64,000 nt of DNA. It comes from Gammaproteobacteria bacterium TMED78. Its GTDB lineage: Bacteria; Pseudomonadota; Gammaproteobacteria; Steroidobacterales; Rariloculaceae. The notes under the pieces were generated by a model. It ran no database searches. It was given only the letters and a program-made list of their open reading frames with translations, and was not told where the DNA came from. The stretch lies in NCBI GenBank assembly GCA_002171615.1, contig NHEF01000010.1:1-64000 (forward strand), written 5' to 3'. The position numbers and the translations under genes are program-made. This document shows positions 1-64,000 of the stretch, piece by piece. Every line of letters starts with the position of its first letter. The stretch's first letter is position 1.

Positions 1-69
1 CATTTTTAACTAGATAGAAAAAAATAACAACCTACTTCGAACATTAAGACTATATAATATATAATATAA

Positions 70-1026
<957 letters not shown>

Positions 1027-1030
1027 TCCT

Positions 1031-1720
1031 TTAAGATGTAATAAGAGTTTGAAATAATTCAGTATCAACTTTCTCTCTTTCAAGAAAATATTTTTTATAC
1101 TGATCAGTATTATTGGCCCTATTTTCAACCACATCAGAAAATAAACCGATCATACCAATAAATAATTCAGAAACTTCCCTCAAGCCTTGGCTTGCTCCAC
1201 TGTTAGCAGAGACATAATCACAATATTCTTTTTGTATAATAAATCTCTCGAATAATGGGCTCGAATCTTTTCTCATCAAGAAGCGAACACCGCACTCTTT
1301 TACCATGCCAACATCATTAATATCATCAAAAAAGCAGGCTATATTTTTCTTATCAATATTATAAGCAAGGCGAATTTTATTTATTACTAAGGACTTATTT
1401 TTCACTCCTGAGTATATAGAATTAAAATGTTCCCGCTTTGCAAAATTCTCTGCTAAAGAATTTTTCTCTCCAGTAACTATAATCGCTCTTGGTAATCTTT
1501 TATTTTTCAACCAAAGAGCAAACCTAAGCATATTGATGCCCATTGCATCAGATTCATTAAAGCCATTACCTTCATCCAGAGATTTAATACCGGAATTAAA
1601 AACACCATCCCAGTCAAAAATTAGAGTATTTATACATTCAAGGTTTTTTATAAGAACTGAAAATTCAGTTATAAACTTTCCACCTAAATCTTCAAAATTT
1701 TCCCTTATATTCTCAGACAT
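1031..1720 (-). CDS. HAD-superfamily phosphatase, KdsC-like (probable Kdo-8-phosphate phosphatase)
   Basis: A 229-residue HAD hydrolase without a large cap domain. HAD motif I is DWDGV (nucleophile D36, acid D38), motif II is the VTGE stretch, the motif III lysine lies in GVKNK, and motif IV is DDIND. The GVKNK spacing and the FNESDAMGINMLRFA region resemble KdsC, which removes phosphate from Kdo 8-phosphate. It is the last gene of the waaA-kdsA-transaldolase/CBS-HAD minus-strand operon, 9 bp after the previous gene, which supports the KdsC role. It is longer than a typical KdsC of about 180-190 residues, with an extra C-terminal helical tail of about 50 residues. The fold call is firm. The substrate is inferred from context, and another sugar phosphate is possible. 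Confidence 0.72.
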   Translation of the reverse strand: MSENIRENFEDLGGKFITEFSVLIKNLECINTLIFDWDGVFNSGIKSLDEGNGFNESDAMGINMLRFALWLKNKRLPRAIIVTGEKNSLAENFAKREHFNSIYSGVKNKSLVINKIRLAYNIDKKNIACFFDDINDVGMVKECGVRFLMRKDSSPLFERFIIQKEYCDYVSANSGASQGLREVSELFIGMIGLFSDVVENRANNTDQYKKYFLEREKVDTELFQTLITS

Positions 1721-1729
1721 AAGATATTA

Positions 1730-2767
1730 TCAAAGATAATCTTGGCCAAGCAGCCCTAGTTTAATAAGATCCTGAACATCTAGTATCCCCTCTGGAACAC
1801 CATTCCTTTCAACAATGATACTATCAACCTCGGACTCAGAAAAAAGTTTTACTGCCTCTTCTAAGTTAGCGTCACAATTTATAACTATTGGTGATTTAGA
1901 AAATCCTATTTTAATAAGTAGGTCCTCAAGTGTTGATTTTTCATTAGTTTGAAAATATCGCCTAATATCTCCATCAGTAAAAATACCTAGAATTTTATTT
2001 TTGTTATCAACCACGGTCACTGCCCCAAGTCGTGACTCAGTCATTTTGTTCATAGCAGATCTTAATGAATCATTTTGGCTACAAGTTGGATTATTTTTTC
2101 TAATCAAATCAGAAACTTTAACTGTTATCAGTTGGGTATGTTCTTTAAATTGCTCTGTTCCAATTAGACTTAGAGAGTTATCACAAAGATTTTTCATTAC
2201 CTTATATGGGACGGTACATACATGCACTCCCGCTAATATTGCCTGTCTGATATGCTCAGGATAGCGTACGGAAGAGAACATGACCTTACTAGAAAACCCA
2301 TACTTATCAATCATCTCTACACATTGCTCATATAGCTGTATTGCATCATGACCTTGGTCTTGAAGCCTTCCTGCCAATGGACAAACAAATGCCGCACCTG
2401 CTGCCATTGCCATATAAGCTTGATTAAGGGTATAAATCAGATGGATGTTAACTTTATGTCCCTTTTCAGTAAGCCTCTGGCAAGCAGTTACACCTTCATT
2501 TGAAATAGGAATCTTGAAAACAGGTTCATTTTTTAGCGGTAATGAAAGAATCCTATCTGCTTCACTTAAAATATCTTCAACAGACTCTCCTAAAGCCTCT
2601 ACCTGTAACTCAGGAACCATTCCTGATAGTTTAACAATAGCTCCATCAATATCTGTTATACCTTGTCTATGCATAAAAGTGGGAGTAGTGGTTAATCCTT
2701 TGATAAAGCCAAAATTTAATGCTTTCTCAATTTCATCAAAGTCTACTGAGTCTAAATATAATTCCAT
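1730..2767 (-). CDS. Transaldolase-family aldolase fused to a KdsD-like CBS pair
   Basis: A two-part protein of 345 residues. Residues 1-210 are a transaldolase/fructose-6-phosphate aldolase (FSA) type barrel. They align with E. coli FSA at the start (MELYLD with D6) and at the Schiff-base lysine K85 in FKIPIS. N28 of FSA is T here (TTTPT), T109 is H (NIHLIYT) and Y131 is L (CPLAGR). Residues about 215-345 are two CBS domains whose GIFTDGDIRRYF motif is very close to the CBS pair of arabinose-5-phosphate isomerase KdsD. No SIS isomerase domain is present. The gene lies between kdsA and a KdsC-like phosphatase, with 12 bp to kdsA. My inference is that the barrel supplies arabinose 5-phosphate or a related Kdo precursor, possibly from glyceraldehyde 3-phosphate plus a two-carbon donor. 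Fold and fusion are certain, the function is not. Confidence 0.85.
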   Translation of the reverse strand: MELYLDSVDFDEIEKALNFGFIKGLTTTPTFMHRQGITDIDGAIVKLSGMVPELQVEALGESVEDILSEADRILSLPLKNEPVFKIPISNEGVTACQRLTEKGHKVNIHLIYTLNQAYMAMAAGAAFVCPLAGRLQDQGHDAIQLYEQCVEMIDKYGFSSKVMFSSVRYPEHIRQAILAGVHVCTVPYKVMKNLCDNSLSLIGTEQFKEHTQLITVKVSDLIRKNNPTCSQNDSLRSAMNKMTESRLGAVTVVDNKNKILGIFTDGDIRRYFQTNEKSTLEDLLIKIGFSKSPIVINCDANLEEAVKLFSESEVDSIIVERNGVPEGILDVQDLIKLGLLGQDYL

Positions 2768-2779
2768 CTTCTTATCTTC

Positions 2780-3625
2780 CTAAATTGTTTTAGTTAACTG
2801 ATCACGAACTAAAGCATGAATATCTAGTAATGGTTTAACAAACTCTGAAAGATCATCCAAATAATACTGGCTTGCTGCATCACATAAAGCATCTGGTGGA
2901 TTAGGATGGGCTTCTATAAAAATTCCATCTACGCCAGCTGCTACACCTGCTCTTGATAAAACTGATAAGTACTCCCTGCTTCCTCCTTTTGGGTCCTTAC
3001 TAGGTATGCCATACTTTCTAATTGTATGGGTAATATCAAAAATCACAGGGTATCCTATCTGATTCAACAAAAGAAAGCTCCTAGGATCAACTACTAGATC
3101 ATTGTAACCAAAAGTATAGCCTCTCTCTGTAAGTAAAATTTTCTTACTACCTGAATCTTCAATCTTCTTAACAGGTTTTACCATATTATCTGGGGCAATA
3201 AACTGCCCATGTTTCAAATTCACAACTGCATTAGTTTTTGCAGCAGAAATAACCAACTCACTCTGCATACACAAATAAGCAGGTATTTGAAGAATATCAA
3301 CAACCTGAGATGCCGGAAATGCTTGATCCGGATAGTGAATATCCGTCAATAGGGGCAAATCAAATTCTTTTTTAATTTTTTCTAGCAATCTTAGACCCTC
3401 TTCTAATCCAGGGCCTTGGAAATAATCAAGCGAGCTTCTATTGTCTTTAGAAAATGATGATTTAAATATCAGAGGTATATTTAAGCTTGTCGCTATGTTT
3501 TTAATTTTTTCAGCAGTTTTTAGCATCATTGATTCCTCTTCAATGACGCAAGGTCCACAAATTAAAAAAAGTTGATCTGAGCCACAATCAATATCACCTA
3601 CCTGAACATGATTTTTTTTTATCAC
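2780..3625 (-). CDS. kdsA: 3-deoxy-8-phosphooctulonate synthase (Kdo-8-P synthase), metal-dependent type
   Basis: Condenses phosphoenolpyruvate with arabinose 5-phosphate to give Kdo 8-phosphate, a step in making the Kdo of lipopolysaccharide. The 281 residues match the family. The four metal ligands of the Aquifex-type enzyme are present: C26 in CGPCVIEE, H200 in FDITHT, E238 in FIEAH and D249 in DALCDA. This places it in the metal-dependent class rather than the E. coli class, which has Asn in place of the Cys. KSSFSKDNRSS and the GGSREYL loop are also typical. Its start overlaps the stop of waaA by 4 bp, so the two are translationally coupled. That the next gene is a transaldolase-CBS fusion bears directly on the source of its arabinose 5-phosphate. 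Confidence 0.95.
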   Translation of the reverse strand: MIKKNHVQVGDIDCGSDQLFLICGPCVIEEESMMLKTAEKIKNIATSLNIPLIFKSSFSKDNRSSLDYFQGPGLEEGLRLLEKIKKEFDLPLLTDIHYPDQAFPASQVVDILQIPAYLCMQSELVISAAKTNAVVNLKHGQFIAPDNMVKPVKKIEDSGSKKILLTERGYTFGYNDLVVDPRSFLLLNQIGYPVIFDITHTIRKYGIPSKDPKGGSREYLSVLSRAGVAAGVDGIFIEAHPNPPDALCDAASQYYLDDLSEFVKPLLDIHALVRDQLTKTI

Positions 3626-4899
3626 AATAAATTCATTCCTTTTAATATCCTAAAATTAGCTTGTGAGGCTCCCTGCCCTTCTAAAACCACTTCTTTAGCT
3701 CTTTTCCCTGAATCTAGACGAAGTTTATCGTCATTTACTAATCTGGTAAAAGCTTTTTTCAGGCTCTTTACATCATATACTTTATATCCTCCTCCTGCAT
3801 CAATCAAATTATTACCAACTTCTTCAAAGCTATAATTATGTGGGCCAAAAATAACGGGTATCCCTAGAATGGCTGGCTCCATTAAATTATGCCCTCCTTT
3901 GTCTCGAGACCTGTAATGTAAAGCACCTCCAACAAAAGCTATGTCTGATATACCATAAAAATCCCTAAGCTCTCCTAAGGTATCAAGAATTAGTATTTTT
4001 TTATCCCCTAATGCTTTAGATACTCCCCCCATTTTAGTTCTCCTTATTGAGGTAAAATTATAGCCTTTAATTTTACTCTCTATACTTTTAGAATCCTTAG
4101 GATACCTGGGTGCAATAACTGCTCTTACATTTTCTTGGCTCATAGCTAATTCGCTTAATGAATCTAGGAAAAGATCTACTTCTTCTAGATGAATACTTCC
4201 AGCAATAATTACTAAGTTATTCTTTGAATAATTAAGCTGATCTCTGATATCTATACTTTTATTTATTAAATCATCAATCAAATCATATTTCATATCACCA
4301 GTAATACTTATTCTTTCCTTATCTACCCCTAAATTAATTAGGCGATTTTTATAGCTATTTTTTTGAACACAAAAATAAGAAATGTTCCTCAAGAGAGGAA
4401 GTAATAAATAAGTCTTTATAATTTTACTTAATGATTGTTCTGAAATTTTTCCATTAACAACGAAAACTGGGATTTTTTTTCTACTAAGTGAATATAAAAA
4501 ATTAGGCCAGAAATCAGACTCAGCTAATATAACTAATCTAGGCTTTAAATTCTTGATGAAAAAATTAACAATGAAAGATAAATCAAAAGGGAAAAAAATG
4601 ATATGACAATCAGGATAATTTTTATAAGCAAGCTCGAGTCCCGACGATGAGCATACACTAATAATTATTTCTTCAGAGGAATCATTTTTTTTTATTAGGT
4701 CAACTAATTTTTTTAAAGAAATAATTTCTCCAGCTGATGCTCCATGCAACCAAATAGAAGAGCTATTTATTGGCTTTAAATTATAGCCGAACCTATAAAA
4801 TACCCTATAGAAATCACCTCTTAGTAATAATCTATAAATTAACCAAGGCGAGGTAATTATAATCAGAAAAAAATAAATTAAATTAAATACTAGTCCCAT
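3622..4899 (-). CDS. waaA: 3-deoxy-D-manno-octulosonic acid transferase
   Basis: Membrane-anchored GT30 glycosyltransferase that moves Kdo from CMP-Kdo to the lipid A precursor at the cytoplasmic face. The 425-residue length is normal. An N-terminal hydrophobic anchor (about residues 3-25) is followed by IWLHGASAGEI, which carries the conserved catalytic Glu (E58). The C-terminal GT-B half has FVGGALHYRSRDKGGHNLMEP, the family's nucleotide-sugar-binding region. It is the first gene of the minus-strand Kdo operon and overlaps kdsA by 4 bp. CMP-Kdo synthetase (kdsB) and the lipid A acyltransferases are not in the window. Whether it adds one, two or more Kdo units cannot be told from sequence. 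Confidence 0.94.
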   Translation of the reverse strand: MGLVFNLIYFFLIIITSPWLIYRLLLRGDFYRVFYRFGYNLKPINSSSIWLHGASAGEIISLKKLVDLIKKNDSSEEIIISVCSSSGLELAYKNYPDCHIIFFPFDLSFIVNFFIKNLKPRLVILAESDFWPNFLYSLSRKKIPVFVVNGKISEQSLSKIIKTYLLLPLLRNISYFCVQKNSYKNRLINLGVDKERISITGDMKYDLIDDLINKSIDIRDQLNYSKNNLVIIAGSIHLEEVDLFLDSLSELAMSQENVRAVIAPRYPKDSKSIESKIKGYNFTSIRRTKMGGVSKALGDKKILILDTLGELRDFYGISDIAFVGGALHYRSRDKGGHNLMEPAILGIPVIFGPHNYSFEEVGNNLIDAGGGYKVYDVKSLKKAFTRLVNDDKLRLDSGKRAKEVVLEGQGASQANFRILKGMNLL

Positions 4900-4912
4900 A
4901 TTAATTTGAAGA

Positions 4913-4943
4913 CATTAGAATCAAGTTGATTCATATTCTAATG
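4913..4943. terminator. Hairpin between the lipoprotein gene and waaA
   Basis: A perfect 9-bp inverted repeat, CATTAGAAT / ATTCTAATG, with a 13-nt loop. It lies in the 82-bp gap downstream of the SlyB-like lipoprotein gene and upstream of waaA. No clear U-tract follows on either strand, so it may be a weak terminator, an operator of the waaA operon or an mRNA-stabilising hairpin. Confidence 0.4.
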
Positions 4944-4981
4944 CCAAAAATTTATTATAGGGTGTTTTTTATTAAATTATT

Positions 4982-5452
4982 TTAATTAGAGGCAATATAC
5001 TCTCCCACTCTAGCTTGCCCCTTAGGTCCAATCAACACTCTAACTCTATCGCCTTCTTTAAAAATACCCTCATCAGGCTGAACAATAGCAATAGTATTAC
5101 CATTATCTATTTTGACTGTAATCTCTATTCCAGACTTAGAAGTAACCTCCTTCTCTAAAGCCTCTCCAGCAACAGCTCCAGCTATAGCGCCAACAGTGCC
5201 TGCGATAGGGTTTGTTCTTCTTTCACCTACTTTTTGACCCACATTTCTTCCTATTTGCGCACCTCCCCAAGTGCCAATGAATGAGGAGTTACCATCTATT
5301 TTAACTTTCTTAATAAATAATATCTCACCATAGTTTACATCATAAGAGGATCCAGCATCATTCCTAGAAAAAATATTACTTGATGGGCCGTAAGAACTAC
5401 AGGCCGAAAAAAATAAAGTGATTACAGTAATAACAATCAATCTCAACATCAT
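4982..5452 (-). CDS. SlyB/Pcp-like glycine-zipper outer-membrane lipoprotein
   Basis: A 156-residue precursor with a lipoprotein signal peptide ending in the lipobox FFSAC, so the mature protein should be lipid-anchored in the envelope. The middle holds a glycine-zipper two-helix segment (GGAQIGRNVGQKVG then GTVGAIAGAVAGEALE). This is typical of the 17-kDa surface antigen / SlyB family, which stabilises the outer membrane. A small C-terminal beta domain (KIDNGNTIAIVQPDEGIFKEG) is shared with SlyB. It stands alone between the waaA operon and a MaoC gene on the same strand, and nothing in the sequence shows its regulation. The family assignment is good, but the exact orthologue is not certain because the family has many paralogues. 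Confidence 0.85.
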   Translation of the reverse strand: MMLRLIVITVITLFFSACSSYGPSSNIFSRNDAGSSYDVNYGEILFIKKVKIDGNSSFIGTWGGAQIGRNVGQKVGERRTNPIAGTVGAIAGAVAGEALEKEVTSKSGIEITVKIDNGNTIAIVQPDEGIFKEGDRVRVLIGPKGQARVGEYIASN

Positions 5453-5515
5453 AATTATCTCCTTTCTTAAAGATACAAACGTATTTAGCGTAATTAGGTT
5501 TACACCAAAGGATTA

Positions 5516-5974
5516 TTAAGAGATTACGTGCATGGTAAGCCACTGTGCAATAACTGCCGGCTTAACCTCTCCTTCTATTTCTATTTTCACCTTAGCCTTA
5601 ACTAAAATATTTCCCCCTCTCTCTCTAGCCTCTACAAGAATTGCTCTTGCTCTAATATTAGAATTTACTTTTACTTGATTGGTAAATCGTATTTTATCAA
5701 AACCATAATTGATCACCATTGTAGCCCCTTGGATAGAAGGTCTAAATGAGTTTGATAAGCCTATAATCATTGATAACGTAAGCATGCCATGAGCAATAGT
5801 ATCTCCAAACCCTGCTTCGATAGCTTTATTTCGATCAACATGGATAAATTGGTGGTCATTTGTTACATCAGCAAATTTATTAATCATATCTTGGTTAATT
5901 ACCACCCAATCAGATACTCCTAATTCATGACCAACCATAGCAAATAGTTCATCTTTAGTTACTATCTTAGACAT
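5516..5974 (-). CDS. MaoC-like (R)-specific enoyl-CoA hydratase
   Basis: A 152-residue single hot-dog-fold protein of the MaoC dehydratase family. It carries the family's catalytic Asp-x4-His motif as NDHQFIHVD (D40, H45), followed by FGDTIAHGMLTLSMI, which builds the central helix and substrate tunnel. Family members hydrate trans-2-enoyl-CoA to (R)-3-hydroxyacyl-CoA in fatty acid or polyhydroxyalkanoate metabolism. Some NodN-like members have unknown substrates, and this WVVINQDMINKFADVTNDHQ-type sequence resembles the NodN/MaoC branch. It is divergently transcribed from the DUF1015 gene across a 59-bp gap. There is a clear GGAGG just before the ATG (CACCTCC on the plus strand). No partner gene nearby indicates a pathway. 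Confidence 0.88.
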   Translation of the reverse strand: MSKIVTKDELFAMVGHELGVSDWVVINQDMINKFADVTNDHQFIHVDRNKAIEAGFGDTIAHGMLTLSMIIGLSNSFRPSIQGATMVINYGFDKIRFTNQVKVNSNIRARAILVEARERGGNILVKAKVKIEIEGEVKPAVIAQWLTMHVIS

Positions 5975-6033
5975 TCACACCTCCATAAAGATAAATATAT
6001 CGAATTATTTAAAATAACTATAAAATAACAAAA

Positions 6034-7257
6034 ATGAGCACTTTAATTAAGCCATTCAGAGCCCTAAGACCAGATAATTCAGATGCATTATCTGTAATAG
6101 CCCCTCCGTATGACGTCATTAGTAGAGAAGAAGCTTTAGATATTGCTAAAAATAAACCTTCCAATTTTTTACACATATCAAGACCAGAAATAGACTTCCC
6201 CTTAAATGTTGATCCATATTCTCAAGAGATTTATGAAAAAGGCAAAGAAAATTTATATAAATTAATAGATGATAGTATTCTTCGCCAAACAGATAAGCCT
6301 AGCTTTTATGTCTATAGTATGCGCTCTGATCGCCATGAGCAAACTGGTCTAGCTGCTGTTGCATCTGTTGAAGCCTATGAAAATAATAAAATACGAAAGC
6401 ATGAACTAACGAAGCCATTAAAAGAAAATGATAGAGTAAAAAATATTAAATCTCTTATGGCACAAACAGGGCCTGTATTATGCTCTTATAAATCAGATAA
6501 AAGATTAAAAATAATTTTTGAATCAATAAAAAATAGCCTCCCCATAATTGAAGTAGAAGATACCTATAATGTCTTACATAAAATTTGGAAAGTAGATGAA
6601 GAAAATAAAATTAAAGAAATTTCTTCTTTTTTTAATTTGATGGAATGCATTTATATAGCAGATGGGCATCATAGATCTGCTGCGGCCTCAAGAGTTTCGA
6701 AAGATGGAGAAATTAAAAATATCTTAAGTAATTTCTTTCTTACAGTTTCTTTTCCTCATGATGAATTGAGGATCATTGATTATAATAGAATAGTTAAAGA
6801 TCTAAATCATCATACTTCAGATCAATTAATAGACAAAATATCAAAATCATTTATTATAGAAAAAATAGGCAAAGCAAGAAAACCCACTAAAAAAAATACT
6901 TTTGGAATGTATATTGAAAATCAGTGGTATTTACTCTCTATAAAAGACGAATTAATACCAAACGATCCCGTTAATAAGCTAGATGTGAGTATTCTTCAAA
7001 ATTATCTTCTTGGGCCCTTGTTAGGTATTGACGATCCAAGGACAAATCTAAGAATAGACTTTGTAGGAGGAAATAGAGGTTTAAAAGAGCTTATTAGAAG
7101 AGTGGATAATGGAGAAAATAAAATCGCTTTTGCGTTATACCCAACTTCTATGGATGACCTTATGTCTGTAGCGGATAAAGGTTTACTTATGCCGCCAAAA
7201 TCAACTTGGTTTGAGCCTAAATTGGCTGATGGGCTCTTAACACACATATTCTCATAA
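6034..7257 (+). CDS. DUF1015 family protein
   Basis: A 407-residue cytoplasmic protein matching the full length of the DUF1015 family. It begins IKPFRALRP and has the conserved APPYDVIS near residue 25, a NFLHISRPE motif and the hallmark IADGHHRSAAASR in the middle (about residues 208-220), where His and Arg residues probably sit in the active site. The family is widespread in bacteria and often lies next to D-3-phosphoglycerate dehydrogenase or serine genes, but no such neighbour is seen here. Downstream are a YqgE-like gene (5-bp gap) and a small zincin, probably one operon. No Shine-Dalgarno is visible before the ATG. The family is certain, the reaction is not. Confidence 0.85.
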   Translation: MSTLIKPFRALRPDNSDALSVIAPPYDVISREEALDIAKNKPSNFLHISRPEIDFPLNVDPYSQEIYEKGKENLYKLIDDSILRQTDKPSFYVYSMRSDRHEQTGLAAVASVEAYENNKIRKHELTKPLKENDRVKNIKSLMAQTGPVLCSYKSDKRLKIIFESIKNSLPIIEVEDTYNVLHKIWKVDEENKIKEISSFFNLMECIYIADGHHRSAAASRVSKDGEIKNILSNFFLTVSFPHDELRIIDYNRIVKDLNHHTSDQLIDKISKSFIIEKIGKARKPTKKNTFGMYIENQWYLLSIKDELIPNDPVNKLDVSILQNYLLGPLLGIDDPRTNLRIDFVGGNRGLKELIRRVDNGENKIAFALYPTSMDDLMSVADKGLLMPPKSTWFEPKLADGLLTHIFS

Positions 7258-7262
7258 CAGCT

Positions 7263-7817
7263 ATGGTTATAAAAAAATATATCTTTCCATTTATTATCTT
7301 AGTATTAAATTTACTGTCTACTGTTAATGCAATTGAAAGTGGTAATATCCTTGTAGCCTCTAAGCTACTTGATGACTCTTCACTGGAGAAGACTATTCTT
7401 TTAGTTGTATATAATGAAGATGATGGCTTCTTAGCCATAGCTATAAATAGACCTACTAACGTCAATCTAAGTGAGCTTATCCCCACTAATTTAAAATATA
7501 ATAATCATAATGTTTATTTTGGAGGAGCTGAAGAACCTTCAAAAATATTAGCTCTGATTGATAATCCAAAAGAACCTATAAATGATTACCTACCTATCTT
7601 TGATAATGTCTACCTTTTGTCTGATATAGATTTAATTAATGAATTTAACCATGATGAAAACAGCATAAGATTTTTTGCAGGGTATTTTTCATGGGATATA
7701 AAAAAAATAAATAAAGACCTAGAATTAGGTTTATGGGTCATTGAAGAAAATAATTCTGATATATTGTTTGCCAATAATCCACTAACAGCTTGGTTTGAAT
7801 TAAATCCGGAGGAATAA
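7263..7817 (+). CDS. YqgE/AlgH family (UPF0301) protein with an N-terminal signal peptide
   Basis: A 184-residue protein. Residues 27-180 match the YqgE/AlgH family: GNILVASKLLDD, FLAIAINRPT, VYFGGAEEPS and FFAGYFSWD correspond to the family's usual blocks (SPLL/P, GG.IVN+P, GGP, GYA.W). It differs from standard YqgE, which begins almost directly at the first block and is cytoplasmic. Here a 23-residue hydrophobic leader (FPFIILVLNLLSTVNA) precedes it and looks like a cleavable Sec signal, suggesting a periplasmic version. Its stop codon directly abuts the TTG start of the next gene. The molecular function of the family is unknown; AlgH has been linked to alginate regulation in Pseudomonas. 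Confidence 0.8.
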   Translation: MVIKKYIFPFIILVLNLLSTVNAIESGNILVASKLLDDSSLEKTILLVVYNEDDGFLAIAINRPTNVNLSELIPTNLKYNNHNVYFGGAEEPSKILALIDNPKEPINDYLPIFDNVYLLSDIDLINEFNHDENSIRFFAGYFSWDIKKINKDLELGLWVIEENNSDILFANNPLTAWFELNPEE

Positions 7818-8312
7818 TTGCCTTTTTCATATTATAAAAATCTCAACACTAAAGAAAAATCAATTTATCGTCAAAGTGATAAAATAAGAGAAATAAAATT
7901 AAAAAATATAATGTCTTTGAGAGAATCTATTACCAACATAAAAATATTTCTAGAAAAAGAAGATAAAGTTAAGCTTGAAAAAAAAATTAAATTTTTCTTA
8001 GATCAAATAACTGATTCTTTAGAAATTCAAAAAATTAACATCAAAATTCTTAGCTCAAGGCCAAGTAATAATTGGGGAGAATTACATGGGCTTTATGAGC
8101 AAGCGGAAGGGAGAAAAAAAGCTAAGATAACACTTTGGATGAAAACAGCAAAACGTAAACAAGTGATTGCCTTTAAAACATTCATCAGAACATTAGTTCA
8201 TGAAATTAGCCATCATTTAGATTATTGCTTTTTTGACCTTCCAGATTCATTTCACACAGAAGGTTTTTTTTATAGAGAATCAAGTATTTATAAACAATTA
8301 GTTAAGGCTTAA
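7818..8312 (+). CDS. Putative zinc metalloprotein with an HEISH motif
   Basis: A 164-residue protein starting at TTG immediately after the YqgE stop codon. CCGGAGGA lies at a suitable distance upstream, so it is translationally coupled. The C-terminal part has LVHEISHHLD (H128, E129, H132), a classic HExxH zincin signature. FHTEGFFYRES follows, where H146 or E148 could be the third ligand. The N-terminal 70 residues are charged and helical and begin like a folded cytoplasmic domain, with no signal peptide. Such small zincin-like proteins are widespread and mostly uncharacterised. I do not recognise a named family. The fold call rests on the motif and its position. No substrate can be proposed. 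Confidence 0.65.
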   Translation: MPFSYYKNLNTKEKSIYRQSDKIREIKLKNIMSLRESITNIKIFLEKEDKVKLEKKIKFFLDQITDSLEIQKINIKILSSRPSNNWGELHGLYEQAEGRKKAKITLWMKTAKRKQVIAFKTFIRTLVHEISHHLDYCFFDLPDSFHTEGFFYRESSIYKQLVKA

Positions 8313-8315
8313 ATA

Positions 8316-8873
8316 CTAATCAGAATTTAGTCTAGCGTATTTCTCCCCTGATACTGGTATTTCAAATACATTTATAGTCATTGATATAAGTGAGTAATAC
8401 CCAACTAAAGTGACTATCTCTACAAGACCCTCATCTCTAAAATAATTTATTGATTTTTCATAAAGATCATCCTCTATGAGCTTTCTTTCGAGTAATGAAT
8501 TAGTAAATTCATAAATACATTTTTCATGATCACTGGAGAAATCTGGCTCCTGATATCGCTTAATTGAATCAATGAAATTTTCAGAAATACCTAAATCTAA
8601 AGCAATTATCTTATGAAACTCCCATTCATATTTCGCGTCCCAATGTCTTGCCACTAAAAGAATAATTATTTCTATAAATTCGGGCTTTAAGGAATTATCA
8701 TATCTAAGTGACTCACCTAATAACTGGGCACGATCAGCTAATTCTGGCCTAATTAACCACTTATAAATAGGACTAGGGACCTTTCCCCTAGGACCACTAA
8801 TTATTTTCTTTATTATTTTTTTTTGATCTATATTCAATGTATCTATATCAGGAATCTTAAACCTACTACTCAT
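8316..8873 (-). CDS. Carboxymuconolactone decarboxylase (CMD) family protein
   Basis: An all-helical AhpD/CMD-fold protein of about 185 residues. The track start at 8915 adds 14 residues. I prefer the ATG at 8873, because a GGAG lies 6 nt before it (GGAGATGTTTATG) and the longer frame starts with an unlikely hydrophobic leader. CMD hallmarks are the PRGKVPSPIYKWLIRPELADRAQLLGESLRY-type N-terminal half and VARHWDAKYEWEFHKIIALDLG in the middle, with the conserved YEW..H. There is no CxxC pair, so it is not a peroxidase-type AhpD. Family members act as decarboxylases or are of unknown function. It converges with the zincin gene and is divergent from the cytochrome c' gene. Confidence 0.85.
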   Translation of the reverse strand: MSSRFKIPDIDTLNIDQKKIIKKIISGPRGKVPSPIYKWLIRPELADRAQLLGESLRYDNSLKPEFIEIIILLVARHWDAKYEWEFHKIIALDLGISENFIDSIKRYQEPDFSSDHEKCIYEFTNSLLERKLIEDDLYEKSINYFRDEGLVEIVTLVGYYSLISMTINVFEIPVSGEKYARLNSD

Positions 8874-8978
8874 AAACATCTCCAAAAAAAATATTAAAAT
8901 TTTTAACTCAACCATTGCTTTATTGAGTCTTAGTTAGATATGATTGACTTTTCATTATTAACTGATAGGGAGCCTATA

Positions 8979-9488
8979 ATGATACATCTAAAATATTTTT
9001 TCAGTTTTTTTATTATTTTTTTTATAGTGGGTTGTACCGAGTCACCAAACGATACTTCTGCTATAGAAGAATCACCTGCTATAGATACTGACTCTCCTGA
9101 GTATGCTGCAATAGTATTTAGACAGGCGTTACTTCAAGTCATTGCGTATAAATCAGGTTCAGTCAGAAATATGGCTGATGGGGAAATAGCAATAGATGAA
9201 GAAAAGTTTGCAAAAGATGCAAACGATCTTGACGCTGCTGTAAATATGTTAGTAGATGGATTTATCGAAGGCTCTAGTAGAGATTCATACCCAAATAGCT
9301 TTGCCTCTCCTGATATCTGGTCAAACTGGGATGATTTTTTAGAAAAAGCTAATAATTTAAAAACTGCTACTGCAGAAGTAAATCAACTGGCAATGACAGG
9401 TGGTTTTGTAGCTGCTCAAACTGCTGCTCAAGAGCTTGGAAGCAATTGTGGAGCTTGCCATAGGCCATATAGAATAAGAAACGATTAG
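8979..9488 (+). CDS. Cytochrome c'-like lipoprotein
   Basis: A 169-residue precursor from the ATG at 8979, which has AGGGAG 8 nt upstream. The track start at 8940 would put 13 extra residues before the signal peptide. The signal ends in the lipobox IVGC (C19), so the mature protein should be a periplasm-facing lipoprotein. The rest is a four-helix-bundle cytochrome c' with the single haem motif CGACH close to the C terminus (C157, C160, H161), as usual for this family. Cytochromes c' bind NO and take part in electron transfer. Its neighbour is a cytochrome b561-type protein on the opposite strand, followed by YceI. This grouping suggests a periplasmic redox function. Confidence 0.85.
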   Translation: MIHLKYFFSFFIIFFIVGCTESPNDTSAIEESPAIDTDSPEYAAIVFRQALLQVIAYKSGSVRNMADGEIAIDEEKFAKDANDLDAAVNMLVDGFIEGSSRDSYPNSFASPDIWSNWDDFLEKANNLKTATAEVNQLAMTGGFVAAQTAAQELGSNCGACHRPYRIRND

Positions 9489-9501
9489 TATTAATATACT
9501 C

Positions 9502-10170
9502 TTATATTATATTTACTAGCAGTAGAACGATAATTGATGCTGCTATGAATGAAATTAAAGCTTTAAGAGTTTTTGGATCTTTTATTTCTTCATTTGCATC
9601 TATATCTGCCTTTTTTCCAGAAAACATTGGAAATATTAAATTTTCTTTCTTAACCAGTAGATGGAAGAAAATAGCAAAAATATGAATGAAAATTATACTA
9701 GTAATGAATATCTCAAAATTTTCATGGTGAAGCCCGGTGATAGAGTTTCCTGTAGCAGATGAAATAAGATCATTTAATGGTCCCTTAAAGTAACCATCAT
9801 AATCAGTAGCAAAAAGCCCTGTAACTGTTTGGAATAACAACAAAGATAAAATAATAAATACAGCGATAGATCCTAGGGGGTTGTGGCCTATGTACTTCCT
9901 AGAACTAGATGAAAAAATATTCTTTATGTAAGAAAAAATCTCTGGAATACCGAATAGAAAGTTCTTAAATAAAGAGTGTTTTGTGCCAAGAAATCCCCAA
10001 AAAATTCTAAAAATAAGAAGCGCGAGTATGCCCTGTCCAGCAAGCATATGTAAATCCATATCCCCAGAAATCTCAACTGTATACCAAGCAAGTCCAATAA
10101 GAATCACTAAAAGCCAATGAAATAGCCTAAGTGGCAAGTCCCAAATCAATTTTTTCAATTTTTTCTCCAA
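9502..10170 (-). CDS. Cytochrome b561-type (Ni/Fe-hydrogenase-like) membrane cytochrome b
   Basis: A 222-residue integral membrane protein with four or five transmembrane helices. It begins with the family signature WDLPLRLFHWLLV. His residues that could bind two haems b lie in FHW, DLHMLAGQ, TGLHHENFE and IHIFAIFFHLL. This fits the PF01292 cytochrome b561 family, which carries electrons between the quinone pool and periplasmic c-type partners. It converges with the cytochrome c' gene (13-bp gap) and is divergent from yceI. The b561/YceI pairing also occurs in E. coli (yceJ-yceI), so the two may form one functional group. The C terminus ends in an extra hydrophobic helix. Confidence 0.85.
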   Translation of the reverse strand: MEKKLKKLIWDLPLRLFHWLLVILIGLAWYTVEISGDMDLHMLAGQGILALLIFRIFWGFLGTKHSLFKNFLFGIPEIFSYIKNIFSSSSRKYIGHNPLGSIAVFIILSLLLFQTVTGLFATDYDGYFKGPLNDLISSATGNSITGLHHENFEIFITSIIFIHIFAIFFHLLVKKENLIFPMFSGKKADIDANEEIKDPKTLKALISFIAASIIVLLLVNII

Positions 10171-10240
10171 AAAATATTAATCTATTGCTAAGGATATGAG
10201 ATGATCGTTACGTATTCAACAAATTAACTAAGGAATTTTT

Positions 10241-10819
10241 ATGATAAATATAAAAAAAGTTTTAACAATATTTCTAATATCAATGGGTATAACCTCTATT
10301 ACTTATACTATTGCAGAAGAATATGATATAGATATTGGAGGACAGCATGCATCAATCTTATGGAAAACAAGTCACCAGGGATTTAGTATGCTAACTGGAA
10401 GATTTAATACTTTTGATGGAAGTTTTTACTGGGATGAGAATGACCCCTCTTCTGCTTCTGTTGAGATAGTGATTGATATGACAAGTAGTGACTCTAATCA
10501 TTCTCTTCGAGATGAGCATCTTCAGGGTCCAAACTATATGAATGCCGCTGAACATCCAACAGCTACTTTTTCAAGTACTAGTTACGAGGGTGATGGCCAA
10601 GGCGGAACTTTAAATGGTAACCTAACCATGAATGGAGTTACTCGATCAATTTCATTACCTATTAACAAAATAGGGCAAGGCTCAGGAATGCAGATGGGTA
10701 TGACTGTTTATAAAGCTGGCTTCGAAGGTAACATGATTATAAACCCTCAGGATTTTAATTTTGCAAGACCAGGAACACCAGTTGAAATCGAAATCAATTT
10801 CGAAGGAAACAGAAGATAA
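10241..10819 (+). CDS. YceI family periplasmic lipocalin-like protein
   Basis: A 192-residue precursor with a signal peptide (about residues 1-25, ending near TYTIAEE). The mature part has the YceI pattern: DIGGQHASILWKTSHQGFSMLTGRF near the start, SLRDEHLQGPNYMNAAEHPTATF in the middle and the GTLNGNLTMNGVTRSISLP block. The family forms an eight-stranded barrel that binds amphiphiles such as polyprenyl chains or fatty acids. A GGAA lies 7 nt before the ATG. It is divergent from the cytochrome b561 gene across 70 bp, which should hold both promoters. The family assignment is secure. The ligand is unknown, although isoprenoid quinones would fit the redox neighbours. Confidence 0.93.
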   Translation: MINIKKVLTIFLISMGITSITYTIAEEYDIDIGGQHASILWKTSHQGFSMLTGRFNTFDGSFYWDENDPSSASVEIVIDMTSSDSNHSLRDEHLQGPNYMNAAEHPTATFSSTSYEGDGQGGTLNGNLTMNGVTRSISLPINKIGQGSGMQMGMTVYKAGFEGNMIINPQDFNFARPGTPVEIEINFEGNRR

Positions 10820-10838
10820 TATTAATTTTTTATTGACT

Positions 10839-10875
10839 AAATGCCGGTTTCTGCGGTTGGCATTAACCGGTATTT
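10839..10875. terminator. Probable bidirectional terminator between yceI and the MBL operon
   Basis: An 11-bp stem, AAATGCCGGTT / AACCGGTATTT, with one G-T wobble and a 15-nt loop. It lies in the 74-bp gap between two convergent genes. It is GC-richer than its surroundings. The flanks are A/T-rich but hold no perfect T-run. Confidence 0.5.
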
Positions 10876-10893
10876 ATTCAAAAGATAATCCCC

Positions 10894-11787
10894 TTAATTG
10901 CTAAGACTCTGATAAAGGAGCCTATTAAAATTCTCTGGATTCATAAAGCCTCCTCCATAACTATCATCAAACTCACTAGTTGGTCTAGCTGCTAAAGCCT
11001 GATCTTCTGACAGCCCCTGATTAATTAGATTTTGCATATTTGTTCTAGCTACTTTGAGCATATCTAGCCAAGAGCTTAAGCCAATAGCATCTGATAATGG
11101 ACCATGGCCAGGAATTATTTTAGTATTCCCATTTGCTAAAGATAAAGCTTGATAACCAGCTGATATTATTCCGTTTATATCACCGCCGCTGCCAACATCA
11201 ATAAATGGATAATAACCATTAAAAAAATTATCTCCCATATGAATAACATTAGCCTTCTCAAAATGTAGAATAGAATCCCCATCGGTATGAGCTGGAGCTA
11301 CATGGATTACTCTGATTGTGTCTTCATTCCAATGAAAAGTTAACTCATCTGTAAACGTCACTACTGGAAGCGATGCATCTGAAGAAGCTGGAATAGTTTG
11401 ATCAAAAATAGCTCTAAATTGATCAGTGCTCATTCTTTCTCTAACATTTTCATGAGCAATAATTAAAGCTCCTTGTTCACCTATAGCCTCATTACCTCCA
11501 GTATGATCTCCATGATAATGAGTATTAACTAAAAATTTTATTTCTCTATCATCAATATCAGATACAGCAGATAAGATTTTTTCACTTAAAGGGGCATACT
11601 GATCATCAATCATAAAAATACCATCTTCTCCTATACTAAGACCAATATTCCCTCCAGCTCCAATCAACATATAAACGCCTTCTGATACTGAGATTGTCTC
11701 TATTTGAACTTGTGCGAATCTATCTTGAGCAAAGATACTACTAAAATAAAATAATAATAATATAAAAAAAAATTTCATAATTTTCAC
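10894..11787 (-). CDS. Secreted metallo-beta-lactamase-fold hydrolase
   Basis: A 297-residue precursor with a Sec signal peptide (cleavage near FA-QDR, residues 20-21). The MBL zinc motif is intact as NTHYHGDHTGG (H90, H92, D94, H95). The third ligand is H167 in APAHTDGDS, the bridging Asp is D186 in HMGDNFF and a C-terminal His lies in IPGHGPLS. This is a two-zinc periplasmic hydrolase of the group often found beside quinoprotein or molybdoprotein genes, with no proven substrate. Its start overlaps the stop of the upstream 132-residue gene by 4 bp, so it is the last gene of the molybdenum-hydroxylase operon. A role in processing that enzyme's substrate or product is an inference. Confidence 0.85.
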   Translation of the reverse strand: MKIMKFFFILLLFYFSSIFAQDRFAQVQIETISVSEGVYMLIGAGGNIGLSIGEDGIFMIDDQYAPLSEKILSAVSDIDDREIKFLVNTHYHGDHTGGNEAIGEQGALIIAHENVRERMSTDQFRAIFDQTIPASSDASLPVVTFTDELTFHWNEDTIRVIHVAPAHTDGDSILHFEKANVIHMGDNFFNGYYPFIDVGSGGDINGIISAGYQALSLANGNTKIIPGHGPLSDAIGLSSWLDMLKVARTNMQNLINQGLSEDQALAARPTSEFDDSYGGGFMNPENFNRLLYQSLSN

Positions 11788-12182
11788 TTACTCCCTAATA
11801 TTTCATCAATAATAAATAAATCCGTTAGAAGAGCCCTTAAGTGAATAGAGGCATTAACATTATCTACTAACTGAGAACTTATTCCCTCTTTTTTAATTAA
11901 TATACTGATTAAACTCCTAGTTATTTTAATATCTTGATTAAATGCCAATAAAAAATCATCACTAAAAGAATCTAAATTACTAAAAGCATCTCTAACAACT
12001 ACATCAAGACCATTTAATGCCTTTTCCATTTCTACTAAAAAATTCCTTAGATCAGAACTAGAGGAGCCTCCACTATTGTCTGACTCTTTTCCTTGTGCGG
12101 CATATGCAAGCATATATTCATAGCATGACTCTATTGCATCAATACGAGCTTCTAAATCATTATTTTTTTTCTTACCTGACAT
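11784..12182 (-). CDS. Conserved hypothetical helical protein of the molybdenum-hydroxylase operon
   Basis: A 132-residue, probably cytoplasmic, all-helical protein that I do not recognise. It begins with a short basic segment (SGKKKNN), then an amphipathic helix LEARIDAIESCYEYMLAYAAQG. A Ser/Gly linker follows (SDNSGGSSSS), then two or three more helices. No signal peptide, membrane segment or metal motif is visible, and it has one Cys. It lies between the cytochrome b gene (27-bp gap) and the MBL gene (4-bp overlap), all on one strand, so it is almost certainly co-transcribed with the molybdenum hydroxylase. It could be a small accessory or assembly factor. This is inferred from position only. 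Confidence 0.6.
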   Translation of the reverse strand: MSGKKKNNDLEARIDAIESCYEYMLAYAAQGKESDNSGGSSSSDLRNFLVEMEKALNGLDVVVRDAFSNLDSFSDDFLLAFNQDIKITRSLISILIKKEGISSQLVDNVNASIHLRALLTDLFIIDEILGSK

Positions 12183-12209
12183 AAAATTTCTTAACTCGCC
12201 TTATTTAAA

Positions 12210-12857
12210 CTAATCATCTGGTTTCCATAGATTCTCATCATGATATTTTTCATACTCATCCTTTGATATCCAACCAGTTACCATTGACTTAAGTAATCTT
12301 ATTCTTACTATACCAAAATAGACATGAATAATGACGATGGTTAGCAGAAATAATGCCCCAATATCATGAAAGGTATATATCAATCCCCACAATCCTTCTG
12401 AAAAAAAATATAAATTTCCATCCCAAAATGGAGAGTCTATTTTTATCATCATTAATAGACCGGTTGCAATAGTTATCAAAATAAACAAGGTGAAAATATG
12501 ATGGACTAGTTTAGACGATAAAGAATATTTCCCGGATCTATATCTAAAACTCTTAAATGATTTAAAAAATAATAATAAAGATTTTACAAAATTTATCAGC
12601 TCTGACTTGCTTATAAACATTGATTGCAATTGTTGAAAAAATATTACCCTTAAGCTGTGAAATATTACTAAAAAAACTAGAACTAGCCCTGAAAACCAGT
12701 GGATAAATAACCAAGAAAAATTAAAGCCTAAAATAGGAAAAAAACTAGTAATAATTAAAACAAAAGTACAAATAGCAAATAACCAATGAATGACGCGATC
12801 GATAAGACTATGCTTTAAAAACATAACTCTGCCTAATTCATTATTTTTTTTTGTCAT
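12210..12857 (-). CDS. Membrane cytochrome b (PF01292-like), putative electron acceptor of the molybdenum hydroxylase
   Basis: A 215-residue integral membrane protein from the ATG at 12857, which has a GGA 7 nt upstream. The track start at 12869 is a TTG with no ribosome-binding site. About four transmembrane helices carry several His residues placed for haem b (DRVIHW, FIHWFSG, FHSLR, VHHIF, YTFHDIGA, IIHVYFG). The C-terminal GWISKDEYEKYHDENLW is a polar tail found in cytochrome b subunits of formate-dehydrogenase or hydrogenase type. It directly follows the 49-residue membrane protein and the three subunits of a Tat-exported hydroxylase. The simplest reading is that it passes electrons from the periplasmic enzyme to quinone. 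Confidence 0.8.
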   Translation of the reverse strand: MTKKNNELGRVMFLKHSLIDRVIHWLFAICTFVLIITSFFPILGFNFSWLFIHWFSGLVLVFLVIFHSLRVIFFQQLQSMFISKSELINFVKSLLLFFKSFKSFRYRSGKYSLSSKLVHHIFTLFILITIATGLLMMIKIDSPFWDGNLYFFSEGLWGLIYTFHDIGALFLLTIVIIHVYFGIVRIRLLKSMVTGWISKDEYEKYHDENLWKPDD

Positions 12858-12873
12858 CAGAAATTCCAAAAAA

Positions 12874-13023
12874 CTATTTTCGCTTAATTAGAAACCATCT
12901 CAAAATAGCATGAATGATAATGACCATGACTGCAAAAAAAAAGAAAAGAGGGATTAAGTCCCAAGAAGCTCCTTGGATTATTTTTTGACCCCATATATTA
13001 GTACTAAAACGTAGGACTTCCAT
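12874..13023 (-). CDS. 49-residue single-span membrane protein (not in ORF track)
   Basis: A small ORF I translated from the minus strand. It begins MEVLRFSTNIWGQK, has a hydrophobic segment IPLFFFFAVMVIIIHAIL (about residues 24-41) and ends with a basic tail RWFLIKRK before TAG. It fills the gap between the FAD subunit (12 bp upstream) and the cytochrome b (16 bp downstream) on the same strand. That leaves the operon without a large gap and supports a real gene. Net positive charge at the C terminus predicts an N-out, C-in orientation. The His inside the membrane helix (IIIHAI) could be structural or a haem ligand. It may be a small subunit that docks the exported enzyme on the cytochrome b. 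Confidence 0.6.
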   Translation of the reverse strand: MEVLRFSTNIWGQKIIQGASWDLIPLFFFFAVMVIIIHAILRWFLIKRK

Positions 13024-13035
13024 TCAATCAAATAT

Positions 13036-14025
13036 CTACGCGTCTCTTATCGCTCTTTTTACAAGATTTTCTAAAAGAGGAATCTTAAAATGATTATAAT
13101 TAAGAGGTGTTGCTCCTCTTATCGCTGCTTGGCCTGCTAAGCTAGCAGTATCATCATTCTTTGGGCTTCCCTTTACTACCTGCTCAACAACCGATAGCCT
13201 TCTTGGCGTGCACTGAACAGCACCAGCTACGATACGAATATCTTTAATAACATTATTTTCAATAATCATAGCTGCAGCTACGTTAACAAGTGAAAAATCC
13301 CAAGTATTCCTATCTGATACTTTTTCAAAATAGAAAGTAGCACCTGACCAATCAGTAGGAAGAATAACTCTAGCTAAAATCTCCCCGGATTGAATAATTG
13401 TCATTCTTTCTATGTCTATATCTGGCCCAATAAAGAAATCTTCAGCAGGAACCTCTTTCTCTCCATCAGGACCTCTTATTACCATTAGTGCGTCTAGGGC
13501 AACCATTGCAGAAGCAGTATCTGATGGTGAGACAGCCACACAACGATCTGCTCCCCAAAGGCAATGCTCTCTATTTTGGCCTTGAGGAGTATCCGCATAA
13601 CAAGAATTCCCTCCAGCTCTGTAGCAGTCTACTCCGTAGCGGTAATACCAACATCTTGCATCTTGATTTAAATTTCCACCTATGGTGCCAGTATTCCTAA
13701 TCTGTGGACTTGCTACTTTTCCTGCAGCATCACTTAGCAAGGAAAAATTACTTTTAATTATTGGGTTAGATACAATCTCAGTTAGAGAGGTTAACGCGCC
13801 AATTTCAAGACCTCTATTAGTTTCAGTAATGCCTTTTAATTCATCAATATTATTCAAATCAATTACATTTGGTGCATACTTAGCTCGATCTTTGAACCAA
13901 GAAAATGTATCGTGACCTCCAGCTAAAACCCAACTATCTCCTCTAAATCTATCTAAAAGATTTATAGCATCATCCAGATTATCAGGCTGAAATAGCTCAA
14001 AACTTTGCATCATATCTTTTGACAT
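13036..14025 (-). CDS. Molybdenum hydroxylase FAD-binding subunit, PaoB/HcrB-like with extra cysteines
   Basis: The 329-residue middle subunit of the xanthine dehydrogenase/aldehyde oxidoreductase family. FAD-binding motifs are VLAGGHDTF (residues 33-41) and NTGTIGGNLNQDARC (111-125). It carries a cysteine cluster, C125, C134, C142, C155 and C162. This matches the region that holds an additional [4Fe-4S] cluster in E. coli PaoB and in the 4-hydroxybenzoyl-CoA reductase beta subunit. The CVAVSPSDTA stretch after the cluster is also typical of that branch. The gene overlaps the 2Fe-2S subunit gene at the stop/start junction. An extra cluster would suit one-electron transfer to a cytochrome rather than to oxygen or NAD. 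Confidence 0.9.
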   Translation of the reverse strand: MSKDMMQSFELFQPDNLDDAINLLDRFRGDSWVLAGGHDTFSWFKDRAKYAPNVIDLNNIDELKGITETNRGLEIGALTSLTEIVSNPIIKSNFSLLSDAAGKVASPQIRNTGTIGGNLNQDARCWYYRYGVDCYRAGGNSCYADTPQGQNREHCLWGADRCVAVSPSDTASAMVALDALMVIRGPDGEKEVPAEDFFIGPDIDIERMTIIQSGEILARVILPTDWSGATFYFEKVSDRNTWDFSLVNVAAAMIIENNVIKDIRIVAGAVQCTPRRLSVVEQVVKGSPKNDDTASLAGQAAIRGATPLNYNHFKIPLLENLVKRAIRDA

Positions 14026-14645
14026 CAGCTTCTCTCTGCGGCTTTCATAACTGAGTTTAAGTAATGATCATATGCGCCACACCTACATAAGTTTCCTGAC
14101 ATGGCCTGACGAGCTTCATCCCTTGAGGGATTTGGATTTGATTCAAGCAACGCAACAGCTGACATAATCTGGCCTGGAGTACAAAAACCACACTGAGGCC
14201 CAAGCTCATCTATCATTGCTTGCTGAACAGGGTGTAGCTCCCCATTAGGGCCTTGCAAACCTTCTATAGAAGTAACTTGCTTATCTCTTACAGAATGAGT
14301 AAGTGTAGAACATGAATAATTTGGTACCCCATCAACTAGCAAAGTACATGCTCCACACTCTCCTCTATCACAACCTAACTTTGTACCAGTCAAGCCAAGC
14401 TTATACCTTAGAGTCATAGCAAGAGTTTCATTAGGAAGAACATCTACCCTGCGAGTCTGGCCATTGACATTTAAAGAAACTAATCGCTCCACCGAGCCTA
14501 AAACAGACTGATCAGGAGAGCAGCCTGCCAGACTTCCAAAAATATAACCGCTTGATGAAACTGCTGTACCAGAAGCTATAACGCCTTTAATAAAAGCTCT
14601 TCTTGATGACCTATTTTTTTCTAAAATTTTATTTTTTTCAAACAT
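14025..14645 (-). CDS. Molybdenum hydroxylase 2Fe-2S subunit with Tat signal
   Basis: A 206-residue iron-sulfur subunit. The N terminus carries a twin-arginine signal, SRRAFIKG (R15, R16), followed by a hydrophobic stretch ending near LAGCS, so the folded complex should be exported to the periplasm. The plant-type [2Fe-2S] site is CDRGECGACTLLVDG plus a later Cys (YSC). The second, CO-dehydrogenase-like site is CGFCTPGQ and NLCRCGAYDHY. It is the second gene of the operon, between the large molybdopterin subunit (17-bp gap) and the FAD subunit. As in the E. coli PaoA system, only this subunit has the export signal and the others probably travel with it. Confidence 0.93.
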   Translation of the reverse strand: MFEKNKILEKNRSSRRAFIKGVIASGTAVSSSGYIFGSLAGCSPDQSVLGSVERLVSLNVNGQTRRVDVLPNETLAMTLRYKLGLTGTKLGCDRGECGACTLLVDGVPNYSCSTLTHSVRDKQVTSIEGLQGPNGELHPVQQAMIDELGPQCGFCTPGQIMSAVALLESNPNPSRDEARQAMSGNLCRCGAYDHYLNSVMKAAERS

Positions 14646-14662
14646 AATTTAAAAACCATTAA

Positions 14663-17065
14663 TTAAGCGGTATTTACATCAAGAGGGCCATGTGACTGCT
14701 CTCGACCAGAGACTGCATTAACAATCATATCTGGAGTTATTGGAACTCGATTAAAATAGTGCCCACCTAATGCATCTGAAATAGCACAAACTAAAGCTGC
14801 AGCAGCACAACCTTGGACTGGCTCACCCATTCCCTTAGCACCAACAGGATTCTGCGGATCCTCAACCTCAGCTGCAGCTGTATTCATAACAGAAGGCACA
14901 TCTAAATAAGTAGGTGGCTTATGATCTAAAAAACCTAGATTACCTGGAAGGCCATTCTGAGGATCAAAGATATGCTTTTCAAAAGCTGCTAAACCAAAAC
15001 CTTGAACCGCCCCTCCACTTATCTGCGTAGATAATCCTTTTGGATGAAGAACAGTTCCACAGTCAGAAACTCCTAAATAATCTAATATTTCGAACTTACC
15101 AGTTTCAGTATCTAGCTCTATTTCAATAAACCCGACAGCTATTCCAGCAACCAAGCCATTTCTATATAAATTATCTTTTGATACTCCAATTAAACCAGTT
15201 CCTGCTAAACCAGAAACAGAAGACTTAGTGATAGGGTGTAAATCATCTGGCATATCATATCCAGAGTACTTACCACCAATCTCAATTGCTCTTTGGGCAA
15301 TAGTGGAAAATTTTATTCTTTTTGTTGGGTCTGATATAAGAAAAACCTCTTCTCCTGATATATCATAATCTTCGATAGACCCTCCCATATCAAGAGTAGC
15401 AATTTCTTTTATCTTCTCAAGAGCGTCAACTGCAGCAACATAGCTTTGACGAGTGGTAGTGAAAGATGTATTACTCCCACTTTGAGTTGGGCTCCAAGCA
15501 AGATGCTTTCTGCTATCACCTCTAACAACAACACAATTATCCCAATTATATTTAAGCACCTCTGCTGCCACTCTTGAAGTTGATGTATGAGAATATGTTC
15601 CTAAATTTCCAACGCCACTATGAATATGCAACTTCCCATCAGGCGTAATTCTAATCAAGCCATCATAACCATTTCTACCAGCAGGATGAAACCCCTGACC
15701 AACACCAACACCACGCACTTTTGAGCCATTCTTTTGACCGCTTCTTAGCTTTATCTCATTCCACATAGATAAGCCTTTATCTAAACATTCAGCTTGATAA
15801 GCACTTGTGACAGGTCCTTGGTCTGAATAGTATTTAGCATCATTATCTGCTGCATTAATTCTTCTGATCTCTACTCTATCAATATTAAGCTGCTTTGCAG
15901 CTTTATCAATTAGTGGCTCTACTGCGGCTGCAATTTGATTCTCGCCTGGGCCCCTCATAGCTGCTCTTGGTGGTGTATTTGTCTCAACAGGCACTGCCTG
16001 CATCCTTAAAGCTTCTGGTTGATACAATAAAGAAATCGCAGAAGCTGCGGCATCAAAATCATCAAAACCTCTGTATGGTCCATTTTCTTGAACAACAAAA
16101 AGATCAGCGGCAACCATTCTACCATCACTTCGAAAGCCTAACTTCACCCTTCCTTGGAAGCCTGGCCTTGCTCTACCAATATAAAATTCTTCTGCTCGAC
16201 TAATTCGCATCATTACTGGTCTTTGAATCTTTTTTGACATAAACGCAGGAATAGCCATTGTAGAATATGGATTTGACTTTGAGCCAAAACCTCCCCCACA
16301 AAACTCACCTATATAAACTAAATTTTCAATATCTATTCCCAAAAAACTTGCTAGACCTGGCATAACTGCTGACTGGCTTTGGGTAGAGCCATAAATAAAA
16401 CATTTATTATTCTCCCAATTAGCCATAGTTGTCCTTGGCTCCATACATAAATGTGAATTACCAGCAGTAACAAATGTCTCATCAAGAATTAAATCGGAGG
16501 AGTCAAAACTAGATTGAATATCTCCAAAGCTCCATGTCTCTGTAGCTTCACCCATAGGTAAAGTATTTTCATCAACGCTTATAAAGTCCCTTGCTGTCCA
16601 TTTGTGAGAGATAATCGAACGCGGCCTAGAAAAGCTCATTGTATTTCCATCAGATCTTGCGTCAGGACCTCCTGGATATAAGCTTTCAAGCGGGTCTACA
16701 GTAAAAGGCAATATATCATAATTAATCTGAATGCTATCAATTGCATTTTGTGCAATAGCCTCACTAGTTGCTGCTACCGCAAGGATTGGATCACCTACAT
16801 ATAAAGGCTCATTAGTTAAAATTGGCTCAACTACATTACTCTGCTCTGGGACTTCGTCAGCAGTCAACACCCCTAAAACGCCTTCCATAGCTAACGCTTC
16901 AGAATAATCTATATTAGATATTTTTGCGTGAGGAACGGAACTAGTAAGTAATCTGCAAAAAACCATTCCCTCAAGACGAAAATCTTCAGCAAACTTTGCC
17001 TTACCTGTGACCTTCCCATGTATATCAGGAGGAATAAAATCTTTTCCGATTAATTCATACGCCAT
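14663..17065 (-). CDS. Molybdenum hydroxylase large (molybdopterin-binding) subunit
   Basis: An 800-residue catalytic subunit of the xanthine dehydrogenase/aldehyde oxidoreductase family. It begins with the usual IGKDFIPPDIHGKVTGKAKF segment, contains the GGGFGSK loop near residue 257 and ends with KGMGEPVQG, whose Glu (E748) is the conserved catalytic base at the Mo centre. PRAAMRGPGENQ, a substrate-pocket and cofactor region, is also present. The protein has no signal peptide of its own. It is the first gene of a seven-gene minus-strand operon, and the 176-bp gap upstream should hold its promoter. The substrate (an aldehyde or N-heterocycle) cannot be read from the sequence. No XdhC/PaoD-type maturation chaperone is seen in the window. 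Confidence 0.92.
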   Translation of the reverse strand: MAYELIGKDFIPPDIHGKVTGKAKFAEDFRLEGMVFCRLLTSSVPHAKISNIDYSEALAMEGVLGVLTADEVPEQSNVVEPILTNEPLYVGDPILAVAATSEAIAQNAIDSIQINYDILPFTVDPLESLYPGGPDARSDGNTMSFSRPRSIISHKWTARDFISVDENTLPMGEATETWSFGDIQSSFDSSDLILDETFVTAGNSHLCMEPRTTMANWENNKCFIYGSTQSQSAVMPGLASFLGIDIENLVYIGEFCGGGFGSKSNPYSTMAIPAFMSKKIQRPVMMRISRAEEFYIGRARPGFQGRVKLGFRSDGRMVAADLFVVQENGPYRGFDDFDAAASAISLLYQPEALRMQAVPVETNTPPRAAMRGPGENQIAAAVEPLIDKAAKQLNIDRVEIRRINAADNDAKYYSDQGPVTSAYQAECLDKGLSMWNEIKLRSGQKNGSKVRGVGVGQGFHPAGRNGYDGLIRITPDGKLHIHSGVGNLGTYSHTSTSRVAAEVLKYNWDNCVVVRGDSRKHLAWSPTQSGSNTSFTTTRQSYVAAVDALEKIKEIATLDMGGSIEDYDISGEEVFLISDPTKRIKFSTIAQRAIEIGGKYSGYDMPDDLHPITKSSVSGLAGTGLIGVSKDNLYRNGLVAGIAVGFIEIELDTETGKFEILDYLGVSDCGTVLHPKGLSTQISGGAVQGFGLAAFEKHIFDPQNGLPGNLGFLDHKPPTYLDVPSVMNTAAAEVEDPQNPVGAKGMGEPVQGCAAAALVCAISDALGGHYFNRVPITPDMIVNAVSGREQSHGPLDVNTA

Positions 17066-17241
17066 GATTGATTCCCTAGTCCAAGCATTAATACTAATTC
17101 TACATAAATATGACTGCCTGTCTCTCTTTATTGAAAAAAATTACACAAATAAAAAGATAAAAATTACTTAAACAAAAAAAAAATATTGTTTTTTCATCAT
17201 TTTGTTTAATAATATTAGAGTGTTTTAACAAAAAAGTATTT

Positions 17242-17829
17242 ATGAAAAATTCGACTATAAACCACTTATTAACTCGTAGATCCGTGTTAGCAAAAAATCT
17301 GATTGAGCCAGGGCCTAATAAAGAAGAGCTAGAGATAATCTTAAATGCCGCTATAAGGGTCCCAGATCACGGAAGAATTGAGCCTTGGAGGATACAAATA
17401 CTCAATAAGAGATCTCAATCTAGTCTTGGTAAAGTTATTGGAGGGGTTTTCAAAAAAAATAACCCTGAGGCGAGTGAAAAAAGAATTCAAATTGAGATTG
17501 ATAAACCCTCCTTATCGCCGTTACTTTTGATAGTCACCTCTTATCCAGATAATAATAGATTTGATAAAATACCTGAGCTTGAGCAAAAACTATCCTCAGC
17601 AGCTGTATGCCAAAATATTCTAATTGCTTCTCACGCTCTAAATTATGGAGCGCAATGGTTGACTGGCTGGGCTGCGTATTCAAAAGAAGTAAAACAAATT
17701 CTCGGTCATGAAGATTTTATTGATATAATCGGATTCATACATATAGGTAAATCTGAAAAAACTCCCAATGAAAGAAAAAGACCAGTATTTGATGCAATCA
17801 TAAGTAAGTGGGACGATAATCAGAAATAA
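17242..17829 (+). CDS. Nitroreductase family protein, YdjA-like
   Basis: A 195-residue FMN-dependent oxidoreductase of the nitroreductase superfamily. The N-terminal LLTRRSVLAKNLIEPGP and AAIRVPDHGRIEPWRI blocks carry the FMN-phosphate-binding Arg/Ser residues and match the compact YdjA branch. YdjA lacks the extra helices of the NfsB type. The later blocks LSSAAVCQNILIASHALNYGAQWLTGWAA and FIHIGKSEKTPNERKRP are also typical of YdjA. The enzyme works as a homodimer in the cytoplasm, and its natural substrate is unknown. It is divergent from the molybdenum-hydroxylase operon and 30 bp upstream of a secreted MBL gene. No strong Shine-Dalgarno is visible. Confidence 0.88.
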   Translation: MKNSTINHLLTRRSVLAKNLIEPGPNKEELEIILNAAIRVPDHGRIEPWRIQILNKRSQSSLGKVIGGVFKKNNPEASEKRIQIEIDKPSLSPLLLIVTSYPDNNRFDKIPELEQKLSSAAVCQNILIASHALNYGAQWLTGWAAYSKEVKQILGHEDFIDIIGFIHIGKSEKTPNERKRPVFDAIISKWDDNQK

Positions 17830-17859
17830 GTTTTAAAAATGATTAAGGGGTAATTAATT

Positions 17860-18720
17860 ATGTTTATCAAAAATCTCAATTCTCTCTCTATAGCTATTAT
17901 TGCTCTACTATTTTTAAACTCTTCATTTGGACAACCGCCTCAAAGGATTAATCCTAGAAATGACCTAAGCCTTATGGCTAGAGAGCCTTTTCAAGTTTTT
18001 GATAATCTTTTTTTTGTTGGTCAAGGAGAAGTAGCTAGTTATGTTATAGAAACTAGCGATGGATTAATCTTAATAGACACAATGTGGGATAATGACGGCT
18101 ATACAGAATATTTACTCGATAACATAATAAAAGTTGGTCTTGAGCCAAAAAATATAAAGTACGTTCTAATACTTCAAGGCCATAGAGATCACTATGGAGG
18201 TGCTCCTGCTTTACAAAAAATTCTTAATGCTCAATTTGGTGCAGCAGAAGAAGATTGGTTAATGATTGAAAGAGATTTTGGGGAATACGCACCTAGAAGA
18301 GATTTTGTTATCAAAGAAGGTGATGAATTGATACTTGGAAATACTAAACTTGCCTTTGAGATCACTCCTGGGCATACACCAGGAACTATATCTATCATAT
18401 TCTCTGTATTTGATAATGGGACAGAATATAAAGCCTATTTTCATGGTGGACCCGCTTTAAGAACTGAAGATCTTGATGCCATGAAAGAATTTCTAGCTGA
18501 TCTTGAGAGAATAAAATTAATTCCAGATATAGAGGTTCAAGTTGTTAACCACTACGACATTCATGCAAGTACTTCTGATGATCTATTTGCAAGGGCTGAG
18601 CGATTAAAAAATAGGAAAGATAGTGAAGCTCATCCTTGGGTAGCACCTGATGAATTCCAGTTATGGTTAGATGAATTAATTCTTGATACGAAAAATAGAA
18701 TTGAAAATGCCTCTAACTAA
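17860..18720 (+). CDS. Secreted MBL-fold hydrolase with Gln at the first zinc position (B3/GOB-like site)
   Basis: A 286-residue precursor with a Sec signal (cleavage after SSFGQ, about residue 25). The zinc motif reads LQGHRDHYGG, so the first His of the usual HxHxDH is Gln (Q106) while H108, D110 and H111 remain. The third ligand His lies in TPGHTPGT and a C-terminal His in VVNHYDIH. The usual bridging Asp of the GD motif is replaced by a YFHGG sequence. A Gln at the first position is known from GOB-type subclass B3 beta-lactamases. The protein resembles the B3-like hydrolases of environmental bacteria, many of which are not resistance enzymes. AAGGGG precedes the ATG. Its 3' end overlaps the convergent esterase gene by 8 bp. 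Confidence 0.8.
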   Translation: MFIKNLNSLSIAIIALLFLNSSFGQPPQRINPRNDLSLMAREPFQVFDNLFFVGQGEVASYVIETSDGLILIDTMWDNDGYTEYLLDNIIKVGLEPKNIKYVLILQGHRDHYGGAPALQKILNAQFGAAEEDWLMIERDFGEYAPRRDFVIKEGDELILGNTKLAFEITPGHTPGTISIIFSVFDNGTEYKAYFHGGPALRTEDLDAMKEFLADLERIKLIPDIEVQVVNHYDIHASTSDDLFARAERLKNRKDSEAHPWVAPDEFQLWLDELILDTKNRIENASN

Positions 18721-19819
18721 GAGCTTTCAATAGATAAGGAATGCTAACATCTAGTCTATAATCAATTCCTGAATGTGTATCATTAAACTCCTCATAAATA
18801 TGTGGTACCTTCAGACTTCTCATTCTCTTAGAAAGTATCCTAGTGCCATAGTGAATGTGATACTGATCTTTCCAACCACAATCAATAAAAATACCCCTAA
18901 GGCTTTTTAGATTCTCTGCATATCTATTAACCAGATTTATAGGATCATGCTTTAGCCACCTTTTCCATCTACTAGGTATAATCTCACCAGTCTCTAAGTT
19001 GAATGGTACTTTAAAATTATTTGGAGCAGAAATATCAGGATCATAAGTAGCTGCCATAGCTAAATTCATTAAACAATGAAGATCATTGGAACTCAATTTT
19101 TGCTTATTCCAAACTGTCTTTAAAAATTTTTTGATTCTCCCATCATCTATACCATCTTCTAGGCAATCTATATCTGAAATAGTACTCACTGCATCATTAG
19201 TTCTTTTTCTACTTTTGTACTGACCTAAATGAGTAAGTGTTTTTGGCCACTCTGATCTATAAACAAAATCAAAATATGAATCTCCAGAATGATTCGCTAT
19301 TGCTCCCCAATGATTAGAATATTTCATACCATGAACCATTGCTCCATAACCTCCTGAAGATTTTCCAAAACATCCACGATGATTTCTAGAGGCTTTTGTT
19401 CTGAACTCTTTATCAATCAGTGGAATCAATTCCTTAGTTAAATAATCGGCATATGCTCCAACTGCAATTGAATTTATATATTGATTTCCCCCCAAAGAGG
19501 TAAAACAATCTGGAAAAACAACAATAAAAGGATCTAGCTTTTTTTCATACAATATACGCGCAGCTCTTTCTGGAATGTTTTCATCAAAACTTTTCCAGTT
19601 AGTATGAGATAACCCCGAACCAGCATAACCAGCTAAATCAAATAACACTGGAAATCTTTTTCCCATCTTTATACCCTTAGATTGATCATATTGAGGTGGG
19701 AGCCAAATATGGATCTGTCTCAAACTAGGGTCACCTAAAGGGTTATCCGATAGTAATTTCGAATCAAACTCTAAAGAAATAACTCTACCTGATGATTTAA
19801 TGAATTTTTTTCTAGCCAT
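18713..19819 (-). CDS. Esterase-family alpha/beta hydrolase (PF00756-like)
   Basis: A 368-residue cytoplasmic alpha/beta hydrolase of the esterase D / feruloyl-esterase fold. RQIHIWLPPQYD marks the N-terminal strand typical of the family, FPVLFDLAGYAGSG the oxyanion region, and GKSSGGYGAM the nucleophile elbow (S154). An Asp (IDCGWKDQY) and a late His (FNDTHSGIDYR) are placed to complete the triad. No signal peptide is visible. Its stop overlaps the convergent MBL gene, and a GlcG-like gene lies 9 bp upstream on the same strand, so those two are probably co-transcribed. The substrate is unknown; enterochelin-esterase-like and S-formylglutathione hydrolase-like members share this fold. Confidence 0.85.
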   Translation of the reverse strand: MARKKFIKSSGRVISLEFDSKLLSDNPLGDPSLRQIHIWLPPQYDQSKGIKMGKRFPVLFDLAGYAGSGLSHTNWKSFDENIPERAARILYEKKLDPFIVVFPDCFTSLGGNQYINSIAVGAYADYLTKELIPLIDKEFRTKASRNHRGCFGKSSGGYGAMVHGMKYSNHWGAIANHSGDSYFDFVYRSEWPKTLTHLGQYKSRKRTNDAVSTISDIDCLEDGIDDGRIKKFLKTVWNKQKLSSNDLHCLMNLAMAATYDPDISAPNNFKVPFNLETGEIIPSRWKRWLKHDPINLVNRYAENLKSLRGIFIDCGWKDQYHIHYGTRILSKRMRSLKVPHIYEEFNDTHSGIDYRLDVSIPYLLKALS

Positions 19820-19828
19820 AATAAAAAA

Positions 19829-20308
19829 TTACTTATCCCAATCATCATCAGGTTTTTCAGGATCGCATAAAAAACCTACTGACTTAATCGCAGATATTGC
19901 AACAAACTCATCCCTTTCTGATGTATCACCACTTACCCCAACTGCTCCAATTACCTGTTTTTTATCATCAAGAATAAGAACACCACCAGCTGCAGTTGCA
20001 AACTTTCCACCCGAAATACTAGATAAAGCAGTAGCAAAAACTGGTTTTTTGCTGAGACCAATACCTATGCCTCTTGAAGAGCTCCCCATTCCCAGAGCTC
20101 CATATGATTTAGCTATAGAAATCTCAATCCGTATAATTCCCGCACCATCTTCTCTTTGAGAGGAGATTTGATGCCCGCCAGAATCAAGCACAACAATAGC
20201 TAACGGATTAATATTATACTCACGTGCAATTTTAAAGCCTTCATTAATAATTTGATTAGCGGTCTTTAACGATAATATTACTTTTAACGAATTATGATTA
20301 TAAGCCAT
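19829..20308 (-). CDS. GlcG/HbpS family (DUF336) protein
   Basis: A 159-residue protein of the GlcG/HbpS family (PF03928). Typical blocks are ANQIINEGFKIAREY, PLAIVVLDSGGHQISSQREDG and a glycine-rich GGVLILDDKKQVIGAVGVSGDTSERDE near the C terminus, all conserved in the family. Members bind haem or cobalamin-like ligands (HbpS) or accompany glycolate and diol catabolic genes (GlcG), and most have no known activity. It lacks a signal peptide. It is upstream of the esterase on the same strand and divergent from the TctA-TctB gene across 56 bp. A GGAGG sits just before the start (CCTCC on the plus strand). Confidence 0.88.
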   Translation of the reverse strand: MAYNHNSLKVILSLKTANQIINEGFKIAREYNINPLAIVVLDSGGHQISSQREDGAGIIRIEISIAKSYGALGMGSSSRGIGIGLSKKPVFATALSSISGGKFATAAGGVLILDDKKQVIGAVGVSGDTSERDEFVAISAIKSVGFLCDPEKPDDDWDK

Positions 20309-20364
20309 ACAAATACCTCCTAAGTAATGTTATTATCCACGGCCTGAGCATATAAGGAAAGTTA

Positions 20365-22383
20365 ATGATTGAAGCATTATTATCAGGTTTGGGTTTAATA
20401 TTCCAGTTAGACGTAATTGGCTATTTTATTTTAGGGTGTTTAGTTGGAATTTGGCTTGGAGCAATACCTGGTCTTGGAGGTGCAATAGGGCTTGTACTCC
20501 TTCTTCCATTTACCTTTAGTATGGAACCAATAGCGGCTTTTGCATTACTAATCTCTTCTTGGGCATCTACATCAACTAGTGGAGCTATTACCTCAATACT
20601 CCTAGGTATACCGAGTACTGCCGCATCACAAGCAACTGTCATAGATGGATACCCATTGGCTAAACAGGGTCAATCTGCTAGAGCGCTTGGTGCCGCATTT
20701 ACATCATCAGCTATTGGTGGAGTTTTTGGAGCTGCTGCACTAGGGGTTTCTTTGCCTTTGATACTTCCAATTATATTAGCATTTGAATCTCCTGAAACTT
20801 TTATGCTTGGTGTACTTGGATTGACAATGGTGGGGTCACTAGCGGGTAGCTCGATCTTAAAAGGCGTTACTGCAGCAATGTTCGGTTTACTACTTGCACT
20901 TGTAGGCTTTCCTGAGTCTCTAGCCATACCTCGTTATACATTTGGAACTTTATACTTACTTGATCAGCTCCCTCTAATACCAGTGCTATTAGGTCTATTT
21001 GCTATTCCTGAAATTATGGAACTTGCAATAAAAAATGTTTCTATAACTAGAACAGGAGAATCTTCTGATACACGTGCTGGATTAATGCAGGGAGTCAATG
21101 ATGCACTAAAAAGATGGTGGCTAGTGATTCGTTGTAGTGTGATAGGTGCTTATATTGGCATGTTGCCAGGTTTGGGTGCTTCAATAGTTGGTTGGGTAAC
21201 TTACGGCCATGCTAAGCAAAGCTCCAAAGATCAAACTAAATTTGGTGATGGAGATATTAGAGGCGTACTTGCTCCTGAAGCTGCAAATAATGCATTAAGG
21301 GGAGGGGCGCTAATCCCTACTTTAACCATGGGGATCCCAGGTAGTGTTGGTACTGCAGTTTTAATGGGCGCCCTACTAATGCTTGGGCTAAGGCCAGGGC
21401 CATCAATGCTTGACGAAAATCTTAATATGACTTTTAGCTTCGTTTGGATGATTGCTATTGCTAGTGTTATAGCTACCTTAATCTTATTAGGTATTATTCA
21501 GCATGTCGTGAAATTAGCTCTTATGCCAGGACACTTGATAGTACCTGGAGTTGTGCTCTTCATATTTATGGGTGCTTGGCTAGGGGGAGCATCTCTTGGT
21601 GATTGGATAAGCTGTACTTTTTTTGGCGTAATAGGATTTTTAATGAAAAAGGGTAATTGGCCTAGACCTCCAGTTGTCTTAGCACTTGTTCTAGGTGGTA
21701 TCCTTGAAGGCTACTACCAGATTAGCGTTAGTGTTTATCAAGGGGTGGGATGGCTCAATCGGCCTATTGTTATTATATTGATGATTATCACTGTTATAAC
21801 TTTATTTTTTGCTGCTCGTGGATTTAATAAAAAAGAAACCAAGACCCAAGAAAGTTCTAAAGAAAAAATTAAGAACCCCTTAGTCTCTCTATTCATCTCA
21901 TTAGGTTTAGTTATTGTTTTTTCTTCAGCAGCAATAGCCTCCTTGGAGTGGCCTCCTCCTGTAAGACAAATTCCACTATTGGTTTGTATCCCAGGTACAG
22001 TGCTTTCAGCTGTTTTAGCCTTTTTCGATCTTAAAAAAGTGTTAGCACAAAAGAATATACTTGGTAGCTGGAAAAAAACTTTTAGTAATTCTTATAAAAA
22101 TGCTTGGTTTGGTAAAGCTATCGTCTTTTTTGCATATCTTGCTGGGATAATTATAACTACTATTTTAGTTGGTCAAAAAATTGCACTTCCTCTTTTTATT
22201 GGTATATATCTTATTAGGTGGGGAAAATATAGTAAAAAATTAGCGGTTAGTTATGCAATGACATGTTGGGGAATTGTTGTTTTATTCTATGGTGAAATAA
22301 TGGGGATTCTGTTTTATCCTTCTCTTCTAGGCATGTGGTTTCAAGATAATATTAGTGGTTTTCCTGATTGGTTAATATTTTAA
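20365..22383 (+). CDS. Tripartite tricarboxylate transporter permease, TctA fused to TctB
   Basis: A 672-residue polytopic membrane protein. Residues 1-500 are a TctA-type large permease with the family's repeated motifs GAIPGLGGAIG (about residue 32) and GMLPGLGASIVGWVTYG, plus TMGIPGSVGTAVLMGALLMLG. The last 165 residues (from about KNPLVSLFISLG) form four more hydrophobic helices of TctB type, so the two membrane subunits are joined in one chain. Such fusions occur in some TctAB systems. The transporter imports carboxylates using an ion gradient and needs a TctC-type periplasmic binding protein. The only one nearby is on the opposite strand at 23.8-24.9 kb, beyond the GH43 gene. GGAAAG precedes the ATG. 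Confidence 0.9.
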   Translation: MIEALLSGLGLIFQLDVIGYFILGCLVGIWLGAIPGLGGAIGLVLLLPFTFSMEPIAAFALLISSWASTSTSGAITSILLGIPSTAASQATVIDGYPLAKQGQSARALGAAFTSSAIGGVFGAAALGVSLPLILPIILAFESPETFMLGVLGLTMVGSLAGSSILKGVTAAMFGLLLALVGFPESLAIPRYTFGTLYLLDQLPLIPVLLGLFAIPEIMELAIKNVSITRTGESSDTRAGLMQGVNDALKRWWLVIRCSVIGAYIGMLPGLGASIVGWVTYGHAKQSSKDQTKFGDGDIRGVLAPEAANNALRGGALIPTLTMGIPGSVGTAVLMGALLMLGLRPGPSMLDENLNMTFSFVWMIAIASVIATLILLGIIQHVVKLALMPGHLIVPGVVLFIFMGAWLGGASLGDWISCTFFGVIGFLMKKGNWPRPPVVLALVLGGILEGYYQISVSVYQGVGWLNRPIVIILMIITVITLFFAARGFNKKETKTQESSKEKIKNPLVSLFISLGLVIVFSSAAIASLEWPPPVRQIPLLVCIPGTVLSAVLAFFDLKKVLAQKNILGSWKKTFSNSYKNAWFGKAIVFFAYLAGIIITTILVGQKIALPLFIGIYLIRWGKYSKKLAVSYAMTCWGIVVLFYGEIMGILFYPSLLGMWFQDNISGFPDWLIF

Positions 22384-23831
22384 AAAAAAGTTATTTTTTA
22401 TTAATTTTCATCCTATCATCATGCGGCGGAGGAGGAGGTTCTACTTCTTCTTCAGGTAACATCATTACACCAGCAACAGACACTACACCTAGTACATTTA
22501 ATTTCACCGATCAAAATGATGTTAGAAGAGATCAAGTTATTACCTCTAATAGTATTACCGTAGTAGGTATTAATACTGCAACTAATATTAGTATTACAGG
22601 AGGCACTTATAGCATTGCAGGTGGAGCATATATAGCATCAGCTGGGACTGTGACTAATGGACAGACAATAACTGTTAGGCATACTAGTTCTTCATCTTTA
22701 GAAACTATTACAAATACCATTTTAACCATTGGTGGGGTGGGTGATACTTTTAGTAGCACAACCCGCGACCGACCAATAGAATTAGTACATGATCCAAGTC
22801 AATTTTTTGTTACAGGTATCCCCAAAAAAGTTTATGGTTATGCTTCTGGTCAAAACTCAGATGCTATCAATACATATGAACTGATCTTTTCAGGATTAAC
22901 TCTTGGGACAGTGAGTAAAAAAATATCGATTGGTGCAGATGCTTTAGCACAAAGCTGGTGGACTTCTATACAAACATGGAATGCTACAGGTGAGTTTGAT
23001 GCTCCTTCTATTACTAAGAATGGTGAATTTATATTTTTTACGGCTTACGATGAACATGAGACATTAGGAGTTAAAGATGCAATAGGATTTGCAGAAAATG
23101 TTGGATCAATAGGGGCGCCTAACTGGCTTGATGAGGGTATTATTTTACAGTCAGTTGGAGAAGGGCCAGAAACACCAAGAACTATGGATCCTTCGATCTT
23201 TGAAGATGGAACAAATTTTTATTTGATATTTGGTTCTCATGCAGGTGGTATTTACATAGCTGATCTTAATGATGGAACAAAAAAACTAGCAAATTCACCA
23301 AATTTGACCTCCACTAATCAAGAGTCTTCACGCTTTACAAAAATTGCAAATAATTTAGGGGAGAATGACCCTAACCCACAAAACAAATTAACGGGTATTG
23401 AGGCTGCATACTTGCATAAAAATGGAAGTTTTTATTATTTGTTTGTAAATTTTGGGAGCTGTTGTAGCGATCTAGATTCTACCTATAAAGTAAAAGTTGG
23501 GAGATCGTCAACTATAACCGGACCTTATCTTGATAAGAATGGGGTCTCGATGATTGATGGTGGTGGCTCTGATTTTGATCTTTCGAGAGGAGAGTCAAGG
23601 ATTATTGGTCCTGGTCATGTAGGTATAACTGATATAAATGGCGTCACAATAAATAATTGGATACAAGATAAAATTACTGCTTTTGGAGGCTCTACTGAAA
23701 TAGTAACTTTTCATTATTATGATGGGTCACAAAATGGAAACTCTAAACTAGGGGCAAATTTACTTAAATGGGAAGATGGTTGGCCAGTCACTGGCGATCT
23801 AGTTGTTGACACACCAAATAGTTTTGACTAA
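22368..23831 (+). CDS. Surface lipoprotein arabinanase, GH43 family
   Basis: A 487-residue lipoprotein. The signal ends in LSSC (C19), followed by a Gly/Ser spacer. Residues about 40-127 form a beta-sandwich-like domain (FNFTDQNDV, SNSITVVGI, GTVTNGQTITVRHTSS, TLTIGG pattern), common as a spacer in marine gammaproteobacterial surface proteins. Residues 137-487 are a five-bladed GH43 domain like arabinan endo-1,5-alpha-L-arabinosidase. The general-base Asp is in LVHDPSQF (D142), the pKa-tuning Asp in MDPSIFEDG (D274) and the acid Glu in TGIEAAYLH (E345). NFGSCCSDLDSTYKVKVGRS is the diagnostic CC...DSTYK motif. The gene starts at TTG and overlaps the end of the permease gene by 16 bp, so translation is probably coupled. 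It should cut arabinan or a related pentosan outside the cell. Confidence 0.86.
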   Translation: MVNILKKSYFLLIFILSSCGGGGGSTSSSGNIITPATDTTPSTFNFTDQNDVRRDQVITSNSITVVGINTATNISITGGTYSIAGGAYIASAGTVTNGQTITVRHTSSSSLETITNTILTIGGVGDTFSSTTRDRPIELVHDPSQFFVTGIPKKVYGYASGQNSDAINTYELIFSGLTLGTVSKKISIGADALAQSWWTSIQTWNATGEFDAPSITKNGEFIFFTAYDEHETLGVKDAIGFAENVGSIGAPNWLDEGIILQSVGEGPETPRTMDPSIFEDGTNFYLIFGSHAGGIYIADLNDGTKKLANSPNLTSTNQESSRFTKIANNLGENDPNPQNKLTGIEAAYLHKNGSFYYLFVNFGSCCSDLDSTYKVKVGRSSTITGPYLDKNGVSMIDGGGSDFDLSRGESRIIGPGHVGITDINGVTINNWIQDKITAFGGSTEIVTFHYYDGSQNGNSKLGANLLKWEDGWPVTGDLVVDTPNSFD

Positions 23832-24922
23832 AAACCATTATTTCTTGCAATTTGCTCTTCGATATATTCCTTAACTTCAGGTCTCACTTCCGCAGTAGCA
23901 TCAAAAATATTTTCTTGCCTTTCATAGCTAACTGATACAGGCGCATAGCTTAGGATACGAACTGCTTCTTCGATAAACTGAGGTGAAGCCATCATAGGTG
24001 GAAGTACACTCCTAATCTCTTCAATCGCCTCTCTATTCATTCGTGGTGGGCCTAAAAAAACATGTTGCATAGTTTGATCAATTTCAAGCATAGTTCTAAT
24101 TGCATCCCAATTAATCCCCGAAGGCTCTACCCCGTTAATTTCAGTATACAGCTCATTAATAGTAGGAATATCTGGAACTAGCTGACTCTTGACTAAATTA
24201 CCCTCATCATTGATCAAGGGAAGAGAAAATAGAGGAGCATTTAAATCCTGCTGTTCAAGAAGTGGAACTGCTTCATTCAGATACGCGTGAGCCGCATCAG
24301 TTGCCATATTAACCTCACCACTCAAAACTGCCGCTCTGATCCTTCCACTTCCAGGGTAACCTCCAACAAAATGATAATTCACACCTAATAAATCCAAGCC
24401 TAATGTACTTGCAATCATCCTGCCGTGTTCGGCAGAAATACCGCCAAAAACTAGATCTTCGGCTTTTAATACATCACTTGGTTTCTGAATCCCTCCATCA
24501 AGCATATCCTTTCTTGTGTAAGTAACTAGAGGTGCTAACTGAACTCCTCCTAACGAAGTAAATTGATTATATTTGAATGAATGGCCAGGAAACTCAAGAA
24601 GCTCTCCCAGAGAAGATCGTGGTCCATAATAAAGTGTTGTTCCATCTCTTGGAGCTTTAAGTAAGACATAGATATGTGCGGAAATCATTGAAGCACCAGG
24701 CATATTTCTTACAATGACAGTTGGGTTGCCCGGTAAATTCACTTCTAAATGCTTTGCCATCAAACGACCAACTGTAGTGCCTCCAGCAGAAGCATCTAAA
24801 CCCATAATTAAAGTAATAGTCTCGCCCTCATAATACCCTTCAGCAGACAAATAATTTATAGGCAGGCAAAAAATTAATAATAAGGTAAATAAAGTATTTT
24901 TCTTCTTAGCTAACATATTCAA
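23828..24922 (-). CDS. TctC/Bug-family periplasmic substrate-binding protein
   Basis: A 364-residue precursor with a Sec signal peptide (cleavage near LSAEG, about residue 27). The mature part has the TctC/Bug features: YYEGETITLIMGLDASAGGTT (the phosphate-loop-like binding region), GRLMAKHLEVNLPGNPTVIVRNMPGAS and the GGYPGSGRIRAAVLSGEV ligand-loop block. It binds a carboxylate in the periplasm and delivers it to a TctAB permease, most likely the fused one at 20.4-22.4 kb. It is the last gene of a seven-gene minus-strand catabolic operon, 17 bp after the flavin reductase. It converges with the arabinanase gene, overlapping it by 4 bp. Confidence 0.9.
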   Translation of the reverse strand: MNMLAKKKNTLFTLLLIFCLPINYLSAEGYYEGETITLIMGLDASAGGTTVGRLMAKHLEVNLPGNPTVIVRNMPGASMISAHIYVLLKAPRDGTTLYYGPRSSLGELLEFPGHSFKYNQFTSLGGVQLAPLVTYTRKDMLDGGIQKPSDVLKAEDLVFGGISAEHGRMIASTLGLDLLGVNYHFVGGYPGSGRIRAAVLSGEVNMATDAAHAYLNEAVPLLEQQDLNAPLFSLPLINDEGNLVKSQLVPDIPTINELYTEINGVEPSGINWDAIRTMLEIDQTMQHVFLGPPRMNREAIEEIRSVLPPMMASPQFIEEAVRILSYAPVSVSYERQENIFDATAEVRPEVKEYIEEQIARNNGF

Positions 24923-24939
24923 TCAAATCTCCATAAATA

Positions 24940-25551
24940 CTAATCGGGTCTATCGATACTAAATGCTTTATCAACAATAGCATAATCCTTATATCCAAGT
25001 CTTGCTAATGGCTTAATCTTTACAGTATCTACAAAACCATCTTTAATTACATCATCCTTAATATGTACTCCAACAACCTTTCCTAAAACTAAAATAGTTT
25101 TCGATTTGTCTGGCGCTTCTGGTAGTTCGATACATTTCCAAGTTTTACACTCTAAGCTTATAGGAGATTCTCCAACTCTTGGGGGCTTTACTACCTCTGA
25201 AGATACTTTAGTTAAACCAGAAAAGGAAAATTCATCTTCATTTCTTTTAAAAGATTTAGAACTCAAGTTCATAGCCTCTCTCGTACTCCAAGTTGCCATA
25301 TTATAAACAAACTCTCCTGTCTCTTTAGCATTAAGTGCACTATCTTTTTCATCTCCATCTACATGATAGCCGCTACAACTATACATCACTATTGGCGGTG
25401 AAATACTAACAAAATTAAAATGACTGAATGGTGCAAGATTTAAGGCACCTGACTTTCCAATCGTTGAGATCCAGCCTATAGGCCTAGGAACAACACATGC
25501 TTGCAAAGGGTTTCTAGGAAGATTATGACCATTCTCTGGTTTATAAAACAT
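24940..25551 (-). CDS. Flavin reductase-like FMN-binding split-barrel protein
   Basis: A 203-residue cytoplasmic protein of the flavin reductase / FMN-binding split-barrel family. PLQACVVPRPIGWISTIGKSG and NLAPFSHFNFVSISPPIVMYS are the family's N-terminal FMN-binding blocks, and GLTKVSSEVVKPPRVGESPISLECK matches the middle. Members either supply reduced flavin to a monooxygenase or use bound FMN directly. No monooxygenase is found in the operon, so its partner, if any, is elsewhere. It lies between the Nramp-like gene (19-bp gap) and tctC (17-bp gap) on the same strand. The family call is firm, the role is open. Confidence 0.9.
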   Translation of the reverse strand: MFYKPENGHNLPRNPLQACVVPRPIGWISTIGKSGALNLAPFSHFNFVSISPPIVMYSCSGYHVDGDEKDSALNAKETGEFVYNMATWSTREAMNLSSKSFKRNEDEFSFSGLTKVSSEVVKPPRVGESPISLECKTWKCIELPEAPDKSKTILVLGKVVGVHIKDDVIKDGFVDTVKIKPLARLGYKDYAIVDKAFSIDRPD

Positions 25552-25570
25552 GATAAAAAAATAAATTCAA

Positions 25571-26818
25571 TTAAAAAAATCTTTGGAAAGCAATAAATGA
25601 GAAGAAAAATAATATACCTAGCAATATAAGAGAAGTAATAGTTTTATTTTTATTTTTCTCCCCCACCCATTCAGCTCTACTATTCATTATTAGCAATGCC
25701 AAAGCTAAAAAAGGGAAGAAGAGAGCGCCTGTGATAGTATAAATTTTTTGAATCTGCTGATACGTAAAAAATAAACCAATCATTGGGACAAAGGCCAATG
25801 CAAATAGAAAATATCTATATAATTTTGATGACGCATCTATATCTTGATTATATTTTTTTTTCGACTTAATAGAAGCAAGCCCATAAGAATTAGCAAAAAG
25901 ATAAGGAACAGACTGCCAAACTCCCAACAGACTGCTAAATACGGTTCCAGTAGCTCCAATTAGAAATATCCAACTCCCAACTTCTCCAATACTACTCTTT
26001 AGTGTTTCAAAAAGATTAACTAATAATGTTGCTCCGCTACCTTCTAATTTAACTTCACTTCCAACAATTACCATACAAATACCAAATAAAGCTGTCATTG
26101 ACCATCCAATACCTAAATCAACTCTACATGACCACAAGTTACTTTCCTGTACCTTCTCTTCTTCTCTTAACCAGTATCCGTAAGAAAGAACAGTTAGTGA
26201 GGCTCCAATCCCACCTATTAATGCCACAGTCCAGGTTAGACTCTCGCCATCCAAGCTAGTTACATTAGGAATAAAGAGACCTCTTAGAATGTCACTTGTA
26301 TTAGGCCAAATAGAGATAGCTGTTAACACTACTGTTATAAACATAATAGCTACAAAAAATCTCATCATCTTTTCAAACAAAGGATAGCCGCCTTTCATTA
26401 CTAAAAATAATCCAATTATACTGCTAATTATTGCAAAAAAATTTTTACCAGACTCAGGATTATCAAAAATCGGAAACAGCGCATAAAGAGCAATTCCACA
26501 AGAGCTCATCATTGCTAAGCCAACAAAAAAAGACCAAAGCAAAAGATAAGGAATAAAGAGCCAAATTGCAAAAGGGCCAAAGCGATGTCTGACACCTTCA
26601 AGAAAAGTCTCACCTGTCGCTATTTGCCATCTAGCTAATCCCTCTGTTATAACAAACTTCATTAATGCTCCGAGTATTACCGCCCAGAGAATTGAAGTTC
26701 CAACCAAGCTACCTACAATAGATCCTGTTGCCATATCAGCGCCACCAACTCCTGTTGCTGCAAGCAACAGGCCAGGGCCAATCATCAAAAAAGGAAATCT
26801 ATTATTTTTCTTTTTCAA
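25571..26818 (-). CDS. Nramp-family transporter lacking the DPGN motif
   Basis: A 415-residue integral membrane protein with about 11 transmembrane helices. The N-terminal GPGLLLAATGVGGADMATG corresponds to the first helix of Nramp transporters, but the metal-binding DPGN motif is replaced by GGAD. The helix-6 MPH motif is also absent (ASLTVLSYGYW). Such divergent Nramp-related transporters are widespread and their substrates are mostly unknown, so it should not be assumed to carry Mn or Fe. ITEGLARWQIATGETFLEGVRH is typical of this branch. It lies in the catabolic operon between the hydroxyisobutyrate-type dehydrogenase (12-bp gap) and the flavin reductase, which suggests a role linked to that pathway. 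Confidence 0.82.
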   Translation of the reverse strand: MKKKNNRFPFLMIGPGLLLAATGVGGADMATGSIVGSLVGTSILWAVILGALMKFVITEGLARWQIATGETFLEGVRHRFGPFAIWLFIPYLLLWSFFVGLAMMSSCGIALYALFPIFDNPESGKNFFAIISSIIGLFLVMKGGYPLFEKMMRFFVAIMFITVVLTAISIWPNTSDILRGLFIPNVTSLDGESLTWTVALIGGIGASLTVLSYGYWLREEEKVQESNLWSCRVDLGIGWSMTALFGICMVIVGSEVKLEGSGATLLVNLFETLKSSIGEVGSWIFLIGATGTVFSSLLGVWQSVPYLFANSYGLASIKSKKKYNQDIDASSKLYRYFLFALAFVPMIGLFFTYQQIQKIYTITGALFFPFLALALLIMNSRAEWVGEKNKNKTITSLILLGILFFFSFIAFQRFF

Positions 26819-26830
26819 GAATAGCTATTT

Positions 26831-27757
26831 TTAAAGGCCATCGCTTACTTCGGTATCTTCAGGACTTAGCTCTAAGCCTGAAGCTTTGGCTTGCTCTTCT
26901 AGCAGAACTAGAAAGTCTGTATTGTCATGACCTGCGTCAATAGTTCTTTGAACCATTTCTCGAGTAGTAGCGGTTACTGGTAAATCAACACCAAGACTTT
27001 CTCCAGCCTTTAATCCAAGATCTAGATCCTTTCTTAATAGGGCTGGAGTAAATGTTGGTGTCATATCCAGAGTGACAAAAGCTGGTGTCTTGTACTGAGA
27101 AAACATTGAGCCCATAACGCTATTATTTATAAAATCTAAGGTAGCATGTCGAGGGACTCCTCCCTTCTCGGCTAGAACAGTAATTTCTGCTAAGCATTGA
27201 GAATAGACACCTAATAGGAGGTTATGACAAATTTTGACCATTCTCGCTAACTCTCCTTCACCCACATAAGTCACTCCCCTACCTAACCTATCTAAATAAG
27301 GCTCTGCCATATCAAAAGATTCTTTAGGGCCAGAAGCTACAATAGTTAGTTTACCAGCTTTAACAACTTTACCATTTCCACTAACGGGGGCGGCCAACAT
27401 TTCTACGCCCAAATCCTTTGCTTTTTTTCTTATATTAGCTGAAGCTTCTTCTGAAACACTTGAGCAATCAACAAGCATCTTAGGAGTGGTATCATTTGTT
27501 AGTAAGCCATGATCCCCAAAAGTAACTGATAACAAATCATCTGAAGTAGAAACCATAGTAAATACTACATCTCTATCACTAAGCTCGGCCGGAACATCAA
27601 CAAGCGTTGCCCCTATTTCCCTTAATGGCTCTGCTTTTGATTTAGTACGATTATAAATCGCAACATCACAACCAGCTTCTATTAATCTCTTTGCCATAGG
27701 AAAGCCCATACGGCCTGCGCCTATCCAACCAATCTTATAATCTTTTAATTCTGACAT
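26831..27757 (-). CDS. NAD(P)-dependent beta-hydroxyacid dehydrogenase (3-hydroxyisobutyrate / tartronate-semialdehyde type)
   Basis: A 308-residue cytoplasmic oxidoreductase. The Rossmann motif is IGWIGAGRMGFPMAKRL near the N terminus, and YNRTKSKAE follows the second strand. The family's substrate-binding block appears as DCSSVSEE and APVSGNGKVVKAGKL. The catalytic Lys lies in MVKICHNLL, in the position of the conserved KxxxN. Members interconvert beta-hydroxyacids and semialdehydes (3-hydroxyisobutyrate, 2-hydroxy-3-oxopropionate, gamma-hydroxybutyrate). It is 37 bp after the aldehyde dehydrogenase gene on the same strand, so the two may act in sequence on one carbon chain. The family is firm, the exact substrate is not. 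Confidence 0.88.
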   Translation of the reverse strand: MSELKDYKIGWIGAGRMGFPMAKRLIEAGCDVAIYNRTKSKAEPLREIGATLVDVPAELSDRDVVFTMVSTSDDLLSVTFGDHGLLTNDTTPKMLVDCSSVSEEASANIRKKAKDLGVEMLAAPVSGNGKVVKAGKLTIVASGPKESFDMAEPYLDRLGRGVTYVGEGELARMVKICHNLLLGVYSQCLAEITVLAEKGGVPRHATLDFINNSVMGSMFSQYKTPAFVTLDMTPTFTPALLRKDLDLGLKAGESLGVDLPVTATTREMVQRTIDAGHDNTDFLVLLEEQAKASGLELSPEDTEVSDGL

Positions 27758-27794
27758 AATTTTTCCTCTATATTTTTATTTTAATTCATTAATA

Positions 27795-29222
27795 CTACCA
27801 TTCAACAGCAATATACTTCTTCTCCATGTATTCCATCATGCCATCGTGCGAACCTTCTCTGCCTAAGCCACTTTGTTTCGTTCCTCCAAAAGGAGCTGCT
27901 GGATCAGAAACTAAACCTCTATTCAATCCAATCATACCGGCATCTAAGCGCTCTGATATTGCCAAACCTCTTCCACTATCTTCAGTATAAAGATAGGAAA
28001 CTAGACCATACTCAGTATCATTAGCTAGTTCTATCGCTTGGTCATCATTACTAAAACTCACTATTGGAGCTACTGGACCAAAAACCTCTTCCTGAAGTAT
28101 CTTAGAGTCACTAGAGACATTTCCGAGAACAGTAGGTGGATAGTAATAACCAACCTTATCAAGCGGTGCTCCTCCTGCTAAAACTTCTGCCCCTTTAGTT
28201 TTTGCATCTTGAACTAATGCATCTATATCTTTAATCGCCCATTCATTGACCATAGGTCCTAACTCGACACCTTCTTCTAGCCCTGGGCCAACTTTCATTG
28301 CCGACATAGCAGTAGAAAACTTTTTAGAAAATTCTTCATATACTTTATCATGAACATAAAACCTATTTGCGGCTGTGCAAGCTTCTCCACCATTTCTCAT
28401 TTTGGCTATCATGGCGCCAGAAACAGCAGCATCAATATCTGCATCATCAAATACTAAGAAGGGTGCATTGCCTCCTAGCTCCATAGAGCAGTTAACAACA
28501 CAATCAGCAGCTTCTTTAAGGAGATTTCTTCCTACTTCTGTAGAGCCAGTAAATGAAAGCTTTCTCACAAGCGGATGGTGAAGCATTGTACTTACAATTT
28601 CACCAGATCGTCTTGAAGGAATTACATTCATTATTCCATCAGGAACGCCTGCTTCGGCTAAGATCTCTGCTACTAAAAGAGCAGTTAATGGAGTATCAGA
28701 AGCTGGCTTTAGAATCACAGGACATCCAGCAGCAATAGCTGGAGCTATTTTCCTAGTAGCCATAGCAGCAGGATAATTCCAAGGCGTAACTAGAACACTT
28801 ACACCAATTGGCTGGTGCATAACTACAATTTTATTTCCACCTGCTGGAGAAGTAAGTATTTCTCCATAATTTCTAACAGCCTCCTCTGAATACCATCTAA
28901 AAAACTCTATTGCATAGTTTGTTTCACCAATGGCATCAGGAAGTGCCTTGCCGTTTTCCCTCACAATATACTCTGCAATGTCATCTCTTCTAGAAGAAAG
29001 TAGCTCCCATGCCTTCCTCAAAACTTCGGCACGATCTCTTGGTGCACGAGCAGCCCATTCCTTTCCTGCCTTATCAGCAATTTCTATAGCTTTATTTGCA
29101 TCATCGATAGTAGCACTTGATACATCAGTAATTGGCTTTTCAGTAGATGGATCAATAATTGGGAAAGTGGCGCCATCCGATGATTCACACCATTGGCCTC
29201 CAATAAATAGTTTAGTCTTCAT
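27795..29222 (-). CDS. NAD(P)-dependent succinate-semialdehyde dehydrogenase-like aldehyde dehydrogenase
   Basis: A 475-residue aldehyde dehydrogenase of normal length. VTPWNYPAAM marks the cofactor site, FTGSTEVGR the Rossmann turn, MELGGNAPFLVFDDAD the general-base Glu block and GEACTAANRFYV the catalytic Cys. The C-terminal PFGGTKQSGLGREGSHDGMMEYMEKKYI is typical of GabD-type enzymes. It should oxidise succinate semialdehyde or a close analogue to the acid in the cytoplasm. It lies in the operon between an M24-fold protein (19-bp gap) and a hydroxyacid dehydrogenase. This combination suggests breakdown of a short dicarboxylate or amino-acid-derived compound brought in by the Tct system. 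Confidence 0.9.
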   Translation of the reverse strand: MKTKLFIGGQWCESSDGATFPIIDPSTEKPITDVSSATIDDANKAIEIADKAGKEWAARAPRDRAEVLRKAWELLSSRRDDIAEYIVRENGKALPDAIGETNYAIEFFRWYSEEAVRNYGEILTSPAGGNKIVVMHQPIGVSVLVTPWNYPAAMATRKIAPAIAAGCPVILKPASDTPLTALLVAEILAEAGVPDGIMNVIPSRRSGEIVSTMLHHPLVRKLSFTGSTEVGRNLLKEAADCVVNCSMELGGNAPFLVFDDADIDAAVSGAMIAKMRNGGEACTAANRFYVHDKVYEEFSKKFSTAMSAMKVGPGLEEGVELGPMVNEWAIKDIDALVQDAKTKGAEVLAGGAPLDKVGYYYPPTVLGNVSSDSKILQEEVFGPVAPIVSFSNDDQAIELANDTEYGLVSYLYTEDSGRGLAISERLDAGMIGLNRGLVSDPAAPFGGTKQSGLGREGSHDGMMEYMEKKYIAVEW

Positions 29223-29241
29223 TAAACAATCTCAAAAAAAA

Positions 29242-30513
29242 TTAATATTTATTCGCAACAAAAAGATCTTTGGCTGGAAACAAAGTAATTATCTCACAAC
29301 CATTAGGTGTTACAACAACTTCTTCTTCTATTCTAGCCGCTCCATTTCCATCTGCAGCAGGACAATATGTTTCTAGAGCAAAAACCATGCCTACTTGAAG
29401 CTCAAATGGATTATCAAGAGAAACAAGCCTACTAATTATTGGTCTTTCATGAAGCGCCAGACCTAATCCATGCCCGAACTGTAAACCAAAAGCTTCCATT
29501 TCATTAGCAAAACCAAAATCCTGTGCTTTGGGCCACTTTTTAGCAATCTTATCAGTTGTTACTCCAGGCCTTATGAGCTCAATAGCATCGTCTATCCATT
29601 CTCTTGCCTGGCTATAAGCATCCTCTTGGGCTGGCGTTGAAGAGCCAACATTTAATGTTCTATAGTAACAAGTTCTATATCCCATATAAGATTGTATAAC
29701 ATCAAAAAAAGCTTGATCTCCTGGCCTATACATCCTATCTGTAAAATTATGTGGATGCGGACTGCACCTTTCGCCTGAAACAGCATTAATTGCCTCAACA
29801 TCATCTGAGCCTGCATCATAAAGTTGCTTATTCGCTATGGCTACAATTTCATTCTCTCTTATACCTGGCTTAAGCTTCTCCGCTATTAACTGATAAGTCC
29901 CGTCAACCATAGAAGCAGCAGAATTCAATAACTCAATTTCATCAACATTTTTTATTTGGCGAGCATCTAGCATCACTTGCTGAGCATCTCTTACCTCTAT
30001 ACCTTCTGATTGCAATGCAAATAGCATTGGGGGCTCACAAACATCAACCCCTAATGGCATATCAGCAACACCTTCTTTTTTTAATAGCTCAAAAATTTCT
30101 TTTGCGGCCGCTTTAAACAAACCAGCCTCTGCAGAAACTGAACCTCTTAAACCTAGCATACCCGCTCTACATCTATCATTTTCAAGCCAAGGAGAATAAA
30201 GCCGATGATGGGCAGCGGCTGAACCAAAATCCCATAAATATGGCTCACAATCACCAGTCATGAGAGTGTAGCGACAAATTTTATCCCTTGCCCACTCTCC
30301 TATAACGCTACTAGTGATATATCGAATATTATTATTATCGAAACATAGAACTGATCCTAAACCTGAACCCTTCAGAGCCTGTCTAGTTCTTGCTACACGA
30401 TATTTTCTTAAACGCTGAAAATTTACTCTTTGCTCAAAATCAACACTCATCCTTCCGGGAGAAGCAATAGGCCTATCCCAGTTCCAATTAGTATCTAAGT
30501 CATCTTTTATCAA
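29242..30513 (-). CDS. M24-fold (creatinase/aminopeptidase P-like) protein with an altered metal site
   Basis: A 423-residue protein with an N-terminal creatinase-like domain (about residues 30-190) and a C-terminal pita-bread M24 domain. In a standard M24 enzyme five residues bind two metals. Here D271 (AFFDVIQ), H348 (FGHGLGLALHE), E381 (ALETYC) and the IEEE Glu (about 397) are present. The second Asp is replaced: GYRTCYYRT has Cys (C282) where GYxSDxTRT is expected. This points to a mononuclear or non-peptidase activity, as in creatinase, DddP or other M24 hydrolases. It follows the FmdB-like gene by 13 bp in the catabolic operon. The reaction is unknown. I considered the DMSP lyase DddP, but its ligand pattern differs. 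Confidence 0.82.
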   Translation of the reverse strand: MIKDDLDTNWNWDRPIASPGRMSVDFEQRVNFQRLRKYRVARTRQALKGSGLGSVLCFDNNNIRYITSSVIGEWARDKICRYTLMTGDCEPYLWDFGSAAAHHRLYSPWLENDRCRAGMLGLRGSVSAEAGLFKAAAKEIFELLKKEGVADMPLGVDVCEPPMLFALQSEGIEVRDAQQVMLDARQIKNVDEIELLNSAASMVDGTYQLIAEKLKPGIRENEIVAIANKQLYDAGSDDVEAINAVSGERCSPHPHNFTDRMYRPGDQAFFDVIQSYMGYRTCYYRTLNVGSSTPAQEDAYSQAREWIDDAIELIRPGVTTDKIAKKWPKAQDFGFANEMEAFGLQFGHGLGLALHERPIISRLVSLDNPFELQVGMVFALETYCPAADGNGAARIEEEVVVTPNGCEIITLFPAKDLFVANKY

Positions 30514-30526
30514 TTAAATACCTTCC

Positions 30527-30796
30527 TTAGTGATTATGTGTATGGTTATGCCTATGATGTCCAATTGCTTGCGTAGCACACTTACAAGCACTAGCAGCTG
30601 GTAAAGACTTATTAACTACAGTGCTTCTTCTTATTGCCCCACGTCTAATACCTTGCCCTCCAGTAATAATTCTTTTTATACGCTGACCATTAGTAGGATG
30701 AAAAAGTAGAGGATCGTCAGACATACGTTGAAAAATCTCAAAACGCTGAGGATCGGCACCAGTTTTAGACAAGGTTTCGTATGTATAAGTTGGCAT
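30527..30796 (-). CDS. FmdB-like small protein without ribbon cysteines, with a His-rich tail
   Basis: An 89-residue protein. Residues 1-45 follow the FmdB/CxxC regulatory family pattern (MPTYTYET..., RFEIFQRMSDDPLLFHP, RIKRIITGG). The CxxC pairs that bind zinc in FmdB are absent, replaced by Ser/Thr/Gly and an inserted loop. The C-terminal tail has a CKC motif and ends in a His-rich run (HHRHNHTHNH) able to bind metal. Cys-less FmdB variants exist in other bacteria. FmdB itself has been linked to regulation of a formamidase/acetamidase operon. Here the gene is the first of the catabolic operon, with SD-like AGG upstream of the ATG. The role is unknown. Confidence 0.72.
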   Translation of the reverse strand: MPTYTYETLSKTGADPQRFEIFQRMSDDPLLFHPTNGQRIKRIITGGQGIRRGAIRRSTVVNKSLPAASACKCATQAIGHHRHNHTHNH

Positions 30797-30909
30797 ATTT
30801 TAAAAACTCCAAGCCTTTTAAAAGAATTAGTCGTCTATTTTAACGTACCTAGGGCAATGCTGATACAAATTTATCAAGATTATTAAATTTAGAGTTAATT
30901 AAAAAAATA

Positions 30910-31635
30910 TCAAATAAACCAAGAATTATAAATTAACCTAATTGCCATAAGCACTAATAAGAGTCTAATAATTTGACTGAAAAATTCCGGGGATATGAAG
31001 TCTCTAACTCTAGAGCCTAGCGCTACAAAAATAATTACTGGGAAAATAGCTGCTATACCCTCAAAAAAAACAGTCATTGAATAAGCTTTTAATAAAAGCA
31101 AAATGATAAAATGCGTGCCTGATAGAACTGTAAAAATTGAAGCGACAGTAAAAACATATGCCTTAGGAGAAAGGTCTATAGAATCAATATAAGCTGCCAC
31201 CACTGGTGCAGATATGCCTGTCCCAGATTGCAAAATACCTGAAAGAAATCCTATGTAAGGTGCTATTTTTCTTCTACTTGTTCGAGATAAAACTAAATCA
31301 CTATTCAATGCTTTCATATACAAATATAGTAAAATCCAAATAGCTAGGAAAGTAGCTAATACTTTCTCACTAGCAAAATAGAGGAAAAATGCACCAACAC
31401 TTGCACCCGGTACCCCAAAAATCATTATACGACCCAATTCAGGAACTTCATTCAAGTGTTTTCGTAAATTAATCATAAGCCAAATATTAGTAACCAAAAC
31501 TGGCATAATTATTATCATCACAGCTTGTTCAACACCAACAAAACTTGCTAGAACCGGAACACTAACCATAGGGAGACCTAGTCCCGTAAGGCCCTTTGTA
31601 AAGCCAGCAATCATCAATGCCAATAATATGATCAA
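30910..31635 (-). CDS. TauE/SafE family membrane permease
   Basis: A 241-residue integral membrane protein with about seven or eight helices, of the TauE/SafE (PF01925) family. The N-terminal AGFTKGLTGLGLPMVSVPVLASFVG and the later GFLSGILQSGTGISAPVVAAYI are the two repeated half-motifs of the family. Members export sulfite or organosulfonates or take up small anions. The track start is a TTG without a ribosome-binding site. An upstream in-frame CTG at 31659 has AGGAG 6 nt before it and may be the real start, adding 8 residues. It lies 113 bp upstream of the FmdB-like gene on the same strand and may be the head of that operon. It is divergent from the CMD gene. Confidence 0.85.
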   Translation of the reverse strand: MIILLALMIAGFTKGLTGLGLPMVSVPVLASFVGVEQAVMIIIMPVLVTNIWLMINLRKHLNEVPELGRIMIFGVPGASVGAFFLYFASEKVLATFLAIWILLYLYMKALNSDLVLSRTSRRKIAPYIGFLSGILQSGTGISAPVVAAYIDSIDLSPKAYVFTVASIFTVLSGTHFIILLLLKAYSMTVFFEGIAAIFPVIIFVALGSRVRDFISPEFFSQIIRLLLVLMAIRLIYNSWFI

Positions 31636-31719
31636 AATCTCATTCGGTGAAATAGTCAGAGTTTGCTCCTAAAAAAAAGATTAATTTTATGTAATAATTA
31701 AAGAAAAGCGAGAAGATAA

Positions 31720-32352
31720 ATGAATAAACCAAGAATTAGCTATATTAAACCAGAAAGTATTGATGATCCAAAAATGATTGCGGAGCTTAAAAGATGTGCT
31801 GAGATGGGTACACCGCGCCCTGAAAGCCAAGCAATAAGAGCACACGTCCCAGCTATTTTTTCTGGATTTGCTAGAGTATGGAAAGACTCTTTCTATGAAG
31901 GAGTATTAGAAAACTCAATAAAAGAGCTTTGTAGAATTTATGTTTCTCATTCTGTTAAATGTGAATACTGTGGCAATCAAAGATCTACAAAAGCTAAAGG
32001 TATAGCAAAAGAAGATTACTTTGATCTTCTGAATTTTGAAAAGTCTAAAAGATATAGTGAAAAGCAAAAAACTGCGCTCTCTTATGCAGAAGCAATAACT
32101 TGGGATTTACAAACAACTGATGAACTTTGGGAATTGCTACATAAACATTATAGTGAGCCTGAAATAGTTGAACTTGGTTTCTTTATTGCTTTAACTATGG
32201 GACAACAAAGATGGCTGAGGACATTAAATCTCGATCACCATCAAATAATGGCTGGAAGCTCAAGTGGCTTGGCCGAAGGTTTAGAAAATGAGGAGAAGCT
32301 TAAAGAAGCAAAAACCTCAGATCAATATTGGGCGAAAAATAAACTAACTTAA
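31720..32352 (+). CDS. Carboxymuconolactone decarboxylase family protein with CxxC (AhpD-like)
   Basis: A 210-residue helical protein of the CMD/AhpD family. The redox-type motif VKCEYCGNQRS (C81, C84) is at the start of the core helix, as in AhpD-like members, with SHSVKCEYC giving the usual S/H context. The remaining conserved positions (YAEAITWD, EIVELGFFIALTMGQQR) match the CMD pattern. It is the first gene of a plus-strand group with the dctPQM TRAP genes, 10 bp before dctP. It could act on the transported substrate or protect against peroxide. It is a different branch from the CMD protein at 8.3 kb, which has no CxxC. Confidence 0.87.
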   Translation: MNKPRISYIKPESIDDPKMIAELKRCAEMGTPRPESQAIRAHVPAIFSGFARVWKDSFYEGVLENSIKELCRIYVSHSVKCEYCGNQRSTKAKGIAKEDYFDLLNFEKSKRYSEKQKTALSYAEAITWDLQTTDELWELLHKHYSEPEIVELGFFIALTMGQQRWLRTLNLDHHQIMAGSSSGLAEGLENEEKLKEAKTSDQYWAKNKLT

Positions 32353-32362
32353 AGGAAACTAA

Positions 32363-33370
32363 ATGAATAAATATATTTTAAATCTAAGTAGATATTTGAT
32401 TATCCTTTTGGCTTCATTCTTTGTGATAAGTTGTAGTAATGACTCAGCTGAGGGCCCATATATAATTAAATTCCCCCATGTTACCGCACCAGCTACGCCT
32501 AAAGGGCAGGCAGCTCAGAGATTTAAAGAGTTAGCTGAAGAAAGGTTTCCAGGTAGAGTCATTGTAGAGGTTTATCCGTCCAGTCAACTTATGAATGATG
32601 ATGACTCCTTAGAAGCTTTAGCTTTTGGAGAAATTCAAATGATTGCTGTATCTCTTTCAAAGTTTGACCGCCTTACCAATGCATTCCAAGTATTTGATCT
32701 TCCTTTTTTGTTTCCAAACCTTCAAACGATAGAAAAATTTCAAGCTTCACCCGCTGGACAATCCTTACTAGATGAGCTTACTGATAGAGGCTTCAAAGGA
32801 CTAAACTTTTGGCATAATGGAATGAAAATATTTACAGCCACTCGTGCATTAAATGAACCAGGAGATGCTAGTGGCCTAAATTTTAGAATTATGGAATCAG
32901 ATGTCCTTCAAGCCCAAGTCCAAGCTATAGGAGGTAACCCTCAAAAAATGGCCCTTGGAGAGGTCTATCAAGCTCTTCAGACTGGCGCCATCGATGCACA
33001 AGAAAATACTTGGGCAAATATCTACTCAGCTAAGTTCTTTGAAGTACAAGAATTTATTATGGAAACAAATCATGGATATGTTGGCTATTTGGTTGCTGTT
33101 AATCCTTCGTTCTGGAATCAATTACCAGAAGACCTAAGAATTGGCCTAGAGCAAGTTATGGATGAGGTAAGTGAATGGGGCAATATGCGTTCAGAAATAA
33201 TTAATCAAGAAGGCAAAGAAAATGTTTTAGAAGAAAATAGAAATCAGATAATATATCCTTCTTCTAGCCAGTTAGCTTTATGGCAAGAAACAATGCAGCC
33301 AGTCTGGGAGGAATTTGCAGATCAAATTGGCACCGAAAGGCTTGAAGCAGCAAAAAATATAAACAACTGA
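32363..33370 (+). CDS. TRAP transporter substrate-binding lipoprotein, DctP family
   Basis: A 335-residue TRAP-type solute receptor. The signal peptide ends in the lipobox VISC, so it is membrane-anchored in the periplasm, unlike most free DctP proteins. Family blocks are IIKFPHVTAPATPKGQAAQRFKELAEE, EVYPSSQL, FDLPFLFPN and GEVYQALQTGAIDAQENTWANI. The conserved Arg that binds the substrate carboxylate lies in GLNFRIMES. It should bind a dicarboxylate or other organic acid and deliver it to the DctQM membrane subunits that follow directly (8-bp gap). AAAGGAAA is a good ribosome-binding site. Confidence 0.92.
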   Translation: MNKYILNLSRYLIILLASFFVISCSNDSAEGPYIIKFPHVTAPATPKGQAAQRFKELAEERFPGRVIVEVYPSSQLMNDDDSLEALAFGEIQMIAVSLSKFDRLTNAFQVFDLPFLFPNLQTIEKFQASPAGQSLLDELTDRGFKGLNFWHNGMKIFTATRALNEPGDASGLNFRIMESDVLQAQVQAIGGNPQKMALGEVYQALQTGAIDAQENTWANIYSAKFFEVQEFIMETNHGYVGYLVAVNPSFWNQLPEDLRIGLEQVMDEVSEWGNMRSEIINQEGKENVLEENRNQIIYPSSSQLALWQETMQPVWEEFADQIGTERLEAAKNINN

Positions 33371-33378
33371 TAATAGAG

Positions 33379-33903
33379 ATGAGTAACAATAATCCTGAAA
33401 AATCAAAATACCTACTAGATAGATTAGAAGAAGTTTTCATGGCTACTTCGTTAGCCTTCATGACTATTTTAACTTTTGTTCAAGTTGTATTAAGAGCATT
33501 TGGCACTGGATGGGTCTGGTCTTTGGAGGCTACTACCTATTCATTTGCATGGTTAGTTTTAGTTGGTATGGCATACGGAGTAAGAACAAATGCTCATATA
33601 GCAGTTGATCTTGTCAGCAATAGATTACCTCTTCCACTAAGAAGAATAATGGCATTAATGGCTATTTTTCTGTGCTTATCATACTCAGCATTAATGTTTT
33701 ATGGAGGCTTTATTTTTGTTGATGCACTAATTGACCTTGGAAATAATGCCAGAGACATACCATTACCAAGGTGGATGTTAACGAGTATACTACCTATTGG
33801 ATTTTCACTTCTTGCATATAGATTTATTCAGCTAGGAATTAAAATATATAAAGGTAAGCAAACTACTCTTGGTCATACTACGAATCAACCAAAGAAAAAA
33901 TAA
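33379..33903 (+). CDS. TRAP transporter small permease, DctQ family
   Basis: A 174-residue membrane protein with four transmembrane helices. It matches the DctQ pattern: RLEEVFMATSLAFMTILTFVQVVLRAF at the start, WSLEATTYSFAWLVLVGMAYGVR in the middle, then AHIAVDLVSNRLP and the C-terminal ARDIPLPRWMLTSILPIGF. It forms the membrane part of the TRAP transporter together with DctM, and the protein is driven by a sodium or proton gradient. It lies between dctP (8-bp gap) and dctM (13-bp gap). Confidence 0.92.
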   Translation: MSNNNPEKSKYLLDRLEEVFMATSLAFMTILTFVQVVLRAFGTGWVWSLEATTYSFAWLVLVGMAYGVRTNAHIAVDLVSNRLPLPLRRIMALMAIFLCLSYSALMFYGGFIFVDALIDLGNNARDIPLPRWMLTSILPIGFSLLAYRFIQLGIKIYKGKQTTLGHTTNQPKKK

Positions 33904-33916
33904 AGGGGTCTAATCT

Positions 33917-35200
33917 GTGAGCGCTATCTTCCTTCTAATCACTCTTTTCATTGGCTTGGCTATGGGAGTTCCAGTTGCTATATCACTTGGACTTGCAAGT
34001 ATATCTACAATGCTTATCTTTGCAGACCAATCTTTATTATCAGTTTCACAAAAATTTTTTCATACTATGCAGGTTTACCCTCTTCTTGCAGTTCCTTTTT
34101 TCATTCTAGCTGCGACCTTTATGACTACCGGAGGTGTTGCAAAGAGAATGATTGATTTTGCAAATGCATTAGTTGGTCACTATAGAGGAGGGTTAGCAAT
34201 GGCATCTCTTCTTGCTTGTGCGTTTTTCTCTGCTGTTTCAGGCTCTGCTCCAGCTACAGTTGTTGCAGTAGGAAGTGTAATGATTGCCGGTATGATTAGA
34301 TCTGGCTATTCAGAAAAATTTGCTGCTGGGGTAATTTGCAATGCAGGAACCCTAGGTATTTTAATACCACCATCTCTTGTAATGGTTATCTATGGTGCCG
34401 TAACAGAATCTTCTATAGGTAATTTATTCATAGCAGGCTTACTACCAGGACTTTTTCTAACAATAGTAATGATTGTTACTGTTGCTATAATTGCTCGCAA
34501 ACAGAACCTTCCAAGACAAAAAAAAGTTAGTTTTAAAGAAACCATAAGAAGAGGCTTAGATGCTTTTTGGGGATTGCTTCTTTTATTCATTATTTTAGGT
34601 GGAATTTATAGTGGCATTTTCACTCCAACTGAAGCTGCTGCCGTCTCAGCAGTATATGCTTTTTTTATAGCCGTATTCATTTATAAAGACATAAAGCTCT
34701 CTCAAGTACCTAAAGTACTCACTGATAGTGCGAAAGTTACGGCAATGTTAATGTTTATTATTGCTAATGCTTACGTTTTTGCCAATGTCTTGACAACTGA
34801 GCAAATTCCTCAAGCTACATCAGAATGGATAATTAGTCTTGGTCTTCCTGCATGGGGATTCTTAATCGTTCTCAACATACTTTTATTAGCAGCTGGTAAT
34901 TTCATGGAGCCCACTTCCGTTGTATTAATCTTGACTCCTATTGTTTACCCTATCGCTATGGAGTTGGGAATAGACCCAATCCATCTGGGCATTATAATGG
35001 TTCTAAATATGCAAATGGGTCTGGTTACGCCTCCAGTTGGCTTAAATCTTTTTGTTACCGCAGGTGTTGCAAATATGTCGATGGAAAAAGTTATTCAAGC
35101 TTCCTTGCCATGGCTAATAGTGCTTTTAGGCGTACTAATTGTGATTACTTATGTTCCTGTTATATCTTTGATAGTTCCTCAGCTTTTAGGAATAATCTGA
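33917..35200 (+). CDS. TRAP transporter large permease, DctM family
   Basis: A 427-residue integral membrane protein with about 12 hydrophobic helices. Typical DctM blocks are GLAMGVPVAISLGLASI, VPFFILAATFMTTGGVAKRMIDFANALVGH, FSAVSGSAPATVVAVGSVMI, GILIPPSLVMVIYGAVTESSI and GLVTPPVGLNLFV. It starts at GTG, with AAGGGG upstream. It completes the DctPQM TRAP system for organic acid uptake. Its stop is only 5 bp from the convergent YciI gene. The exact substrate cannot be inferred. Confidence 0.93.
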   Translation: MSAIFLLITLFIGLAMGVPVAISLGLASISTMLIFADQSLLSVSQKFFHTMQVYPLLAVPFFILAATFMTTGGVAKRMIDFANALVGHYRGGLAMASLLACAFFSAVSGSAPATVVAVGSVMIAGMIRSGYSEKFAAGVICNAGTLGILIPPSLVMVIYGAVTESSIGNLFIAGLLPGLFLTIVMIVTVAIIARKQNLPRQKKVSFKETIRRGLDAFWGLLLLFIILGGIYSGIFTPTEAAAVSAVYAFFIAVFIYKDIKLSQVPKVLTDSAKVTAMLMFIIANAYVFANVLTTEQIPQATSEWIISLGLPAWGFLIVLNILLLAAGNFMEPTSVVLILTPIVYPIAMELGIDPIHLGIIMVLNMQMGLVTPPVGLNLFVTAGVANMSMEKVIQASLPWLIVLLGVLIVITYVPVISLIVPQLLGII

Positions 35201-35205
35201 ACAAA

Positions 35206-35595
35206 TTATTTAATCTTATAGGTTCTACTAGAGTGGTTAAGCTCTATAGTCATAGAGCCTTCACATAGCATCCAAGGCTTAACTTTGAAACTACGTGAAC
35301 CAGATTTATGCATTGGGTCACTAGAGGCAATCTTGAAAGCATCATCATAATTATTAGCTTTAATAATAATCATACCTTCACCGCTCCAGCTTGAATTATC
35401 TTCAGACCAAAAAGGGCCAGCTGCAAATAAAATCCCTTTTTTTTCAAGATCAATCTGATATTTTAAGTGCTCTTCTAAAAGCTCTAGTATCTCTTTAATT
35501 TTTTTTACTGGCCTAGTAAAGATAACAAAAAAATCTTTGCTTATCATTTCTTGACAAGCTTCTCTTACTTGTTGAGCTGATATATTAGATGACAT
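35206..35595 (-). CDS. YciI-like protein
   Basis: A small cytoplasmic protein of about 129 residues of the YciI/YCII family (PF03795). The track frame starts at 35661 inside the ferredoxin gene. I prefer the ATG at 35595, 2 nt after the ferredoxin stop (TGATTATG), which gives the usual family start. Family features are DFFVIFTRPVKK, the EHLKYQIDLEKKGILFAAGPF block with a conserved His, and MIIIKANNYDDAFKIASSDPMHKSG. Members are small ferredoxin-like-fold proteins of unknown or muconolactone-isomerase-like function. It is translationally coupled to the ferredoxin and probably shares a pathway with it. Confidence 0.82.
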   Translation of the reverse strand: MSSNISAQQVREACQEMISKDFFVIFTRPVKKIKEILELLEEHLKYQIDLEKKGILFAAGPFWSEDNSSWSGEGMIIIKANNYDDAFKIASSDPMHKSGSRSFKVKPWMLCEGSMTIELNHSSRTYKIK

Positions 35596-35597
35596 AA

Positions 35598-35915
35598 TCA
35601 ATATGGAGGAACCACTGTAAGAACTAATCCATCCATGTCCTCCGTAACATTTATCTGACAACTAAGCCTACTAGATGAAAGCCTATCTTTAGCTACTTCA
35701 AGCATTTCATTTTCTAGTGAATCCATAGCAGGAATTTTTGATTGCCATTCAGGATTAATATAAACATGGCATGTAGCGCAAGAGCAGGCTCCTCCACACT
35801 CTGCCTCAATACCTGAAACATTATTAATTGTCCCGCCTTCCATAATCGTGTAGCCAGCTTCAATCTCTATCTCTTCTTGTGACCCATCAATTTGTTTAAA
35901 AATAATATTAGGCAT
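35598..35915 (-). CDS. 2Fe-2S ferredoxin, plant/adrenodoxin type
   Basis: A 105-residue ferredoxin. The cluster is bound by CGGACSCATCHVYI and a later Cys in RLSCQINV. The CGGACSCATCHV spacing is that of the bacterial Fdx/adrenodoxin-like group used by cytochromes P450, oxygenases and Fe-S assembly. It is followed directly by a YciI-like gene, and the TRAP operon converges on the pair. No matching oxygenase lies in the window. It may serve a ring-hydroxylating or P450 system elsewhere. It is divergent from gntR across a 143-bp region with an inverted repeat and operator motifs. Confidence 0.9.
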   Translation of the reverse strand: MPNIIFKQIDGSQEEIEIEAGYTIMEGGTINNVSGIEAECGGACSCATCHVYINPEWQSKIPAMDSLENEMLEVAKDRLSSSRLSCQINVTEDMDGLVLTVVPPY

Positions 35916-35982
35916 GAATTCTCAGAAAATTTAATACAGGTAAAAAAGTCTATGCAGTATGCCTTAGTAACTTCATTGCATC

Positions 35983-36019
35983 AATAAGTAGTTATTGAGC
36001 TTAATTTTAACTACTTATT
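35983..36019. repeat. Perfect 12-bp inverted repeat between ferredoxin and gntR
   Basis: AATAAGTAGTTA at 35983-35994 and its exact reverse complement TAACTACTTATT at 36008-36019, with a 13-nt spacer. It lies between the divergent ferredoxin and gntR genes, just upstream of the gntR -10 region and without a T-run. It is therefore more likely a protein-binding site or regulatory hairpin than a terminator. Confidence 0.6.
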
Positions 36020-36053
36020 GTTATATAATGGTTAGACCATCATGGTAGGACCA
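36001..36053 (+). promoter_or_regulatory. gntR promoter with two FadR-type operator motifs
   Basis: A -10 TATAAT (36024-36029) and a weak -35 TTAATT (36001-36006) are spaced 17 bp. Immediately downstream are two copies of the FadR-subfamily operator core TGGTNNNACCA: TGGTTAGACCA (36029-36039) and TGGTAGGACCA (36043-36053), with centres 14 bp apart. The second overlaps the AGGA ribosome-binding site, so binding would block both transcription start and translation. This arrangement predicts autorepression of the gntR-RND operon. Confidence 0.72.
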
Positions 36054-36058
36054 TAATT

Positions 36059-36748
36059 ATGCCTATAAATAACTCTAAAATATCTGAAGAAGTTTACGAA
36101 ATATTAAAAAATGAAGTATTAAGTGGCCAATATCTCCCTGGTGAAAGAATGCCCTCCGAAAGAGATATAGCAAAAAAATTTGAAGTTAGTAGAGGCGTTG
36201 CTAGAGAATCATTTAAAAAATTACATCAGCTTGGTCTAATAAGTATTGAATCAAGTGGTTCGCGTGTAGTATCAATTAAAAAATGTACACTAGACTGTCT
36301 TGGGCCGTTACTTGATCTCAATAAAATACCAGATCCTAAAATAATGGATGAGGTATTAGATATTGGATTTTATTTAATCGACTTAGCTGTACCAATGGCC
36401 ATAAGTAAAAATAAAAAATTATTAATTGAGAAAATAAAAGATCTAAAAGTCAAAAAAAATTTAAACCCAAGAGAGTTATTTTTTATTTTTGCGGAAGCTT
36501 CAGATCACTTGGTGCTTTTATTTATTACTAATGGATTAAAAAAAGAATTACTAGGAAGGTTAGAGGCTGTTGGATATGCTCCAAAATATGACCAGGTAAT
36601 TATCACTAAACTCCTATCAGACTTAGAAGATTCAATAAGAAAAAAGGACATGCCTAAGTCAATAAAATTACTTAAAGGTGCATTTAATTTTACCCGGGAA
36701 GAGCTTAAAAAAAATTTAGATCAAATGATCATAAAAAATAGGACATAA
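36059..36748 (+). CDS. GntR-family transcriptional regulator, FadR-like
   Basis: A 229-residue regulator. The N-terminal winged helix (about residues 8-75) carries LSGQYLPGERMPSERDIAKKFEVSRGVARESFKKLHQLGLI, the standard GntR recognition region with PSER and SRGVARE. The C-terminal part is an all-helical FCD/FadR-type effector domain, shorter and less conserved than usual. It lies directly upstream of an RND membrane-fusion gene (6-bp gap), so it probably controls the pump. Two FadR-type TGGTNNNACCA motifs cover its own transcription start and ribosome-binding site. The effector is unknown but could be a fatty acid or a substrate of the pump. Confidence 0.88.
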   Translation: MPINNSKISEEVYEILKNEVLSGQYLPGERMPSERDIAKKFEVSRGVARESFKKLHQLGLISIESSGSRVVSIKKCTLDCLGPLLDLNKIPDPKIMDEVLDIGFYLIDLAVPMAISKNKKLLIEKIKDLKVKKNLNPRELFFIFAEASDHLVLLFITNGLKKELLGRLEAVGYAPKYDQVIITKLLSDLEDSIRKKDMPKSIKLLKGAFNFTREELKKNLDQMIIKNRT

Positions 36749-36754
36749 ATATAA

Positions 36755-37924
36755 ATGAAATTAAAAATTATGAGTAGTCCGATTTTAGTTTTAGCTATAT
36801 CATCTTTAGTTGTATTCGCTATTCTTTTTACGAAACCAAGTCTAGAGCCAAGACAAATTGCTCCATTCGTCCCAACTATTAGAGTAATAGAAAGTAGCCC
36901 ATCTCAGGTTAGATTAATAGTTAATACACAAGGAACTATACAACCAAGGACAGAAACTATTCTTGTTCCTGAGGTTTCTGGAAATATAGTTTGGATTTCA
37001 GATAATTTAGTAGCAGGAGGTTTTTTTCAAGAAGGGGATGTACTTTTACAGATTGATGATAGAGATTATATTGATACAGTAAATAGAGCAAGTGCAAATG
37101 TGAATCGTGCTGAGGCTGAAAATGAGTTTTCAACATTTGAATTAGAAAGGTTAGAAAAGCTAGTTGAGCGTCAATTAGTTAGTCTTTCCGAACTAGAAAG
37201 AGGAGTACGTGCCTCGAGGATCTCTGAGGCTAGCCTTGAAGATGCAATACTTTCACTAGAAAGAGCTGAGAGAGACTTAGAAAGAACAAAAATAACAGCC
37301 CCTTTTCGAGGTCTTGTTAAAAGTAAACAAATAGATCTTGGTCAATTTATAACTCGAGGTGCGCCAATTGCTAATATCTATTCTGATGATTATGTTGAAG
37401 TTAGTTTACCAATCGCAGATCAGCAGCTAGCATATCTAAATCTTCCTCTAACACAGAGAGGCGAGTTATTGGAAAGTGAGGCTCCAAATGTAAAAATTTT
37501 TTCTAACTATGCAGGGAAAGATTATGAGTGGCTCGGTAAATTAGTTAGAACAGAAGCTGAAATAGATCTTAGAAGTAGAATGGTAAGGTCAATTGCTAGA
37601 ATTTATAATAATTCCTCTAAATCTAACCAATATCTAGCTCCTCCTATTGGTCTCTTTGTTCAGGCAGAAATAGAAGGTCTATTAGTAGATAATATCACAA
37701 CCATACCTCGTTCAGCCCTAAGAGGTGAAAATATAATTTTAATAGTTGATGAAGAAAATAACCTACATCAGAGAAGTATTAATATCTTACGTATTTATGG
37801 TGATGAAGTTTTTATATCAGGGGGCTTAACACAAGGTGAATTAATTTGTATTTCTCCAATACAGAATTTCATAGAAGGTATGAAAGTCGAAACAGTTTTG
37901 GTTAATAATGATGGTAGCTCTTAA
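36755..37924 (+). CDS. RND efflux periplasmic adaptor (membrane fusion protein)
   Basis: A 389-residue HlyD/AcrA-type adaptor. One N-terminal hydrophobic segment (about residues 7-25) anchors it or acts as a signal. It is followed by the first lipoyl half (TQGTIQPRTETILVPEVSGNIVWIS), a coiled-coil hairpin (RASANVNRAEAENEFSTFELERLEKLVERQ), the second lipoyl half (TAPFRGLVKSKQIDLGQFI) and beta-barrel and membrane-proximal domains. It links the inner-membrane RND pump to an outer-membrane channel. The stop codon overlaps the start of the RND gene by 1 bp (TAATG). No TolC-type gene is in the window. Confidence 0.92.
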   Translation: MKLKIMSSPILVLAISSLVVFAILFTKPSLEPRQIAPFVPTIRVIESSPSQVRLIVNTQGTIQPRTETILVPEVSGNIVWISDNLVAGGFFQEGDVLLQIDDRDYIDTVNRASANVNRAEAENEFSTFELERLEKLVERQLVSLSELERGVRASRISEASLEDAILSLERAERDLERTKITAPFRGLVKSKQIDLGQFITRGAPIANIYSDDYVEVSLPIADQQLAYLNLPLTQRGELLESEAPNVKIFSNYAGKDYEWLGKLVRTEAEIDLRSRMVRSIARIYNNSSKSNQYLAPPIGLFVQAEIEGLLVDNITTIPRSALRGENIILIVDEENNLHQRSINILRIYGDEVFISGGLTQGELICISPIQNFIEGMKVETVLVNNDGSS

Positions 37925-40900
37925 TGAGTAAAATCATTGCTTGGTTTGTTCATAACCCTGTAGCTGCAAATCTTCTAATGACAATCTTAGTAGTTGGCGG
38001 TCTTCTCTCTATAGGACAGCTAACAGAACAAGAATATCCTGAGATGGATTTAAAAATAGTTTATGTAAGAATACCTTATATGGGTGCAGCACCAGAAGAG
38101 GTTGAAAAAGGTGTATGTATCAGAGCTGAGGAGGCAATTGAAGGTACAGATCAGATCAAAAGAATATCATCACTTTCAAGCGAAGGTTCTTGTACTATCT
38201 ATATTGAGTTAATAAATGGCGCTGAAGAAATAACAGCTTTAAATGAAATAAAAGGTAGAATAGATGCAATTTCTACTTTTCCGTCTGAAACAGAAAGACC
38301 TATCGTTTCTCTTATCACATCACTAAATAATGGTTTTGAAATTGCAATTTCAGGAAATGCTAGCGAAAGGACATTAAAAAATATAGCAGTTAATATTCGA
38401 GAAGACCTAGCAGGAATGGATGGTATCTCTCAGGTTGAAGTTGTGTATGTAAGAGATGATGAAATATCGATTGAAGTCTCTGAGCAATCTCTTAGAAGAT
38501 ATGGAATAAATATTTCACAAATAGTAAATGCAATTAAAAGCTCCTCGCTTGACCTACCTGGTGGTTCCATCCAAGCAGAGATAGGTGAAATTCTCGTTAG
38601 GACAAATGCACAAGCTTATCTAGGTGAAGAGTTTGAAAATATTGTAATAATAGCTAATGAGGATGGAACCGTTGTAAGGCTTGGTGAAATAGCAGATGTT
38701 ATTGATGGGTTTGTAGAAGGTGATTTAGATGTTAGTTTTGACGGTAATCCTGCCGCAATGGTTAGTGTATTTCAGACGCCTAATGAAGATATTATTGATA
38801 TGCGAGATAAAGTATATAGTTATATCGAAGAGGCTCAATCTAGGATGCCTCAAGGTATAACTTTAACTATTTGGGATGATCAATCTAAGCAGCTTAGAGC
38901 AAGGATTAATATACTTCTAGGAACAGCAGCCGGTGGCCTTGTCCTTGTTTTAATATTACTAACCCTGCCACTACAGTTTAAATTAGCTATATGGGTAGCT
39001 GCAGGAATTCCTATTGCTATGCTTGGAACTATAGCGCTATTTAATCCCTTTAGCTTAACTTTAAATACTATGTCAATTATGGCTTTTCTACTTGTACTAG
39101 GAATAGTTGTTGATGATGCTATTGTAGTTGGAGAAAGAGTATTTGCTCATGAAAAAACAACAAAAAATAAGCTTGAAGCTGCTATAGAAGGCACTAGCGA
39201 AGTAGCGGTTCCAGTTATATTTGGAGTACTAACTACTATTGCAGCTTTCATCCCAATTATTTTTCTTGAGGGTGCAGTTGGCTCTTTATTTTCAGGAATG
39301 GGCAAAATTGTTGTAATCTGCCTAGTTTTTAGCATAATCGAGTCACAGCTTATTCTGCCTGCTCACTTAGCTTACAGAAATACAAAAAAATCATCTGATT
39401 CCAATCCTCTGATCTCCAAGTGGATTAAGTTTCAAAGCTCCCTATCTGACAAAATAGAATATTTTGCATCTTTTAAATATGCCAAAATTCTAGATAGAAT
39501 TCTTCAGAAGCGTTATTTAACAATGTCTTGCGGATTAGCAGTCTTGATGATTATCTTTTCGATGCTCTTTAGCGGAAGAATATCTGTCCAATTTCTGCCT
39601 ACTATTGTAGCAGATAGAGTTACCGCAAGTTTAGATATGCCTGAAGGCGTCCCAATTGAGCTAACAAGTGAAGCGGCTCATAAAATTGAAGATGCAGCAA
39701 TAAGGCTTAAAGCATACTTTTCTGATAATTATCCAAATCAGGATAATCCAATACAACATATTCTTACGTCTGTTGGCCAAAGGCTTTCTAATGATGGCCC
39801 TGGAGGAGTTGGGACAGGTATTTTTCGGGGAGTAAATAGTCATATAGCCCAAGTTGCTATAGGGCTAACTCCTCAGTCTCAAAGAAGAAATTTTCCTACT
39901 GAAGAAATTATGGAAATGTGGAGAGAATATACTGGGATTATCACAGATAGTGTAGAGCTTAAATTCTCTGCGACTCTAATTACAGCAGGTGATGCGATTA
40001 ATATTCGGCTCCGTGGAAGAGACGTTGAAGAGTTAGGTGAAGTTGCAGCAAGATTGAGATCAGAGATTTCTCGATTTGATGGAGTAAGTGATATATCTGA
40101 TACATATAGATCGGGAAAGCAAGAAGTTAGATTAAAGTTACGTGAAGATGCTGCTCATCTAGGACTGTCCGAAGCTAATCTGGCTAGACAAGCTAGACAA
40201 GCTTTTTATGGGGAAGAGGTTCAGAGAGTTCAAAGGGGAACTGAGGATGTAAGAGTAATGGTTCGATACCCAGAAGACGAGCGTCGCTCTCTGGGAGATC
40301 TAGAGGAAATGTGGATAAGACTAAATAATGGAACTGAAATTCCTTTTTCCGCAGCAGCTGAATATACACTTGATACTGGCTACTCCTCTATCTGGAGAAT
40401 AGATCGCCAAAGAATAATTACCGTAAGAGCCGATGTAGATAGAAGTATTAATACGCCAGAAGAAATTTATAACGCTCTTGAATCAAATACTATCCCAATA
40501 ATTTTATCTGAATATGATGGCGTATCATATACTAAAGGCGGAGAAGCTGAAGAAGCAAATCAAGCTTTTGGGGGAATAATTAATTTATTTCCTGTTGCTT
40601 TGTTGGTTATTTATTCAATCTTAGCAATCCCCCTAAGATCATATCTTCAGCCAGCGGTTATAATGAGCGTTATTCCATTTGGAGCTGTCGGTGCAATAAT
40701 AGGCCATGTAGTTATGGGATGGGCCATTGTTCTACCCTCTATCCTTGGTATCATCGCCCTTTCTGGAGTTGTTGTTAATGCTAGTTTGGTTCTTGTAGAT
40801 TATATAAATCGACAAAGAAGAAAGGGAATTGGTCTAGAGGAAGCTGTTCGACAAGCAGGAATAGTTAGATTTCGCCCTATTGTATTAACTTCTATGACAA

Positions 40901-41082
40901 CTTTTGGAGGATTAATGCCTCTTATGTTAATTGAGAATCCTTCTACAGCTTTTATAGTACCAATGGCAATCTCACTAGGATGGGGTGTAATAGTTGCAAC
41001 TGTAATAACACTATTCCTCGTTCCTAGCTTATATCTAATCCTTGAAGATTTTTTTCCAACAAAAAATATAGGCGCAAAATAA
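37924..41082 (+). CDS. RND efflux pump, AcrB/HAE1-like
   Basis: A 1052-residue inner-membrane proton-driven pump. Twelve transmembrane helices are arranged as 1 + 5 + 1 + 5 around two large periplasmic loops. The N terminus FVHNPVAANLLMTILVVGG is typical. Helix 4 carries the proton-relay pair in GIVVDDAIVVGE, and helix 10 contains GVVVNASLVLVDYIN. The family's Lys in helix 10 is not obvious, so it belongs to the divergent marine AcrB-like branch rather than the multidrug AcrB type. Substrate is unknown. It ends the gntR-adaptor-pump operon. A long AT-rich gap follows before the cold-shock gene. Confidence 0.92.
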   Translation: MSKIIAWFVHNPVAANLLMTILVVGGLLSIGQLTEQEYPEMDLKIVYVRIPYMGAAPEEVEKGVCIRAEEAIEGTDQIKRISSLSSEGSCTIYIELINGAEEITALNEIKGRIDAISTFPSETERPIVSLITSLNNGFEIAISGNASERTLKNIAVNIREDLAGMDGISQVEVVYVRDDEISIEVSEQSLRRYGINISQIVNAIKSSSLDLPGGSIQAEIGEILVRTNAQAYLGEEFENIVIIANEDGTVVRLGEIADVIDGFVEGDLDVSFDGNPAAMVSVFQTPNEDIIDMRDKVYSYIEEAQSRMPQGITLTIWDDQSKQLRARINILLGTAAGGLVLVLILLTLPLQFKLAIWVAAGIPIAMLGTIALFNPFSLTLNTMSIMAFLLVLGIVVDDAIVVGERVFAHEKTTKNKLEAAIEGTSEVAVPVIFGVLTTIAAFIPIIFLEGAVGSLFSGMGKIVVICLVFSIIESQLILPAHLAYRNTKKSSDSNPLISKWIKFQSSLSDKIEYFASFKYAKILDRILQKRYLTMSCGLAVLMIIFSMLFSGRISVQFLPTIVADRVTASLDMPEGVPIELTSEAAHKIEDAAIRLKAYFSDNYPNQDNPIQHILTSVGQRLSNDGPGGVGTGIFRGVNSHIAQVAIGLTPQSQRRNFPTEEIMEMWREYTGIITDSVELKFSATLITAGDAINIRLRGRDVEELGEVAARLRSEISRFDGVSDISDTYRSGKQEVRLKLREDAAHLGLSEANLARQARQAFYGEEVQRVQRGTEDVRVMVRYPEDERRSLGDLEEMWIRLNNGTEIPFSAAAEYTLDTGYSSIWRIDRQRIITVRADVDRSINTPEEIYNALESNTIPIILSEYDGVSYTKGGEAEEANQAFGGIINLFPVALLVIYSILAIPLRSYLQPAVIMSVIPFGAVGAIIGHVVMGWAIVLPSILGIIALSGVVVNASLVLVDYINRQRRKGIGLEEAVRQAGIVRFRPIVLTSMTTFGGLMPLMLIENPSTAFIVPMAISLGWGVIVATVITLFLVPSLYLILEDFFPTKNIGAK

Positions 41083-41382
41083 GAAAAATTCCTTGATGTT
41101 GCTAATGATCAAAAAGAATATAGATTTAATTAAATCTTTTAGAAATAAGATATTCTTAGTTGTTTACTAATTATTAGTGGCAAAAATACAACAATCAGAT
41201 CAAAAAAATTAAAAAAAAATATTTTTTTCTTGCAAACAATAAATTACCTAATATTATCGACCCCCTGATCATTTAATATTTTTTGTTAAATGGTCTTTTA
41301 CAAACAACAAAGTTCTTTATTTAGCATTTTTTGCAGGGGAATTTTTTTTTATTTAATTTAGAGTATATAGAGGTTTATTAGA
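41083..41382 (+). promoter_or_regulatory. Long AT-rich leader and promoter region of the cold-shock gene
   Basis: A 300-bp non-coding region between the RND gene and the cold-shock gene. I see no ORF with family features in it. Cold-shock genes of the CspA type often have long 5' untranslated regions that refold at low temperature, and this gap is by far the longest near-featureless one in the first 50 kb. The AGAGG before the ATG is a usable ribosome-binding site. No cold-box consensus was identified with confidence. Confidence 0.4.
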
Positions 41383-41586
41383 ATGATAAAAGGTACTGTT
41401 AAGTGGTTTAACAAAACAAAAGGTTATGGATTTATTTCTCCAGAAGATGGTAGTAAGGATGTGTTTGTTCATATCTCTGCATTAGAAGCAAGTGGAATAG
41501 ATTCACTGAATGAGGATCAAGTGGTAAGTATGGAAACTGAAGCTGGTCAAAAAGGTCCTCAAGCAACTAAAATCGCTGTAGATTAA
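41383..41586 (+). CDS. Cold-shock domain protein, CspA family
   Basis: A 67-residue single cold-shock domain, the standard CspA length. The RNA-binding motifs RNP1 ([10 protein letters not shown]) and RNP2 (DVFVHISAL) are intact, and the protein begins with the usual [11 protein letters not shown]. It binds single-stranded RNA or DNA and acts as an RNA chaperone in the cytoplasm. It is a single-gene unit with a 300-bp upstream region and a strong terminator directly downstream. Which of the several Csp paralogues it corresponds to cannot be decided. Confidence 0.96.
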
Positions 41587-41613
41587 TTAGTTTTCCACGA
41601 TTAAGATGAATTA

Positions 41614-41637
41614 TTGAGGGATCCTTCCCTCAATTTT
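41614..41637. terminator. Rho-independent terminator after the cold-shock gene
   Basis: A perfect 8-bp stem TTGAGGGA / TCCCTCAA with a TCCT loop, followed by TTTT. The 3' arm overlaps the stop codon of the convergent GT9 gene, so the same hairpin probably also ends transcription from the other side. Confidence 0.85.
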
Positions 41638-42688
41638 CGATCACTTCTCTGATTCTATCCCTTACGTCGCTAACCGAAATTAGGTTCATGGCTTGAGGGT
41701 CTCTCACGCGTGCTCCCCATCTGATCTCTTCTACTGGCTTATTGAAATTTCTTTTAATTGCCTCTGGATACTTATTTATTGCTATAGTTTGGCAATTGTA
41801 AGGCCCTGTTCGAAAAGGGTTAGATGTTGCATATAGTCCTATGACTTTTGTGCCTACAGTGGTTGCCATATGTGCGGGACCAGAATCAGAACAAATGACT
41901 AATGAGCTCGCTTTAATTAATGCAAGCAACTGTTTTAAAGATGTTTTACCAGTTAAGTTTTTTACACCCGGGCCTGATAACTCTAACATCTTCTTAGCAG
42001 AATGATATTCTAGATCTGTTGCTCCGCCCGTTATCAAAATATTTGGTTTATAAGTTTCCGATAAAAATTTAATTATCTGAACATATCTTTCTATAGGCCA
42101 GTTTCTATAATTGAAAGCTTTATATCCTGTGCAAGGACTAATAATAATATTTAAACACGATGGATCAATATAGCTATAAGCAAAATTATTATCTTCACTA
42201 GATAATGACATATTCCAATACGGGTGCATCTTCTTAATGCCTATAGCTTTTGGAAACTCAAGAAAACCATCAATAACATGCTGTTTATCTTTAGCTGGGA
42301 TGTGGTTTCTACAAAAAAAATGATGGAAATCTTTCGATCTAGCTTTATCAAAACCAATCCTTTCCTTAGATCTAACAAGTAAGCTTACTAGATTAGCCCT
42401 CAAGGTAGCATGCATATGAAGTAAAAGATCAAACTTTCTATCCTTGAGTTGACAATTTAGATCATAATAAGATTTAAGCCCCTTTGATTTATCCATAATA
42501 ATAAATTCAACATCTTCTAAACCCTTCATAAGACCATACTCAGTCTTACCAATTATCCAAGTAATTCTAGTCTTAGGCCAAGCCTTTCTAATTGATAAAA
42601 TAACAGGAACAATATGACAAACATCGCCTATTGCAGAAAGCCTTATCAAGCAAATACTTGACGGCGGTTTATTAAAAGATAAAATCAT
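41630..42688 (-). CDS. Glycosyltransferase family 9 protein, heptosyltransferase-like
   Basis: A 352-residue GT-B-fold glycosyltransferase of family GT9. The N terminus carries IRLSAIGDVCHIVPV, where the Asp (AIGD) is the conserved catalytic residue. The C-terminal half has the ADP-heptose-binding SDSGPAHMATTVGTKVIGLY. These are hallmarks of WaaC/WaaF-type heptosyltransferases that build the inner core of lipopolysaccharide on the cytoplasmic face. It stands alone, away from the Kdo operon. Its ATG directly abuts the ATG of the divergent gene (CATATG). Which heptose position it fills is not decidable. Confidence 0.9.
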   Translation of the reverse strand: MILSFNKPPSSICLIRLSAIGDVCHIVPVILSIRKAWPKTRITWIIGKTEYGLMKGLEDVEFIIMDKSKGLKSYYDLNCQLKDRKFDLLLHMHATLRANLVSLLVRSKERIGFDKARSKDFHHFFCRNHIPAKDKQHVIDGFLEFPKAIGIKKMHPYWNMSLSSEDNNFAYSYIDPSCLNIIISPCTGYKAFNYRNWPIERYVQIIKFLSETYKPNILITGGATDLEYHSAKKMLELSGPGVKNLTGKTSLKQLLALIKASSLVICSDSGPAHMATTVGTKVIGLYATSNPFRTGPYNCQTIAINKYPEAIKRNFNKPVEEIRWGARVRDPQAMNLISVSDVRDRIREVIEN

Positions 42689-43390
42689 ATGAGCATGAAT
42701 AATATTTTATTTAAATTTTTTAATAAGTATAGCTTCTTAGCACTAATCCTACTATTAGTTCCATTCATACTTTATTCCCAAGATAGCGCAACCAATATTT
42801 CTGGAGTATGGTGGCGAACCGGCATTACTGGTCCGCCAGGCTCAAATATATCTGTAATTGAACCAAGAGTCCTATCAGACTTCGGGACTGAACTGATGAA
42901 TCAGTTTGATCCAATAGATGATCCTGCAGTTAGATGTGAGCACCCTGGAGCTGTCAGGGTTATATTAAGCCCCTATCCTATTAAAATTGAAAAAAATATT
43001 TCAAATATAATTATTCAATATGAAGAATGGGCTACTACTAGAAATATCCCCTTTAATAATAACTACCTTGGCTTCGCCCAAGGAGAAGAAAATAATAAAT
43101 CAGTTATGGGCAAATCTGTAGCATTTATTCAGGACGGTAAATTAATTATCAAAACTAATCATTTGAGTAATGGCTTAGGAAGAATTAAAGGACAATTTTT
43201 ATGGCTTAGCGATAAAGCAGAAATTGTCGAGGAGTACTCTACTAATCAAGATCAGATGTTAGTCTTAAGAATAACTATTAATGATCCAGTAATGCTTGAA
43301 AAACCATTTATAATTCAAAAGCACTGGGGCAGTTATGAGGGTGAACTTCTTAGCTTTGATTGTATTGATAGAGAAAGGCCTCAAACTTAG
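42689..43390 (+). CDS. Secreted conserved protein, related to the second domain of the DUF6152 protein at 46.5 kb
   Basis: A 233-residue precursor with an N-terminal hydrophobic signal (about residues 14-30, cleavage near LYSQ). The mature part begins ISGVWWRTGITG. It has the pattern of the C-terminal domain in the 46.5-kb DUF6152 protein and of the 201-residue protein at 61.9 kb: an R/KCEHPGA or CxxPG block (VRCEHPGAVRVI), an aromatic YEEWATTR block, KLIIKTNHLS and a terminal FDC. Its start codon touches that of the divergent GT9 gene. A second in-frame ATG lies 6 nt downstream. No Shine-Dalgarno is visible, so the mRNA may be leaderless or very short-leadered. Function unknown. Confidence 0.75.
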   Translation: MSMNNILFKFFNKYSFLALILLLVPFILYSQDSATNISGVWWRTGITGPPGSNISVIEPRVLSDFGTELMNQFDPIDDPAVRCEHPGAVRVILSPYPIKIEKNISNIIIQYEEWATTRNIPFNNNYLGFAQGEENNKSVMGKSVAFIQDGKLIIKTNHLSNGLGRIKGQFLWLSDKAEIVEEYSTNQDQMLVLRITINDPVMLEKPFIIQKHWGSYEGELLSFDCIDRERPQT

Positions 43391-43402
43391 TCAAGATTAT
43401 AT

Positions 43403-44197
43403 TTAGAACTTTAATAAAGAAAAAGGATCTACCCTGGCTCCTATAATTCTCACACCCCAATGAAGATGTGGCCCAGTAACTCTTCCAGTATCACCCGCTA
43501 AACCAATCAACTGACCTCTTTCTACAAAACTCCCTAGCTCAACCATTATCTCTGATAAATGAAGATAGGTTGAATATATGCCCAAGCCATGATCAATAAA
43601 AACAGCATTACCACTAAAAAATAGGTTCTTTGCTAAAACTACTTTCCCAGAATTAGTTGCTAATATTTCTGTTCCTTTAGCAGCTCTCAAATCTGCTCCA
43701 GAATGAGGTGCACGAGGCTGGCCATTGAATACTCTTCTATGGCCAAAGTTTGTTCCATTTGTAGCGCTTTCAACCGGAACAATAAATTCTTTAACCCAAT
43801 AAGGCTCAGAACTAAAATTACTATATATAGCTCTAATTTCCCCTGCCTCCTCCGTAGCCCGTTGCTGATCCTCTTCACTAAGCTCAACATATTGAGGAGA
43901 AACGCTTAATTCTGTAGTCCGAAAATTTTTAGCCTCAACATGAATCATACTTCTTAAACTAGCTACTTGATCATCCTCGTATGATAAGAATATATCAATG
44001 GGGTATTCGCCAGGCGCTTTATCTAAATCTATTCCTATAACTGCTTCCCAAGAATCGCCTCTCAAAACAAAAGGCACTAAACTATCATCCCAAAAAAAAT
44101 TAACTTCCTTCAAACCAGGCTCTTGAGGAAGGTTCATAAACAAGGCCTCTCCCTGCAAAGCCATAAATATTGTAAATACTAGCCCTAAATTTTCCAA
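43403..44197 (-). CDS. M23-family metallopeptidase (LytM-like)
   Basis: A 264-residue secreted protein. The N terminus has a hydrophobic segment (LGLVFTIFMALQGEA) that can serve as signal, followed by a roughly 110-residue beta domain. The C-terminal M23 domain has NFGHRRVFNGQPRAPHSGADLRA (zinc His and Asp), NAVFIDHGLGIYSTYLHLS and VTGPHLHWGVR, which complete the active-site His set. The predicted activity is peptidoglycan endopeptidase in the periplasm, used in wall remodelling or division. It is convergent with the 42.7-kb gene (12-bp gap) and divergent from the 44.3-kb operon. Confidence 0.92.
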   Translation of the reverse strand: MENLGLVFTIFMALQGEALFMNLPQEPGLKEVNFFWDDSLVPFVLRGDSWEAVIGIDLDKAPGEYPIDIFLSYEDDQVASLRSMIHVEAKNFRTTELSVSPQYVELSEEDQQRATEEAGEIRAIYSNFSSEPYWVKEFIVPVESATNGTNFGHRRVFNGQPRAPHSGADLRAAKGTEILATNSGKVVLAKNLFFSGNAVFIDHGLGIYSTYLHLSEIMVELGSFVERGQLIGLAGDTGRVTGPHLHWGVRIIGARVDPFSLLKF

Positions 44198-44271
44198 AAC
44201 ATAACTCCTAAGATTTTTTTAGCTAATTTAGTTAAAATAATAGCTACAAAATCTCTAACTTTAAATGCTAT

Positions 44272-44919
44272 ATGAGTAATATTTTATTAATTTTTAAAAC
44301 AAATTTAAACTTAATACTAGTTCCCCTACTTATATTGGTTTTTCATCAAAGTGCTGAATCCCATGGAAGCGTAACTCTAGAAGAAGATGTTTGCCTTTTA
44401 GAAATGGGTTATACATCTGCACACTTTAAAATCTATCAAACCTCATCTAGTGGGCACAAGCAATATTGTGAAGATATTCCATATGTAGCAGAAAGTATTT
44501 TTGTGATGGAGTATTTGCATGACTCACTTAAAGAAACGCCTATTGAGTTTCGTATTATTAAAGATATAACAAATTTGGGTAGATTTGTGAAATGGGATGA
44601 TATAAAACTTATAAATCTTAAAGAAATAGAATTAAATACAGTTTTATATCAATCTCCAATAAAAAAAAATGAGGGTGTTTTTACCATTATGCATTCTTTC
44701 AAAGAGCCAGGTGACTATATAGGTATTGTCTCTGTTAAAAATATAAATCAAAATTTAATATATAACGCTGTTTTTCCTTTTAAGGTAGGAAACCAAGGAT
44801 CTATATACTGGGTTTTATTTTTAATCGTAATCACCATATTACAAATAAATTATTTTTTAATGAACGGAGCCATTAATAATTGGAAGAAAAAAATACAAAA
44901 TTTACTGAGGAAATATTAA
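44272..44919 (+). CDS. Conserved hypothetical membrane-anchored protein of a YtkA/di-haem-peroxidase operon
   Basis: A 215-residue protein with an N-terminal signal or anchor (about residues 9-28) and a C-terminal transmembrane segment (IYWVLFLIVITILQINYFL). The periplasmic part starts SHGSVTLEEDVCLLEMGYTSAHFKIYQ and contains GHKQYCEDIPY, so it has two Cys (CLLE, YCED) and several His that could bind a metal. FVMEYLHDSLKETPIEFRI is another conserved-looking block. It is the first gene of a tight three-gene operon (stop directly next to the TTG of the YtkA-like gene). I do not know a name for the family. Metal, probably copper, handling or assembly of the peroxidase is an inference from the neighbours. 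Confidence 0.65.
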   Translation: MSNILLIFKTNLNLILVPLLILVFHQSAESHGSVTLEEDVCLLEMGYTSAHFKIYQTSSSGHKQYCEDIPYVAESIFVMEYLHDSLKETPIEFRIIKDITNLGRFVKWDDIKLINLKEIELNTVLYQSPIKKNEGVFTIMHSFKEPGDYIGIVSVKNINQNLIYNAVFPFKVGNQGSIYWVLFLIVITILQINYFLMNGAINNWKKKIQNLLRKY

Positions 44920-45318
44920 TTGATTAAAAAAATTATAATTTCAATTTTTCTTTTTTCTACATATGCTAGTAGTGAAAGTATCCATCCAGTTTTAGAAACT
45001 GTAAGTCAGAATGGCTATATAATTAAAATTTTTAGTGAAGTAACCCCGATTAATATTAATGTGATTCATAACTGGTCAATTGATATTAGAGACTCTAAAG
45101 ATAACCTAATCGATGATTTAATAATTACTGTTAATGGTGGAATGCCTCTTCATAGTCATGGCTTACCCACGAGTCCAAAGGTCGTTAATCAGAGCTCAAC
45201 AGGATCATATAAACTAGAAGGCATTAAGTTTCATATGGCAGGTAAATGGGAGATAGTTATGGAGCTAAAAAAAGATAACTTAATAGATGTAGCTAAAGTT
45301 AGCTTTAACATTAGATGA
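44920..45318 (+). CDS. YtkA/FixH-like periplasmic protein
   Basis: A 132-residue precursor starting at TTG immediately after the previous stop codon, with AGGAAA upstream. A short signal peptide (IIISIFLFSTYASS) is followed by a small beta-sandwich. The GGMPLHSHGLPTSPKV block and the IKFHMAGKWEI ending match YtkA-like domains (PF13115), in which His and Met residues often bind copper. Its stop overlaps the start of the di-haem peroxidase gene by 4 bp (ATGA). It is the middle gene of the operon. Confidence 0.78.
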   Translation: MIKKIIISIFLFSTYASSESIHPVLETVSQNGYIIKIFSEVTPININVIHNWSIDIRDSKDNLIDDLIITVNGGMPLHSHGLPTSPKVVNQSSTGSYKLEGIKFHMAGKWEIVMELKKDNLIDVAKVSFNIR

Positions 45319-46487
45319 AAAAAGGACTATTAATATTTTTATTTTTCTGTCCAATATATCTCTCTTGGATGTATTTACCTTCGCCTATTCCTATTAGTTG
45401 GGATGAAGATGATATTATCAAAATTAAATCTTTATCTATATCGCAATTAAAACCACTACCAGTTGATCCTAGCAACTCTTTTTCTGATAACGAGAAAGCT
45501 GCGATATTTGGTCATATGCTTTTTTTTGATAAGAGGTTAAGCAAGAATAGCCAAATATCATGTGCAAGCTGTCACCAACCATCAAGAATGTTCACTGATG
45601 GTAAAAAAATTGAAGAAGGTCTAGGTGTAGGTATAAAAAATACCCCAACAATTATTGGCATATCTTTTAGTCCTTGGTTTTATTGGAATGGTAGGAAGGA
45701 TAGTCAATGGTCCCAGGCATTGGAGCCACTAGAATCAAATCATGAACATGGAAGTAATCGCTCTCTTGTAGCACAATTAATTTTTGAAGATAACACATAT
45801 AGTAATTTATATAATGAAATTTTTGGAAATAGCTCTAAAAATACTGAAGTAATATTTTCAAATATTGGTAAGGCTCTTGCAGCTTACCAAAGAAAATTAA
45901 TCCCTGGAGAGTCTAAGTTTGATAAATATGTAAACGAAATTTCTAGTAGCTTAAATAATGAAGATAAAATTTTAAGTTATAACGAAAAGGCAGGATTAAA
46001 TTTATTCATAAATAAAGGACAATGTATAAATTGTCATAACGGCCCATTATTTACAAATAATTCATTTCATAACACTGGCCTGCTCTCAATACCTGGTCAA
46101 CTACCTTCACTCGGTAGAGTTGAAGGGTTAAAATTAGCAAGATTAGATCCCTTCAATTGCCTAGGAAAATACAGCAATGCAAAAAAAGAAGATTGTCAGG
46201 AACTTACCTATGCTGGAGAAGGAGATGAATTTATAGGTGCCCATAAAACACCAACACTCAGAAATATAAGCCTGACATCTCCCTATATGCATGCAGGGCA
46301 ATTAGAAAGCATTGCTCTAGTAATTGATCACTACAATATAGCTCCAGAAGCAATGATAGGTCATAACGAAGCTAAGCCTTTAAACTTACGCCCTATTGAA
46401 AAAAAACAGCTGGAAGCATTTCTTAATACCCTCATAAGTCCCTTAGTTACAGAAAAAAAATGGCTATTAGGGTTGCCTAAAGACTAA
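45315..46487 (+). CDS. Di-haem cytochrome c peroxidase / MauG family protein
   Basis: A 390-residue protein with an N-terminal membrane anchor or signal (LLIFLFFCPIYLSWMYL). It has two haem c motifs: CASCH (C83, C86, H87) and CINCH (C237, C240, H241). The family block LGVGIKNTPTIIGISFSPWFYWNGRKDS lies between them. The C-terminal TSPYMHAGQLES gives a Met for the high-potential haem, as in peroxidases. MauG itself uses Tyr there, so cytochrome c peroxidase-type chemistry or an oxidative maturation role is possible. It is the last gene of the 44.3-46.5-kb operon. The YtkA and Cys/His membrane partners suggest a maturation or metal-linked role rather than simple peroxide removal. Confidence 0.9.
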   Translation: MKKGLLIFLFFCPIYLSWMYLPSPIPISWDEDDIIKIKSLSISQLKPLPVDPSNSFSDNEKAAIFGHMLFFDKRLSKNSQISCASCHQPSRMFTDGKKIEEGLGVGIKNTPTIIGISFSPWFYWNGRKDSQWSQALEPLESNHEHGSNRSLVAQLIFEDNTYSNLYNEIFGNSSKNTEVIFSNIGKALAAYQRKLIPGESKFDKYVNEISSSLNNEDKILSYNEKAGLNLFINKGQCINCHNGPLFTNNSFHNTGLLSIPGQLPSLGRVEGLKLARLDPFNCLGKYSNAKKEDCQELTYAGEGDEFIGAHKTPTLRNISLTSPYMHAGQLESIALVIDHYNIAPEAMIGHNEAKPLNLRPIEKKQLEAFLNTLISPLVTEKKWLLGLPKD

Positions 46488-46526
46488 ATAAAGAATTAAA
46501 ATCCTACTCTTTGAAAGGATTATTTT

Positions 46527-47552
46527 ATGCTAGCATTGTTAAAAAAATTATTTTTTGTCTTATTTGCTTTTTATAGCTTTTCCTCTCTAGCACACCATGG
46601 TTTTGCTGTATATTTTCATCCAGATAGAACAATAACCATAGAAGGAATAATAGCGCAATATGAATTTGTTAATCCCCATTCTGTTTTATATATAGAATCT
46701 ACTGATGGTGCGGGAGATAAAGTCATGTATACATGTGCGCTCCAAGCCAAAACACAACTTGTAAGGAGAGGTGCCGATGAAAATTTATTTGTCATAGGTG
46801 ATCCAATAAAAATAGTTGGCTTTCCTGCAAGAAGAGATCCTTATGGATGTGAATTTGGAACAGGGTATTTCGCTAATGGAGAAACTTTCACAATGAGAAG
46901 TGTTGATGAGGCTCAAACTCAATTTGCTAGGAATGAGAGAAGAGTTATTAATCAAGGTGTAGATGCAATATATGGTAATTGGATTAGGCCAGATATTTAT
47001 GGAGCAGCTGGATTGACAATGCCTACAATTGGCAAAAACTCAATTACTCCAGAGGGAGAAAAAATAGTTGTAAATTATGATCGAGCTCATGAAAATCCCA
47101 CAATTCAATGCGATCCTGGAAGCCCTGTTAGAACTTGGGGTGCTCCTGGTTTACTTACCTCAATTAGAAGAGAAGATAATAAAATCATAATTCATCACGA
47201 ATCAATGGATTGGATAAGAACTATTCACTTAGATATCGATGAGCATCCAGAGAATTTTGAAAGAAATAGTATGGGCCATTCTATTGGAAGATTTGAAGAA
47301 AATGTACTAGTTATTAATACGAGTAAATTTCCTGAAGGTATCCTTGCCTATGATATAGCTCATACTGATGAAATGACACTAGAAGAAAAAATATCTTTTA
47401 ACCCCCAAACTGGAAATCTTGATATATATTGGGCAATGAATGAGCCAAATTACTATTTAGATCCTATTTCAGGAGGGCAATCATTAGAAAGCACAACTGA
47501 TGAATTTATACCATATGGCTGCACTACTGACGTTCTCCCAGCAGATTTATGA
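46527..47552 (+). CDS. DUF6152 domain fused to a second conserved secreted domain
   Basis: A 341-residue precursor. The signal peptide (about residues 1-22, ending near SLA) is followed by the DUF6152 domain (HHGFAVYFHPDRTITIEGIIAQYEFVNPHS..., residues about 23-125). The C-terminal domain starts GNWIRPDIYG and has IQCDPGSPVRTWG, DWIRTIHLD, SIGRFEENVLVINTSKF and a final YGCTTD. It resembles the separate proteins at 42.7 kb and 61.9 kb. DUF6152 proteins are common in marine and soil Gammaproteobacteria, usually exported and of unknown function. AAAGGA precedes the ATG. The gene directly abuts the stop of the convergent 72-residue gene. Confidence 0.82.
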   Translation: MLALLKKLFFVLFAFYSFSSLAHHGFAVYFHPDRTITIEGIIAQYEFVNPHSVLYIESTDGAGDKVMYTCALQAKTQLVRRGADENLFVIGDPIKIVGFPARRDPYGCEFGTGYFANGETFTMRSVDEAQTQFARNERRVINQGVDAIYGNWIRPDIYGAAGLTMPTIGKNSITPEGEKIVVNYDRAHENPTIQCDPGSPVRTWGAPGLLTSIRREDNKIIIHHESMDWIRTIHLDIDEHPENFERNSMGHSIGRFEENVLVINTSKFPEGILAYDIAHTDEMTLEEKISFNPQTGNLDIYWAMNEPNYYLDPISGGQSLESTTDEFIPYGCTTDVLPADL

Positions 47553-47771
47553 TTATTTTATAGGTGGCACTGACTGATACCAAGCCTTAATCATTGCATA
47601 AGGAAAAAATAGTATAAATAAAACTATCAGTGCATCTGTAGACCATTCGGGAAATTGCATCATTGGAAAAGTATATGAGGCAATTTGAATAAACAACCAA
47701 CTAACCAAGAAATAAGAAAGAACAGCTTTATATATCTGTCTCTTAATCAGTTCTTTAAAAAAATTGATCAT
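47553..47771 (-). CDS. 72-residue membrane protein resembling an isolated adenylate-cyclase/TPR-protein membrane module
   Basis: A 72-residue protein with two transmembrane helices (YFLVSWLFIQIASYTF and DALIVLFILFFPYAMI). The start FFKELIKRQIYKAVLSYFLVSWL and the PEWSTDALIVL...FPYAMIKAW pattern match the membrane module that in many proteobacteria precedes a TPR or catalytic domain (F.ELKRR.VYRVAAAY...W..QVA). Here the module stands alone. It overlaps the upstream DUF6580-like gene by 17 bp on the same strand and is the last gene of the btuB operon. It may be a truncated remnant or a true small protein. Confidence 0.62.
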   Translation of the reverse strand: MINFFKELIKRQIYKAVLSYFLVSWLFIQIASYTFPMMQFPEWSTDALIVLFILFFPYAMIKAWYQSVPPIK

Positions 47772-48267
47772 AACTCTTATTTTTTAAAGCTTTCGTTTTT
47801 AGAAGAAAAAATAAATCTTTAGAGCCAAATAAGATAAAAGCATAAATAGCATCTCCAATTAACGTAGCTCCATAAAATGGTATTGCAAGGGTATAACACT
47901 CAATAAGACCTGCAAATGTAAATTCATAGCCGCCACTCAACCAAACGCCAAAATTAGAAAGGACGAAAAAAATTGTCGCTGAAGTAAAAACAGCTCCTAG
48001 TAATCTGAAAGGGGTATGTTTTTGAAGGAACAAACGGCCTATTACTGGTGCAAATAAAAATCCAAGATAAACAAAAAACATAAGAACGGGGTTATAAAAA
48101 CCTAGAATACTATCTGCAATAAATAAAACTATTAACGGTATAAATAAAGCAGTCCTAAATGAGCAATTAGCACCTCCAAATAAACCAAGCGCTCCTAAAG
48201 GAGTAAAATTCCAAGGATGCGGGATTAAGCGCGCTATTACACCAAAAATAATCAATAAATAAGGCAT
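47755..48267 (-). CDS. DUF6580-like small membrane protein (putative B12-related)
   Basis: A 170-residue membrane protein with about five helices and a glycine/proline-rich N terminus. IARLIPHPWNFTPLGALGLFGGANC and the FIPLIVLFIADSILGFYNPVLMFFVYLGF block are typical of DUF6580. The family is often found under cobalamin control next to btuB. It is placed 18 bp after btuB, behind a cobalamin riboswitch, so a role in B12 or B12-precursor uptake across the inner membrane is plausible. The protein resembles an S-component-type transporter in size and topology. No ABC or Btu ATPase genes are in the window, so function is inferred. Confidence 0.72.
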   Translation of the reverse strand: MPYLLIIFGVIARLIPHPWNFTPLGALGLFGGANCSFRTALFIPLIVLFIADSILGFYNPVLMFFVYLGFLFAPVIGRLFLQKHTPFRLLGAVFTSATIFFVLSNFGVWLSGGYEFTFAGLIECYTLAIPFYGATLIGDAIYAFILFGSKDLFFLLKTKALKNKSYDQFF

Positions 48268-48285
48268 AAATAATCTCCTTTAATG

Positions 48286-50292
48286 CTAATAACCTAACTG
48301 CAAACCCAAGTAAACTGACCTACCTGGCGTATTAAAACCAAATACATCTTCATAATCTTGATCTAATAAATTTTCTATCTTTCCCAATATCTTTATTTGA
48401 TTATTATACTGATAGCCAGCCACAAGGCTAACTAAACTATAGCTACTTAAAATCTTCCTCTCTGAAGGAGCTGGCCATGAAGGATAATATATATCATAGC
48501 GATCACTATTATAAGATAGGTTTAAATTAACATTAACTTTATCATTAGGCATATAGTTAATATTCGAAGAAAACATACTTCTTGGCCTTCTAAGTTCTTT
48601 AACTTCCGCTCCTAAATTATTTATCTCAGTGCTTTTCGTATAAGTATAAGAGCTGTTAATTTCAAGCTGATCACTGAGCTCTGCGGATAAAGAAATCTCA
48701 ACACCTCTTCTATGGCTTTTATCTTTTTCGTTAGCAGCAGATGCAACTCCTTCTGAATTATATACAAAGCCATTTATCTCATTCATCAATACATCATTAA
48801 ATAATGTAATATCAAAAAAAATAGTATCACTGAGAAAAGCCCTATCAATGCCTATATCCCATCCTCTGGAGTGCTCTGGCTTTAAGTTAGGGTTACCTTC
48901 AAAGGAGTTTGGGTAATATCCAAATCTCTCAATAAAAGTCGGTGATTTTTGGCCAGTACCTAAACTAGCGTGAAGTCTAAAATCAGAATAATTGTATGTG
49001 CTTGTTAGCCTAAAAGTATTTATATTTCCAAAATTATTATTCTTATCGTGGCGAATAGAGGCAGAAATGGAAGAAAGCCCTAAATCTGGGATCTGATACT
49101 CTAAAACATAGCCCGTCATAGATATTGATTGCGATTGATTAGGGTCATAACTCTTAGAAGCTGGTATTTGGCCATTAAAGCTATAATCTTCTTTTTCATG
49201 ATCTATAGCAAAGGTTATATTATGAAGAAAATTTCTTCTCAATAAGAGGCTAGACTGAAAATAAATACCTTCTTTTTTTGCAGAAGTTGTTGTAAGTACA
49301 TGAAAGCCAGAAGAATCAACTGCATTATTAGCGTTACTAGTTCTTAAGCCTGTATACCTTATTTCATTTTGTAGAAGGTCGCCAAAGGATTTTCCTTTGA
49401 GGTTAAAACTTAAATAACGTTGGCTTGCATCGGTGGTATTATTTTTATCTACAGGAAATCCATTTAGTGTGCCATCAAAATCGCGAAAAGTGTCAGTATT
49501 GCGAATAAAAAAAGAGCTAACTAGGCTTTCTGAGATTTGATAACTAGTATTTAAATTTATAGTTGTATTTCGATAGCCATCGCTTTCACCAGCGCCTTCA
49601 CTAGGCAAAAAAATCAATTCACCTGTTTTTGTATGCTTTCCCCAAGATCCACCGTTTCTACTAATATTTGCTCCATCGGTTGAGAGATGAGATGCGCCTA
49701 AACTAAATGATAACTTATCCTCTACTAGGCTAAAACGAGAGCCTAAGCTTGAAGTATTAAAAGTACCCACTTCGGCGAAGCTACTGGCTAGAAAGGCTTC
49801 TCCACTGGCTTTTCTAGTGATAATATTAATAACTCCAGCGATCGAGTCACTCCCCCATAAAGCACTCTGTGGACCTCTTATAACTTCAACTCGCTCTATC
49901 TCAGTAGTTATTAATTGATCAAACTGAAACTCATCACCAGCTGCTGGATCGTTAGCCTTAACGCCATCAATAAAAACTGCAACTTGATTAGCTTCAGCAC
50001 CACGGATCCTTATCTGAGTTTGTGAACCAAAGCTCCCAGATTGACTAACCGAAAAACCAGGAATATCTCTCAGAATGTCAGTAAGATAGGTAAGTTGACG
50101 TTTTTCAATCTCTTCTCTCTCAATTACAGTATAAGCACTTCCAACACTTGAGGCCGGAATAGGTATCCTTGAAGCAGTAACTAAAATTGTTTCTTCTTCT
50201 AGATCGTTGGTAGCTTGAGAAAAAATCAACGTTGAAAAAAACGAACTTAAACAAAAAAATAGACAATATAAAAAAAATCTTAAAAGAGGCAT
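48286..50292 (-). CDS. btuB: TonB-dependent vitamin B12 receptor
   Basis: A 668-residue outer-membrane receptor. A signal peptide (about residues 1-26) is followed by a TonB box (EETILVTA), the plug domain (SAYTVIEREEIEKRQLTYLTDILRDIPGFSV and IRIRGAEANQVAVFIDGVKANDP, GPQSALWGSDSIAGVINIIT) and a 22-strand barrel ending in aromatic residues (YLGLQLGY). The plug is distinctly BtuB-like. It imports cobalamins using TonB energy. A full cobalamin riboswitch in its leader confirms the assignment. It heads an operon with a DUF6580-like membrane protein and a 72-residue membrane protein. Confidence 0.95.
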   Translation of the reverse strand: MPLLRFFLYCLFFCLSSFFSTLIFSQATNDLEEETILVTASRIPIPASSVGSAYTVIEREEIEKRQLTYLTDILRDIPGFSVSQSGSFGSQTQIRIRGAEANQVAVFIDGVKANDPAAGDEFQFDQLITTEIERVEVIRGPQSALWGSDSIAGVINIITRKASGEAFLASSFAEVGTFNTSSLGSRFSLVEDKLSFSLGASHLSTDGANISRNGGSWGKHTKTGELIFLPSEGAGESDGYRNTTINLNTSYQISESLVSSFFIRNTDTFRDFDGTLNGFPVDKNNTTDASQRYLSFNLKGKSFGDLLQNEIRYTGLRTSNANNAVDSSGFHVLTTTSAKKEGIYFQSSLLLRRNFLHNITFAIDHEKEDYSFNGQIPASKSYDPNQSQSISMTGYVLEYQIPDLGLSSISASIRHDKNNNFGNINTFRLTSTYNYSDFRLHASLGTGQKSPTFIERFGYYPNSFEGNPNLKPEHSRGWDIGIDRAFLSDTIFFDITLFNDVLMNEINGFVYNSEGVASAANEKDKSHRRGVEISLSAELSDQLEINSSYTYTKSTEINNLGAEVKELRRPRSMFSSNINYMPNDKVNVNLNLSYNSDRYDIYYPSWPAPSERKILSSYSLVSLVAGYQYNNQIKILGKIENLLDQDYEDVFGFNTPGRSVYLGLQLGY

Positions 50293-50330
50293 CTGATTAC
50301 TCCCACCGATAATCTAAATTTAAATAAATT

Positions 50331-50500
50331 ACAGGCCGGTATACGGGCTTATGAGCTAGAATAATCTATCATTAATCGCCTTCCCATGATTTAAACAGTG
50401 GCACTTTGATCATGATTAACTCATTTACCGTTGCGGGGGCAGCAATGGCTTTGTTATTACTCACCATTTTCCCGTTTATCCCTCATAGGGCACCTACAAA
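50331..50500 (-). ncRNA. Cobalamin (B12) riboswitch
   Basis: Read on the minus strand, the leader of btuB carries the ordered cobalamin riboswitch elements: GTAGGTGCC and ACGGGAA, then AAAGCCATTGCTGCCCCCGC, GCCACTG, GGGAAGGCG (the B12 box region) and AGCCCGTATACCGGCC near the 3' end. Binding of cobalamin should repress btuB and its downstream genes, probably by blocking the ribosome-binding site that lies about 40 nt further on (GGTGGGAG). Confidence is high because all core blocks are present in the right order. Confidence 0.95.
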
Positions 50501-50625
50501 CTAGAAAGTTATTATGATTAATTTTTTTTTAAAGACAAGAAGTATTTAAATAGGTTATCAAATCTCTATCTTTAATTAATATAATATGGCACTTTTTAAC
50601 ATTAGGAAATAATACAACTAAAGCA

Positions 50626-50702
50626 TGGCGCGCCCGGAGAGATTCGAACTCCCGACCACCTGGTTCGAAGCCAGGTACTCTATCCAGCTGAGCTACGGGC
50701 GC
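50626..50702 (-). tRNA. tRNA-Arg (anticodon UCG)
   Basis: A 77-nt tRNA on the minus strand. The 7-bp acceptor stem GCGCCCG/CGGGCGC is followed by an encoded GCCA end. The anticodon stem CCTGG/CCAGG encloses the loop CTTCGAA, giving anticodon UCG. The T-loop TTCGAAT is standard. It lies about 125 nt upstream of the cobalamin riboswitch on the same strand, with no clear terminator between, so partial co-transcription with btuB is possible. Confidence 0.96.
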
Positions 50703-50787
50703 TAAACTTTACATAATTATAACCTACACTTAAGAGTTTGTTTTGTTCATGCTACCATCTATATATTATGAACCTCATAGACAAATA

Positions 50788-51960
50788 ATGAATAAATTAA
50801 ACCAAGTTTTTTTTCTAACTATTCTATGTTTTTTTGCTACCGAGGGTAAAACAACCGAGGTAGCCATTTGCACTGATGCCGGTAATTTTATGGTTGAGCT
50901 TTATGACGAAGAAGCGCCTTTGCATGTAGAGAATTTCATTTATTATGTTGAAAAAGGGTTTTATTTGGGAACAGTCTTCCATAGAGTTATTAAAGATTTT
51001 GTAGTTCAAGGTGGAGGCTACACAAGAAATTTTAGAGGTAAACCTATTAGCGATCCTATCAAGAACGAATCAAAGAACGGAATAAAGAATAATATAGGAA
51101 CACTAGCAGCCGCTCGAGCTTCTAATCCTGATTCTGCTACTTCTCAATTCTATATCAACCTATCTGATAACCCTAGTCTTGATGCTACAAGAAATAATTT
51201 TGGTTATACGGTCTTTGGTGAAGTAAAAATAGGTATGGATACTATCAAAAGCATTGCTGATCTCCCTACTAGTGCATCAGGGCCTTTTATCTCAGATGTA
51301 ACTCAACCCCTAATTGCCATAACAGCAATTACAGTAGTACCAGAAAATAGATACCCAGAAATGGCATTAGAGCAAAAAACAGAAACATTACTTAAGGAAA
51401 TTTATTATGCGATTAATGAAGAAGCATTTGAATCTGCTGAAAGTTTTTTTAGAGAGTATCATGCTATTTGTGGCGAGGTAGGCCCTGAATTAATGTTATT
51501 AGAAATTAAAGTCCTAGCAACTCTTGAGAAAAATCAATTAGCAACGGAAATCTTAGCAGAGTACCTTCGGATAGCGGATAATACGAAAGAAGAATACCTT
51601 GAAGCATTAGCTCTATCAAGACAGCTAACATCAGGAATGGTAATACCAGAATCTAGAGAAACAATAAGATTAAGAGAAATCTCAGGAGATTGTTCTTTTC
51701 CAGTAATGCCGGATTTACCAGATGCTAGGATAGCGACCATCAATGAAATGGTAGAAGCACAAAATGAAGTAAAAAAATATATTGAGTTAAGTAATATTAG
51801 ATTGGAGTGTTTAGATAAAATAATAAACACAAGTGAAGATCCACTGGTCTATGATGATTTAAGGTTAGTAACCGCCGCATATAATCAAGCTGTTGATATG
51901 CAAAATGATATTGCGGGTAGCTTTAACACTCAAAGAACTATTTTTCTTGAAAGGCAATAA
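50788..51960 (+). CDS. Periplasmic cyclophilin-type peptidyl-prolyl isomerase with a 200-residue C-terminal extension
   Basis: About 390 residues from the ATG at 50788, which gives a proper signal peptide (QVFFLTILCFFATEG). The track start at 50743 adds 15 residues of doubtful value. Residues about 25-195 are a PpiA/PpiB-type cyclophilin: GNFMVELYDEEAPLHVENFIYYVEKGFY, GTVFHRVIKDFVVQGGG (catalytic Arg in FHRV) and SATSQFYINLSDNPSLD (FxxQ site). The remaining ~195 residues are helical and charged, not part of the catalytic fold, and I do not recognise them. Most periplasmic cyclophilins end near residue 200, so this is unusually long. It lies 4 bp before a Cas4-like nuclease gene. Confidence 0.88.
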   Translation: MNKLNQVFFLTILCFFATEGKTTEVAICTDAGNFMVELYDEEAPLHVENFIYYVEKGFYLGTVFHRVIKDFVVQGGGYTRNFRGKPISDPIKNESKNGIKNNIGTLAAARASNPDSATSQFYINLSDNPSLDATRNNFGYTVFGEVKIGMDTIKSIADLPTSASGPFISDVTQPLIAITAITVVPENRYPEMALEQKTETLLKEIYYAINEEAFESAESFFREYHAICGEVGPELMLLEIKVLATLEKNQLATEILAEYLRIADNTKEEYLEALALSRQLTSGMVIPESRETIRLREISGDCSFPVMPDLPDARIATINEMVEAQNEVKKYIELSNIRLECLDKIINTSEDPLVYDDLRLVTAAYNQAVDMQNDIAGSFNTQRTIFLERQ

Positions 51961-51964
51961 ATTA

Positions 51965-52720
51965 ATGAGCTCGTTTTACAAAGGAAAAAGAACTAGAAAT
52001 ATATATAATCCAGATGATAGTAAGCCCTTCAAACTAAGTAGAAGCAAAATTGATAGATTTATAGAGTGTCCTAGATGTTTTTATTTAGACCGTAGGTTAG
52101 GTGTTGATCGACCGCCAGGCTTTCCATTCAATTTAAATAGTGCTGTCGACTCTCTTCTCAAAAATGAATTTGATGCAATAAGAATTAAAAATGCTCAACA
52201 TCCATTCCTATTAGAAAAAAATATAGATGCTAGACCAGCTCAACATGAAAAATTAGATAAATGGAGAGAAAACTTTGTAGGTATCCAGTATCACCACGAA
52301 GAAACAAATCTTATTATAACTGGTGCGATAGATGATCTATGGCAAAACTCTAAACATGAATATATAGTAGTTGATTATAAATCAACGGCTAAAAAAGGGA
52401 GGATCGAGGCGCTTGATCAGGGGTGGCATGCTGGCTATAAAAGACAAATGGAAATTTATCAGTGGCTACTCAGAAAAAATAATTTACTCGTTTCTGATAC
52501 AGGATACTTTCTCTATGCAAACGGAATTACCGATAGGCCTTCTTTTGATGCAAGATTAGAATTTGATATGACGATTATCTCTTATGAGGGTCATGACGAC
52601 TGGATAGATGGAACTATTGAGGAAATATACGGATGCTTAAATAAAGACTTTATTCCCAAATCTAGCTCAAATTGTGACTACTGTTGCTATCAAAAAGCTA
52701 TAGATTCAGTGATTTTTTAA
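51965..52720 (+). CDS. PD-(D/E)XK nuclease of the Cas4/AddB-like type with possible Fe-S cluster
   Basis: A 251-residue cytoplasmic protein from the ATG at 51965 (the track start at 51893 lies inside the previous gene). The nuclease core is seen as ITGAIDDLW (Asp) and YIVVDYKST (the D-x-K of the PD-(D/E)XK motif). The N-terminal CPRC (C35, C38) and C-terminal CDYCC residues are placed like the four Cys that hold a [4Fe-4S] cluster in Cas4 and AddB. LSRSKIDRFIECPRCFYLDRR is a typical PF12705 start. There is no CRISPR array or other cas gene in the window. It is likely a stand-alone DNA repair or processing nuclease. Confidence 0.84.
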   Translation: MSSFYKGKRTRNIYNPDDSKPFKLSRSKIDRFIECPRCFYLDRRLGVDRPPGFPFNLNSAVDSLLKNEFDAIRIKNAQHPFLLEKNIDARPAQHEKLDKWRENFVGIQYHHEETNLIITGAIDDLWQNSKHEYIVVDYKSTAKKGRIEALDQGWHAGYKRQMEIYQWLLRKNNLLVSDTGYFLYANGITDRPSFDARLEFDMTIISYEGHDDWIDGTIEEIYGCLNKDFIPKSSSNCDYCCYQKAIDSVIF

Positions 52721-52729
52721 GAATAGACT

Positions 52730-53452
52730 ATGTTTATAAGAAGCATTATATTAATAATAATATTCTTACTATCTAACCAGATTTTGGCACAAAATCTTGA
52801 AACCTCTATCGCTGCTGGATATCTTGCAACTAGTGGCAACAGTAATAACCAAAGCTCCAATGCAAGTTTTGATACTTTGTGGCAACAATTATTATGGCAA
52901 CATAATATCTCAGGCTCAATAATTAATTCTAGCTCAGAAAATACGACTAAAGCAGAAGCTTATGCTCTTGAGTGGCAAAGTAATTACTCTAATAGAAATT
53001 CAGACTCTTATGCTTTTATAGTTATTTCTTGGGATCAGGATAAATTCAGCGCATATGATAATCAAATAAGACAATCTTTTGGTTATGGAAAAAGAATTAA
53101 GAATACTAATCAATATCAACTAAATGCAGAAATAGGTTTAGGTGCTAGACAAGCAAAGATAAATAATGAACTATGTTCCTGTGAAGAAAAAACAGAGCAG
53201 GATGAAGGCATTATACGAGTTAGTGGTAACTTCAATTGGCTAATTAGCGAAACAACAGAACTTCAACAATCGGTAGCAGTGGAAGGGGGATCAAACAACA
53301 CTTATTTTGAAGCTACTACAAGTTTAGATGTAAATATTATAAACAATATTGGCCTTATACTTTCATACACTCTTAAAAATAACTCTGACGTCCCTATTAC
53401 TAGAAAAAAAACTGATACATATACCTCTATTTCTCTTGAATACACATTCTAG
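52730..53452 (+). CDS. DUF481 family outer-membrane protein (YdiY-like)
   Basis: A 240-residue precursor with a signal peptide (cleavage after ILAQ). The mature part is a beta-barrel of the DUF481/YdiY salt-induced outer-membrane protein family: AAGYLATSGNSNNQSSNASFD at the start, a run of alternating aromatic strands (YALEWQSNYSNRNSDSYAFIVISWDQDKFSAYDNQIRQSFGYG), and a C-terminal strand ending in an aromatic residue (SISLEYTF), as in outer-membrane barrels. Function unknown. It overlaps the convergent DUF6491 gene by 4 bp. Confidence 0.88.
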   Translation: MFIRSIILIIIFLLSNQILAQNLETSIAAGYLATSGNSNNQSSNASFDTLWQQLLWQHNISGSIINSSSENTTKAEAYALEWQSNYSNRNSDSYAFIVISWDQDKFSAYDNQIRQSFGYGKRIKNTNQYQLNAEIGLGARQAKINNELCSCEEKTEQDEGIIRVSGNFNWLISETTELQQSVAVEGGSNNTYFEATTSLDVNIINNIGLILSYTLKNNSDVPITRKKTDTYTSISLEYTF

Positions 53453-53922
53453 TCTTCGCTCTCTTCTAGAAAATTAACTGATTCAGGCTCCTCCATAATA
53501 GAGCTTCTTTCGCCAGTTCTAAGAAATTCAGCATCTGATTCACTTATCTGATAGAACAAGCCTAAACTACATCTTGTGCCTGACCATATATCTCTCCCGA
53601 ACCCTTCTAGAACCGTAATTGAATCTAAATTACATAATCTATAAAAAGATACTTCATAAGAAAAGCTATCATATCTATCTAGACCAAAACACTCTCTTCC
53701 TAAGAAATTTCTATAAATGGACCCTCCATACATATAAAACAAGATAGAGGAGCTATCAACTATGTGAGTATCTCTCAAGCGCCTAGTGTCTATACATCTT
53801 TGCCCTTCTCTATCTATATCTATACCATCTAAGATTATAGAATCTTCTTGATTGTTTTCTTGTGAAAAAGATAGGCCTAATTTAAATACTAAAATTATTA
53901 GTAATATTAAAAATCTACACAT
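53449..53922 (-). CDS. DUF6491-like secreted protein
   Basis: A 157-residue precursor with a signal peptide (ILLIILVFKLGLSFSQ). Four or five Cys residues are spaced as in the DUF6491 pattern: QRCIDTRRLRDTHIVDSSSILFYM, then RNFLGRECFGLDR, RLCNLDSITVLE and GTRCSLGLFYQI, likely forming disulfides in the periplasm. The family is common in Gammaproteobacteria and its function is unknown. It overlaps the convergent YdiY-like gene and lies 62 bp downstream of the pabB-pabC gene on the same strand. Confidence 0.8.
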   Translation of the reverse strand: MCRFLILLIILVFKLGLSFSQENNQEDSIILDGIDIDREGQRCIDTRRLRDTHIVDSSSILFYMYGGSIYRNFLGRECFGLDRYDSFSYEVSFYRLCNLDSITVLEGFGRDIWSGTRCSLGLFYQISESDAEFLRTGERSSIMEEPESVNFLEESED

Positions 53923-53984
53923 TAAAATCTCGTTATTATAAATAATCTAAAAAATGAGAAGTTGTTTATATTTTAGCCCAATCC

Positions 53985-55760
53985 TCAATAATCGATAATA
54001 TTAATTTGCCATATGCCTCTAACAGAATTAGCTAGAAATATTTTATCACTTGAATTAAGTATATCTAGATCTAATATCTCTTCTTCTGCTCTACCAATAT
54101 CAAGCAAATATTGTCTATAAATTCCTGGAAGTAAACCACTTTCTATCGGCGGAGTTAGAAGACGACCCTTAAACTCTATAAAGAGGTTAGCTATCGTTGA
54201 TTCAGTCAATTCAAGATTATTGTTTAAAATTATTACGTCATGAATATCAGTTACCTTCCTTTTAGCACTTGTAAGCGCATAATCATACACTTTCCTATTA
54301 GTTGTTTTATTTAAAACAAATACATCTTCTCTAACATCTAAAGGCTCATTTGAAACTAACACATTATAAGGGTCAGGAAGCTCAACTAATTTAGAAATTT
54401 CGACTCTTGGAGAGCCATATTTATTTAGTAATAACCTAACAATTAATGGATGCCTATTACTTTTTTTGGCATTGTAAATTTCTATGCTTTCATTTAACTT
54501 TTCGATTATTTTTTCATAATTAAAGTTAATCCCAAAAAATGTCGCTGTCCTCTTAAGTCTTCCAAGATGATCTTGAAGAAAGCTAAAATCTTCTGATAGC
54601 TCCCATTTTATTGTCTCTAGTAATTCAAAATTATCTATATTTTTTTTAATTATCTTTGATTTAGTAATACATTCCTGCCACTCTTCCTCTGGACTAGAAT
54701 CAATAACTATTCCTCCTCCTACTGCGTACTTTGCTTCTTTAGTTATATTGTTAAACCACGCAGTTCGAATCGCAACATTGAATTGTGAGCTGCCATCAGG
54801 CCTAATAAAACCAATACTTCCAGTATATATCTCTCTAGCACTTTGCTCTAAATTACTTATGATTTCCATTGTTCTATGCTTGGGAGCCCCAGTTATCGAA
54901 GCAGCAGGGAAAAGACTGCTAAGTATAGAGAGAGAGCTATCTGATGAATTAGCTTTAACAGAGCTTATCATTTGCCAAAGAGTAGGATATTTCTCTATCT
55001 CAAAGAGTGAATCTACTTTAACACTCCCGCTATTAGAAAATTTCCCTAGGTCATTTCTAACCATATCTGTAATCATTAAATTCTCAGCTTTATTCTTTTC
55101 AGACTCTTTGAGCCATTTTGCATTATTCTCATCACTCTTTAAGTCATAGCCCCTAGATATAGTTCCCTTCATTGGTCGACAAATAACCTCATTTCCATAT
55201 TTTTTGAAAAATAGCTCGTTTGAGGCTGATAGTATTGAAAAATCACTAGTCTCTATGTAAGCGCCATAACCAAAAGGTTGGTTATGTATCATCTGAGAAA
55301 ATAATGCTCTAGAGCAATTAAAAAAATTATCGAAACTAGATTTTAGCCTATAACTATAATTTACTTGATATGTATGACCCTCACGGATTAAATTTTGAAT
55401 ATATTTGATATTTTTGACATATGATTCTTTATTTATTTCTGACACCCAGTTAAGAGAGCTCCCAATAGCCAAATCAACTAAATAAGGATTTGGTATAGAG
55501 TTATATTCATTAAAAACAGCAAACCATGCTAGAGGAAAATTACTACTTGGAGAAAATGTTTTATATGTTTCATCAAAAGCACTAGAGGCCTCATAGCTCA
55601 AAAAACCAACCACCCATAGATGATCGACTAGTGATTTTTTCTCAGCTTTTCTGATGGTATCCTTTACTTCTTCAATAGAATTAGCTAAATATACCTCTAC
55701 AGGATCACGAAATTCGATCCAATCATTTTGTAGATCTCTTATTTGTATTAAAATGCTCAT
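53985..55760 (-). CDS. pabB: Aminodeoxychorismate synthase component I fused to aminodeoxychorismate lyase (PabB-PabC)
   Basis: A 591-residue bifunctional enzyme for p-aminobenzoate, a folate precursor. Residues 1-365 are PabB: CRPMKGTISRG has the Lys that distinguishes PabB from TrpE, and ASITGAPKHRTMEII and YTGSIGFIRPDG are chorismate-site blocks. Residues about 385-591 are a class IV PLP enzyme like PabC, with the Lys in LNKTTNRKVYDYAL and ELTESTIANLFIEFKG and GLLPGIYRQYLL as the usual blocks. Fusions of this kind occur in several bacterial groups. The start codon directly abuts the ATG of the divergent 55.8-kb gene (CATATG). No PabA is seen nearby. Confidence 0.92.
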   Translation of the reverse strand: MSILIQIRDLQNDWIEFRDPVEVYLANSIEEVKDTIRKAEKKSLVDHLWVVGFLSYEASSAFDETYKTFSPSSNFPLAWFAVFNEYNSIPNPYLVDLAIGSSLNWVSEINKESYVKNIKYIQNLIREGHTYQVNYSYRLKSSFDNFFNCSRALFSQMIHNQPFGYGAYIETSDFSILSASNELFFKKYGNEVICRPMKGTISRGYDLKSDENNAKWLKESEKNKAENLMITDMVRNDLGKFSNSGSVKVDSLFEIEKYPTLWQMISSVKANSSDSSLSILSSLFPAASITGAPKHRTMEIISNLEQSAREIYTGSIGFIRPDGSSQFNVAIRTAWFNNITKEAKYAVGGGIVIDSSPEEEWQECITKSKIIKKNIDNFELLETIKWELSEDFSFLQDHLGRLKRTATFFGINFNYEKIIEKLNESIEIYNAKKSNRHPLIVRLLLNKYGSPRVEISKLVELPDPYNVLVSNEPLDVREDVFVLNKTTNRKVYDYALTSAKRKVTDIHDVIILNNNLELTESTIANLFIEFKGRLLTPPIESGLLPGIYRQYLLDIGRAEEEILDLDILNSSDKIFLANSVRGIWQINIIDY

Positions 55761-56285
55761 ATGATCAATCAGAAAGCTTTATATCGCTTAAAATTATTAA
55801 TACTCTCAGTTTTTTTATACTCTTCCAAATCTATTGGTCAGATAATTGTTGAACCTATTGGATATGCTTACTCAACTGAAATCGGAAGCTATGAGCTTAT
55901 ATTCCAAAGCTCATCTGAGTCCGCACCCTCTATGGGAAGATTTTTGGGCTTAAGAGTTGATAGATTAGAAATCGAGCCTATGAAAATAGAGCTAAACATA
56001 AATCAAAACTTTCAATTAAATTCATTAAAAGTAATGGCATTTGATTCAGATAATTCACTTATTTCTGAAGCGCCTTTTAATATAGAAATTGAAGCTCCTA
56101 ATAATTTAATTGAAATTATTACAACTGCAACTAATTCACCAATTATTAGGGCCGCTAATGCTGGAGTTGGTAGGCTATGGATAACCGCTTCATCACCCTC
56201 CTCGAATGGTGAAAACTATAAAATTCCATTGATTATTGCTGTAAATAGCAACAAAGAGCTACCTCAACCTCCACTTTTATATTAG
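55761..56285 (+). CDS. Secreted protein of unknown function
   Basis: A 174-residue precursor. The first 26 residues are a Sec signal (LLILSVFLYSSKSIGQ), and the mature part is rich in beta residues (IIVEPIGYAYST, SYELIFQSSSES, KIELNINQNFQLNSLKVMAFDSDN, ANAGVGRLWITASSPSS), suggesting one or two Ig-like sandwiches. I do not recognise a family. Its start codon touches that of the divergent pabB-pabC gene and has no Shine-Dalgarno, so a leaderless or very short leader is likely. The gene ends 34 bp before alaS and may be co-transcribed with it. Confidence 0.65.
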   Translation: MINQKALYRLKLLILSVFLYSSKSIGQIIVEPIGYAYSTEIGSYELIFQSSSESAPSMGRFLGLRVDRLEIEPMKIELNINQNFQLNSLKVMAFDSDNSLISEAPFNIEIEAPNNLIEIITTATNSPIIRAANAGVGRLWITASSPSSNGENYKIPLIIAVNSNKELPQPPLLY

Positions 56286-56319
56286 ATTATAGAAGTACAA
56301 ATCTTAATCTTAAAAAATA

Positions 56320-58941
56320 ATGAAGAAAACAAGCAATGAGCTAAGACAAGATTTCATAGATTTCTTTGTAAAAAAAAATCATGAGCATATATCTAGCTCT
56401 TCATTAATTCCTGGTAATGATCCTACTTTACTCTTTACCAATGCAGGTATGGTGCAATTTAAAGATATTTTTTTAGGCTTAGAAAAGAGTAACTTAGTCA
56501 GAGCTGTCAGCTCTCAACGGTGTTTAAGAGCAGGGGGTAAGCACAACGATCTTGAAAATGTTGGATATACCTCTAGACATCATACTATGTTTGAGATGCT
56601 TGGAAATTTTAGCTTTGGAGACTACTCCAAACGAGAAGCAATAAATTATGCTTGGGAATTTATTACAGAAATTCTAAAAATACCTAAAGAAAAATTATGG
56701 TGTACTGTTTTTAAAGAAGATATTGAGGCAGAAAAAATCTGGTTAGATGAAATAGGGGTAAGCCCAGATAGACTTATAAAACTTGGAGAAAAAAGTAACT
56801 TTTGGGCTATGGGAGATACTGGGCCGTGTGGCCCTTGTAGTGAAATATTTTATGATCATGGTCCTAAAATTATGGGTGGACCGCCTGGCTCAGCTGAAGA
56901 AGATGGTGATAGATTTGTTGAAATCTGGAATTTAGTCTTTATGCAATATGATAAAGATGCAAATGGAAATTTGTCTCTACTTCCAAAACTCTCCGTAGAT
57001 ACAGGAATGGGGTTAGAAAGGATAACTGCTATTATCCAAGGAGTGCATTCGAATTATGAAATAGATACTTTCGAAAAAATTATTCAAGATACTATGAAGC
57101 TCCTTGACGAAAGAGATAAAGAAAATAAGTCACTTAGAGTTATCGCTGATCATATTAGAGCTAGTGTTTTCCTAATTTTAGATGGAATTTCACCTAGTAA
57201 TGAAGGAAGGGGGTATGTTTTAAGAAGAATAATGAGAAGAGCTCTTAGGCATGGATTTATGCTAGGCGCTAAAGAACCCTTCTTCTACAAACTAGTAAAA
57301 TCTGTGAACGAGCAAATGGGAAAGGCTTATCCAGAAATAAAAAATAGCATTGATCATATAGAAAATACTATCTCGGACGAAGAAGAAAAATTTTCAATTA
57401 CCCTATCAAATGGAATGAAGCTCCTAGAGGATGAAATAAAAAAAGTTGGAACAAAAGGCTCTATTTCGGGAAAGGTAGCATTTAAGCTTTATGATACTTT
57501 TGGGTTTCCAGTTGATTTAACAGAAGATATAGCAAGAGAGAGAGGCCTATCTATTGAAAAAGATATTTTTGAAACAGAGATGTTAAAACAAAAAAATAGA
57601 GCCAGACAATCTAATCAATTTATTATAGAAAAAACAAATTTACCAAAGACAAATCTAGAAACCAATTTTGAAGGTTATAATGAGCTAGATATAGAAGCAG
57701 AAATTTTATCTTTGTATAAAGGTCTAGACTCAGTTAATGCCTTAAGTGCTGGTGAAGAAGGATTAATAATTTTAGATAAAACTACCTTTTATGCTGAAGG
57801 GGGTGGACAAATTGGTGATTCTGGAAAAATTATTAATTCTAATAGTTCTGAATTCGAGGTAATTGATACGCAAAAAATAATGGGAGCTATTGTCCATTTA
57901 GGAAAAATAATAAAAGGTAACATAAAAAAAGGGGATAAAGTTATGGTTAATGTAGATAGCAATAAGCGATCTGCTATTGTCTTAAATCATTCAGCTACTC
58001 ACCTACTTCATTCTGCCTTACGATTCATATTAGGAGATCATATACAACAAAAAGGTTCTCTGGTTGCAGCAGACAGATTAAGATTTGACTTCTCTCATAC
58101 AAAGCCAATTAACCAAGAGAAGATTCTTGAGATAGAAGCTTTAGTCAATGATCAAATTGCTAATAATTTAGAAGCTGAAGTAAATACTTTATCTTACGAA
58201 GATGCTATAAAAGATGGTGCTTTAGCATTCTTTGCAGATAAGTATTCTGACAAAGTAAGAACACTAAAATTTTCAAGTTTCTCACATGAATTGTGTGGTG
58301 GAACACATGTAAAAAGAACGGGTGATATAGGCATCTTCAAAATTATCTCTGAGATTGGAGTATCATCAGGAGTTAGAAGAATTGAAGCCTTAACTGGACC
58401 AGCAGCACTGGTGTGGATGAATAATAACGAAAAAATACTTAAAAAAATAATCGTCATAACTAAAGCAAATAAAGAAAACGTTTTAAGTAAAATAGAAAAA
58501 ATAATTGAACACAACAAGGATCTTGAGAAACAGCTAAAAAACCTGAAAATTAAAGCCTTATCGAATAATAAAGATGACTCAACTCAAGAAGTAAAAAATA
58601 TAGATGGAGTTAAAGTTTTATCTAAAAGAATTGATGGCGCTGATATCAATACTTTAAGAGAAATATCTGACGGCCTAAAGAATAAGCTCGGATCAGGTGT
58701 AGTTATTTTAGGTAGCATTGAGCAAGATAAAGTTAGATTAATTACCAGTGTAAGCAAAGATCTAATCAATAAAATAAATGCTGGTAATTTAATTTTACCA
58801 TTAGCTAAAATAGTTGGAGGGAGCGGTGGTGGTCGTGCAGATTTTGCCCAGGCTGGAGGAATTGATCTAGACAAGCTTGATATAGCACTAGAATCAGCAC
58901 ATAACGAAGTAAAGAAAATTCTAGTAATAAAAGGAGCCTAG
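56320..58941 (+). CDS. alaS: Alanyl-tRNA synthetase
   Basis: An 873-residue class II synthetase of the usual length. Visible landmarks are the class II catalytic N terminus (RQDFIDFFVKKNHEH, SSSLIPGNDPTLLFTNAGMVQFKD, RCLRAGGKHNDLENVG), the tRNA-binding helical domain, the editing domain with HSATHLLHSALR and the zinc-binding CGGTHVKRTGDIG, and a C-Ala domain with GGSGGGRADFAQAGG. It charges tRNA-Ala and clears Ser/Gly mischarging. It is very close to gammaproteobacterial AlaS. A short gap of 4 bp follows before an alkyl-sulfatase-like gene. Assignment is secure. Confidence 0.97.
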   Translation: MKKTSNELRQDFIDFFVKKNHEHISSSSLIPGNDPTLLFTNAGMVQFKDIFLGLEKSNLVRAVSSQRCLRAGGKHNDLENVGYTSRHHTMFEMLGNFSFGDYSKREAINYAWEFITEILKIPKEKLWCTVFKEDIEAEKIWLDEIGVSPDRLIKLGEKSNFWAMGDTGPCGPCSEIFYDHGPKIMGGPPGSAEEDGDRFVEIWNLVFMQYDKDANGNLSLLPKLSVDTGMGLERITAIIQGVHSNYEIDTFEKIIQDTMKLLDERDKENKSLRVIADHIRASVFLILDGISPSNEGRGYVLRRIMRRALRHGFMLGAKEPFFYKLVKSVNEQMGKAYPEIKNSIDHIENTISDEEEKFSITLSNGMKLLEDEIKKVGTKGSISGKVAFKLYDTFGFPVDLTEDIARERGLSIEKDIFETEMLKQKNRARQSNQFIIEKTNLPKTNLETNFEGYNELDIEAEILSLYKGLDSVNALSAGEEGLIILDKTTFYAEGGGQIGDSGKIINSNSSEFEVIDTQKIMGAIVHLGKIIKGNIKKGDKVMVNVDSNKRSAIVLNHSATHLLHSALRFILGDHIQQKGSLVAADRLRFDFSHTKPINQEKILEIEALVNDQIANNLEAEVNTLSYEDAIKDGALAFFADKYSDKVRTLKFSSFSHELCGGTHVKRTGDIGIFKIISEIGVSSGVRRIEALTGPAALVWMNNNEKILKKIIVITKANKENVLSKIEKIIEHNKDLEKQLKNLKIKALSNNKDDSTQEVKNIDGVKVLSKRIDGADINTLREISDGLKNKLGSGVVILGSIEQDKVRLITSVSKDLINKINAGNLILPLAKIVGGSGGGRADFAQAGGIDLDKLDIALESAHNEVKKILVIKGA

Positions 58942-58945
58942 AACT

Positions 58946-60403
58946 ATGAAACAAATAATTTATTTTTTTGGTTTATTTTTATATTTCTTTTGTAATCAAT
59001 CTTGGAGTCAGCAACCAAGCGAAGCAACAATTCGCCTGCTTGAGCGCAACAAAATGTTTGAACCTAAATTAATTGAGGTAGCTGAAAATGTATATGCCGC
59101 AGTTGGCTATCAAGTCTCCACTAATAGTTTTATTATTGGAGAAGATGGTATTATAGTAATTGATCCTGGCCAAACAATTTCAGGAGCTCAAAATTTTAAT
59201 ATAGTACTTAGAGAGCTAACTGATAAACCAATTAAAGCGATTATATACACACATGGACATCCTGATCATTTCAACGCTGCTAGTATCTTTTACTCTGAAG
59301 GAGTTGAAGTTTGGGCAAGGGATAATTTTGGATCTGAGACTGAGTTAGTTAGGCTTAATGGTTATCAAGGTGGAGTGAGAAGCTCAAATACTCAAGGTTT
59401 TGATCTTCCCATAGAGCAAAGAATTGGTGTTGGTATAGGCATACCTCCAACAAATCGTCCTGGGATGGGATTAATGTCAGATGGCATCATAACCAATAAT
59501 GTAGATGGAGTTAATCCTAATAATCTCGTATCACAAGCTCCAGCTAGAATGATTCAACCTAATAATATTTTTTCTACTGATCGTCAATCAATAGAGATTG
59601 CTGGAGTTTATCTAGAGCTTGTTAAGGCACCAGGTGAAACAGATGATCATTTATATGTTTGGTATCCAAAAGAAAAAGTTATTTTTACAGGAGATAACTT
59701 CTATCAGTCTTGGCCAAATACTTATCCATTGAGAGGAACAGCTAGAAGATCAGTTCGTGACTGGGTCGATAGTTTGAGTTCTATGGTTGAAGAGAAACCT
59801 GAAGTAGTAGTGCCTGGGCATACAGCACCTATGCAAAATGCTACAGAAGTGCTTACAAACTACCGAGATGCACTAAAATGGGTTTTAGATAAAACTATTG
59901 AGGGCGCGAAATCAAAACTTACACCAGATGAATTAATTAAATATACAGAATTACCTGACCACTTAGCACATTTAGACTACCTTCAAGATTATTATGGAAG
60001 TCGATGGGGAACGGTTCGCGATATATATGCTCAAGACCTAGGTTGGTTTGATGGTAACGTGCTTAGCTTATACAGACAAAATCCTATACAAAAAGCACAA
60101 CAATTAGCGGACTTACTTGGTGGAATCGAACCTCTTTCAGGTAAGGTATATGAAGCCTTAAATTCAGATAACTTTTTAATTGCTGCAGAACTTGCTGATG
60201 CTTGGTCTAAGCTAGAACCAGAAAATTATAAACCTTGGCTTGCTCTAGCTCAAGCGCTATCAGTTATAGCTGAACGGACCTTAAATGCCCCCGCAAGAAA
60301 CTATACCCAGTCTTCTGCAAATCAAGCAAGAATCAAGGGGGAAGAGATTCGTCTTTTACGAAATGATTTATCACTTCCTGAGGATATTACATTAGGTGAT
60401 TAA
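58946..60403 (+). CDS. Alkyl-sulfatase-like MBL-fold hydrolase lacking the C-terminal SCP2-like domain
   Basis: A 485-residue precursor with a Sec signal (cleavage near SWSQ). The N-terminal MBL domain has the zinc motif THGHPDHFNAA (HxHxDH), further ligands in FTGDNFYQ and PGHTAPMQ, and a long insert as in SdsA1-type alkyl sulfatases. A helical dimerisation domain follows (LKWVLDKTIEGAKSKLTPDELIKYTELPDHL, YGSRWGTVRDIY, LGWFDGN). The C-terminal SCP2-like domain present in the full 650-residue enzyme is absent. So it is a shorter, secreted member of the alkyl/aryl sulfatase family, with a possible role in sulfate-ester use in seawater. It lies 4 bp after alaS. Confidence 0.85.
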   Translation: MKQIIYFFGLFLYFFCNQSWSQQPSEATIRLLERNKMFEPKLIEVAENVYAAVGYQVSTNSFIIGEDGIIVIDPGQTISGAQNFNIVLRELTDKPIKAIIYTHGHPDHFNAASIFYSEGVEVWARDNFGSETELVRLNGYQGGVRSSNTQGFDLPIEQRIGVGIGIPPTNRPGMGLMSDGIITNNVDGVNPNNLVSQAPARMIQPNNIFSTDRQSIEIAGVYLELVKAPGETDDHLYVWYPKEKVIFTGDNFYQSWPNTYPLRGTARRSVRDWVDSLSSMVEEKPEVVVPGHTAPMQNATEVLTNYRDALKWVLDKTIEGAKSKLTPDELIKYTELPDHLAHLDYLQDYYGSRWGTVRDIYAQDLGWFDGNVLSLYRQNPIQKAQQLADLLGGIEPLSGKVYEALNSDNFLIAAELADAWSKLEPENYKPWLALAQALSVIAERTLNAPARNYTQSSANQARIKGEEIRLLRNDLSLPEDITLGD

Positions 60404-60544
60404 TAAGTAATATAATACCTACAGAGGGCTCTAGAATACTCTGCATGGCACTATCTTAGGCTCAGGCAACTTTTGGTGGCTTTCCCCATATGATGCACCC
60501 CAATCAATCGATAGAAATCTTCAAGATAGGTCGCTTTAAAGGCC
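60404..60544. other. GC-richer spacer with a possible gene remnant
   Basis: A 141-bp gap between convergent genes. It looks less AT-rich than its neighbours. A frame on the minus strand reads KAFKATYLEDFYRLIGV and then HHMGKATKSCLSLR before TAG, with no start codon of its own. It looks like a piece of coding sequence but matches nothing I recognise. A 5-bp stem CAGAG/CTCTG lies near 60.42-60.44 kb. It could also be an unrecognised small RNA. Confidence 0.35.
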
Positions 60545-61084
60545 TTAAAAAGTAAACTCTAAATTATTTTTAAGTGATGTTGGATTATCTACCTTAATAA
60601 AATGAATATTTAGTCCATCTGCACATTCCTGATCTGAAATCTGATCGCCAACAAAAATTTCACTTTCATGATTATCAGGAAAAAGCTCTCTAAATTTCTG
60701 TATCATACCTGTATTTGGTTTTCTACATAAACAATTAGATTCTTTTAAATGAGGACATACGATTGCTATAGATATAGGTAAGTATGCCCTAATTATCTCA
60801 AGATTTTCATTTATAAATTCTTTAGTTATCAGTTTTCTGGATATATCAGGCTGATTTGATATTACAACTAAATTAAATTTTTTTTTGGAGAATATCAAAA
60901 TATCTTCTATGTCTTGTTTAATATTTACTTCATCTAAATTTCTTGGGGAAGATAACTTACTTGATCTATAAAACGCAGTATTTAATACGCCATCCTTATC
61001 AAGATATAGCGTATTTTTATATTCTGGATTTCTTTTTTGAAACTTAACCGCTTTGGCTCCAGCTTCTTTTGACTTATCGATCAT
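60545..61084 (-). CDS. HAD-IIIA phosphatase (GmhB-like) joined to a NeuB N-terminal fragment
   Basis: A 179-residue ORF. Residues 1-22 (MIDKSKEAGAKAVKFQKRNP) are not part of a HAD protein but match the start of the NeuB (sialic/legionaminic acid synthase) family. The frame continues upstream of this ATG with FIAEIGINHNGLFDLAIN, again NeuB. From residue 24 on it is a HAD-IIIA phosphatase: LYLDKDGVLN (D29, D31), VVISNQPDI, zinc-binding CPHLKESNCLC (C110, H112, C118, C120), CRKP and FVGDQISDQ. This matches GmhB, the heptose-1,7-bisphosphate 7-phosphatase. No ribosome-binding site precedes the ATG. It could be an expressed chimera or a pseudogene with an intact HAD domain. Confidence 0.72.
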   Translation of the reverse strand: MIDKSKEAGAKAVKFQKRNPEYKNTLYLDKDGVLNTAFYRSSKLSSPRNLDEVNIKQDIEDILIFSKKKFNLVVISNQPDISRKLITKEFINENLEIIRAYLPISIAIVCPHLKESNCLCRKPNTGMIQKFRELFPDNHESEIFVGDQISDQECADGLNIHFIKVDNPTSLKNNLEFTF

Positions 61085-61180
61085 ATTTATCGCTAGATCA
61101 AAAAGCCCATTATGGTTAATTCCTATTTCTGCGATAAAATATAGATCATCCTCTTTAGCAAGGTATTGTTTCTTATAAGT
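61019..61180 (-). pseudogene. NeuB-family 5' fragment without a start codon
   Basis: The minus-strand frame from just after TGA (61181-61183) reads through FIAEIGINHNGLFDLAIN (from 61138) to KRNPEY (61019). This is the conserved N-terminal piece of N-acetylneuraminate/legionaminate synthase. No start codon lies upstream in frame, and the rest of the synthase is missing because the frame passes into a HAD-IIIA domain. The piece is a deletion scar of a former surface-sugar gene. Confidence 0.75.
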
Positions 61181-61216
61181 TCATGATTAATGTCCCAAAA
61201 TATTTATTGTTATATT

Positions 61217-61248
61217 AGGATACCCTAATATTTTCATTAGGGTATCCT
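61217..61248. repeat. Perfect 13-bp hairpin upstream of tRNA-Ser
   Basis: AGGATACCCTAAT and its exact reverse complement ATTAGGGTATCCT are separated by the 6-nt loop ATTTTC. It lies between the NeuB fragment and tRNA-Ser. There is no T-run, so it is a structured element of uncertain function rather than a standard terminator. Confidence 0.65.
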
Positions 61249-61374
61249 TAAATAACTGATTATAAAAAATAACACTTAAAAAATAATTATTTTAACAAAA
61301 TATAATTATATAATAACTTTTATTTTGTTAATTTAGATTTAGAATAGAGTTTTTTGGTTGAAAATTAAAGACTT

Positions 61375-61465
61375 GGAGAGATGGCTGAGTGGCTGAAAGC
61401 GCTCCCCTGCTAAGGGAGTATACATTAATAGTGTATCGAGGGTTCGAATCCCTCTCTCTCCGCCA
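61375..61465 (+). tRNA. tRNA-Ser (anticodon GCU)
   Basis: A 91-nt tRNA with a long variable arm as expected for serine. The acceptor stem GGAGAGA/TCTCTCC ends in GCCA, the anticodon stem CTCCC/GGGAG encloses CTGCTAA (anticodon GCU), and the T-arm is GAGGG/CCCTC with TTCGAAT. Both flanks carry scars (NeuB fragment, direct repeat, tRNA-like remnant), in keeping with tRNA genes as exchange hotspots. Confidence 0.97.
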
Positions 61466-61483
61466 GACTTTTATAATAGGTGG

Positions 61484-61504
61484 TATAAAATAAATACTAA
61501 TATG
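61484..61504 (+). repeat. Left copy of a ~21-bp direct repeat flanking the DUF6152 cassette
   Basis: The left copy begins TATAAAATA and ends AATACTAATATG, 18 bp after the tRNA-Ser 3' end. A copy differing by one inserted G is at 62792-62813. The two enclose the DUF6152 gene pair. Confidence 0.65.
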
Positions 61505-61919
61505 TAACTGACTTAAAAATGCCCCCTGCAGTATAATTAAAATCTGCATAATCACCATTTTCAAAGATCACAGTAGTTACAAATAATAAGTTATCAGTAG
61601 TTTTGCTAGGGTAACCCTTAACTGTAATCTTATCTCCAGAACTGATAAGGTCATTCGTTATACCAACTCTCCTTAAGTGATTTGCACTCGCAGTAGCCCC
61701 CCACCATTCCACTTCATTTCCTTCGCTATCGTTAAGAACAAATAATAACTTAGTATGAGGATTTACCACTTGAAATGAAATAGCAGTAGCTACTTTTAAT
61801 TCTATAGTTTGAGATGTATCAAAATAAGTACCAGTATTATGATGAGACAAAACATAACTCTGGCTAAAGAATAATAAAGAACAAAGCAATAAAAGTTTAA
61901 TGGTTAAAATAATCTTCAT
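61497..61919 (-). CDS. DUF6152 family secreted protein (stand-alone)
   Basis: A 140-residue precursor with a signal peptide (LLLLCSLLFFSQSYVLS) and the DUF6152 core: HHNTGTYFDTSQTIELKVATAISFQVVNPHTKLLFVLND, EVEWWGATASANHLRRVG and DKITVKGYPSKT. It corresponds to the N-terminal domain of the 46.5-kb fusion protein. Here it is a separate gene, 2 bp downstream of the gene for the second domain, so the domain order is reversed. Its last codons overlap the left copy of a 21-bp direct repeat. Function unknown. Confidence 0.82.
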   Translation of the reverse strand: MKIILTIKLLLLCSLLFFSQSYVLSHHNTGTYFDTSQTIELKVATAISFQVVNPHTKLLFVLNDSEGNEVEWWGATASANHLRRVGITNDLISSGDKITVKGYPSKTTDNLLFVTTVIFENGDYADFNYTAGGIFKSVTY

Positions 61920-61921
61920 AG

Positions 61922-62527
61922 CTAAATTACCCCAGCACCAGCAAAATCAGGCAAGCACTCATATTCATAAATATTCATATCAGGAGAAAATAATCTCTGA
62001 CCAGAAACCTTGTAAGGCGTCTTATAATTTACTGAGTCATGAATTTCGGCTTCAAAAAGTAAAATATCACCCTCTCTACTATATCGCTCAATCACATATG
62101 AATTTTTATCTCCTGAAAATGGCATACCATTAGTCCATACATAGTTGTCAGGAGACATATGAGTAGTTTTTATAACTAATGTCTTTTCTTCCCAATGACC
62201 CACTGAATACCCAATAAGCGACACTGGCCAATCATCAGGAGCAATCCTTCCATCCATAAATATCCTTCTTACCATATGAAAATGTTCATATAAAAAAAGT
62301 ATCTGATGATCTTGCATAACTATTTCTATTGGGTATGGATCGATAATACCAAGAGGAATGCCTGGCATTAAGCACTTTAATGTAGGATCAAGCTCTGGCA
62401 AGAAGCTATCAAAAGATAATTTTCCTTCGGTAGTAAAATCAACTGAAGAAGATGGGGGATGGCCAATTCCGTGACCCGGCCAGGAAAAATCCCATATGCC
62501 TTCTATATCATCATTAGAAAAGACCAA
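61922..62527 (-). CDS. Secreted protein related to the C-terminal domain of the DUF6152 fusion
   Basis: At least 201 residues. The domain (IEGIWDFSWPGHG, LKCLMPGIPLGIIDPYPIEIV, YEHFHMVRRIFMDG, LVIKTTHMSPDN, final YECLPDF) resembles the second domain at 46.5 kb and the protein at 42.7 kb. The track start is a TTG without ribosome-binding site, and upstream in frame the codons read RFTFFTCLIFCSRLVFS, a clear signal peptide. This reaches back to an ATC at 62569 preceded by AGGAG with 6-nt spacing. No ATG, GTG or TTG lies in frame there. I keep the conservative start but think the protein probably begins at 62569. Confidence 0.75.
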   Translation of the reverse strand: MVFSNDDIEGIWDFSWPGHGIGHPPSSSVDFTTEGKLSFDSFLPELDPTLKCLMPGIPLGIIDPYPIEIVMQDHQILFLYEHFHMVRRIFMDGRIAPDDWPVSLIGYSVGHWEEKTLVIKTTHMSPDNYVWTNGMPFSGDKNSYVIERYSREGDILLFEAEIHDSVNYKTPYKVSGQRLFSPDMNIYEYECLPDFAGAGVI

Positions 62528-62566
62528 TCTAGAGCAAAAAATTAAACATGTAAAAAATGTAAATCT

Positions 62567-62580
62567 GATAGCAAGCTCCT
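62567..62580 (-). promoter_or_regulatory. AGGAG ribosome-binding site before an in-frame ATC codon
   Basis: On the minus strand AGGAG is followed by CTTGCT and then ATC, in frame with a signal peptide and the 61.9-kb gene. The spacing of 6 nt is ideal. It suggests initiation at a rare AUC codon. Confidence 0.5.
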
Positions 62581-62829
62581 CAAAATAAATATTTCATACT
62601 ATTCATTCTAAAACAACACACAAGGGAACTTAAAAAACTGGTAGATTATAAAATAAAATAACTTTAATGCATCAACCAATCCCGCCTATTTGCTTTAAAT
62701 ATTTAGTATCTTGTGCCATGATTACTTAAAGATCCTTGATTAGTAAATTGTAGAACAATCATATAGCAAATGTAAAATATATTGTCTGCTTTATAAAATA
62801 GAATACTAATATGAATAAGGGATATAGGT
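62570..62829. other. Intergenic region without recognisable gene
   Basis: About 260 bp of AT-rich sequence upstream of the 61.9-kb gene. Apart from the right copy of the direct repeat (62792-62813) I see no ORF or RNA motif here. Confidence 0.4.
62792..62813 (+). repeat. Right copy of the ~21-bp direct repeat
   Basis: Matches the left copy at 61484-61504 except for one inserted G. The shared 12-mer AATACTAATATG is exact. It is located 16 bp before the tRNA-like remnant. Confidence 0.65.
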
Positions 62830-62879
62830 AGAAAGATAGGTATTTCTAGCGTCTTCGAAGACTCCATCTCTTTCTGCCA
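62830..62879 (+). other. 50-nt tRNA-like remnant with paired acceptor ends and GCCA
   Basis: AGAAAGA (62830-62836) pairs perfectly with TCTTTCT (62869-62875), which is followed by GCCA, just like a tRNA acceptor end. Inside, GTCTTCGAAGAC is a palindrome containing TTCGAA, as in a T-loop. The D and anticodon arms are missing. Compared with tRNA-Ser (GGAGAGA/TCTCTCC), positions 1 and 4 changed on both strands in a compensated way. The bases after GCCA (GATTTATA) also resemble the flank of tRNA-Ser (GACTTTTATA). Confidence 0.55.
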
Positions 62880-62920
62880 GATTTATAGTGCTTTAAAATA
62901 TTAAAAGTAAGGGGAATTTC

Positions 62921-63886
62921 ATGATTAGATTATCAATATTAATACTTTTTTGTTGTGCTCAAGGCTCTTTGATTGCTCAAACTCTTGTTCTATCAGATAT
63001 ACCTTGGATAAATTTAGATCAAGATTTTAAGAATGGGGATTCTTGGGAGCTCCAATTAGTTCCAACCCAAGATGAGATTTATGTTCCAATAGGCCTAGTA
63101 AAACCCGAAGGAGATGGTCCTTTTCCTATTATACTAATTGGCTCCGGACAAGGTATAAATGGAATCAAAAAAATACAAGATCAAATGGATATATCTCATG
63201 GCTTAATGATGCGTTTAGCTAATAGAGGCTATGCATCTGCTTTTGTAAATTTTAGAAATGAGGTTCCTGAGCTTTACAATGAAGTTGGTGATGCAGCCTT
63301 AATTGAAGATAATGTCAGTGGAGGTAGCCGCACTCTTCGTTCTAGAGGTAGCCTCGATTCTGATGACTTTATTTCTATTTTAAGACATGTTGGAAACCTG
63401 TCTTATATTGATGCTAATCGCATTGGTGCGATAGGAAGTAGCCATTCAGGGGAAATTATTATGAAAGCGGTATCAGATAGTGATTTATTAGCTGCTGCCG
63501 TTCCTGCAGAGGCCGCAGTTAGAGAATACCTACTTGTAAATGATGCTGATGCACCTCGAGATGAAACAGGCACAGAGCTTCAATTACAGGATGTAAATTA
63601 TGTAAGAAGCCTCTCTAATCGAGAGCGCGCAATGGAGCGGATTAACAGAATTAATACCCCTCTCCTAATTATGGGAAGAGATGGTGATCACTTACAAGGC
63701 TTATTTGAATTGTTGTTTGAATGGGTAAATGAATCCAAAAAAAATGTAAGGTGGTTATCTTACAGTCATCATGAACATGGATATGTTTTACTTCGTAACT
63801 TTCCTGATGGATCTTTTTCTCCAGACAGGATTCAGGAGCTAGCTTATAAAGAATATGCTGAATTTTTTGATAAGTATTTGAAATAA
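62921..63886 (+). CDS. Secreted alpha/beta hydrolase (dienelactone-hydrolase/acyl-peptidase-like)
   Basis: A 321-residue precursor with a signal peptide (ILILFCCAQGSLIAQ). The hydrolase core has FPIILIGSGQGING (oxyanion-hole region), RLANRGYASAFVNFR and the nucleophile elbow IGAIGSSHSGEIIMKA (GxSxSG). The catalytic acid is probably in IMGRDGDHL and the His in SYSHHEHGYVL. This matches the dienelactone hydrolase/S9-like group. AAGGGG precedes the ATG. It is 41 bp downstream of the tRNA-like remnant. Substrate unknown. Confidence 0.85.
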   Translation: MIRLSILILFCCAQGSLIAQTLVLSDIPWINLDQDFKNGDSWELQLVPTQDEIYVPIGLVKPEGDGPFPIILIGSGQGINGIKKIQDQMDISHGLMMRLANRGYASAFVNFRNEVPELYNEVGDAALIEDNVSGGSRTLRSRGSLDSDDFISILRHVGNLSYIDANRIGAIGSSHSGEIIMKAVSDSDLLAAAVPAEAAVREYLLVNDADAPRDETGTELQLQDVNYVRSLSNRERAMERINRINTPLLIMGRDGDHLQGLFELLFEWVNESKKNVRWLSYSHHEHGYVLLRNFPDGSFSPDRIQELAYKEYAEFFDKYLK

Positions 63887-63947
63887 AGTAATTATCTAAA
63901 TTTTTTATATCTAATATGATCCAATAAACTTAAATAGGAGCCACTCG

Positions 63948-64000
63948 ATGAATAGAAGATTATTTTTAGAAAACGCAGTAAAAATATCAACTGGAACATT
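63948..64000 (+). CDS. Start of a Tat-exported protein (truncated by window end)
   Basis: An ORF beginning MNRRLFLENAVKISTGT and running off the window. TAGGAG precedes the ATG by 8 nt. The N-terminal RRLFLENA is a twin-arginine signal, so the protein probably carries a folded cofactor. Too little is visible to name it. Confidence 0.65.
   Translation, partial: MNRRLFLENAVKISTGT

Follow-up and report, generated by a model that had tools for sequence, protein, structure and literature searches.

The window, a stretch of 64,000 nucleotides from Gammaproteobacteria bacterium TMED78 (contig NHEF01000010.1), carries a tight operon of four genes on the minus strand at 1031-4899. The waaA gene (3622..4899, minus strand) encodes a Kdo transferase of 425 aa, which matched PF04413 (Glycos_transf_N) with an E value of 6.6e-45 and scored 269 bits against the best NCBIfam WaaA model, under its cut-off of 438. 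It overlaps by 4 bases with kdsA (2780..3625, minus strand), the gene for a Kdo-8-phosphate synthase that scored 318.6 bits against TIGR01362 (cut-off, 314) and bears the signature of a subtype termed KdsA' here. A gap of 12 bases separates kdsA from the gene for a transaldolase-CBS fusion of 345 aa (1730..2767, minus strand), recognized from Pfam matches, relatives, and an AlphaFold model and proposed to form arabinose 5-phosphate (A5P). The last gene, 9 bases further on (1031..1720, minus strand), encodes a 229-aa HAD phosphatase, a distant relative of KdsC and the proposed Kdo-8-phosphate phosphatase. A first-pass annotation had described the operon as waaA, kdsA, a transaldolase/CBS fusion, and a KdsC-like phosphatase, and both the open reading frames and the domain matches agree with it.

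Architecture and active site of the fusion protein

By Pfam, TAL_FSA covers residues 3 to 209 of the fusion (E 3e-33), and two CBS domains make up the part from residue 218 onward (E 1e-20). The barrel occupies residues 1 to 213 (2129..2767, minus strand), and the CBS pair, with the motif GIFTDGDIRR, residues 216 to 338 (1754..2122, minus strand). In a domain scan, no SIS domain was detected in the window fusion or in 49 diverse members of the family, while the barrel and CBS pair were found together in 49/49, in line with the initial proposal of a KdsD-like CBS pair whose SIS domain has been replaced by a barrel. The KdsD/KpsF model TIGR00393 matched the CBS part only (56 bits; cut-off, 203.7), and KpsF/KdsD were the best named NCBIfam relatives of that part. 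Against the transaldolase equivalog TIGR00875, the fusion scored 142.3 bits (cut-off, 245.95). No NCBIfam model reached its cut-off over the entire fusion, and none names the family.

Seventeen relatives aligned to the fusion end to end at 61 to 72% identity, and scanning GTDB genomes with their alignment yielded 530 confirmed fusion loci. An assembly or frame artefact or a chimera was ruled out by the end-to-end relatives in hundreds of genomes, the consistent two-domain layout, and the mean pLDDT of 90 of the AlphaFold model. The best 80 of the 530 loci (54 to 72% identity) came from Gammaproteobacteria, Desulfobacterota, Bacteroidota (mostly Cytophagales), Planctomycetota (Scalindua), and Nitrospirota. 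Among these 80, kdsA adjoined the fusion in 55, including nearly all the proteobacterial loci and both Scalindua loci, and an HAD phosphatase of the window subtype lay nearby in 50; in about half of the Bacteroidota loci among them, kdsA was not adjacent. Fusion clusters of Desulfobacterales also include kdsB and waaA. One Desulfobacterales genome (G407) apparently lacking the CBS domains carries a fusion broken by a frameshift or gap.

The origin of the CBS pair was examined in a tree of 72 such pairs. A branch with an SH-aLRT support of 97.6 separated all 23 fusion and 29 KdsD/KpsF sequences from the 20 other pairs. The motif (V/I)FTDGD(L/I)RR, or a close form of it, was common to the fusion and KdsD pairs and occurred in 0/20 of the others. 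Among the best solved relatives was 4o9k, the CBS pair of a KdsD-type isomerase, whose bound ligand we take to be CMP-Kdo. By analogy, the fusion pair probably senses a late product of the pathway, with CMP-Kdo the obvious candidate.

The barrel was closest to the decameric transaldolases, with a Z score of 29 to 3r8r and an rmsd of 1.4 over 210 residues. The first-pass annotation had called it a transaldolase/FSA barrel; it resembles transaldolase rather than FSA, as E57 and N107 correspond to TalB, versus Q59 and L107 in FSA. Residues D6, T26, E57, K85, N107, R134, S166, and R168 were invariant in 81 fusions, so that the Schiff-base lysine (K85, 81/81), the phosphate site, and the donor-site Asn are all retained. 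Four positions differ. T28, H109, and L131 were present in 81/81 fusions, versus N, T, and F in 19/19 ordinary transaldolases, and Y112 replaces a Phe that was constant in the same 19. Positions 28, 109, and 131 are equivalent to N35, T156, and F178 of TalB, pocket geometry being read from homologous positions only, and the solved transaldolase structures matching the model include N35A and T156A mutants. We know of no studied counterpart of position 112. Since the lysine and phosphate site are kept while four residues are changed, the site appears to have been remodelled for another reaction with the means for imine chemistry preserved. A role as housekeeping transaldolase was rejected, because pocket residues kept by ordinary transaldolases are swapped (N28T, T109H, F131L); an ordinary transaldolase is also encoded separately in the same genome, at C17:7992-8609.

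Alternation of the fusion with KdsD

The source genome (1.57 Mb, 98.8% complete) was examined by protein-family searches for KdsD, KdsC, KdsB, and transaldolase. Only two SIS domains were found, both within a single 613-aa open reading frame with the layout of GlmS, and the genome therefore has no SIS-type KdsD, which answers the search for a SIS-domain KdsD that the first-pass annotation had proposed. That a KdsD was overlooked owing to incomplete assembly is unlikely given the completeness of the genome and the absence of KdsD from 63 of the 69 carriers described below. No canonical KdsC above cut-off was present in this genome. KdsB was found above its cut-off, outside the window operon; therefore, the end of the Kdo pathway is intact.

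Across three orders pooled, 63/69 fusion carriers were without KdsD, and 281/312 noncarriers had it; the surveyed genomes were mostly incomplete metagenome-assembled genomes. In the order of the window, with KdsD counted by its family cut-off (126 of 128 noncarriers lay above it), the 147 genomes comprised 16 with the fusion only, 126 with KdsD only, 3 with both, and 2 with neither (Fisher P, 1.5e-16). A lone carrier in another family of that order (G123) was also without KdsD. KdsA was found in 96 of the 118 Cytophagales genomes, of which 40 had the fusion only, 54 KdsD only, and 2 both (P, 5e-25); the functional slot of KdsD was vacant of both proteins in 0/96. Among 116 genomes of the Desulfobacterales order, 5/6 carriers lacked KdsD and 99/110 of the others possessed it (P, 1.5e-4). 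These P values ignore genome relatedness; nonetheless, the same alternation is seen in several groups that are not related to one another, and KdsD was missing from 45/50 fusion carriers in a multiphylum sample. Had the fusion been found mainly in kdsD-bearing genomes, the original proposal would have lost its footing, but the two occurred together in just 6 of the 69 surveyed carriers, and 5 of these 6 also hold a second, canonical KdsA.

That the fusion takes the place of KdsD, as the first reading of the operon had supposed, is strongly supported by the absence of KdsD from the genome, the exclusion observed in three orders, the linkage to kdsA across phyla, and the KdsD-type CBS pair.

The fusion-linked KdsA subtype and phosphatase

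The cassette KdsA and phosphatase are distinct subtypes, a point missing from the earlier annotation. KdsA' reads KDNRS for the canonical KANRS, CMQ(T/S) for CRQ (thus MQ(S/T) for RQT), KHGQF for KKGQF, IRKY for VQ.P, and CDAASQ for SDGPN. This signature was present in all sampled fusion-linked KdsA copies. The divergent motifs could reflect either coevolution or another substrate.

The HAD phosphatase scored 47.4 bits against the KdsC model TIGR01670, under the cut-off of 106.95. Canonical KdsC was missing from 16/16 fusion-only genomes of the window's order and present in 3/3 of those with both fusion and KdsD. Because of this distribution, the HAD protein probably replaces KdsC within the fusion cassette. 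Absence of KdsC is by itself not specific, as several small KdsD-bearing genomes (family f13) are also without it.

Nine genomes carrying both the fusion and KdsD were compared: three of one genus, g7, which accounts for all the dual carriers of the window's order, four Woeseiaceae-like gammaproteobacteria, and two Cytophagales. Each has two KdsA genes, one canonical and one of the fusion-linked subtype. In the gammaproteobacteria, KdsD lies within a kdsD-kdsC-lptC-lptA-lptB cluster like that of E. coli. In the two Cytophagales, as read from unannotated open reading frames, it lies beside genes resembling those for polysaccharide ABC transport, in the manner of capsular kpsF. A further genome (G185) combines the fusion, a KdsD encoded at another place, and one KdsA, of the fusion subtype.

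In two other Cytophagales, G250 and G222 (assembled as a single 7.03-Mb contig), KdsD occurs without the fusion, and the sole KdsA bears the full fusion-subtype signature. Their KdsA' adjoins the same HAD phosphatase and, in G222, also kdsB. As KdsD is the only known possible feeder of KdsA' in these genomes, A5P is most likely the substrate of the subtype, and therefore the fusion, as the usual companion of KdsA', most likely makes A5P.

Proposed function, alternatives, and known systems

The best reading is that the fusion is a transaldolase-derived, nonorthologous replacement of KdsD furnishing A5P to the adjoining KdsA; we place the probability that it supplies A5P in place of KdsD at about 0.85. 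Replacement of KdsD is supported by the genome distribution, and A5P as the product is what we infer. In the proposed pathway, a pentose 5-phosphate would be converted to A5P by the fusion, A5P to Kdo-8-phosphate by KdsA', and Kdo-8-phosphate to Kdo by the HAD phosphatase. KdsB, encoded outside the operon, would then form CMP-Kdo, from which WaaA would transfer Kdo to lipid A.

Less can be said for the chemistry, to which we attach little weight overall. Epimerization of ribose 5-phosphate through an imine is the most likely course, though offered tentatively. Ribose 5-phosphate would be bound through its C1 aldehyde as an imine of Lys85; His109/Glu57 would take and return the C2 proton to give the C2 epimer, A5P, with no free intermediate; H109, replacing a threonine that holds water, is the candidate base. 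A transaldolase has been captured in covalent complex with A5P (PDB 3upb; Light and Anderson 2014, as cited in PMC7895386), and therefore the ancestor could already have held A5P as an aldehyde imine.

Two other reactions would leave the product unchanged. The fusion may instead be a true aldose-ketose isomerase acting, like KdsD, on ribulose 5-phosphate in a borrowed barrel, which we regard as possible but doubtful. TIM barrels frequently host isomerases, and H109 and E57 could, to judge by the sequence, serve as acid and base. Ribulose 5-phosphate is, moreover, the substrate of KdsD (PMC10448790). However, the Schiff-base lysine is invariant, and an imine at the C2 of a ketose cannot yield an aldose; therefore, KdsD-like isomerization would need another role for this lysine. 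An aldolase joining glycolaldehyde and glyceraldehyde 3-phosphate appears unlikely. FSA and TalB F178Y provide a precedent, having been assayed on this pair of substrates, with TalB F178Y performing best and A5P being one possible product (PMC8208507), and the lysine, phosphate site, and donor-site Asn needed are retained in the fusion. But residue 131 is Leu rather than the Tyr of FSA or TalB F178Y, the fusion no longer has the N28 and T109 that known aldolases use, and glycolaldehyde is not a main metabolite and is scarce in free form. Since the pocket differs from those of FSA and transaldolase at conserved positions, epimerization or isomerization is at least as likely as an aldol reaction. 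Hence, of the nonisomerase route to the Kdo precursor initially put forward, the fusion in the place of KdsD stands, while the FSA-type aldol reaction is one of the less likely candidates.

Other explanations would change the product or the role of the fusion. It could give another aldose phosphate, which KdsA' would join to phosphoenolpyruvate, the resulting ulosonic acid standing in for Kdo in the core; the fusion, KdsA', and phosphatase would then be a separate pathway to a novel ulosonic acid in many Gram-negative bacteria, and fusion-only species would be without canonical Kdo. The active-site signature that sets apart every sampled fusion-linked KdsA copy, the noncanonical phosphatase, and the retention of both complete KdsA types in parallel in the nine dual carriers are as this would predict. 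It is nevertheless improbable: G222 and G250 run KdsA' on KdsD alone, KdsB and WaaA of the canonical families work with the cassette, and the way fusion and KdsD strictly replace each other in Cytophagales is consistent with both supplying one metabolite. Also against it, an aminotransferase and an Fe-alcohol dehydrogenase adjoin KdsA' in G222/G250 and the fusion in two loci (L061 and L127); NCBIfam gives neither the KdnA nor the KdnB name to this pair, which we take to resemble KdnA/KdnB of 8-amino-Kdo synthesis, acting on Kdo. Very improbable is that A5P comes from elsewhere, such as the isomerase half of GlmS, with the fusion a regulator or part of another pathway. The window genome does have a GlmS-like open reading frame, and eukaryotic GFAT isomerizes ribulose 5-phosphate to A5P and complements an E. 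coli API mutant (PMC11301363). In E. coli, however, GlmS fails to make up for the loss of kdsD and gutQ, the double mutant being nonviable (PMC10448790), and a bystander would neither alternate with KdsD nor adjoin kdsA across phyla.

No description of a transaldolase-CBS enzyme forming A5P was found in the open-access literature searched. Kdo is a core sugar of the outer membrane, and a fold other than that of KdsD seems to serve the A5P step in several phyla, including cultured Cytophagales such as Thermonema rossianum and Raineya orbicola, which have the fusion only. If true, replacement of KdsD by the fusion would fill a missing step of the Kdo pathway in hundreds of genomes and would be a rare case of a regulatory domain retained while the catalytic domain was exchanged; it may perhaps also represent the first imine-based route to A5P in nature.

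Compared with KdsD/KpsF/GutQ (SIS plus two CBS domains), the fusion shares the CBS lineage and motif, the place in the Kdo pathway, and the linkage to Kdo genes but has a transaldolase-family catalytic barrel instead of the SIS domain; KdsD sits in a kdsD-kdsC-lptCAB cluster, whereas the fusion sits beside kdsA. With transaldolase/FSA (PF00923; TalB, FsaA, 3r8r, 1vpx), it has in common the fold, Lys85, Asp6, Glu57, Asn107, Arg134, and Ser166, and it departs from them in F112Y, the three substitutions given above, and the CBS pair. KdsA' passes TIGR01362 and has the GPC, NRS, and ERG motifs, like canonical metal-type KdsA, but is only ∼45% identical to the canonical KdsA of the same order, its KDNRS/CMQ/KHGQF/IRKY/CDAASQ signature being its own. 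The cassette phosphatase is, like KdsC (YrbI family), an HAD phosphatase, with KdsC and KDN-9-phosphatase as its best relatives, but it is longer, far under the KdsC cut-off, and found where canonical KdsC is missing. A gene pair similar to that of the Shewanella KdnA/KdnB 8-amino-Kdo pathway lies near KdsA' or the fusion elsewhere but not in the window operon.

Second WaaA homologue and KdsC

Many related operons have the order waaA-kdsA-fusion-HAD-waaA2, in which waaA2 encodes a weaker WaaA homologue and lies 3' of the gene for the HAD phosphatase (loci L049, L052, L054-L057, L059, L060, L065, L069, L080, and L081 from other genomes). In the window operon, only the first waaA copy was found, and trxB occupies the waaA2 position. 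In f13, a family in the window's order, small genomes were observed with KdsD present and no KdsC match over threshold (genomes G027, G051, G061, G069, G075, G081, G087, G093, and G098).

Other features of the window

A cobalamin riboswitch (Rfam RF00174, 98 bits) was located at 50317-50512 (-). At 13036-17065 (-), a three-gene cluster was judged by eye to be molybdenum hydroxylase-like, with putative FAD, 2Fe-2S (Tat-like leader), and large subunits.

Genes adjoining the KdsA subtype

In several phyla, the neighbours of the fusion-linked KdsA subtype include an aminotransferase of the DegT type together with an iron alcohol dehydrogenase (L205, 5766-8103; L207, 2239-4570; L061, from 3668; L127, from 1370). 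This pair resembles KdnA/KdnB of 8-amino-Kdo synthesis.
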